A stretch of DNA of 35,564 bases, taken from assembly GCF_011058255.1 (NCBI RefSeq), contig NZ_JAALFH010000063.1, forward strand, positions 1-35,564, given 5' to 3'. The position numbers and the translations under genes are program-made. The stretch comes from Thioalkalivibrio sp. XN8 (GTDB lineage Bacteria; Pseudomonadota; Gammaproteobacteria; Steroidobacterales; XN24). Position 1 is the stretch's first letter. Every line of letters begins with the position of its first letter. Positions 1 to 35,564 of the stretch are shown piece by piece. The notes under the pieces were generated by a model, which had not been told where the DNA came from, ran no database searches, and worked only from the letters and a program-made list of their open reading frames with translations.

Positions 1-339
1 CCGGCCGCACCAGCCGCCGCGGCCGAGCCGGCGGCGCCGGGCATGGAACAGCTGATGGCCGAGGGCCGCAACGTTCACATGACCCACTGCGCGGCCTGCC
101 ACCAGGCCGACGGCAGCGGGCTGCCCGCGGCCGGCTTCCCGGCCCTGAAGAGCCTCCAGGTCAGCCTGGAGGAACACATCCAGACCACCGTGCACGGCCG
201 CACCGGCACCGCCATGGCCGCCTTCGGCCCGCAGCTGAGCAACGAGGAGCTGGCCGCCGTCGTCACCTACCAGCGCAACGCCTTCGGCAACGACACCGGT
301 GACCAGGCCCAGCCGGCCGATATCGCCGCCGCCCGCTGA
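1..339 (+). CDS. coxB: Cytochrome c oxidase subunit II, C-terminal part (5' end outside window)
   Basis: Reading frame 1 is open from the first base, so this is the 3' end of a longer gene. What remains is an Ala/Pro-rich linker followed by a class I cytochrome c domain with the heme-binding motif CAACH and a downstream Met (TAMAAFG) that fits the axial ligand. A cytochrome c domain fused to the end of subunit II is typical of the caa3-like and Pseudomonas aa3-type oxidases, where it passes electrons to the CuA centre. CuA itself would be encoded upstream and is not visible. It lies 23 bases before coxA in the same direction, so the two are surely co-transcribed. Identification rests on the heme motif plus position; confidence is high. 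Confidence 0.9.
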
Positions 340-362
340 GCCGGAATCGAGGAGAGTTCAAG

Positions 363-1937
363 ATGTCTACCGCAACTCACGCCGACCACCACGATCACGG
401 CCATCCGACCGGCTTCATGCGCTGGCTGACCACCACCAACCACAAGGACATCGGCACGATGTACCTGGTGTTCAGCCTGGTGATGTTCTTCGTCGGCGGC
501 GCCATGGCGCTGGTCATCCGGGCCGAGCTGTTCCAGCCGGGGCTGCAGTTCGTCGACCCGGGCTTCTTCAACCAGATGACCACCATGCACGCGCTGATCA
601 TGATCTTCGGCGCCGTGATGCCGGCCTTCGTCGGCCTGGCCAACTGGATGGTGCCGCTGCAGATCGGCGCGCCCGACATGGCGCTGCCGCGGCTCAACAA
701 CTGGAGCTTCTGGATCCTGCCCTTCGCCTTCTCGCTGCTGCTGCTGACCCTGTTCCTGCCGGGCGGCGCGCCGGCCTCGGGCTGGACCATGTACCCGCCG
801 CTGGTGCTGCAGACGGGCAACGCCTTCCCCTTCCTGATCTTCTCGATCCACCTGATGGGCCTGTCCTCGATCATGGGCGCCATCAACATCATCGTGACCA
901 TCATGAACATGCGGGCGCCGGGCATGGGCCTCCTCAAGATGCCGCTGTTCACGTGGAGCTGGCTGATCACCGCCTACCTGCTGATCCTGGTGATGCCGGT
1001 GCTGGCGGGCGCGGTGACCATGCTGCTCACCGACAAGTACTTCGGCACCGCCTTCTTCACCGCGGCCGGCGGCGGCGACCCGGTGATGTTCCAGCACATC
1101 TTCTGGTTCTTCGGGCATCCCGAGGTCTACATCATGATCCTGCCGGCCTTCGGCATCATCTCGGAGATCATCCCGACCTTCGCCCGCAAGCCGCTGTTCG
1201 GCTACAGCGCCATGGTCTACGCCACGGCCAGCATCGCTTTCCTGTCGTTCATCGTCTGGGCCCACCACATGTTCACCGTGGGCATGCCGCTGGCCGGCCA
1301 GCTGTTCTTCATGTTCACCACCATGCTGATCGCCGTGCCCACGGGCGTGAAGGTGTTCAACTGGGTGGCGACCATGTGGCGCGGTGCGATGACCTTCGAG
1401 ACGCCGATGCTGTTCGCGCTGGCCTTCGTGTTCCTGTTCACCATCGGCGGCTTCTCCGGCCTGATGCTGGCCATCGTGCCCGCCGACCTGCAGTACCACG
1501 ACTCCTACTTCGTGGTGGCGCACTTCCACTACGTGCTGGTGCCGGGCGCGGTGTTCGCCATCATGGCGGCCGTGTACTACTGGCTGCCGAAGTGGACCGG
1601 CAACATGTACGACGAGAAGATGGGCAAGATTCATTTCTGGCTCTCCGCCATCTCGGTCAACCTGACCTTCTTCCCGATGCACTTCGTGGGCCTGGCCGGC
1701 ATGCCGCGCCGCATCCCGGACTACGCCACGCAGTTCGCCGAGTTCAACGCCATCGCCACGGTGGGCGCCTTCCTGTTCGGCTTCTCGCAGCTGATGTTCG
1801 CCTGGAACATCTACCGCTGCGCGAAGGGCGGCAAGAAGGCCACGGCCGAGGTCTGGGAAGGCAGCCACGGGCTGGAGTGGACGGTGCCCTCGCCGGCTCC
1901 GCACCACACCTTCGACACTCCGCCGGTAGTGAAGTAA
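363..1937 (+). CDS. coxA: Cytochrome c oxidase subunit I (heme-copper, A1 type)
   Basis: A 524-residue polytopic membrane protein, the usual length for subunit I. Diagnostic segments are [11 protein letters not shown] (a low-spin heme a ligand His), [14 protein letters not shown] (CuB His, the His-Tyr crosslink, and the Glu of the D channel that marks type A1 oxidases) and [15 protein letters not shown] (CuB/heme a3 ligands). It reduces O2 to water and pumps protons in the inner membrane. The start ATG follows a good Shine-Dalgarno (GAGGAGA) at about 8 bases. The N-terminus is His-rich. A minor curiosity is that heme A is expected here, yet no heme A synthase gene is in the neighbouring operon. 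Confidence 0.97.
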
Positions 1938-1950
1938 CCAGGTGCATGTC

Positions 1951-2085
1951 TTGAGCGAGCATCCCGAAGACGAGCGGGCGCGACGCGCCAGGGTCATCCG
2001 CACCGCGGTGCTGCTGGCGCTGTTCGCCATCGCGGTCTACGGGATGTTTATCCTGACGATGGCGCAACGCAGCCAGGGGATGTGA
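1951..2085 (+). CDS. Small cytochrome oxidase assembly protein (44 aa)
   Basis: A 44-residue protein: a charged N-terminus (SEHPEDERARRAR), one membrane helix (about residues 16-34), then a short polar tail. It sits between coxA and ctaG, exactly where many proteobacteria have a 'cytochrome oxidase small assembly protein'. The likely start is TTG 1951, with AGG at 1940-1942 about 8 bases upstream; GTG 1942 in the same frame is the alternative. The stop is 2 bases before the ATG of ctaG, consistent with translational coupling. Function is inferred from position and topology. Confidence 0.65.
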   Translation: MSEHPEDERARRARVIRTAVLLALFAIAVYGMFILTMAQRSQGM

Positions 2086-2087
2086 CG

Positions 2088-2639
2088 ATGAGTGCGACCC
2101 GGACCATGGTGCTGAAGCTGGTGGCCCTGACGGCCGCGATGTTCGGTTTCGGCTTCCTGCTGGTGCCGCTGTACGAAGTGTTCTGCGACATCACCGGCCT
2201 CGGCGGCCGCACCAGCAACGAGGCGGTGGCCGAAGTCACGATCGCGCCGGATACCGACCGGTTGGTGCGCGTGGAGTTCATGGCCTCGGTCAACAGCAAC
2301 GGCCCCTGGGAGTTTCGCCCCGAGGTGTCCAGCATGATGGTCCACCCGGGCCAGATGTACACCACCACCTACTGGGCGCGGAACATGCGCGAGTTCGACA
2401 TCGTCGGCCACGCGGTGCCCAGCGTCGCGCCCGGCACCGCGGCCCGCTATTTCAACAAGACCGAGTGCTTCTGCTTCACCGAGCAGAAGTTCGAGGGGCT
2501 CGAGGGCCGCGACATGCCGGTGGTCTTCATCATCGACCCGGACCTGCCGGCGCACGTCCAGACCGTGACCCTTTCCTACACCTTCTTCGACCGGGCCGGC
2601 GTGGCGTCGGCGGCCGCGCCGCCGAGCGCGCTGCAGTAA
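2088..2639 (+). CDS. ctaG: Cytochrome c oxidase assembly protein CtaG/Cox11 (CuB chaperone)
   Basis: A 183-residue protein with one N-terminal membrane anchor (about residues 8-28) and a soluble periplasmic immunoglobulin-like domain. The CFCF copper-binding motif is present (NKTECFCFTEQ), the hallmark of Cox11/CtaG, which delivers copper to the CuB site of subunit I. ATG 2088 is preferred over GTG 2082 in the same frame because AGGGG at 2075-2079 lies about 8 bases upstream. It lies in the oxidase operon between the small assembly protein and subunit III. Confidence 0.93.
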   Translation: MSATRTMVLKLVALTAAMFGFGFLLVPLYEVFCDITGLGGRTSNEAVAEVTIAPDTDRLVRVEFMASVNSNGPWEFRPEVSSMMVHPGQMYTTTYWARNMREFDIVGHAVPSVAPGTAARYFNKTECFCFTEQKFEGLEGRDMPVVFIIDPDLPAHVQTVTLSYTFFDRAGVASAAAPPSALQ

Positions 2640-2662
2640 AACGAGAACAGCGGGGAATACCG

Positions 2663-3526
2663 ATGGATCACTCTGAGCGTTACTACGTGCCCCACGGCAG
2701 TTACTGGCCGATCGTGGGCGCAGTGGGCCTGTTTCTCATGATGCTCGGCGTGTCGGCCTGGCTGAACGGCAGCAGCCTGGCGGGATGGGTGGCCTGGATC
2801 GGCATCGCCGTGGTGCTGGTGATGATCGTCGGCTGGTTCGCCACGGTCATCGATGAGAGCGAGGCGGGCATGTACAACGCCCAGGTCGACCGCTCCTTCC
2901 GCATGGGCATGACCTGGTTCATCATTTCCGAGGTCATGTTCTTCGCCGCCTTCTTCGGCGCCCTGTTCTATGCCCGGCAGCTGGCTATTCCGTGGCTTGG
3001 CGGCGAAGGCAACAACTTCTTCACCCACCTGCTGCTCTATCCCGGATACGAGGCGGCGTGGCCGACCGGCGGCCCGGAGGCCTGGGGCGGCGACTTCAGG
3101 ATCATGGGCGCGGGCGGCCTGCCGGCCATCAACACCGCCATCCTGCTCACCAGCGGCGTGACCATCACCATTGCTCACCACGCCATCAAGGAGGGTAATC
3201 GCGCCCTCACGTCCTGGGGGCTGTTCGCCACCATCGTCCTGGGCGTGGTCTTCCTTTTCCTGCAGGCCTACGAGTACGTCCACGCCTACCAGGACCTGAA
3301 CCTCCGCCTGACCTCGGGCATCTACGGCAGCACTTTCTTCATGCTGACCGGCTTCCACGGCATGCACGTGACGCTCGGCGTCATCATGCTGATCGTGATC
3401 TGGATCCGGGTGCTGAAAGGACACTTCACGCCGAGGCAGCACTTCGGCTTCGAAGGCGTGGCCTGGTACTGGCACTTCGTCGACGTGGTCTGGCTGGGCC
3501 TGTATATCTTCGTTTACTGGCTCTGA
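2663..3526 (+). CDS. coxC: Cytochrome c oxidase subunit III
   Basis: A 287-residue membrane protein with about seven helices. Typical subunit III segments include the N-terminal YYVPHGSYWP, MTWFIISEVMFFAAFF, and the C-terminal FHGMHVTLGV and VAWYWHFVDVVWLGLY. It stabilises subunit I and sustains proton pumping. The ATG is preceded by AGCGGGGA. The gene ends the first transcription block: a strong hairpin follows 25 bases after the stop. Confidence 0.96.
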   Translation: MDHSERYYVPHGSYWPIVGAVGLFLMMLGVSAWLNGSSLAGWVAWIGIAVVLVMIVGWFATVIDESEAGMYNAQVDRSFRMGMTWFIISEVMFFAAFFGALFYARQLAIPWLGGEGNNFFTHLLLYPGYEAAWPTGGPEAWGGDFRIMGAGGLPAINTAILLTSGVTITIAHHAIKEGNRALTSWGLFATIVLGVVFLFLQAYEYVHAYQDLNLRLTSGIYGSTFFMLTGFHGMHVTLGVIMLIVIWIRVLKGHFTPRQHFGFEGVAWYWHFVDVVWLGLYIFVYWL

Positions 3527-3551
3527 CGCCGGCCGGCGAGCGAAAGATCAT

Positions 3552-3586
3552 CCGGAGGGCGTGCACGGCACGCCCTTCCGGTTTCT
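3552..3586. terminator. Strong intrinsic terminator after coxC, probably bidirectional
   Basis: A 13-bp stem (CCGGAGGGCGTGC at 3552-3564 pairing with 3568-3581, one bulged base) with a 3-nt ACG loop, followed by TTTCT. It lies between coxC (+) and the convergent DUF2909 gene (-, ending at 3597). On the reverse strand the stem is followed by TGATCTTTC, so it can serve both genes. Confidence 0.8.
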
Positions 3587-3596
3587 GGGCCCCGTT

Positions 3597-3803
3597 TCAG
3601 AGCTGGCCCGGTGTGATCAGGCCGAGCGCGTAGGCCACCAGCAGTATGATGAAGAGGGCTACCGAGAGCCCGATACGCCAGGTCAGCGCCTTCACCAGGC
3701 GTTTCGAGTCGTGCTCGTCTTTGAACAGGTAGACCAGACCGGACGCAAGGCTCACGATGATCGCGACGAACGCCAGCAGGATCAGCAACTTGATTGGACT
3801 CAT
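3597..3803 (-). CDS. DUF2909 twin-transmembrane protein
   Basis: A 68-residue protein with two predicted membrane helices (about residues 4-24 and 44-64) joined by a charged loop (FKDEHDSKRLVK). The size, topology and place between coxC and SURF1 match the DUF2909 / 'twin transmembrane protein' family common in gammaproteobacterial oxidase loci. Start ATG 3803-3801 has GGGGAGG about 5 bases upstream. It is read against the surrounding oxidase genes, so it has its own promoter (see the palindromic -10 at 3828-3835). Molecular role unknown. Confidence 0.8.
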   Translation of the reverse strand: MSPIKLLILLAFVAIIVSLASGLVYLFKDEHDSKRLVKALTWRIGLSVALFIILLVAYALGLITPGQL

Positions 3804-3827
3804 GACAACCTCCCCGGGGCAGGCGCC

Positions 3828-3835
3828 AGTATACT
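3828..3835. promoter_or_regulatory. Palindromic -10-like AGTATACT between divergent DUF2909 and SURF1 genes
   Basis: The 66-bp gap between these divergent genes contains the perfect palindrome AGTATACT, which reads TATACT, a good sigma70 -10, on both strands. It is 25 bases from the DUF2909 start and 35 from the SURF1 start, suitable distances for both. No clear -35 was found. The SURF1 leader also carries an 8-bp GC stem (GCCCCGCC at 3840-3847 with 3858-3865) ending 4 bases before the ATG, which could reduce initiation. Confidence 0.4.
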
Positions 3836-3869
3836 CCGGGCCCCGCCGCCGACGGGGGGCGGGGCTGAC

Positions 3870-4583
3870 ATGAGCGCCGCCGCGCCCCGCCGCTTCCGGC
3901 CCGGGCTGCCCGCCACCCTGTTCACCGCGTTTTTCCTGCCGCTGCTGCTGGCGCTGGGCAGCTGGCAGCTGAACCGGGCCGAGGAGAAACAGGCGTTGTT
4001 CGACGACTTCGGCGCCGGCGGCGCCCCGGTTGCACTGGGAGCCGACAGCGCCGGGCTCGACGGGTTGCGCCGCTACACGCAGGTCGAGGCCGCCGGCCGC
4101 TACCTGGGCGAGCGCCAGTTCCTGCTCGACAACTGGGTCGAGGACAGCCAGGCCGGCTACCGCGTAGTGACGCCGCTGCTGCTGGCCGACGGCGTCGCGG
4201 TGCTGGTGGACCGGGGCTGGATACCGCGGGATTTCTCCAGCGACGTCGCGCCGGCCATCGACGTCGGCCCGGAACCGCGCGCCGTCACGGGCAAGCTCGA
4301 TCGGCTGCCGCGCCCCGGCATCGAGCTGGCGACGACGCTGGCGCCGGGGTGGCCGAAAGTGGTCCAATTTCCGTCCCGCGACGAACTCGAGGAGGCGCTG
4401 GGGCTACAGCTGGTGCCGGGCCTGGTGCTGCTCGACGCGGACCAGCCCGACGGCTTCCGGCGCGACTGGCGGCCCTCGGACTTCGGCCCGGAGCGCCATC
4501 TCGGTTACGCGGTGCAGTGGTTCGCCCTGGCCATCACCCTGATCGTGCTGTATCTCGCCTGGTCATTCAGGAAAACGGACTGA
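3870..4583 (+). CDS. SURF1-family cytochrome oxidase assembly protein
   Basis: A 237-residue protein with an N-terminal membrane helix containing LALGSWQLNRAEEKQAL and a C-terminal helix after GPERHLGYAVQWFALA, the two signature ends of SURF1. VDRGWIPRD in the middle is the conserved core motif. SURF1 helps insert heme a into subunit I. ATG 3870 is chosen because the sequence upstream in this frame has no SURF1 character and crosses the DUF2909 gene. The next gene starts 2 bases after its stop, so they are coupled. Confidence 0.93.
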   Translation: MSAAAPRRFRPGLPATLFTAFFLPLLLALGSWQLNRAEEKQALFDDFGAGGAPVALGADSAGLDGLRRYTQVEAAGRYLGERQFLLDNWVEDSQAGYRVVTPLLLADGVAVLVDRGWIPRDFSSDVAPAIDVGPEPRAVTGKLDRLPRPGIELATTLAPGWPKVVQFPSRDELEEALGLQLVPGLVLLDADQPDGFRRDWRPSDFGPERHLGYAVQWFALAITLIVLYLAWSFRKTD

Positions 4584-4585
4584 AC

Positions 4586-5173
4586 ATGGACAACACTTCG
4601 CAGCCCAAGGGGCGCAACCTCCAGGCCTGGGGCCTGTTCCTGCTCTTTTTCGGCCCGCTCGCGATCGCGGTGTTCCTGTATTACGGCACCGACTGGCGCC
4701 CCGGCGGAACCGGCAACCACGGCGAGCTGGTACAGCCGCCGCAGCCGACCCCGGTGGTTTCGCTGCCGGGCGCGGACGGCTTGCCGGCCGGCGACGGCTT
4801 CCTGCGCGACCGCTGGTCGCTGGTGTTCATCGCCCGCTCCCCCTGCGAGGAGGACTGCCGCGAGGCCCTCTACAACGGCCGCCAGATGCGCCTGGCGCTC
4901 GGCCGGCGAATGGACCGGGTGCACCGGGTTTACCTCCACACGGGCGTGCCGCCCGAGCCGGGCTTCCTCGCCGCCGAGCACCCGGACCTGCAGGTCGTCC
5001 GGGCCACGGGGCCGGAGGGCGAGGCGCTGCTGGCGGCTTTCCCGGGCCAGGACGAGGGCTACTGGCTGGTCGACCCGCTGGGCAACGTGATGATGCGCTA
5101 TCCCGTGGACCAGGCGCCCAAGGGCATGATGGAGGACATCAAGAAGCTCCTCCGGCTGTCCAGGATCGGTTGA
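4586..5173 (+). CDS. Thioredoxin-like membrane-anchored protein of the oxidase operon (PA0111-like)
   Basis: A 195-residue protein: a short cytoplasmic N-terminus, one membrane helix (about residues 16-34), then a periplasmic thioredoxin-like domain. The segment FIARSPCEEDCREALYN carries a CxxxC pair like the copper-binding motif of SCO/SenC proteins, and the end (YWLVDPLGNVMMRYP) matches thioredoxin-fold C-termini. In Pseudomonas the same position holds an uncharacterised protein between SURF1 and ctaA. It could help CuA assembly or thiol redox control. That is inference; the domain and operon placement are seen. Confidence 0.75.
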   Translation: MDNTSQPKGRNLQAWGLFLLFFGPLAIAVFLYYGTDWRPGGTGNHGELVQPPQPTPVVSLPGADGLPAGDGFLRDRWSLVFIARSPCEEDCREALYNGRQMRLALGRRMDRVHRVYLHTGVPPEPGFLAAEHPDLQVVRATGPEGEALLAAFPGQDEGYWLVDPLGNVMMRYPVDQAPKGMMEDIKKLLRLSRIG

Positions 5174-5286
5174 GGCCGGCTGAACCGGCCGCCGGGATCG
5201 ACTCCGGCGGCCCGATCGGCCAAAATTACGGGTTCGGCCCGCGCCCCCGGAGGGCGCCGACCCCACGAACGACGCAGGTAGATGCC
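5174..5286 (+). promoter_or_regulatory. Leader of ctaB with overlapping hairpins
   Basis: This 113-bp gap is where ctaA would be expected. It contains GGCCGG-CTGAA-CCGGCC (5174-5190) and an overlapping 8-bp stem GCCGCCGG (5188-5195) with CCGGCGGC (5204-5211), which cannot form together with the first. No U-tract follows, so termination is uncertain. I see no coding remnant of heme A synthase. Confidence 0.3.
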
Positions 5287-6198
5287 GTGCAGACCGAGGT
5301 CAGAAAACTTCCCGCCACCAGCTTGGCCGTACGGCTGGGCGACTACCTCGCGCTGTGCAAGCTGAAGGTGGTCAGCCTGATCGTGTTCACGGCGGTGGTG
5401 GGCATGTTCCTCGCCGTGCCCGGCATGGTGCCGCTGGACAAGCTGATTTTCGGCACGCTCGGCATCGGCCTCGCCGCCGCCTCGGCCGCCGCGATCAACC
5501 ACGTGCTGGACGCGCGGATTGATGCGGTGATGCGCCGCACCCGCCGCCGCCCACTGCCGACCGGCCACCTCACCGAGGCCCAGGCGCTCACCTTCGCCGT
5601 GCTGCTCGGCGTGGTGTCCATGCTGATGCTGTGGTTCCTGGTGAACCCACTGACGGCGGTGCTGACCTTCTTCAGCCTGATCGGCTACGCCATCGTCTAC
5701 ACCACCTTCCTCAAGCGCGCCACGCCGCAGAACATCGTCATCGGCGGCGCCGCCGGCGCGGCGCCGCCCGTGCTCGGCTGGGTGGCCATCACCGGCGACA
5801 TCCACGCCCACGCGCTGCTGCTGTTTTTGATCATCTTCACCTGGACGCCGCCGCACTTCTGGGCGCTGGCCATCGCCCGCAAGGACGAGTACGCCCAGGT
5901 GAACATCCCGATGATGCCGGTGACCCACGGCATCGAGTTCACCCGCCTGCAGATCCTGCTCTACACCATCCTGCTGTTCATCGTCGGCCTGCTGCCCTGG
6001 CTGACCGGCATGAGCGGCTGGCTGTACCTGCTCGGCGCTATCGGCTTCGGCGGCGGCTTCTTGTACTACGCGGTGGCCATGATGCGCTCCGACGCGCCCG
6101 AGCTGCCGATGAAGACCTTCAGCTACTCCATCACCTACCTGATGGGGATCTTCTCCTTCCTGCTGGCGGACCATTACGTGCCGCTGGTGCTGGGCTGA
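5287..6198 (+). CDS. ctaB: Protoheme IX farnesyltransferase (heme O synthase)
   Basis: A 303-residue UbiA-family prenyltransferase with about nine membrane helices. The first Asp-rich motif is AINHVLDARIDAVMRRTRRRPL and the second region is IVYTTFLKRATPQNIVIGGAAGAAPPVLGW, both typical of CtaB. It converts heme B to heme O using farnesyl diphosphate. GTG 5287 is chosen because AGG lies about 8 bases upstream and the protein then begins (QTEVRKLPA) at the family's usual place; the frame is open further upstream without family similarity. Heme A synthase, its normal partner, is not adjacent. Confidence 0.95.
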   Translation: MQTEVRKLPATSLAVRLGDYLALCKLKVVSLIVFTAVVGMFLAVPGMVPLDKLIFGTLGIGLAAASAAAINHVLDARIDAVMRRTRRRPLPTGHLTEAQALTFAVLLGVVSMLMLWFLVNPLTAVLTFFSLIGYAIVYTTFLKRATPQNIVIGGAAGAAPPVLGWVAITGDIHAHALLLFLIIFTWTPPHFWALAIARKDEYAQVNIPMMPVTHGIEFTRLQILLYTILLFIVGLLPWLTGMSGWLYLLGAIGFGGGFLYYAVAMMRSDAPELPMKTFSYSITYLMGIFSFLLADHYVPLVLG

Positions 6199-6202
6199 GG
6201 CC

Positions 6203-6283
6203 GTGCTGAAGCGTTACCTGCCGCTGATCTTCGTGGTCGTCGTGGTGGCGATCACGATCGTCCTGTTCCTGGCGCTGCGCTGA
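6203..6283 (+). CDS. Possible 26-aa single-helix membrane peptide after ctaB
   Basis: GTG 6203 opens a 26-codon frame encoding MLKRYLPLIF, a run of Val/Ile/Leu, then LALR and stop. It is almost a pure membrane helix with positively charged ends. It begins 4 bases after the ctaB stop, but GAGG is too close to the GTG to be an ideal ribosome site. SCO1/SenC, which often follows ctaB, starts with a similar anchor, so this may be a decayed remnant, a genuine small protein, or chance. Confidence 0.25.
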   Translation: MLKRYLPLIFVVVVVAITIVLFLALR

Positions 6284-6311
6284 CACCTGCGGGGCTGGAG
6301 ATTTCCTGACC

Positions 6312-6388
6312 GCGGCCCGGGCCATTGCACGGTCCCCTTCGCTTGGAAATCTGATGCCGCTCAGGGGACCGTGCAATACCCCGGCCGC
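6312..6388 (-). repeat. Hairpin element A (left boundary of accessory island)
   Basis: Perfect 15-bp arms (6324-6338 and 6363-6377) flank a 24-nt loop (6339-6362), with weaker pairing out to a GCGGCC/GGCCGC end. Read on the minus strand, the loop starts GAGCGGCAT and contains TTCCAAG. It matches the loop of element B (13301-13374) at 21 of 24 positions, while the stems differ at 6 of 15 positions and yet both pair perfectly. It is probably a REP/MITE-like or other structured mobile element; no transposase is nearby. Confidence 0.8.
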
Positions 6389-6440
6389 TGCCCCGGACAT
6401 CCATCAGCTCCGTTGGCGCAGCTCAGTTCGCCACCATCGT

Positions 6441-6881
6441 TCAACGCTCCTGTTCGGTGTCACGGCGCGGGAATCGCCGGGTGTCGATCTGGATATCAAC
6501 CAGGTTTCCATTGGCGTCATAGCAGAAATAGTAGGTAACGACGATGATCTCGGTCGCTGTAACGTACGTTTCGGTGCGGGTCTCGACGGTACCACCCCCC
6601 GTCGCGCCACTCGCCATCGACTGCACGCCGTCTTGCCGCACTTCTTGAGCGGACGGCACAAACTTCGCGTCAAGGGGCAAGTCCACCGAAATGACCCTCA
6701 AGATGTCGCCGGCGGCATCCTTGGCCACGACGACATACGATTTCCCAATCCGAACCAGGCTCGCGCAATTGCTCACACAGTCGCTAGTGCGCGCCTGGAG
6801 CGCCTGATCGACAGGAGTCGCGGTGGATTGCGGCGGGAAAGCGGCCAGGAAAAGGCCTGCGAGGATCATCGGAAAGCGCAT
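6441..6881 (-). CDS. Small secreted protein, function unknown
   Basis: A 146-residue protein with a clear signal peptide (MRFPMILAGLFLAAF, likely cleaved after STA or nearby). The mature part has two closely spaced cysteines (DCVSNC), a beta-rich middle, and a C-terminal YYFCYDANGNLVDIQ segment. The ATG is preceded by AAGGAG at 8 bases, so translation is credible. Its base composition is less GC-rich than the oxidase genes. It lies just inside the left hairpin, oriented away from the Fic gene. YDANGNL resembles an RHS/YD repeat motif, but one copy is not enough to assign it. I recognise no family. Confidence 0.65.
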   Translation of the reverse strand: MRFPMILAGLFLAAFPPQSTATPVDQALQARTSDCVSNCASLVRIGKSYVVVAKDAAGDILRVISVDLPLDAKFVPSAQEVRQDGVQSMASGATGGGTVETRTETYVTATEIIVVTYYFCYDANGNLVDIQIDTRRFPRRDTEQER

Positions 6882-6996
6882 GACTGGAACTCCTTATCCA
6901 GATTTACGGGAAACTCAACTTAGTGATCTGCCATTTATGGCGTCAAGAGCCCATATGTAGGGGTCTTTTGGCGGAGGGACGCAAGCCTTGCACCGC

Positions 6997-7096
6997 TGCG
7001 GACAATAGCGCGCTTATTCTCCGCAATTAGTACGGAAAATAGCCTTGTGCCTGCGGAGATTAGCGCGGATAATATCCGCAGTTCGTGCGGAGATAA
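6997..7096. promoter_or_regulatory. Dense operator array of TGCGGANAWTA half-sites upstream of Fic
   Basis: Seven half-sites close to TGCGGAnAWTA occur in 100 bp: direct at 6997-7007, 7031-7041, 7052-7062, 7064-7074 and 7086-7096; inverted at 7014-7025 and 7070-7080. Two pairs form near-identical 16-bp palindromic units (CCGCAATTAGTACGGA and CCGCAGTTCGTGCGGA), and GCGGATAATATCCGC at 7065-7079 is a perfect palindrome apart from its centre. The last site contains the likely ribosome site of the Fic gene, so a bound protein would block translation initiation and transcription. Confidence 0.7.
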
Positions 7097-7100
7097 TGCT

Positions 7101-8204
7101 TTGTACCTCTGGCAGCAGCCTGACTGGCCGGCATTCACCTGGGATCAAGCCGCTTTGGCCACTTTGCTTGGCCAGGTATCCCGCGCCCAGGGGAAGCTCC
7201 TGGGCCGGATGGCAGCTCTCGGCTTCGACCTGCGCAATGAAGCGCACCTGCGGACGCTGACCCAGGACGTCGTCAAGACCAGCGAGATCGAGGGCGAGTA
7301 TCTCGAGCCCGACCAGGTCCGATCGTCCATTGCCCGCCGGCTGGGAATGGACGTCGCCGGGCTGGCTCCAGCCGACCGCAACGTCGATGGCGTCGTCGAC
7401 ATGATGCTGGATGCCACCAGCCGATACGAGGAGCCGCTGACCGTCGAGCGACTCTACGGCTGGCACAGCGCGCTCTTCCCCGGCGGACGGAGCGGCATGC
7501 ACAGGATTTCTGTCGGCGCATGGCGGGACGACGGCACCGGCCCCATGCAGGTCGTGTCCGGCCCGATCGGTCGGCAGAAAGTGCACTACGAAGCGCCGCC
7601 GGCCAGCCGCATTCAGCAAGAGATCGAGTCATTTCTCGAGTGGTTCAACGCCCCCGCCGAAGCCGACCCGATCCTGGAAGCCGGGCTGGCTCACCTGTGG
7701 TTCGTGACCATTCATCCGTTCGACGACGGCAACGGCCGCATCGCCCGCGCTATCGCCGACATGGCACTGTCGCGAGCGGATGAGACTCGGCAACGCTTCT
7801 ACAGCATGTCCGGACAGATTCGTCTGGAGCGCAACGACTACTACGACACCCTCGAACGGACGCAGAAGGGCCCGCTCGATGTGACCCGTTGGCAAACATG
7901 GTTCCTGTCGTGCCTCGAGCGTGCGATCGCCGCCGCCGAGCACACGCTGTCCACAGTGCTGGCGAAGGCCCGCTTCTGGGAGCGATTTGCCACAGCGGCC
8001 CTGAACGAACGCCAGATCAAGGTGCTCAACCGACTGCTGGACGGATTCGAGGGCAAGATGACGACCTCCAAGTGGGCGAAGATCGCGAAATGCTCACAGG
8101 ACACGGCACATCGCGACATCCTTGATCTGATCGACCGCGGCGCTCTGCAAAAGGAACCCGGTGGCGGACGCAGCACCTGCTATTCCCTCGTCGCGGATAA
8201 TTAG
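7101..8204 (+). CDS. Fic-family AMP transferase with DUF4172 N-terminus and winged-helix C-terminus
   Basis: A 367-residue protein starting MYLWQQPDWP, the usual start of the DUF4172-Fic family. TTG 7101 fits this and has GCGGAG 8 bases upstream; GTG 7047 in frame is an alternative but would place the operator array inside the gene. The N-terminal helix carries TSEIEG (60-65), matching the (S/T)xxxE(G/N) self-inhibitory motif of class II Fic proteins. HPFDDGNGRIAR (about 205-216) is the complete catalytic motif. The last 65 residues look like a winged helix (TTSKWAKIAKCSQDTAHRDILDLIDRG, split here: TTSKWAKIAKC then SQDTAHRDIL). It should transfer AMP from ATP to a protein hydroxyl and may bind its own operator. 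No separate antitoxin gene is visible. Confidence 0.92.
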   Translation: MYLWQQPDWPAFTWDQAALATLLGQVSRAQGKLLGRMAALGFDLRNEAHLRTLTQDVVKTSEIEGEYLEPDQVRSSIARRLGMDVAGLAPADRNVDGVVDMMLDATSRYEEPLTVERLYGWHSALFPGGRSGMHRISVGAWRDDGTGPMQVVSGPIGRQKVHYEAPPASRIQQEIESFLEWFNAPAEADPILEAGLAHLWFVTIHPFDDGNGRIARAIADMALSRADETRQRFYSMSGQIRLERNDYYDTLERTQKGPLDVTRWQTWFLSCLERAIAAAEHTLSTVLAKARFWERFATAALNERQIKVLNRLLDGFEGKMTTSKWAKIAKCSQDTAHRDILDLIDRGALQKEPGGGRSTCYSLVADN

Positions 8205-8211
8205 CTGCCAG

Positions 8212-8230
8212 TGCCGGCGCCACGCCGGCA
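8212..8230. repeat. Perfect hairpin between Fic stop and first RHS cassette
   Basis: TGCCGGCG-CCA-CGCCGGCA: an 8-bp perfect stem with a 3-nt loop, 8 bases after the Fic stop. There is no T-tract. It could be a terminator-like structure for Fic or the scar where the 5' part of the RHS gene was lost. Confidence 0.5.
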
Positions 8231-8233
8231 GGG

Positions 8234-9883
8234 GTGCGCAACTACAGCTACGACGCCAACGGCAACCTGACCCAGGTGACCGGTCCCGGGGCCCGGACGG
8301 TGAGCTGGTGGAGTTTCAACAAGCCGCGGCGGATGGAGCGCGACGGCAGCAACTTTGCCGAGTACTGGTACGGTCCGGGCGGCGACCGGGCGATGTTCCG
8401 CCAGTCCGGCCGCAGCAACGGCCAGACGGTGGTGACGCTGTATGGGTCAGCGCTCTACGAGCGCCGCCAGACGGGGATGAGCTTTGCTCATACCTTCTAC
8501 GTCCAGGCCCAGGGCGCCACGGTGGCCACCATCGAGCGCAGCGGCACCAGCACCACCAACACCACCCGCTACTGGCACCGGGATCACCTGGGCTCGGTGG
8601 TGGCGATCACCGACGAGGCCGGCGCCGTCGTCGAGCGGCTGGCCTACGACGCCTGGGGCAAGCGCCGCCCGGCGGACACCTGGCAGACCCCGACCCCCGG
8701 GGTGTTCATCGCCGCGCTCAGCCTGACCCGCGGTTTCACCGGCCACGAGCACCTGGACCAGGTCGGCCTGATCCACATGGGCGGGCGGGTCTACGACCCG
8801 GAGATCGGGCGGTTCCTGTCGCCGGATCCCTTCGTCCAGTTCCCCGCCTCCACCCAGGGGTTCAACCGGTACGCCTACGTCAGCAACAACCCGCTTTCCT
8901 ATACCGACCCGAGCGGGTATTTTGTCAAGAAACTGTTCAAAGCCTTCGGGATCGCGATGAACTTCGTCCCGGGGCTGCAGTTGCCCAACGCCTTCCTGCA
9001 CGGCTTCGTCAGCGGCTTTCTGGTGAGCGGCGGGGATCCGAAGGCGGCGATGCTGGGCGGTATCGGTGCCTCGGTCTTCAACAGTATCGGGGATCAGTTC
9101 TCCGGGGGGAGCTTTGGCAGCACGGCCCATCTGCAGAAGACCCTGGCGCACGGCGTGACGGGCGGGCTGTTGAGTGCGGCCGGCGGGGGCCGCTTCGGGG
9201 ACGGGTTCCTCGGTGCGGCATCGGCCCAGTTAGCCGCCCCGGCCATTGATCAGATTGGCCGGGGCGCTGACGGCGGCATTTCAACGGATGCCGGCGCCCG
9301 GTTCGCCCGCATCATGGCCGCAGCCACCGTCGGCGGCACCGCCTCCACCCTCGGCGGCGGCAAGTTCGCCAACGGGGCCATCACCGCCGGGTTTGCTAGG
9401 GCGTTTAATGATGAGAGGCATATCAAAGAGCAGTCGCGCGTGAAGCGGTTCTTGGATTTCGTCCGCGATGAGGGCTTGGACGTTCTTCGCAGGACTGCTT
9501 CCGTTGTCGGCGGAGGAGGACAGATGCTCCTCGGCGGCGCATTGTGTTCAAGCGCTGTCGGCTGCGCGGCCGGAGCGCCCATCGGTCTACTCGGCGCGAG
9601 CAACATCCAAGAAGGATGGACTGGAGAGCCTGGGTTCGTTCGTGAACTTGCCGTTGCAACGATGTCTGAGCAAGGGGCTAATTTGGTCGTTGACGGCGCA
9701 AACCTAGTTACTTCTGGTTATGGGTTGTTTCGCCATGTGTTACGGCCTGACGCATGGAAACTCTTCCGTCACATACGATCTGATTACGTGCCAGCCTATC
9801 AGACAGCCACAGGTACTGGCCTTTCTGCAGAGATCGGGGCAGCGTCGCTGGGACTGCACCAGAGTATCGAAGGTGCCCGATGA
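8234..9883 (+). CDS. RHS cassette 1: N-terminally truncated RHS core with DUF4225-like C-terminal toxin
   Basis: 549 residues from GTG 8234; the frame is open from 8201, immediately after the Fic stop, with no good ribosome site. It starts inside the YD-repeat region (YSYDANGNL). Then comes the RHS core (YWHRDHLGSVVAITDEAG), the RHS-associated core ([34 protein letters not shown]) shown as two pieces, [12 protein letters not shown] and [17 protein letters not shown], and the PSGYF end. A shared pretoxin follows, to LGGGKFANGA (9350-9379). After this the tip changes. It is hydrophobic (GGGGQMLLGGALCSS) and contains LRPDAWKLFRHI, which I recognise as DUF4225-like. A complete RHS protein would be over 1,000 residues, so the N-terminus has been lost. 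Confidence 0.85.
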   Translation: MRNYSYDANGNLTQVTGPGARTVSWWSFNKPRRMERDGSNFAEYWYGPGGDRAMFRQSGRSNGQTVVTLYGSALYERRQTGMSFAHTFYVQAQGATVATIERSGTSTTNTTRYWHRDHLGSVVAITDEAGAVVERLAYDAWGKRRPADTWQTPTPGVFIAALSLTRGFTGHEHLDQVGLIHMGGRVYDPEIGRFLSPDPFVQFPASTQGFNRYAYVSNNPLSYTDPSGYFVKKLFKAFGIAMNFVPGLQLPNAFLHGFVSGFLVSGGDPKAAMLGGIGASVFNSIGDQFSGGSFGSTAHLQKTLAHGVTGGLLSAAGGGRFGDGFLGAASAQLAAPAIDQIGRGADGGISTDAGARFARIMAAATVGGTASTLGGGKFANGAITAGFARAFNDERHIKEQSRVKRFLDFVRDEGLDVLRRTASVVGGGGQMLLGGALCSSAVGCAAGAPIGLLGASNIQEGWTGEPGFVRELAVATMSEQGANLVVDGANLVTSGYGLFRHVLRPDAWKLFRHIRSDYVPAYQTATGTGLSAEIGAASLGLHQSIEGAR

Positions 9884-10167
9884 TCGAGTATCTGCCTGCC
9901 TTCGGATTCACAGCAGCTTACGCGATCGGGATTCTGTACCTGCGAAGGGCGCTAAGACTCGTTTCGCTGCACCCGAACCGTTCTTTTACGGGGACCTGGA
10001 TGACCTTAATTGGCCTCGGGCTAGCTCCAGCATTGATGGTCGGTTCCGATCTGCTGACGCCGTCGGCCTTGTACGTTCTATTTTCATTTGTTTACTTTTT
10101 CTCGTTCGTGGTTTTTGGCCCGATGCGATTGTTTGCCTTGATCGGTAAGAACAGGAATCAAACTTAG
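9880..10167 (+). CDS. Putative immunity protein 1 (membrane protein)
   Basis: A 95-residue protein whose ATG overlaps the stop of cassette 1 in an ATGA quartet, the arrangement expected for a toxin-immunity pair. It has about three hydrophobic segments (residues 5-20, 42-56, 62-86) and a basic tail (GKNRNQT). Base composition is much less GC-rich than the flanking RHS core, as is usual for exchanged toxin tips. No known immunity family was recognised; the role is inferred from position and topology. Confidence 0.7.
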   Translation: MIEYLPAFGFTAAYAIGILYLRRALRLVSLHPNRSFTGTWMTLIGLGLAPALMVGSDLLTPSALYVLFSFVYFFSFVVFGPMRLFALIGKNRNQT

Positions 10168-10205
10168 ATTCTGGCCATGTAACGGTGTGATCTACTTTCT
10201 CTGGG

Positions 10206-11336
10206 GTGTTCATCGCCGCGATCAGCCTGACGCGGGGATTCACCGGCCACGAGCACCTGGACCAGGTCGGGCTGATCCACATGGGCGGGCGGGTCTACGA
10301 CCCGGAGCTGGGGTGGTTCCTGTCCCCCGACCCCTTCGTCCAGTTCCCCGCCTCCACCCAGGGCTTCAACCGCTACGCCTACGTCGGCAACAACCCGCTT
10401 TCCTATACCGACCCGAGCGGGTATTTTCTGAAGAAGCTGATGAAGGTGGCCGGGATCGGACTCAACTTTGTCCCCGGCTTCCAGGGTTGGAGCACTGCGT
10501 TCCTACGCGGTTTCATAACGGGCTTTCTCGTCAGTGGTGGGGATGCAAAGGCAGCGATGCTGGGCGGGATCGGTGGCGCCGCCTTCGGCAAGCTGGGCAA
10601 GCTGGACTGGGGAGCGGAGAAGATCATCGGACATGGCTTGGTGGGCGGTGCGCTGAGTACGGCCGGCGGAGGGCGGTTCGGGGACGGGTTCCTTGGTGCG
10701 GCAGCGGCGCAAGGGTTCGCCGGGACCGTTGACCGGATCGGTCTTCAGTCTGACGGCCAAGTCTCGACCGACCCGGGGCAGCAATTTGCGCGCGTGGCGG
10801 CGGCGGCCGCCATCGGCGGAACGGTCTCGACCCTCGGCGGCGGCAAGTTCGCCAACGGGGCCAAGACGTTCGGGTTCGTTCGACTGTTCAAGGAAATGCC
10901 CGCCTTCTATCGCCGCGTCGTTAGATACGACCTCGACATCAGCCCTGGCACAGAGCCAGTGGAGAAGGGATTCGAAGGTCGGCCAGTCCAAGGCGCCAAC
11001 AACATTGGCGTGCAACGCCCCTGGAAGTATGACGCCGATGGCGAACGAAGAATCGGGTTCTTCGAGGAGGGTGGCCGACTGTCAAACGTCGCGAATCGGA
11101 TCCCCGGCGTCAATGCTGTGGCGGGAGTACATGACGTGTTTCAGGTATCAATGGGCACTTCAATCTCGCGGGATGTCTTCAATGTGCCCGGCATGGCCGT
11201 AGCGGCAGCGGTTACCTACCCTGGATTCCTTGGCCAACTCTTCAATAGTGCCCCGGCAGACGTTTACCTCCCGGCACAACTCGGTCGAAGGAATGGCAAG
11301 GGCGGATCGACGTGGGTGCCTATTGGTGGATTCTAA
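10206..11336 (+). CDS. RHS cassette 2: orphan RHS core with unknown C-terminal toxin
   Basis: 376 residues. Homology to cassette 1 begins abruptly at about 10203 (GVFIAAISLTRGFTG). No ribosome site precedes GTG 10206, so this is probably a silent, displaced tip rather than an independent gene. It retains the RHS-associated core, PSGYF and the pretoxin to LGGGKFANGA (10833-10862). The variable tip is about 157 residues and contains IPGVNAVAGVHDVFQV and FNVPGMAVAAAVTYPGF. That pattern resembles the ends of other polymorphic toxins and hemagglutinin-like proteins (from memory), activity unknown. Bases 10209-10459 are identical to 11679-11929 in cassette 3. Confidence 0.78.
   Translation: MFIAAISLTRGFTGHEHLDQVGLIHMGGRVYDPELGWFLSPDPFVQFPASTQGFNRYAYVGNNPLSYTDPSGYFLKKLMKVAGIGLNFVPGFQGWSTAFLRGFITGFLVSGGDAKAAMLGGIGGAAFGKLGKLDWGAEKIIGHGLVGGALSTAGGGRFGDGFLGAAAAQGFAGTVDRIGLQSDGQVSTDPGQQFARVAAAAAIGGTVSTLGGGKFANGAKTFGFVRLFKEMPAFYRRVVRYDLDISPGTEPVEKGFEGRPVQGANNIGVQRPWKYDADGERRIGFFEEGGRLSNVANRIPGVNAVAGVHDVFQVSMGTSISRDVFNVPGMAVAAAVTYPGFLGQLFNSAPADVYLPAQLGRRNGKGGSTWVPIGGF
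10209..10459 (+). repeat. 251-bp exact direct repeat, copy 1 (RHS-associated core)
   Basis: Aligned base by base with 11679-11929 (offset 1470), no mismatch was found. The nearest differences are G10208/A11678 and A10460/G11930. It encodes the RHS-associated core to the start of the pretoxin, so recombination here would exchange tips in frame. Confidence 0.9.
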
Positions 11337-11622
11337 AGCGCGCAAAGTCTTTGTCTGCGTGATGGTCCTAGTGGGCTTGGCGGCATGCTCCTGGTTTGTA
11401 TCCTGGGAGGATGCCGCCGAAGGTGGCGTGGGCCGGCACATTCAGTCTTTGATCGAGCTGGACGGGCCACCTACCGCGATAATTCAGCTGCCCAACGGGT
11501 ACAAGGAGTATCGCTACGATTTTCGAAAGATCGATCCATCTTGCGTTCATTTCTGGCTTGTGGATCCGAACGGTATTGTCGTCGATTATCGCTATGAGGG
11601 TCGCTGTCGGCCGATTGGTTAG
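11326..11622 (+). CDS. Putative immunity protein 2 (lipoprotein)
   Basis: 98 residues from GTG 11326, overlapping the end of cassette 2 by 11 bases; ATG 11293 is an in-frame alternative. It begins with a signal peptide ending in a lipobox (VLVGLAAC, then S), so it should be lipidated and face the periplasm. The mature part is short and beta-like (LPNGYKEYRYDF, HFWLVDPNGIVVDYRY) with two Cys. Following a toxin tip directly, it is the best immunity candidate. Its location implies that the cassette 2 toxin acts in the periplasm or at the inner membrane. Confidence 0.68.
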   Translation: MDSKARKVFVCVMVLVGLAACSWFVSWEDAAEGGVGRHIQSLIELDGPPTAIIQLPNGYKEYRYDFRKIDPSCVHFWLVDPNGIVVDYRYEGRCRPIG

Positions 11623-11678
11623 GAGTTCCGAGCAAGCGCCGCCCGGCGGCTACCTGGCAGACCCCCACGCCCGGGGTA

Positions 11679-11929
11679 TTCATCGCCGCGATCAGCCTGA
11701 CGCGGGGATTCACCGGCCACGAGCACCTGGACCAGGTCGGGCTGATCCACATGGGCGGGCGGGTCTACGACCCGGAGCTGGGGTGGTTCCTGTCCCCCGA
11801 CCCCTTCGTCCAGTTCCCCGCCTCCACCCAGGGCTTCAACCGCTACGCCTACGTCGGCAACAACCCGCTTTCCTATACCGACCCGAGCGGGTATTTTCTG
11901 AAGAAGCTGATGAAGGTGGCCGGGATCGG
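11679..11929 (+). repeat. 251-bp exact direct repeat, copy 2 (RHS-associated core)
   Basis: Identical to 10209-10459, in the same orientation, 1470 bp downstream. Related but diverged copies of the same segment lie in cassette 1 and in the remnant at 13163. Confidence 0.9.
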
Positions 11930-12854
11930 GATGAACTTCATCCCGGGCTGGACGCTGATGAACAACGCCTTCATCCATGGCTTTGTCAGCGGCTTTCTGG
12001 CCAGCGAGGGAGACGTCAAGGCCGGCATGATGGGGATGATGAGTGCGGGTATTGCGGGGGAGATCGGGAAGATCAACGACCTGAGCAATTTCTCGCGTTC
12101 GGCCCTGCACGGGATCACCCAGGGGGCGATCTCCGCGGCCGGCGGCGGGCGTTTCGGGGACGGGGCGCTGGGGGCCTTTGCCGGGAGTTATTTCAGTTTC
12201 ATTCCCGAGGCGGTGGCAGGGCCTTACGGCAGCGGCGGGGAGTGGGCGAAGATCGGGCGGATGACGGCGGCGGCTGTGGTCGGCGGCACTGCCTCGGCCC
12301 TTGGCGGTGGCAAGTTCGCTAACGGGGCCTGGTCAGCCGCGTTCGTCAGTCGGTTTAATCATGATTCGTCTGGTGCCAGACGGCGTGCGGCGCGTGAAGC
12401 CAGAGCTGCTATTGGTTCCGAAGAGGCAGTCGGATTGGCCCCTGGTGCCTATCCCATCATCGTGGATGCCGTATCCGCTTCGTTAGGCCCTATCACTGTC
12501 GAATCCGGAGACATATGGCTTGTCGACAAACGTAACGATCGCGTTTTGCTCTTCAGGTATCACTCGATCGGGGCTGGCGTCGGACTTGGAGCATCTACGT
12601 CTCGCCATTACGGAGTGTTGGGTCTGGAATCGGCTGCAGATGTTACCGGCATCACGGTGGCCGTAGGCGTGGATGGTGTCCCTGGTGTAGGTGGTAGCGG
12701 ATCCTTCTTCAGCGGTGTGCCAGCGTATTCGCCGGGGGCGGCTGGCGGCTTCGCCGTCGGGCTACACGCAGGCTTTTCATTCTCTGCTGGACATGTCCGT
12801 TTTCTGCGGTCCTTCCCAACGAACAGCGCGCCCGTCATTGGATGGAAACCATGA
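11751..12854 (+). CDS. RHS cassette 3: orphan RHS core with glycine-rich C-terminal toxin
   Basis: The first ATG in frame is 11751 (367 residues), but homology to cassette 1 extends upstream to about 11631 (SKRRPAATWQTPTPGVF), right after immunity gene 2. The cassette therefore has no native start. The RHS-associated core, PSGYF, a pretoxin more diverged than in cassettes 1 and 2, and LGGGKFANGA (12300-12329) are present. The tip is about 174 residues: a charged Arg/Ala helix, then a Gly/Ser/Val-rich, beta-like stretch (GAGVGLGASTSRHYGVLG, GVPGVGGSGSFFSGVP). I recognise no enzyme motif. A membrane-inserting or pore-forming role is only a suggestion. Confidence 0.76.
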   Translation: MGGRVYDPELGWFLSPDPFVQFPASTQGFNRYAYVGNNPLSYTDPSGYFLKKLMKVAGIGMNFIPGWTLMNNAFIHGFVSGFLASEGDVKAGMMGMMSAGIAGEIGKINDLSNFSRSALHGITQGAISAAGGGRFGDGALGAFAGSYFSFIPEAVAGPYGSGGEWAKIGRMTAAAVVGGTASALGGGKFANGAWSAAFVSRFNHDSSGARRRAAREARAAIGSEEAVGLAPGAYPIIVDAVSASLGPITVESGDIWLVDKRNDRVLLFRYHSIGAGVGLGASTSRHYGVLGLESAADVTGITVAVGVDGVPGVGGSGSFFSGVPAYSPGAAGGFAVGLHAGFSFSAGHVRFLRSFPTNSAPVIGWKP

Positions 12855-13141
12855 TGTCTGTCTTCGAGTGGGCCCTCCTAGGCGTGTTCGCACTGATGTT
12901 CGCCACTGGGTTGGCTGGGCAGTGTTTACTCATTAGGAGAACTGATTGGGCCAGCTTTTCAAGCGAGAGATCGAAGCTACTTTATCTGGCTGGGGGATTC
13001 TATTCTGTCCCTCTATTGAGGTCACACGTGCCCACGCCGCATCGGTCGAGGCTCATGGTGATCCGCAGGACGTTCCTCGGATTCCTTATGCTGGCGGTCT
13101 TGCTTGTGGTTGGGAGTTTTGTTTTCCAGGCGTTCTTGTAA
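12851..13141 (+). CDS. Putative immunity protein 3 (membrane protein)
   Basis: 96 residues from ATG 12851, which overlaps the cassette 3 stop as ATGA; ATG 12842 would add three residues. Hydrophobic segments lie at about residues 5-27 and 73-95, with a weaker one in the middle and basic residues between (HRSRLMVIRR). It has the same size, topology and overlap style as immunity protein 1 but no obvious sequence similarity to it. Function inferred from position. Confidence 0.7.
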   Translation: MMSVFEWALLGVFALMFATGLAGQCLLIRRTDWASFSSERSKLLYLAGGFYSVPLLRSHVPTPHRSRLMVIRRTFLGFLMLAVLLVVGSFVFQAFL

Positions 13142-13162
13142 CTTCGGCTCAAACCGTGCTTG

Positions 13163-13336
13163 CTGACCCGCGGTTTCACCGGCCACGAGCATCTGGACCA
13201 GGTCGGGCTGATCCACATGGGCGGGCGGGTCTACGACCCGGAGCTGGGGCGGTTCCTGCTGGCCGGGTTGCGCCCGAACGCCGGGCCTGGCACCGGCACA
13301 GCGGCTGGGCATGACAGGGTCCTGCGAGCGGCATAA
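13163..13336 (+). pseudogene. RHS cassette 4 remnant
   Basis: [21 protein letters not shown] and [11 protein letters not shown] (written in two parts) are encoded at 13163-13258 and then similarity to the core ends abruptly. The frame runs on through unrelated sequence ([11 protein letters not shown]) into the left arm and loop of hairpin element B and stops at 13334-13336. The codons (CTGACCCGCGGTTTC) match cassette 1 rather than cassettes 2 and 3. It looks like the decayed end of the array, truncated at or near the hairpin. Confidence 0.75.
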
Positions 13337-13374
13337 GAATTCCAAGTGAGCAGGACCCTGTCATGGCCAGCCGC
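13301..13374 (+). repeat. Hairpin element B (right boundary of accessory island)
   Basis: 25-bp arms (13301-13325 and 13350-13374) pair with a single mismatch around a 24-nt loop (13326-13349) that starts GAGCGGCAT and contains TTCCAAG. It is in opposite orientation to element A at 6312-6388. The loop is nearly the same (3 differences), while six of the 15 inner stem positions differ with full compensation. Confidence 0.85.
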
Positions 13375-13433
13375 GGACAGGCTTCCAGGCTTCGGCGACC
13401 GCGGTCGCGAGGCGGCCGGCAGACCCGGCCGGG

Positions 13434-13439
13434 TACAAT
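13434..13439 (+). promoter_or_regulatory. Putative -10 box for uvrD
   Basis: TACAAT lies 8 bases before the uvrD ATG, in otherwise very GC-rich DNA. Initiation about 7 bases downstream would give an almost leaderless mRNA, consistent with the lack of a Shine-Dalgarno sequence before this ATG. No convincing -35 was seen. Confidence 0.35.
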
Positions 13440-13447
13440 GTCCGGCC

Positions 13448-15604
13448 ATGGACATCACCCCCATACTCGACCCCCTGAACGACGCCCAGCGCGAAGCCGT
13501 GACGGCCCCGGCCGACGCGCCGGTGCTGGTGCTGGCGGGGGCCGGCAGCGGCAAGACGCGCGTGCTGGTGCATCGCATCGCCTGGCTGGTGCAGGTCGAG
13601 GGCGTGTCGCCCTGGGGCGTGCTGGCGGTGACCTTCACCAACAAGGCGGCCGGCGAGATGCGGGCGCGGATCGAGCATTTGCTGGGCATGCCGGCGGCGA
13701 ATCTCTGGGTCGGCACCTTCCACGGGCTGGCCCACCGCCTGCTGCGGCTGCACTGGCGCGAGGCGAAGCTGCCGCAGACCTTCACCGTGCTGGACTCGGA
13801 GGACCAGCTGCGGCTGATCCGCCGGCTGCTGAAGTCCATGGAGCTGGACGAGAACCGCTGGGTGCCGCGCGAGGTGCAGTGGTTCATCAACGCGCGCAAG
13901 GACGAGGGGCTGCGGCCGGCGCACCTCGACGCCGGCAATGACCCGAACCGGCGCATGTTCATCCAGCTCTATGAGGCTTACCAGGCGCAGTGCGAGCAGA
14001 GCGGGCTGGTGGATTTCGCCGAGCTGCTGCTGCGGGCGTATGAACTGTGGCAGCACGATCCCCAGCTGCTCGACCATTACCGGCGCCGCTTCCGCCACAT
14101 CCTGGTGGACGAGTTCCAGGACACCAACGCCATCCAGTACGCGTGGCTGAAGCTGCTGGCCGGCAAGGACGGCAAGCCCTTCATCGTCGGCGACGACGAC
14201 CAGAGCATCTATGGCTGGCGCGGCGCGCGGGTGGAGCACATCCGGCGCTTCCGCAAGGACTTTCCGGGCACGAGGATGGTGCGCCTCGAGCAGAACTACC
14301 GCTCCACCGGCAACATCCTCAACGCCGCGAATGCCCTGATCGCCCACAACCGCGAACGGCTCGGCAAGAAACTCTGGACCGAAGGCCGCGAGGGCGACCC
14401 GATCCGCCTGTACGCCGCCTACAACGAGCGCGACGAGGCGGACTTCGTGGTCGGGCGCATCCGCAGCCTGCTGGACCAGGGCACGGCCGCCAACGAGATC
14501 GCCGTGCTGTACCGCTCCAATGCCCAGTCGCGGGTGTTTGAAGAAGCGCTCATCCAGCAGCGCATCCCGTATCGCGTGTACGGGGGCCTGCGCTTCTTCG
14601 AGCGCATGGAAATCAAGGACGCGCTGGCCTACCTCAGGCTGATGGCGAACCGCGACGACGACTCGGCCTTCGAGCGCATCGTCAACCTGCCGACGCGCGG
14701 CATCGGCGCCAAGACGCTGGAGGCGCTGCGCGACTATGCCCGCGCCAACGCGACCTCGATGTGGCGCGCCTCGGGCGCGCTCATCACGGACGGCCTGCCG
14801 GCGCGGGCGGCGCAATGCCTGCGCGCCTTCCTGGTGCTGATCGAGGCCCTGGACAAGGACACCCGCGGGCTGGAGCTGCACGAGCAGGTGGACCACGTGA
14901 TCCAGGCCAGCGGGCTCATCGCGCACCACGGCAAGGAGAAGGGCGAGCGCGGCGAGGCGCGGGTGGAGAACCTGGAGGAACTGGTCAGCGCCGCGCGCGG
15001 CTTCGAGCCGGAGCCCGACTCCGAGATGCGGCCGCTGGACGAGTTCCTGGCCCACGCGGCGCTGGAAGCCGGCGAGAACCAGGGCGGCGCCTGGGAGCAG
15101 TGCGTCCAGATGATGACCCTGCACTCGGCCAAGGGCCTGGAGTTCCCGGTGGTGTTCCTCGCCGGCCTGGAGGACGGCCTGTTCCCGCACAAGCGCAGCC
15201 TGCTGGACCCGGACGGGCTGGAGGAGGAGCGGCGGCTGGCCTACGTCGGCACCACCCGGGCGATGCGCGAGCTGTATCTCAGCTACGCCGAGCAGCGCCG
15301 CCTGCACGGCATCGACAACTACGGCATCCCCTCGCGCTTCATCGGCGAGCTGCCGCCGGAGCTGGTGGAGGAGATCCGGCCGGCGGCCAAGATCTCGCGC
15401 CCCGTCGCGGCGCCCGCCGGCCGCTTCCGGGAAGAGGCGCCGTCCGGCATCCGGCTCGGCCAGCGGGTGCGGCACGGCCAGTTCGGCGAGGGCGTGGTGC
15501 TCAGCCACGAGGGCCACGGCAGCCATGCCCGGGTGCAGGTGAACTTCGAGGACGCCGGGCCGAAATGGCTGGTGCTGGCCTACGCGCGCCTGGAACTGAT
15601 GTAA
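13448..15604 (+). CDS. uvrD: DNA helicase II, UvrD/Rep/PcrA family (SF1A)
   Basis: 718 residues, the expected length. The motifs appear in order: Q-motif LNDAQREAV (10-18), Walker A AGAGSGKT (30-37), VTFTNKAAGEM (motif Ia), DEFQDT (221-226, Walker B), VGDDDQSIYGWRGA (motif III), LEQNYRST (motif IV), TLHSAKGLEFPVVF (motif V) and YVGTTRAMREL (motif VI). It unwinds DNA 3'-5' in mismatch and nucleotide excision repair. The C-terminal tail ends in a Tudor-like segment (GQRVRHGQFGEGVVL) that contacts RNA polymerase in UvrD/PcrA. It is the first backbone gene right of the island. Confidence 0.96.
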   Translation: MDITPILDPLNDAQREAVTAPADAPVLVLAGAGSGKTRVLVHRIAWLVQVEGVSPWGVLAVTFTNKAAGEMRARIEHLLGMPAANLWVGTFHGLAHRLLRLHWREAKLPQTFTVLDSEDQLRLIRRLLKSMELDENRWVPREVQWFINARKDEGLRPAHLDAGNDPNRRMFIQLYEAYQAQCEQSGLVDFAELLLRAYELWQHDPQLLDHYRRRFRHILVDEFQDTNAIQYAWLKLLAGKDGKPFIVGDDDQSIYGWRGARVEHIRRFRKDFPGTRMVRLEQNYRSTGNILNAANALIAHNRERLGKKLWTEGREGDPIRLYAAYNERDEADFVVGRIRSLLDQGTAANEIAVLYRSNAQSRVFEEALIQQRIPYRVYGGLRFFERMEIKDALAYLRLMANRDDDSAFERIVNLPTRGIGAKTLEALRDYARANATSMWRASGALITDGLPARAAQCLRAFLVLIEALDKDTRGLELHEQVDHVIQASGLIAHHGKEKGERGEARVENLEELVSAARGFEPEPDSEMRPLDEFLAHAALEAGENQGGAWEQCVQMMTLHSAKGLEFPVVFLAGLEDGLFPHKRSLLDPDGLEEERRLAYVGTTRAMRELYLSYAEQRRLHGIDNYGIPSRFIGELPPELVEEIRPAAKISRPVAAPAGRFREEAPSGIRLGQRVRHGQFGEGVVLSHEGHGSHARVQVNFEDAGPKWLVLAYARLELM

Positions 15605-15639
15605 CATCGGCAGCGCCGCCCAGGCCGGAATACCAACAC

Positions 15640-17052
15640 ATGAAGATCCTCATCCTCGGCGCGGGCACGGTCGGCTCCACCGCCGCCGAGTCGCTCTCCG
15701 ACGAAAACGAGATCACCGTCGTCGACCTCAACGGCCGGCTGCTGGCCGAGCTGCAGGACCGGCTCGACATCCGCACGGTGCAGGGCCATGCCTCGCACCC
15801 CCGGGTGCTCGAGAAGGCGGGCGCCGCCGACGCCGACATCCTGGTGGCGCTGACCGACAGCGACGAGACCAACATGGTCGCCTGCCAGATCGCCTTCAGC
15901 CTCTACCGCACGCCGGTCCGCATCGCGCGCATCCGCGCCGCGGAGTACACCTCCCGCCAGGAACTGTTCGGCGCCAAGGCCGTGCCGGTCGACACCATCA
16001 TCAGCCCGGAGCAGCTCGTCACGGAGCACATCGAGCAGCTGATCCATTATCCGGGCGCCCACCAGGTGTTGGACTTTGCCGACGGCAGGGTGCGCCTGGT
16101 GGGCCTGAAGGCCAAGGCCGGCGGGCCACTGATCGGGCAGGAGCTGCGCGAGCTGCGCCGGCACATCCCGCACACCGACGCCCGCGTGGCGGCCATCTAC
16201 CGCCAGAGCAGCATCCCGCCGGTGGGGAACGAGGAGCCCCTCTACGAGACCATCCTGCCGGAGGGCGACACGGTCATCCGGGAAAACGACCTGGTGTTCT
16301 TCCTTGCCGCGCGCAAGGACATCCGGGTGATGATGAGCGAATTGCTGAAGCTGGAGCACCCGGCGCGCAGCATCATGATCGCCGGCGGCGGCCACATCGG
16401 CTTCGAGCTGGCGCGGCGGCTGGAGAACACCAACCGCGTCAAGGTCATCGAGCGGGATTACGACCGGGCCCGCTACATCTCCGAGCGGCTCAAGCACGCC
16501 GTGGTCCTGACGGGTGACACCGTGGACGAGAAGCTGCTGCTTGAGGAGAACATCGACAAGGTGGACGTGTTCTGCGCGCTCACCAGCGCCGAGGAGGCGA
16601 ACATCCTGTCCTCCTTCCTCGCCAAACGGATGGGCGCCTCGCGCGTGATTGCGCTGATCAACCGGCCGTCCTACGCCAAGCTGGTCGAGAACCAGTACGT
16701 CGACATCGCCGTCTCGCCCCAGGAGATCACCCTCAGCGCGCTGCTGGCCAAGGTCCGCGGCATGCGGCTCGACGTCGGCCAGGTGCACGCCCTGCGCAGC
16801 GGCACCGCGGAAGCCATCGAAGCCGTGGCGCATGGCGACGACAAGACCTCGAAGGTGGTCGGCAAGCGCATCGAGGAGGTGCCCCTGCCGCCGGGCACCA
16901 CCATCGGCGCCATCGTCCGGGAGAACGACGTCCTGATGGCCCACCACGACACGGAGATCCTGCGCGAAGACCACGTCATCCTGTTCCTCACCGATCGCAG
17001 CCAGATCCCCGCCGTGGAGAAGCTGTTCCAGGTGAGCGTGACCTACACCTGA
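15640..17052 (+). CDS. trkA: Trk system K+ uptake regulatory protein TrkA
   Basis: 470 residues with duplicated RCK architecture: two Rossmann NAD(H)-binding domains (ILGAGTVGSTAAE near residue 5; IAGGGHIGFELARR near residue 247), each followed by a C-terminal TrkA_C domain. It forms the cytoplasmic gating ring of the Trk channel. ATG 15640 gives the standard N-terminus MKILILGAGTVG. It is followed 15 bases later by trkH, so channel and gate are co-transcribed. Confidence 0.96.
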   Translation: MKILILGAGTVGSTAAESLSDENEITVVDLNGRLLAELQDRLDIRTVQGHASHPRVLEKAGAADADILVALTDSDETNMVACQIAFSLYRTPVRIARIRAAEYTSRQELFGAKAVPVDTIISPEQLVTEHIEQLIHYPGAHQVLDFADGRVRLVGLKAKAGGPLIGQELRELRRHIPHTDARVAAIYRQSSIPPVGNEEPLYETILPEGDTVIRENDLVFFLAARKDIRVMMSELLKLEHPARSIMIAGGGHIGFELARRLENTNRVKVIERDYDRARYISERLKHAVVLTGDTVDEKLLLEENIDKVDVFCALTSAEEANILSSFLAKRMGASRVIALINRPSYAKLVENQYVDIAVSPQEITLSALLAKVRGMRLDVGQVHALRSGTAEAIEAVAHGDDKTSKVVGKRIEEVPLPPGTTIGAIVRENDVLMAHHDTEILREDHVILFLTDRSQIPAVEKLFQVSVTYT

Positions 17053-17067
17053 CGCGACGCCAGTTTC

Positions 17068-18597
17068 GTGAACGGTCTCGTCGTACTGCGCATCATCGGC
17101 CTGTTGCTGGCCCTGTTCAGCCTGACCATGCTGCCGCCGGCCGTGGTGGCATGGATCTACGGCGACGGCGGGGGGGCGGCATTCCTCCAGGCCTTCCTCA
17201 TCATCCTCGCCGCGGGGCTCGCGCTGTACCTGCCCCTGCGCCGACACCGGGCCGAGCTGCGCATCCGCGACGGCTTCCTGGTGGTGGCGGGTTTCTGGGT
17301 GGTGCTCGGCTTTGCCGGCGCCGTACCGCTGCTGCTGGTGGAAATGCCGGACATGAGTTTCACGGACGCGGTGTTCGAAGCGGTGTCAGGCTTCACGACC
17401 ACCGGGGCCACCGTCCTCAGCGGCCTCGACACCCTGCCGCACTCCGTCCTGTGGTACCGCCAGCAAACGCATTGGTTCGGCGGCATGGGGATCATCGTGC
17501 TGGCCGTCGCGATCCTGCCCGTGCTCGGTATTGGCGGCATGCAGCTCTACCGGGCCGAAACGCCGGGCCCGATGAAAGACACCAAGCTCACGCCGCGCAT
17601 CACCGAGACAGCCAAGGCCCTGTGGATCACCTATGTGCTGCTCACCACCATCTGCGCCATAGCCTACAACCTGGCGGGCATGGAGTGGTTCGACGCAATT
17701 GGGCACGCGTTCAGCACGATCGCTACGGCCGGGTTCTCCACCCACGACGCCAGCTTCGGCCACTACAATAGCCCGCTGCTCGAATGGCTCGGCGCCCTGT
17801 TCATGCTGCTCGGCGCCACCAGCTTCGCGCTGCATTTCTACGCCATGCGGCGGGTTATTCCCGACATCCGGTTCCAGGTGCAGGGCGGGCGCCCCCGTTT
17901 CGAGTGGCCGCACCGGCGTCGGGTTTCCTGGTCCGATGCAATCAACGGCTACCTGCAGGACCCGGAATTCCGCGCCTTCCTGATCATCCAGGCCGGCCTC
18001 ATCGCCACCATCGCCGGCTACCTCGCATTGAAGGGGCATCACACACCCGGCGAGTCACTGACCAAGGCGGTCTTCCAGTCGGTCTCCGTGGGCACGACCA
18101 CCGGATTCGCGTCTGCAGATTTCTCCGTTTGGCCCGGCGCACTGCCGGTGCTGCTGATCCTGGCCAGCTTCATCGGCGGGTGTGCGGGGTCCACCTCCGG
18201 AGGCATGAAGGTGCTGCGCTGGCTGCTGATCGTCAAGCAGGGCTGGCGGGAGCTGGCGCGCCTGCTGCATCCCAACGCCGTGATGACCGTGCGGCTCGGC
18301 GACCGCGGCGTGCCGAGCCGGGTCACGGAGGCCATTTGGGGGTTTTTCTCGGTGTACGTGGTGGTGTTCTGTCTCCTGATGGCAGCCATGATGTTCATTG
18401 GCCTCGACCAGGTGACCGCCTTCTCGGCCGTGGCCGCCACGCTGAACAACCTCGGCCCCGGCCTGGGGGAGGTGAGTTCTACCTTCGCGTCGGTGCCGGC
18501 CGCGGCGAAGTGGGTGGGCGTGCTGGGCATGATCCTCGGGCGGCTCGAGATCTTCACCCTGCTGGTGCTGCTAACGCCGGAGTTCTGGCGGCGCTGA
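17068..18597 (+). CDS. trkH: TrkH-family potassium uptake channel
   Basis: 509-residue membrane protein of the SKT superfamily. Four pore-loop repeats are visible, with filter-like segments FTTTGATV, IATAGFST, GTTTGFAS and LNNLGPG. It conducts K+ through the inner membrane and is gated by TrkA. Start is GTG 17068, without a strong Shine-Dalgarno, suggesting coupling to trkA. The TPR gene's ATG overlaps its stop (TGATG). Confidence 0.95.
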   Translation: MNGLVVLRIIGLLLALFSLTMLPPAVVAWIYGDGGGAAFLQAFLIILAAGLALYLPLRRHRAELRIRDGFLVVAGFWVVLGFAGAVPLLLVEMPDMSFTDAVFEAVSGFTTTGATVLSGLDTLPHSVLWYRQQTHWFGGMGIIVLAVAILPVLGIGGMQLYRAETPGPMKDTKLTPRITETAKALWITYVLLTTICAIAYNLAGMEWFDAIGHAFSTIATAGFSTHDASFGHYNSPLLEWLGALFMLLGATSFALHFYAMRRVIPDIRFQVQGGRPRFEWPHRRRVSWSDAINGYLQDPEFRAFLIIQAGLIATIAGYLALKGHHTPGESLTKAVFQSVSVGTTTGFASADFSVWPGALPVLLILASFIGGCAGSTSGGMKVLRWLLIVKQGWRELARLLHPNAVMTVRLGDRGVPSRVTEAIWGFFSVYVVVFCLLMAAMMFIGLDQVTAFSAVAATLNNLGPGLGEVSSTFASVPAAAKWVGVLGMILGRLEIFTLLVLLTPEFWRR

Positions 18598-18923
18598 TGC
18601 GGGCGGCGCTGGAAAAACTGCTGGCGGACGGACGTGACGACGCGCTGTTGCGCTTCTCCCTGGGCAACGCCTGCCTCAAGGAAGCGGACGCGGCCGCGGC
18701 GGCGGGCCACTTCCGCCGCGCCGTGGAACATGATCCGGGCTATTCGGCGGCGTGGAAGCTGCTCGGCCGCGCCCTGGCGGAACAGGGGGACCGCGCCGGC
18801 GCGGCCTCGGCCTGGCAAAACGGCATCGAAGCCGCCGAGGCGCGCGGCGACGTGCAGGCGGCGAAGGAAATGCAGGTGTTCCTGAAGCGGCTGCGCAAGC
18901 ACAGCGGCGGCGCAAGCGCCTGA
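18597..18923 (+). CDS. Small tetratricopeptide-repeat protein coupled to trkH
   Basis: 108 residues containing two to three TPR-like helical pairs (LRFSLGNACLKEADAAAAAG; AWKLLGRALAEQGDRAGAA) and a basic tail (LKRLRKHSGG). The ATG shares a base with the trkH stop, a classic translational-coupling arrangement. TPRs act as protein-binding scaffolds; no catalytic motif is present. Partner unknown. The short length and high Ala content make finer classification impossible. Confidence 0.8.
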   Translation: MRAALEKLLADGRDDALLRFSLGNACLKEADAAAAAGHFRRAVEHDPGYSAAWKLLGRALAEQGDRAGAASAWQNGIEAAEARGDVQAAKEMQVFLKRLRKHSGGASA

Positions 18924-18928
18924 GCGGG

Positions 18929-18947
18929 GACCGGCCTGCCGCCGGTC
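18929..18947. terminator. Possible hairpin terminator between convergent genes
   Basis: GACCGGC-CTGCC-GCCGGTC, a 7-bp perfect stem in the 37-bp gap between the TPR gene (+) and the glycosyltransferase (-). There is no T-tract, so intrinsic termination is uncertain. Confidence 0.35.
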
Positions 18948-18960
18948 GTCCGGCGCCGCG

Positions 18961-19956
18961 TCAGACCGGCTCGAGATAGCTGCAGAACTGTTCCGTCGCG
19001 CGTTCCCAGGTATGGCCCAGCGCGTGCTCGCGGCAGGCGCGGCGATCCAGCCGCAGCGCACGCTCGACCGCCTGTTCCAGGTCTTCGTCGAGCACGCCGC
19101 TCACGTCCTCGGCCACCACGTCCCGCGGCCCCGGCACGGGGTAGGCAGCCACCGGCAGCCCGCAGGCCATCGCCTCCAGCAGCACGATCCCGAAGGTGTC
19201 GGTGCGGCTGGGGAAGACGAACACGTCGGCCGACGCCAGCCAGGTCGCGAGGTCCTCGCCGTACTTGGGGCCGACGAAGTTGACCTCCGGCCAGGCCTGG
19301 CGGAAGGAATCGAGTGCCGGGCCGCCGCCGACGACCCACTTGGTGCCCGGCGTGCGCAAACGGAGGAAAGCCTCGATGTTCTTCTCCACCGAGACGCGTC
19401 CCATGTACATCAGGTGCGGCCCCGCACCGGGGAGTTCGCCGCGCAGCTCCGGGCGGAACAGGCCGGTGTCCACCCCGCGGCCCCAGACGACCGGGTTGTG
19501 AAAGCCCCGCCCGGCCAGCTCGTCCTGCTGGGTACGCGTCGGGACCAGGGTCCGCTGCCCGGCGTCGTGAAACCAACGCAGCATGCGCCAGGTCCAGTCG
19601 ACCGGGATGGGCGCGCGCAGGCGCACGTATTCCGGGAAGCGCGTGTGAAAGGAGGTAGTGAAGACCTGGCCGCGCTCGCGACACCAGCGCCGCCCGGCCA
19701 GGCCGATCGGACCCTCGGTGGCGATGTGGACGGCGTCCGGCGCGAAGTCGTCCAGGATTCGCCCCACCCGGCGTTTCGGCCAGGCCGCGAGGCGGATCTC
19801 CGGATAGGTCGGGCAGGGAAAGGTGCGAAACGGCATCGGCGTGACCGCCCGCACGGTGTGACCGGCTGCTTCCAGGCAGCGCGTGGTCTCCCGGAGGGTG
19901 CGCACCACGCCGTTGGTCTGGGGCAGCCAGGCGTCGGTGACGAGCGCTATCCTCAC
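18961..19956 (-). CDS. Glycosyltransferase family 4 (GT-B fold)
   Basis: 331 residues. The N-terminal GT-B half begins VRIALVTDAWLPQTNGVVRTL, here seen as ALVTDAWLPQ and NGVVRTL, with the glycine-rich acceptor loop. The C-terminal half holds YMGRVSVEKNIEAFL and the EX7E-type donor site (FGIVLLEAMACGLPV). It resembles the MgtA/PimB-like glycosyltransferases that modify diacylglycerol or lipid carriers; the substrate is not predictable. GTG 19956-19954 overlaps the upstream phosphoesterase stop by 4 bases (GTGA), so the two are coupled. The pairing suggests a glycolipid or lipid A-related envelope role. Confidence 0.88.
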   Translation of the reverse strand: MRIALVTDAWLPQTNGVVRTLRETTRCLEAAGHTVRAVTPMPFRTFPCPTYPEIRLAAWPKRRVGRILDDFAPDAVHIATEGPIGLAGRRWCRERGQVFTTSFHTRFPEYVRLRAPIPVDWTWRMLRWFHDAGQRTLVPTRTQQDELAGRGFHNPVVWGRGVDTGLFRPELRGELPGAGPHLMYMGRVSVEKNIEAFLRLRTPGTKWVVGGGPALDSFRQAWPEVNFVGPKYGEDLATWLASADVFVFPSRTDTFGIVLLEAMACGLPVAAYPVPGPRDVVAEDVSGVLDEDLEQAVERALRLDRRACREHALGHTWERATEQFCSYLEPV

Positions 19957-20750
19957 GCAGCGGTCTCCAGCGGCGCCGCGACGGGTTCGCGGCCGCGAAT
20001 CTCCGCCCAGTGCAGCAGCTCCAGGCGGCCGTCGCGATGCTCGGCGAGCGCCGAGCAGCTCTCCACCCAGTCGCCGTCGTTGCAGTACAGCACGTCGTCG
20101 ACCATGCGCACCTCCGGACGGTGGATGTGACCGCAGACCAGGCCGTCCACGCCTTCCTCGCGCGCCGCTCGCGCCACGGCCTGTTCGAAGTCGCCGATGT
20201 ACTGTACCGCGTTCTTGACCCGGTGCTTGAGGAAAGCCGCCAGCGACCAGTAGCCGTAGCCGAACTGGCGCCGGAAGGCGTTCAGGTAGCGGTTGAGCCA
20301 GATGAGGAAATCGTAGGCGTGGGCGCCGACCCGCGCCAGCCAGGGACTGCAGCGCACCACGCCGTCGAACTCGTCGCCGTGCAGGACCAGCAGGCGGCGG
20401 CCGTCCGCGGTCTGGTGGATGCTGCGCTCGCGGATCTCGATATTGCCGAAGACGGTGTCGAGGTGATCGCGGAACAGCTCGTCGTGATTGCCCGGCACGT
20501 ACACCACCCGGGTGCCGTGGCGCGCCATCCCGAGGACCGTGCGCAGCACGTCGTTGTGCTCCTGCGGCCAGTAGAAGCCCCGCTTGAGGCTCCAGAAGTC
20601 GACGATGTCGCCGACCAGGTAGAGGGTGTCGCAACGCACCGAACGCAGGAAATCGAGCAGCATGCCTGCCTGGCAGCCGCGCGAGCCGAGGTGGACGTCA
20701 GAGATGAACACGGTACGGAAATTCAGCGGACGCAGGTTGTGGACGGACAT
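19953..20750 (-). CDS. LpxH-like calcineurin-type phosphoesterase
   Basis: 265 residues. All metallophosphoesterase blocks are present: ISDVHLGS, GDIVDFW, PGNHDE, LHGDEFD and CGHIHRPE, giving a two-metal centre. It resembles UDP-2,3-diacylglucosamine diphosphatase family proteins but has the extended middle (RQFGYGYWSLAAFLK) of the LpxH-related group often paired with a GT4 glycosyltransferase. ATG 20750-20748 is supported by GGAGG about 6 bases upstream. It may not be the housekeeping LpxH; substrate inferred. Confidence 0.85.
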   Translation of the reverse strand: MSVHNLRPLNFRTVFISDVHLGSRGCQAGMLLDFLRSVRCDTLYLVGDIVDFWSLKRGFYWPQEHNDVLRTVLGMARHGTRVVYVPGNHDELFRDHLDTVFGNIEIRERSIHQTADGRRLLVLHGDEFDGVVRCSPWLARVGAHAYDFLIWLNRYLNAFRRQFGYGYWSLAAFLKHRVKNAVQYIGDFEQAVARAAREEGVDGLVCGHIHRPEVRMVDDVLYCNDGDWVESCSALAEHRDGRLELLHWAEIRGREPVAAPLETAA

Positions 20751-21027
20751 GAAAAGCCTCCAGCACTTGCCCGCCGGCACCATCGCGCCTTACCGTTACC
20801 GTCGCGTCTCCGGGAGGTGACAATTCCATGTACCGCCCAGAATCCCACCAACCCCGGCATGTATGGCCATTTTCTTTTATATATTCCCACTTAGTGGGGT
20901 TTGACTATCGGGTGGGAATCTATGGTCCTCAATGGGCTCATGGAGCGCGCTTCGTGGTTACACTCGATTTTTCGGGGGCTTATGTGATCGACTTCGAGTC
21001 GAGTCTGCACTCCACCAGGGGCGCTGC
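20751..21027. other. 277-bp noncoding gap with AT-rich block and CCCAC/GTGGG repeats
   Basis: Between the divergent phosphoesterase (-) and dtd (+). No credible gene was seen. An AT-rich block (TTTTATATATT around 20873-20884) is followed by ATTCCCAC (20883-20890), GTGGGG (20894-20899) and GTGGGAAT (20912-20919). The first can pair with either of the others. TTGACT (20901-20906) could be a -35 but the TATGGT at 20921 is only 14 bases away. A small hairpin CGACT-TCG-AGTCG lies at about 20989-21001. It probably contains the dtd promoter and an operator. Confidence 0.4.
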
Positions 21028-21495
21028 ATGATCGCGCTGCTCCAGCGCGTGCTGGAGGCCTCCGTGCGGGTGGACGGTGAGACCATCGCCGCCATCGGCC
21101 CGGGGTTGCTGGTGCTGGCGGCCGTCGAGCGCGGCGATACCGCGGCCCAGGCCGAGCGCCTGGCGGAGCGGATCGTCGGCTACCGGGTGTTCGAGGATCC
21201 GGAAGGCCGCATGAAACTGGCGCTGGCGGACACCGGCGGCGGGCTGCTGCTGGTGTCGCAGTTCACGCTGGCTGCCGACACCCGCAAGGGCATGCGCCCG
21301 AGCTTTACCCCGGCAGCCGACCCGGCGGACGGGGAGCGCCTGTTCGAAGCCCTGGCGGCCGCGGCCCGCCGCCGCCATGCGCCGGTCGAAACCGGGCGCT
21401 TCGGGGCTCACATGGAGGTTGCGCTGGTGAACGACGGGCCGGTCACGCTGTGGCTGCAGGCGCGCCCGGACGGCAGCAACAACCGCGCGACTTAG
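21028..21495 (+). CDS. dtd: D-aminoacyl-tRNA deacylase
   Basis: 155 residues, slightly longer than the usual 145 because of a polar C-terminal tail ([11 protein letters not shown]). The start [17 protein letters not shown] is typical. The active-site motif [20 protein letters not shown] contains the conserved SQFTL, and [13 protein letters not shown] contains the Gly-cisPro-type loop (NxGPVT). It removes D-amino acids and glycine mischarged on tRNA. It precedes tatA by 59 bases in the same direction. Confidence 0.95.
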
Positions 21496-21554
21496 CGTAT
21501 GATTGCCTGCCTTGCGGGCCGGCTCGGCCCTGAACCGTTGAACCGGAGGATTAC

Positions 21555-21797
21555 ATGGGTCTCGGTGGCATCAGTCTGTGGCAATTGCTGATCATTCTCT
21601 TGATCGTCGTCCTGATCTTCGGCACCAAGCGGCTGAAGAACATCGGCTCGGATCTCGGCGGCGCCGTGAAGGGCTTCCGCAATTCCATGCAGGACGGGGA
21701 GTCCGAGGCGGAGAAGGAGCAACTTGCCGACCAGAGCAAGCCCGACGCCGACTTCCCTGAAAACAAGGCCAAGGAAAAGGACGAGACCAAGGCCTGA
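21555..21797 (+). CDS. tatA: Sec-independent translocase subunit TatA
   Basis: 80 residues: an N-terminal membrane helix ([18 protein letters not shown]), then the amphipathic helix starting [19 protein letters not shown], and a charged acidic/lysine tail. FGTKRL is the family hinge. TatA forms the size-variable pore for folded Tat substrates. GGAGG lies upstream of the ATG. First of the tatABC set. Confidence 0.96.
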
Positions 21798-21802
21798 CGC
21801 CG

Positions 21803-22159
21803 ATGTTCGACATCGGGTTCTGGGAACTATCGCTGATCATGCTGCTGGCCCTGCTGATCCTGGGGCCCGAGCGGCTGCCCGGCATCGTCAGCACGATCGG
21901 CAACTGGGCGGGCCGCGCCAAGTTCATGGCGCGGAGCCTGCGCATGCAGGTGGAACGCGAGCTCGCCAAAGAGGTCGAGCTCAAGGAAGGCAAGTCCGGC
22001 GCCGCGAAGAAACCGGCGCCGCCGAAGACGCCGGTGCAGGAAGCTGCCGAAGCGGCCCAGCAGGCCGAAGAGGAAGCGCTCGCGGCAGCCAGCGACAAGC
22101 AGCGCGACGCGGCCGCTGAGGTAAAGGACAAGCCGGATGAGCGAGCCGGAAAAGAGTAG
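21803..22159 (+). CDS. tatB: Sec-independent translocase subunit TatB
   Basis: 118 residues beginning [20 protein letters not shown], the TatB pattern with the conserved Glu in the helix, then GPERLPG and an amphipathic helix. A long Ala/Glu/Lys-rich coil follows. TatB forms the twin-arginine receptor with TatC. It overlaps tatC by 23 bases. Confidence 0.95.
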
Positions 22160-22907
22160 CGGCCTGGGCGAGGGCACCCTGCTGTCTCACCTGATGGAGC
22201 TGCGCAACCGGCTCCTGAAGATGGTGATCGTCATCCTGGTGCTGTTCGTCTGCCTGGTGCCCTTCGCCGAGCACCTGTTCACCCTCGTCGCCACGCCGCT
22301 GATGGACCGGCTGCCCGAAGGCACCAGCATGATCGCGACCCAGGTCGCCTCCCCTTTCCTGACGCCGTTCAAGCTGTCGCTGGCGGTCGCCGTGTTCCTG
22401 GCGATGCCGTTCCTGCTCTACCAGGCCTGGGCCTTCGTGGCGCCCGGGCTGTACAAGCACGAGCGGCGGCTGATGCTGCCGCTGATGGCCTCGAGCATCC
22501 TGCTGTTCTACGCCGGCGTGGCCTTCGCCTATTACGTGGTGTTCCCGCTGATGTTCGGCTTTTTCACGGCGGTGGCGCCCTCCGGGGTGGCGGTGATGAC
22601 CGACATCACGGCCTACCTGGATTTCGTGCTGGCGCTGTTTTTCGCCTTCGGCCTCGCTTTCGAGGTGCCGGTGGCGACGGTGCTCGCGGTGTGGGCGGGC
22701 TTCACGACCCCGGCCAAGCTGGGCCAGAAGAGGCCCTACGTCCTCCTCAGCGCCTTTGTCCTCGGGATGCTGCTGACCCCGCCCGACATCATCTCGCAGA
22801 CGCTGCTGGCGGTCCCGGTCTACATCCTGTTCGAGGCGGGCATCATCATGGCCCGGATCATGGTGCCGGGGCACAAGGAAGTGGAGGCGCAGCAGCGCGA
22901 AAGCTAG
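22137..22907 (+). CDS. tatC: Sec-independent translocase subunit TatC
   Basis: 256 residues with six membrane helices. The signature start [14 protein letters not shown] (Glu contacting the twin-arginine motif) and [13 protein letters not shown] are present, as is [25 protein letters not shown] ([17 protein letters not shown] core). The ATG lies within the end of tatB. Its stop overlaps by 4 bases the stop of the convergent DUF1244 gene. Confidence 0.96.
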
Positions 22908-23218
22908 GGCGTCGCCTTCCGCTCCGCCGCGGCGAACTTCTCGAGCTGCTCCGGCGTGCCTTCGCGCTGGTAGCGCCGCTTGTAGTCCGCGTAGGGCATG
23001 CCATACACGATCTCCCGCGCCTCGTCGTAGTCCAGCTCGACGCCGCGCTCTGCCGCGGCGCCGCGATACCACTTCGACATGCAGTTGCGGCAGAAATAGG
23101 CCAGGTTCATCAGGTCCAGGTTCTGGACCTCCGGGTACTTCCGCAGGTGCTCGACCAGCTTGCGGAAGGCCGCCGCCTCGATCTCGGTACGGGTGGCCGG
23201 GTCGATTTTCTCGCTCAT
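22904..23218 (-). CDS. DUF1244-family small protein
   Basis: 104 residues. The central [19 protein letters not shown] and [18 protein letters not shown] match the DUF1244 family, helical proteins with a conserved CRNC pair, widespread in proteobacteria and without known function. It starts 19 bases after the M16 protease gene on the same strand and is probably its operon partner. It converges on tatC with stops overlapping. Confidence 0.88.
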
Positions 23219-23237
23219 CGGGTCGTTCTCCCCTGGT

Positions 23238-26120
<2,883 letters not shown>

Positions 26121-26146
26121 TCTAGATCTCCTCCCCGGCGGGGCGT

Positions 26147-27616
<1,470 letters not shown>

Positions 27617-27678
27617 CTGGCGAGTTCCTCTCCTGCAATGGATGTCCGCCGGCCGGCGGCCGGGCGGCGTGGCTGCGC

Positions 27679-27684
27679 ATTATA
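27679..27684 (-). promoter_or_regulatory. TATAAT -10 box for the POT transporter operon
   Basis: On the reverse strand TATAAT, a perfect sigma70 -10, lies 63 bases before the POT start, in otherwise GC-rich DNA. The -35 region overlaps the palindrome at 27701-27725 and lacks TTGACA, suggesting that an activator or the palindrome has a role. Confidence 0.5.
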
Positions 27685-27700
27685 GCGGCATGCGCCGGCG

Positions 27701-27725
27701 TGCTGCGCCGGGGCCCGGCGCAGCA
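27701..27725. repeat. 25-bp perfect palindrome between divergent POT and EamA promoters
   Basis: TGCTGCGCCGGG, a central G, then CCCGGCGCAGCA. It lies between the TATAAT of the reverse-strand operon (27679-27684) and a TACAAT (27727-27732) for the forward EamA gene. This is a good position for a shared operator, or it may be a structured repeat. Confidence 0.5.
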
Positions 27726-27726
27726 T

Positions 27727-27732
27727 TACAAT
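27727..27732 (+). promoter_or_regulatory. Putative -10 box for the EamA exporter
   Basis: TACAAT, 26 bases before ATG 27758. It overlaps an upstream in-frame ATG (27731), which argues that 27758 is the real start. Confidence 0.35.
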
Positions 27733-27757
27733 GGCGGGCTTCCCGCCCGAGGACGTC

Positions 27758-28666
27758 ATGGATCCAGTCGCCTCCCGTCTCGCCCTGGTCGCGGCCTTTG
27801 CCGTGGTGTACCTCGTGTGGGGCTCGACTTACCTCGCAATCCGCATCGCCGTGCAGGACCTGCCGCCCGGCCTGCTCGCCGGCGTCCGCTTCCTCCTGGC
27901 CGGTCTGATCCTGGGCGCCGTAGCGCTGGCGCGCGGCCAGCGGCCACCGCGTACGCTGGCGGACTGGCGCACCGCGGCCGTGCTGGGTCTCGCCTTCATC
28001 GTGCTGGCCAACGGGGTCGTGACCTGGGCGGAGCAATGGGTGCCGTCCAACCAGGCGGCGCTGATCGTCGCCAGCGGCGCCCTGTTCACCGCATGGTTCG
28101 GCACCTTCGGGCGCCGGGGCGTGCCGTTGAGCGCCTCGACCCGGCTGGGCCTGCTGGCGGGCCTGTGCGGCACCGCGCTGATGGTCTGGCCCGAGGCGTC
28201 CGGGCCCGATCCGGAGGGGGAGCTGTTCTGGCCGAAGGTGGCGATCTTCCTGTCCACCATCGCCTGGTCGTGGGGCACGATGTACAGCCGCAACACCGAG
28301 GTCAGCGTCAGGCCGCTGATGTTCATCGCGTGCCAGATGCTGGTCGGCGGCGCGGTGCTGGTCGTCGCCGGCGTGCTCAGCGGCGAGCTGGCCCGGTGGC
28401 AGTGGACGCTGCCGGGTATCGGCGGCCTGCTGTACCTCACCGTGTTCGGCTCCTGCATCGCCTACGCGACCTACATGTGGCTGATCCGGCAGACCACGCC
28501 GGCGCGCCTCGGCACCATCGCCTACGTCAACCCGGCGATCGCCACCCTGCTCGGCTGGTGGCTGCTCGACGAGGCGCTCACCCGCCTGCAGCTGGCGGGC
28601 ATGGCCGTGATCATCGCGGCCGTCGCCTGGGTCAGCATCAGCGCCCGCGCCGTGGGCCGGCGCTGA
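27758..28666 (+). CDS. EamA/DMT-family metabolite exporter
   Basis: 302 residues from ATG 27758 (GAGGA just upstream; ATG 27731 is the in-frame alternative). Ten membrane helices in two EamA repeats: VYLVWGSTYLAIRIAV starts the first, and AIAWSWGTMYSRN-type residues start the second. LGTIAYVNPAIATLLGWWLLDE is the typical end of the second repeat. It exports amino acids or other small metabolites; the substrate is unpredictable. Convergent with the next gene, 3 bases between stops. Confidence 0.9.
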   Translation: MDPVASRLALVAAFAVVYLVWGSTYLAIRIAVQDLPPGLLAGVRFLLAGLILGAVALARGQRPPRTLADWRTAAVLGLAFIVLANGVVTWAEQWVPSNQAALIVASGALFTAWFGTFGRRGVPLSASTRLGLLAGLCGTALMVWPEASGPDPEGELFWPKVAIFLSTIAWSWGTMYSRNTEVSVRPLMFIACQMLVGGAVLVVAGVLSGELARWQWTLPGIGGLLYLTVFGSCIAYATYMWLIRQTTPARLGTIAYVNPAIATLLGWWLLDEALTRLQLAGMAVIIAAVAWVSISARAVGRR

Positions 28667-28669
28667 GGC

Positions 28670-29047
28670 TCAGTCGCGGCGGACGACGATCACCTCGTAA
28701 CGGCCCGCCGGGCCGATGAAGGCCGAGGCCAGCCAGCTGAAGAAGCTGACGAAAATGGCCCCGAACACCGCGCTCCAGAACCCGCTGATGCTGAAGCCCG
28801 GAAAGATGGCCGCGACCAGGCCGAGCATCATTGCGTTCACGACCAGCAGGAACAGGCCGAGCGTGATGATGGTCAGCGGCAGGGTGAGCAGCACCACGAT
28901 CGGGCGGATCACGGCGTTGACGACGCCGAGCATCAGGGCCGCGCCCAGGACCGTGAGAGCACCCTCCAGGTGGATGCCGTCCAGCAACACGTCGGCCAGC
29001 CACAGCGAAATGGCGGAAATGAGCATGCGTACCAGGAATCCGTTCAT
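28670..29047 (-). CDS. Phage-holin-family / YvlD-like membrane protein
   Basis: 125 residues with four membrane helices. LGVVNAVIRPIVVLLTLPLTIITLGLF, seen as NAVIRPIVVLLTLPL and ITLGLF, is the signature of the 'phage holin family' (Mycobacterial-type/YvlD) proteins, which are chromosomal membrane proteins despite the name. ATG 29047 is preceded by GAGGA. Function unknown; last gene in the reverse-strand run. Confidence 0.85.
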   Translation of the reverse strand: MNGFLVRMLISAISLWLADVLLDGIHLEGALTVLGAALMLGVVNAVIRPIVVLLTLPLTIITLGLFLLVVNAMMLGLVAAIFPGFSISGFWSAVFGAIFVSFFSWLASAFIGPAGRYEVIVVRRD

Positions 29048-29057
29048 GGAATCCTCC

Positions 29058-29750
29058 TCAGCTCCTGAGGATCTGCTCGAAGCCCAGGCCGGTCAGGCGG
29101 CGGATGCTCTGGAACAGGTACCACAGGGCGGCGATCATGATGGCCATCGAGGGAATCACGATGACCGGGTAGGACAGGGCCGTCATCCGGCCCAGCTCCT
29201 CGTTGAAGGCGCTGGTGCCCGGCGGGCTCCGGACGATGATCTTGGCCAGCACGAAATTCAGCAGCGAGGAGAGGAAGAAGGAGGCTGCCAGCATCCAGGA
29301 AGCGTGGACCAGCGTCCGGTCGAAGGCCGCGCGGTTGTTGCGTTCCGCGAGCGCCGCGTCCACCTCGGCCACGCGGATGATCTTGTCGTTGTAGAGGAAG
29401 GTCCGGATGATGGGATACGGGCTGTAGAGGGACACCAGGACCGCCAACCCGATCGCTGCGGGGACCGCCGCTTCCTTGACCGCGATCCACTTCGGGTCGA
29501 GCTGCAGCAGGCCGATCCCGCCCGTCAGCAGCACGCTGACAAAGCCCAGCACCGAAACGAAATTCCACTCGCGCCGGCGGTGGAAGTCCCAGGTGCCGTA
29601 GGCCAGCGGAAAGGCGAGCGCCACCACCAGGCCCGCCACCGGGCCCAGGTGCTCCTCCCCCGACAGTTTCATGAGGATGAAAGCGGGGATCGCAATATTG
29701 ACGCCCAACGAGAGCAGGACGCTCTCACGGGGCTCGGCGGCGGCGCTCAC
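29058..29750 (-). CDS. VC0807-family membrane protein
   Basis: 230 residues from GTG 29750, the first good start after the ferritin-like gene; the frame is open farther upstream but lacks family similarity there. It has about five or six membrane helices. MKLSGEEHLGPVAGLVVALAFP and GTWDFHRRREWNFVSVLGF match the VC0807 family of unknown function, here seen in part as SGEEHLGPVAGL and REWNFVSVLG. It ends 10 bases before the holin-like gene. Confidence 0.72.
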   Translation of the reverse strand: MSAAAEPRESVLLSLGVNIAIPAFILMKLSGEEHLGPVAGLVVALAFPLAYGTWDFHRRREWNFVSVLGFVSVLLTGGIGLLQLDPKWIAVKEAAVPAAIGLAVLVSLYSPYPIIRTFLYNDKIIRVAEVDAALAERNNRAAFDRTLVHASWMLAASFFLSSLLNFVLAKIIVRSPPGTSAFNEELGRMTALSYPVIVIPSMAIMIAALWYLFQSIRRLTGLGFEQILRS

Positions 29751-29776
29751 GGCAGTCGTTCCGTCCCGGGGGCAGC

Positions 29777-30079
29777 TCAGTGGTCGTCGTCGTCGTGGTG
29801 GGCGATCGGACCGCTGCTGAACAGGCGTTCCTTCAGCTCCTTGGAGAAGAAGGAGTCGCGGCGCTGGATCCATTCCAGCACCATCGCGGCGTGTTCCTTC
29901 TCCTCGTCCCGATTGTGGGCGAGGATTTCCTTCAGCTCCTCGTCCTTGCAGGCGTCGACACGCTGGTTATACCAGTCGACCGCTTCGAGCTCCTCCATCA
30001 GCGAGATGATGGCGCGATGCATGTCCCGGGTTTCGTCGGACAGTTCCTCTACCGGCTCGTGATAGCCCTCGTTGGCCAT
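29777..30079 (-). CDS. Encapsulated-ferritin-like (EncFtn family) ferroxidase without an obvious cargo tag
   Basis: 100 residues of two helices. LMEELEAVDWYNQRVDACKDEEL and HNRDEEKEHAAMVLEWIQRRD match EncFtn, the half-ferritin that forms a decamer and oxidises Fe(II); core pieces are EELEAVDWYNQR and DEEKEHAAM. E30, E60 and H63 correspond to the ferroxidase residues, Y37 and W36 are conserved. Known members reside inside encapsulin shells through a C-terminal tag resembling LTVGSL. Here the C-terminus is PIAHHDDDDH and no encapsulin gene lies in the window. It may act outside a shell, or the shell gene may be elsewhere. Confidence 0.85.
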   Translation of the reverse strand: MANEGYHEPVEELSDETRDMHRAIISLMEELEAVDWYNQRVDACKDEELKEILAHNRDEEKEHAAMVLEWIQRRDSFFSKELKERLFSSGPIAHHDDDDH

Positions 30080-30105
30080 GTTGCCTCCTTGTGCGGTGCT
30101 CTAGG

Positions 30106-31011
30106 TCAATAAATGATGGGAGTGAAATTCTGCCGCTGCACGTGCGGCCGCCGGTGCTCCGGCGCCTTCTCGCGCGGCGGCAGGGACGGCGGATCCGGCA
30201 TCACGTCCTCGTAGGGGACGCAGGAAAGCAGGTGGGCGATGCAGTTCAGGCGCGCCCGCAGCTTGTCGTCCGCCGGGACCGTCCACCACGGCGCCTCGGG
30301 AATGTCGGAGAACTCCATCATCTCGTCCTTGGCGACCGAGTACTCGCGATACAGCCGCCGCGATTCCAGGTCCATGGGCGAAAGCTTCCAGCGCTTGAGC
30401 GGATTGTGGACCCGGGCCTGGAAGCGCCGCTCCTGCTCGTCGTCGCTGATCGAGAACCAGTACTTGATGAGCAGCGTGCCGGAGCGGACCAGCATGCGCT
30501 CGAATTCCGGCACCGAGCGCACGAAATCCCGGTACTCCTGGTCGCTGCAGAAGCCCATTACGCGCTCGACCAGCGCGCGGTTGTACCAGCTGCGATCGAA
30601 CAGCACGATTTCGCCGCCGCTAGGGAGGTGCGCGACGTAACGCTGCAAATACCACTGCTGCTGCTCGCGCTCGGTCGGCACCGGCAGGGCCGCAATCCGG
30701 CACACCCGCGGGTTCAGCTTCTCGACCACCCGCTTGATGGCGCCGCCCTTGCCGGCCGCGTCGCGTCCCTCGAAGATCACGACGACCTTCCGCCCGGTAT
30801 GCCGCACCCATTCCTGCATCTTGACCAGCTCGACCTGTAGCAGCGCCAGCTGCTGCTCGTAGGGCTTCTTCTTGAGCCGCCCGTGGCCGTCGTACCACGC
30901 CTCCGGCCGGCCGAGCGGGCGGTCATAAAGATTGCTGAGGGAGAGGACCGGACAAACGGCTACCGTCGGGGTTTCGGGGACGGCCTTCTTCTTTTTCTTG
31001 GGCTTGCTCAT
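30106..31011 (-). CDS. ppk2: Polyphosphate kinase 2 (PPK2)
   Basis: 301 residues. A lysine-rich start (MSKPKKKKK), then Walker A GRDAAGKGGAIKR (82-94), PVPTEREQQQWYLQRY, and FDRSWYNRALVERVMGF (from about 138, Walker B and lid), all standard for PPK2. It phosphorylates nucleoside diphosphates from polyphosphate or the reverse. ATG 31011 has GAAGGACGAC upstream. The ferritin-like gene starts 26 bases after its stop, and the two share direction. Confidence 0.94.
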   Translation of the reverse strand: MSKPKKKKKAVPETPTVAVCPVLSLSNLYDRPLGRPEAWYDGHGRLKKKPYEQQLALLQVELVKMQEWVRHTGRKVVVIFEGRDAAGKGGAIKRVVEKLNPRVCRIAALPVPTEREQQQWYLQRYVAHLPSGGEIVLFDRSWYNRALVERVMGFCSDQEYRDFVRSVPEFERMLVRSGTLLIKYWFSISDDEQERRFQARVHNPLKRWKLSPMDLESRRLYREYSVAKDEMMEFSDIPEAPWWTVPADDKLRARLNCIAHLLSCVPYEDVMPDPPSLPPREKAPEHRRPHVQRQNFTPIIY

Positions 31012-31055
31012 GCTGTCGTCCTTCGACGCCGCCAGCGGCGCGGCACGAGCCCACA

Positions 31056-31814
31056 CTATAGCGCTCCGCGCGTCTCCTCCGCATCCGTGGACGCCCTCAC
31101 GGGCTCCAACCAGGCGCGGCCCTCGGGGTCGATCACGCGCCGCAGGGCGAAGTCCAGGGCGGACAGCCGCAGGCAGACGTCGAAGTCCTCGGCCGGGAAC
31201 CAGGGCTGCGCCGGGTCGAAGAACTTGGCCCCGCCGGGGTCCCGGCGCAGGGCGGCGCGGATCGGCTCGAACGGCGGCGGGTCGCCGGCCACGGCCCGCG
31301 CGAGGTAGGCGGCGCAGGCCTCGTCCTCGGCGCTGCGCTCGATCCCGTTCCAGCCCATGCACACCAGCGACAGCCGGGACGGGCGGCGGGCGCGGATCCG
31401 GGCCACGGTGGCGGCGGCGTTGATGAAGCTCCCGGCCAGGACCTCGCAGGCGGGATCGACCGCCAGGAGCCCCTGGACCCCGGCGCTGGTCCGCAGGACG
31501 ACGGTCCGCCCCGCCAGGTCGGCGCCGAGGATCGCGGCCGGCGAGTTGGGAAAGTCGAAGCCCGGCAACGGCTTGCCGTCCCGCTCCCCGGCGAGCACCA
31601 GGCCGGGCTCAGCCGCCTTCAGCGCCAGCGCCTCTCCGGGCGTGGCCACCAGCCGGATACGGCTGGCGCCCCGCGCGACCGCGCAGGGCGCCAGCGTGAA
31701 GGCCCGGAACACGTCGATGACGACTACCAGCCCGGTGGCCGCCCGGGCGCCCTCGAGCAGGTGGAGCGTGCGGACCTCCGGGTGCCAGCCGGCGCGGGGC
31801 CGGCCCGCGGTCAT
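31056..31814 (-). CDS. ComB-like 2-phosphosulfolactate phosphatase family protein
   Basis: 252 residues. VVVIDVFRAFTLAP and CMGWNGIERSAEDEACAAYL are typical of the ComB family (2-phosphosulfolactate phosphatase in coenzyme M synthesis); the Ser-x-Glu-Asp cluster and Asp of IDVFRA bind Mg. Coenzyme M is not expected in this organism, so the natural substrate of this bacterial homologue is probably different. ATG 31814 overlaps the upstream DUF2214 stop by 4 bases (ATGA). Confidence 0.82.
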   Translation of the reverse strand: MTAGRPRAGWHPEVRTLHLLEGARAATGLVVVIDVFRAFTLAPCAVARGASRIRLVATPGEALALKAAEPGLVLAGERDGKPLPGFDFPNSPAAILGADLAGRTVVLRTSAGVQGLLAVDPACEVLAGSFINAAATVARIRARRPSRLSLVCMGWNGIERSAEDEACAAYLARAVAGDPPPFEPIRAALRRDPGGAKFFDPAQPWFPAEDFDVCLRLSALDFALRRVIDPEGRAWLEPVRASTDAEETRGAL

Positions 31815-32266
31815 GTCGACCAGACGCCCCGCGCCATCATCGCCGCCAGCAGCGGCAGCACGACCAGGATCAGCAGCTGGACACGGATCATCATCAGCAC
31901 CCGGCGGGCCTCGCCGTCGGCGAGCGCCGGCGTCTGGCCGCTCTTCAAGGTCCGGCGCCAGCCCAGGAACTTGAAGGCCGGATACAGCCACAGCAGCGCC
32001 ATGACGATGAACAGCGTGAACTTGGCGTGGTAGGCGGCGTTCTGCATGTAGAACAGGACGCCCTTGCCGCCGTGGAACAGCCGGGCAATGCCCGTCACGA
32101 GCACCACGGCCAGCGTCACGCCGTAGATCAGGTCCACCGTGACCAGCTTGCGCGCCGTCTTCAGGTCGGGCCGGGGCGAGAACAGCAGGTGCTCCGCCAC
32201 CAGCGCGGCGGCCAGGAACATGATGCCGAGGTAATGCAGCCAGGCGAGAGTCAGCACGCCAGCCAT
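31811..32266 (-). CDS. DUF2214-family membrane protein
   Basis: 151 residues, four membrane helices: LAWLHYLGIMFLAAALVAEHLL, DLIYGVTLAVVLVTGIARLF, NAAYHAKFTLFIVMALLWLYP and VQLLILVVLPLLAAMMARG, given here as recognisable segments LHYLGIMFLAA, YGVTLAVVLVTG and YHAKFTLFIVM. Conserved His/Glu residues in the helices are typical of DUF2214. Function unknown. Translationally coupled to the ComB-like gene. Confidence 0.85.
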   Translation of the reverse strand: MAGVLTLAWLHYLGIMFLAAALVAEHLLFSPRPDLKTARKLVTVDLIYGVTLAVVLVTGIARLFHGGKGVLFYMQNAAYHAKFTLFIVMALLWLYPAFKFLGWRRTLKSGQTPALADGEARRVLMMIRVQLLILVVLPLLAAMMARGVWST

Positions 32267-32304
32267 GGTGGTTCTCCAGGGTCGGGACAGAAGGTGGCGC
32301 TACC

Positions 32305-33390
32305 CTAAACCACTTCGCCCGCACTCGTCACTTCGGCGAGCAGCTCCCGGCGGCGGGCCTCCTTGTCTCGGTACATGGCGGCATCGGCCGCGGCGATCAG
32401 CTCCCGCGAGTCCTCGGAGTCGTGCGGGAAGGTGGCGATTCCGAGCGCCACCGACAGCCGGAGCATGTGGCCGCCGACCTCGATGGTGGACCGCTCGACC
32501 GCGGCGCGGATGCGATGGACGACCCGGGCGGCCTGCTCGGCGTCGGTCTCCGTGAGCAGCGCCGCGAACTCGTCGCCCCCGATCCGGCCGGCGGCGTCGG
32601 TGGTGCGGGTCAGCCGCGCGATGATGTTGGCGAACAGGATGAGGGCGCGATCGCCGACCTCGTGGCCCCAGGTGTCGTTGATCTGCTTCAGGCCGTTCAG
32701 GTCCATCATCACCACCGCGTACGCCCGCCGGTGGCGCAGGGCGCGCTCGTGCTCCTGCCGGTGCTGCCGCGAGAAGGAACGCAGGTTGCACAGGCCGGTC
32801 AGCTCGTCGGTCTCGGACAAGACGCGGATGCGCTCCTTGGCGGTCTCGACCTCGTGGGCCAGCACAGCCGTCACATAGGCCACCAGCAGGAAGGGCGCGA
32901 GGGCGACGCCGATCTCCACCAGCTCGCCGCCCGGGGGCAGCACGCCCTTGGCGCGGACCATCGTCGCGCCCAGGAAGCCGGCCACGCTGAACACCGTGAT
33001 CCCGAGGGTGTACCAGCGGCTGAGCGCCAGCGCCGCGATGATCACCGGCGGCAGGTAGAGCATCAGCAGCAGCGGGGCGTGGGCATCGACCGAGGCGAGG
33101 AAGACAGTGACGAAGGCGACCATCCCGAGCAGTTCGACCAGGATGCGGCGGCGCGTGGCGCGGCGCAGCGGCGGCACCCAGCGGATGGCGAGGGCGAAAC
33201 AGAGGTACAGGGCGAAAGCGACACCCACGACCTGGGGGTAGACCACCTCGGCGCCGGGGGAGAGGAGATAGACGCCGGCCAGCACCAGCATCAGCCAGGC
33301 GCCGGCGTCGGTGTCCCGGGCCATGCCGCGCAACTCTTTCTGGTCGACCTGCGCGTCCAGGTCGCGCAACAAGCGGGTCAGCACCGGCAC
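32305..33390 (-). CDS. Membrane-bound GGDEF diguanylate cyclase
   Basis: 361 residues. The N-terminal half has about five or six membrane helices (residues 33-180), of the MASE-like sensor type. The C-terminal GGDEF domain (from DELTGLCNLRSF, about 195) has an intact active site GGDEF (271-275) and an I-site RTTD (262-265) exactly five residues upstream, so product inhibition by c-di-GMP is expected. It should make c-di-GMP at the inner membrane. Its start overlaps the ctpA stop by 13 bases. Confidence 0.93.
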   Translation of the reverse strand: MPVLTRLLRDLDAQVDQKELRGMARDTDAGAWLMLVLAGVYLLSPGAEVVYPQVVGVAFALYLCFALAIRWVPPLRRATRRRILVELLGMVAFVTVFLASVDAHAPLLLMLYLPPVIIAALALSRWYTLGITVFSVAGFLGATMVRAKGVLPPGGELVEIGVALAPFLLVAYVTAVLAHEVETAKERIRVLSETDELTGLCNLRSFSRQHRQEHERALRHRRAYAVVMMDLNGLKQINDTWGHEVGDRALILFANIIARLTRTTDAAGRIGGDEFAALLTETDAEQAARVVHRIRAAVERSTIEVGGHMLRLSVALGIATFPHDSEDSRELIAAADAAMYRDKEARRRELLAEVTSAGEVV

Positions 33391-34598
33391 GAGATCCCGA
33401 GCCCGGCGATCGCCGGCGGCCCGGCGGGAGCCGTCTCCCGCGCCAGGGCCCGCAGCGCGGCCGCCAGCTGCGGGTCGCTGCCGTTGTCGCTTCCGGCCGG
33501 CACCAGGAGGTCCGGCCGGATGCCGCTGGCATGGATCGAGCGTCCCGACGGCGTGTAGTAGCGCGAGGTCGTCAGCTTGATCGCCCGGCCGTCCGAGAGC
33601 GGAATGATGGTCTGCACGCTGCCCTTGCCGAAGGTGGTCTCGCCGACGATCAGCGCCCGGCCGTGGTCCTGCAGGGCGCCGGCGACGATCTCGGCCGCCG
33701 AGGCCGAGCCCTTGTTGACCAGCACGCTCATCGGCAGGCCGCGGGCCAGGTCCCCGGGCCGCGCCTCGGCCAGAAACCGCGCATCTTCGGCCCGGCCGTC
33801 GGCCGCCAGGATCAGGCCGCGGTCGAGGAAAGCGTCGCTGACCTCGATGGCCGCTTCCAGCACCCCGCCGGGATTGTCCCGCAAGTCGAGCACGAGGCCG
33901 CGCAGCTCGCCGCCAGCCGCACGCAGCGCGGCGAGTTCCGCCGCAAGCTCGGCCGGCGTTTCATCGGTGAACTGGGTAATCCTGAGGTAAGCGGTGTCGC
34001 CGGCCAGCCGCTCGCCGCGCACGCTGTCCAGCTCGATCTCGCTGCGGGTCAGCACCAGGGTGAAAGGGTGCCGCTCACCAGGCCGCCGGATACCCAGGGA
34101 CACCTGGCTGCCCGGTTCGCCCCGCAGCCGGCGCGAGGTATCGGCGAGATTCGCGGGGCCGACGCCCAGGCCGTCGATGGCAAAGATGACGTCGCCGGGC
34201 CGGATGCCGGCGGCAGCAGCCGGCCCGCCCTCGACCGGCGCCACCACGACCACGCTGTCGTCCGCGACGGCGATCTCCATCCCGACCCCGGTGTAGCGGC
34301 CGCTGGTGCTGATGCGCACGTCGCGGTACTCGCGCGCATCGAGCAGCGCGGAGTGGGGGTCGAGCTCCGTGATGAGGCCGCGGACGGCTGCCTCGGCCAG
34401 GTCCTGTTCGTCTACCGGGTCGACATAGTCGCTGCGCACGCGCGCCATGACCTCGGCGAGCAGGTCGCTGCCGAGCTGCGGTCCGGCGGGCGGCGGCGCC
34501 GGATCACGGGCAATGACGCCGGTCGCCAGGGAAATCGAGATTCCCAGCACGGCGCCGAGCCAGACAGCAAGCAGGGCACGCAGCAGCAACGGCTTCAT
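33378..34598 (-). CDS. ctpA: S41 C-terminal processing protease
   Basis: 406 residues. A signal/anchor (MKPLLLRALLAVWLGAVLGI), then the cap region, a PDZ domain (about 103-165, GPAAAAGIRPGDVIFAIDG), and the S41 core. Catalytic Ser is S300 in NKGSASAAEI and Lys is K325 in TTFGKGSVQTI, 25 apart as in Prc/CtpA. It is a periplasmic protease, usually trimming cell-wall hydrolase regulators. It sits directly after envC on the same strand, a pairing common in gammaproteobacteria. Confidence 0.94.
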   Translation of the reverse strand: MKPLLLRALLAVWLGAVLGISISLATGVIARDPAPPPAGPQLGSDLLAEVMARVRSDYVDPVDEQDLAEAAVRGLITELDPHSALLDAREYRDVRISTSGRYTGVGMEIAVADDSVVVVAPVEGGPAAAAGIRPGDVIFAIDGLGVGPANLADTSRRLRGEPGSQVSLGIRRPGERHPFTLVLTRSEIELDSVRGERLAGDTAYLRITQFTDETPAELAAELAALRAAGGELRGLVLDLRDNPGGVLEAAIEVSDAFLDRGLILAADGRAEDARFLAEARPGDLARGLPMSVLVNKGSASAAEIVAGALQDHGRALIVGETTFGKGSVQTIIPLSDGRAIKLTTSRYYTPSGRSIHASGIRPDLLVPAGSDNGSDPQLAAALRALARETAPAGPPAIAGLGISCRC

Positions 34599-34684
34599 GG
34601 GCCAACCCGGGCAAGTTCAGGGGCTGAACATAGCAGAAATCGGGGTCCGCGGGCCCCGCGGCGGGGCCGCCTGCGCGGCACCCT

Positions 34685-35564
34685 TCAGGGCCGGCGCAAC
34701 CAGCCCTGGGGGTTCTCCGGCTGCATGCCGTTGCGGATCTCGAAGTAGAGGCCGGCCTGGTCACGCCCGCCGCTGTCGCCGACCCGGCCCAGCACCTGCC
34801 CCGCGCCGACCCAGTCGCCCACGGCGCCGAACAGGGCCTCGTTGTGGCCGTAGAGGCTCATGAAGCCGTCGCCGTGCTCCAGCACCAGCAACAGGCCGAG
34901 TCCGGGCAGCCAGTCCGCATAGGCCACCCGCCCGTGCCACACGGCCCTGACCTCGCTGCCCCGCTCGGCGCCGATCACGATGCCGTTGGCCGGGGGACCT
35001 TCGCCGCGGCGGCTGCCGAAGGCCCGCAACAGCGCGCCCTCGACCGGCCAGGCCAGCCGCCCTTTCTGGCGCGGGAAGGGCTCCGCCTCCGGGATCGGCA
35101 GGTCGACCACGGCGGCGCGCAGTTCTTCCAGCAGCTGCTCCAGTGCCGCCGCTTCTTCCCGCAGGCGCGCGTTCTCGGCCTCCCGCCGCGCGAGGTCGGC
35201 GTTCAGGACCGCGACCTGTTCGGCCCGGGCCGCGCGCGCCCGATCCAGCTCGGCCAGCGCCTGTTCCTGCCTCGCCTCCACGGCCGCCAGGCGCGCGCGC
35301 TCCGCCTCCAGGGCCTCGGTCACGGCAGCCAGCTCCGCGAGCCGCTCCCGCAGCGCGTCGATCCGGGCGCTGCGATCGGCAGCCACGTAGCGGTACCACG
35401 CCAGCATCCGCCCGAGCCGGGCCGGATCCTGCTGGTTCAGCGCGACTTTCAGGCGCGGCTCCCGGCCGGCCAGCCAGGCCGCCCGCAATTCCCGGCCGAG
35501 CGCCTCGACGTCGCCGGACAGGGACGCGGCGAGGCCGGCCCGGCGCTGGGCCAGCTCGTCCCGC
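34685..35564 (-). CDS. envC: EnvC-like murein hydrolase activator, C-terminal part (5' end outside window)
   Basis: The frame is open to the window edge. It has a long coiled coil (Arg/Ala/Glu-rich, about 35100-35550) and a C-terminal LytM/M23 domain (AWPVEGALLRAFGSRRGEGPP; RAVWHGRVAYADWLPGLG). The catalytic zinc residues are lost: the usual HxGxD region reads NGIVIGAE and the LHFEIR motif reads LYFEIR. Degenerate LytM plus coiled coil is the EnvC design, an activator of amidases AmiA/B at division. The N-terminal signal peptide is outside. Confidence 0.9.
   Translation of the reverse strand, partial: RDELAQRRAGLAASLSGDVEALGRELRAAWLAGREPRLKVALNQQDPARLGRMLAWYRYVAADRSARIDALRERLAELAAVTEALEAERARLAAVEARQEQALAELDRARAARAEQVAVLNADLARREAENARLREEAAALEQLLEELRAAVVDLPIPEAEPFPRQKGRLAWPVEGALLRAFGSRRGEGPPANGIVIGAERGSEVRAVWHGRVAYADWLPGLGLLLVLEHGDGFMSLYGHNEALFGAVGDWVGAGQVLGRVGDSGGRDQAGLYFEIRNGMQPENPQGWLRRP

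Follow-up and report, generated by a model that had tools for sequence, protein, structure and literature searches.

The fic gene in the 35,564-nucleotide contig of Thioalkalivibrio sp. XN8 analyzed here (the window) is preceded by six copies of a half-site, TGCGGAGAWTA, that enclose its promoter-like sequences, and we consider it very probable, on the strength of sequence comparisons, that this array is the operator of fic's own promoter, that the Fic protein recognizes it through its C-terminal winged helix, and that fic is autorepressed through it. The half-sites follow one another in the orientation + - + + - + and lie at 6997-7007 (O1, TGCGGACAATA), 7015-7025 (O2, TGCGGAGAATA), 7031-7041 (O3, TACGGAAAATA), 7052-7062 (O4, TGCGGAGATTA), 7070-7080 (O5, TGCGGATATTA) and 7086-7096 (O6, TGCGGAGATAA), with successive centre-to-centre distances of 22, 12, 21, 22 and 12 bp. 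The initial annotation had counted seven copies of TGCGGANAWTA between 6997 and 7096, and a motif count in the window does return four exact and three one-mismatch copies there; six belong to the layout that homologues share, whereas the seventh (CGCGGATAATA, 7064-7074, plus strand), which overlaps both O5 and the -10 element, is probably fortuitous, because the G that it requires is present at that column in 3% of 130 aligned loci. The 15-bp palindrome GCGGATAATATCCGC that had been described is present at 7065-7079, but it depends on this seventh copy. The two inverted units, CCGCAATTAGTACGGA at 7021-7036 and CCGCAGTTCGTGCGGA at 7076-7091, are both as described, and O6 does contain the Shine-Dalgarno-like sequence ascribed to it, GGAG (7089-7092), 8 nt ahead of the TTG start codon at 7101.

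The clustering of half-sites in this 100-bp interval is genuine and far beyond chance. Seven of the 82 sites with at most one mismatch in the 3.11-Mb genome fall within it, and the score of the window's spaced array was 56.7, against a maximum of 17.3 among 1,200 dinucleotide shuffles of homologue upstream regions. Across the whole window the motif (at most two mismatches) was not enriched (29 occurrences against 22.8 expected, with 15 of 100 shuffles reaching 29), so that the signal is the clustering itself. No array was seen by eye in three other stretches of the same genome around single sites (C27). A general scan also called a terminator-like hairpin over O1, at 6994-7010 (one found, 0.2 expected), which is probably the repeats themselves.

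The predicted operator repeats overlap fic's own putative promoter. A -35-like TTGTGC (7045-7050) lies between O3 and O4 and is followed, after a 17-bp spacer that contains O4, by a -10-like GATAAT (7068-7073) that overlaps the AT-rich tail of O5; the pair is sigma-70-like, reads on the plus strand toward fic, and is enclosed by the six half-sites. A set of 130 loci, selected as those with Asp334 (see below) and an array with a convergent pair near the start codon, was aligned on that pair. The TTG of the -35 element was conserved in 85, 79 and 71% of them, letter by letter, and the ATAAT of the -10 element in 95, 75, 91, 74 and 99%. The best -35/-10 pair had a 17-bp spacer at one place in 69/130, with a spacer of 16 bp in 22 and of 18 bp in 14; the promoter elements occupy fixed positions within the array, with O4 filling the spacer and the -10 element overlapping the O5 tail. 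The centre of O6 lay 8 to 13 nt from the start codon in 124 of the 130. Since the -35 element falls outside the half-sites, its conservation is no by-product of the operator. A general promoter scan at a stricter threshold reported no promoter in the window.

The gene itself (7101-8204, plus strand) encodes 367 amino acids comprising a DUF4172 domain, a Fic domain and a winged helix, the first two recognized by Pfam at 120.7 and 62.5 bits against gathering cut-offs of 25 and 24. In close homologues such as L001 and L002, ATG stands where the window gene has TTG. The protein carries a class II inhibitory motif, TSEIEG (residues 60-65, 7278-7295), and a catalytic motif, HPFDDGNGR (residues 205-213, 7713-7739); among 240 homologues, [ST]xxxE[GN] was found within residues 51-80 in 237, and HPFx[DE]GNG[RK] in 229. 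The winged-helix-like C-terminus noted in the initial annotation was borne out by an AlphaFold2 model (mean pLDDT, 92.2), in which a predicted winged helix spans about residues 303-363 (8007-8189) with helices at 303-313, 322-329 and 333-345 plus strands, the last helix being the predicted recognition helix, which begins at Gln333. A structure of CbFic2 (PDB 8CIL) was the first match in both the sequence search and the fold search (two chains, TM score of 0.84 to 0.91, 44 to 46% identity), with SoFic and CccR as more distant fold matches.

CbFic2 and the window protein have the same domain order, DUF4172-Fic-winged helix, and the same kinds of inhibitory and catalytic motifs. According to the available text of its description, CbFic2 binds DNA, largely through the helix-turn-helix (HTH), dimerises on it and changes its activity, for which the authors propose deAMPylation (PMC10628234). 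As far as that text goes, random DNA was used and the specific binding sequence was left to future studies, whereas the window fic family has a candidate specific operator. CccR of Yersinia pseudotuberculosis (7XUX) is a Fic toxin that, in the published portions available, represses its own promoter through a C-terminal HTH and inverted repeats near -35 and -10 (PMC9755527). The window protein is likewise a Fic enzyme with a C-terminal HTH and predicted operator repeats at its own promoter, but the two share 19% identity in the fold match, and the CccR operator is given there as one pair, AGATAATCAT-N26-ATGATAATCT, in contrast to six TGCGGAGAWTA half-sites with spacings of 22 and 12. A comparison of Fic-HTH fusions with Phd by Kinch et al. 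led, in the accessible part of their paper, to the suggestion that fic may be regulated by the HTH (PMC2686095). Phd-Doc is a self-repressing toxin unit of the Fido fold, as is proposed here for fic, but unlike Phd-Doc, a single protein would serve as both enzyme and repressor. No antitoxin was recognized beside fic in the window: neither Pfam nor NCBIfam gave a match for the upstream open reading frame (ORF; 6441-6881, minus strand), and the downstream ORF is Rhs. The window protein also matched the PADLOC model for the SoFic defence system (residues 11-362, E = 1.4e-44), but with the NCBIfam SoFic equivalog model it scored 47.3 bits, below the cut-off of 550. For Shewanella SoFic, DNA binding is described in the text available as not demonstrated (PMC10628234); the window protein has a predicted winged helix. 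A class II Fic system has been reported, in the excerpt available, to be active against coliphage T5 (PMC11514479). Fic autorepression is thus already known from CccR, with another operator, and what is new is a candidate operator for the CbFic2-type family; in the open-licence literature searched, we recognized no description of it.

For the window, we infer binding, repression, dimer stoichiometry and cooperativity as follows. Fic would bind the half-sites via its C-terminal winged helix, probably in the form of dimers joined through DUF4172, and bound Fic would cover the promoter spacer, the -10 element and the ribosome-binding site, switching off its own synthesis. The multiple sites would make this feedback cooperative and steep, and it would keep a potentially harmful AMP-transferase at a low level.

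It is possible, though doubtful, that the array acts mainly as an allosteric ligand and titration sink, such that bound Fic dimerises into a deAMPylating or inactive form and repression is secondary. The inhibitory motif is kept in nearly all homologues, as given above, and six sites would exceed the needs of simple repression, both of which agree with such a role. However, the promoter elements sit at fixed places in the array, as repression predicts, one array per chromosome would hold few molecules, and the CbFic2 effect was, in the text available, obtained with random DNA (PMC10628234). The initial annotation also suggested that AMPylation or the inhibitory helix might control the repression; the published effects of DNA on the dimerisation and activity of CbFic2 make a link of this kind plausible. 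A bolder version, which we regard as speculative and rather unlikely, is that fic is a single-gene toxin for which the promoter DNA of fic itself serves as the antidote: binding to the array would keep Fic in a deAMPylating or inactive dimeric state and at the same time repress fic, and any event that removed Fic from the array, such as phage takeover, DNA damage or loss of the locus, would free monomers that AMPylate targets.

Activators can bind upstream of a -35 element, and O1 to O3 lie there, so Fic might act as an activator when bound to this upstream half, or both activate and repress at different levels. We consider this improbable, given that O4 to O6 lie over the spacer, the -10 element and the ribosome-binding site and that CccR, the tested relative, is a repressor in the portions available (PMC9755527).

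If the array is an operator for autorepression by Fic, it should accompany the gene in homologues, and this was found. Homologues were taken from GTDB contigs (the best 80 of 582 confirmed stretches), IMG/VR contigs, whole genomes and named plasmids; loci that had come from motif searches, and those of the genome to which the window belongs, were excluded at the outset, and near-identical but non-identical loci were kept. From the 334 loci that passed a start filter we dropped 91 duplicate proteins, two with less than 120 bp upstream and one with a short or broken frame, which left 240 distinct DUF4172-Fic proteins, with the window counted once. The array scan left the four core letters free, favoured set outer letters and allowed only set spacings, so that its spacing counts are no free measurement; its threshold of 18 was chosen after a first run, in which the maximum among mononucleotide shuffles was 17.5 and 4/1,055 shuffles exceeded the threshold of 14 then in use. 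At or above 50% identity, 175 of 179 homologues, the window included, carried an array (9/9 at 70% or more, again with the window, 150/154 at 60 to 70% and 16/16 at 50 to 60%), as did 25/28 at 40 to 50% and 3/33 at 30 to 40%. None of 1,200 dinucleotide shuffles of homologue upstream regions exceeded the threshold. The array of the Cupriavidus metallidurans CH34 homologue (L388), for comparison, scored 53.8. The four homologues above 50% identity that fell under it were L048, a locus titled Armatimonadetes, and L069, L078 and L150.

The spacing was also visible without a motif prior. In the first 80 upstream regions (window included), convergent complementary 5-mer pairs with a 17-nt gap occurred in 69, compared with 12.2 in shuffles and 16/74 in regions further upstream, and pairs with a 7-nt gap occurred in 46, compared with 12.4 and 23/74, respectively. 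Arrays were present in records titled Gammaproteobacteria, Rhodobacteraceae, Acidobacteria, Planctomycetota, Bacteroidota, Nitrospira, Verrucomicrobia, Omnitrophota and Rokubacteria, several of them metagenome bins whose taxon labels can be wrong, and on a Treponema plasmid too.

Below 40% identity, 9-nt arms whose starts were 20 nt apart were found in 17/33 loci, compared with 0.8 in shuffles, with the half-site TGAGYTATA or, where the helix residues are different, sequences such as TGATTAATA and TGTCAGTA. At such loci, for example L183, L188, L326 and L329, the inverted repeats before fic differ by subgroup, and the last arm often overlaps the ATG. The inverted repeats of these distant homologues seem to follow the helix residues. 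Taking all subgroups together, the half-sites TGCGGA, TGCGTA, TG(A/C)NGA, TGAGCC, TGAGYTATA and TGATTAATA occur alongside changed helix residues.

We also approached the association from the opposite direction, searching 398 genomes of the phylum for the convergent pair with an N7 spacer and at most one mismatch. The pair was found in 33 genomes, and by coordinates 23 of these, the window's included, have it directly upstream of fic; in one of the 23 (G380), fic is split between two frames. The reversed pattern was found in 2/398 genomes and a wrong-spacer control (N5) in 5/398, none at a listed fic. Mismatch-free matches occurred in 16 genomes, 15 of them at fic and the remaining one in G249, and the genome containing the window has the paired pattern (at most one mismatch) nowhere but in the array at 6997-7096.

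In the other ten matching genomes, no intact or listed fic follows the pair. Seven of these gave one match each, with one mismatch, and the surrounding 3 kb or less contained no fic. G041 carries a relic (L365, 1501-1622), in which one operator pair runs directly into the last 33 codons of fic, and G249 an orphan array (L349, 1501-1563), in which 12 bp separate two convergent pairs and the first pair has no mismatch; by eye, the genes on either side look flagellar. G249 is not among the genomes with a listed fic match, and its array is possibly the scar of a lost fic. In G321 the gene near the pair is another kind of fic (26% identity). At L343, one operator-like pair with one mismatch is close to another Fic-family gene. 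A search of viral contigs with the divergent TGCGTA pair alone returned eight stretches, none with a fic detectable by tblastn at an E value of 1e-3; a single pair is therefore not specific enough.

The letters of the half-site were associated with residues of the predicted recognition helix, in particular its first two, Gln333 and Asp334 (8097-8102, plus strand), which were associated with half-site positions 5 and 3, respectively. In the final set, Asp334 went with C at position 3 in 170/170 loci and 682/695 well-matching sites, and other residues at 334 with A at position 3 in 31/33 loci and 118/133 sites. The two exceptions, L369 and L395, have Ala334, mixed sites and a C consensus at position 3; they came from a group of four loci with SQATA helices (L368, L369, L384 and L395) that were found after the rule had been noted. 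Among 367 protein columns, 334 was the best for position 3, with 0 errors in 180 loci (earlier set) and 2 in 203 (final set), although the columns of V95 and K319 trailed it by just one error, as the signal is largely a difference among clades. For position 5 the best column was 333, with 1 error in 153. T occurs at this position in three of the 153 loci at or above 50% identity, two with His333 and one, L134 (TGCGT sites), with Gln333 rather than His. Position 6 was weakly associated with protein columns (at least 37 errors of 153).

The tree and the first column scan used the earlier 180-locus set, and the tree was built without the C-terminal domain. On it, at least two changes are seen for position 3 and likewise for residue 334, with agreement in 2/2 independent pairs; for position 5 there are three changes and for residue 333 two changes to His, with agreement in 2/3 pairs. 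Neither association can reach significance, because independent changes are few. The half-site letters, on evidence that is statistically non-independent, point to the predicted recognition helix as the reader. Together with the conservation of the array, this association lends indirect support to the autorepression proposed in the initial annotation.

Many promoters are under the control of unlinked regulators, and Fic as the binder is itself deduced, which leaves some room for an array read by another host regulator. We find this very improbable, because the layout is common to records of many phyla and to plasmids, mismatch-free pairs stand at fic in all but one of the 16 genomes that have them, and the half-site letters vary in step with the helix of Fic itself.

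DNA-binding tails are common among Fic proteins, and the specific DNA target of the DUF4172 type was left open in the available text of PMC10628234. The predicted operator, its layout and the two candidate reading residues would make self-repression, an enzyme switch operated by specific DNA, and prediction of the half-site from the helix all testable. The array is also a sequence tag with which such fic genes and their relics can be found. On the more speculative view given above, the DUF4172-Fic family, in which half-sites differ between subgroups along with helix residues, would also supply natural variants for deciphering a recognition code of winged helices.

No homologue was detected in a phage collection at an E value of 1e-20, and at 1e-40 there were 415 plasmid records with a homologue, among them 58 from Pantoea, 57 from Phaeobacter and 52 from Agrobacterium. 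From 120 listed plasmid matches, we took 12 loci, picked for spread, and viewed 11 annotated regions. The notion that the array marks one end of a mobile unit and is a recombinase binding site, which could draw on these plasmid records, on the differing fic neighbours among the 11 regions and on one weak half-site in the last fic codons, is highly improbable and was set aside, given that the window's array is on one side only, that recombinase or transposase genes occur near fic in some of the 11 regions in no constant place, and that the promoter embedding and the helix association would be left unexplained. The weak half-site itself (CGCGGATAATT, 8192-8202) has two mismatches. Downstream of fic, Rhs core fragments repeat across 8234-13100, with a 25-amino-acid Rhs peptide that is found in two ORFs (at 8234 and 10206) and whose end recurs in a third (at 11751), an arrangement known from Rhs toxin-tip cassettes.
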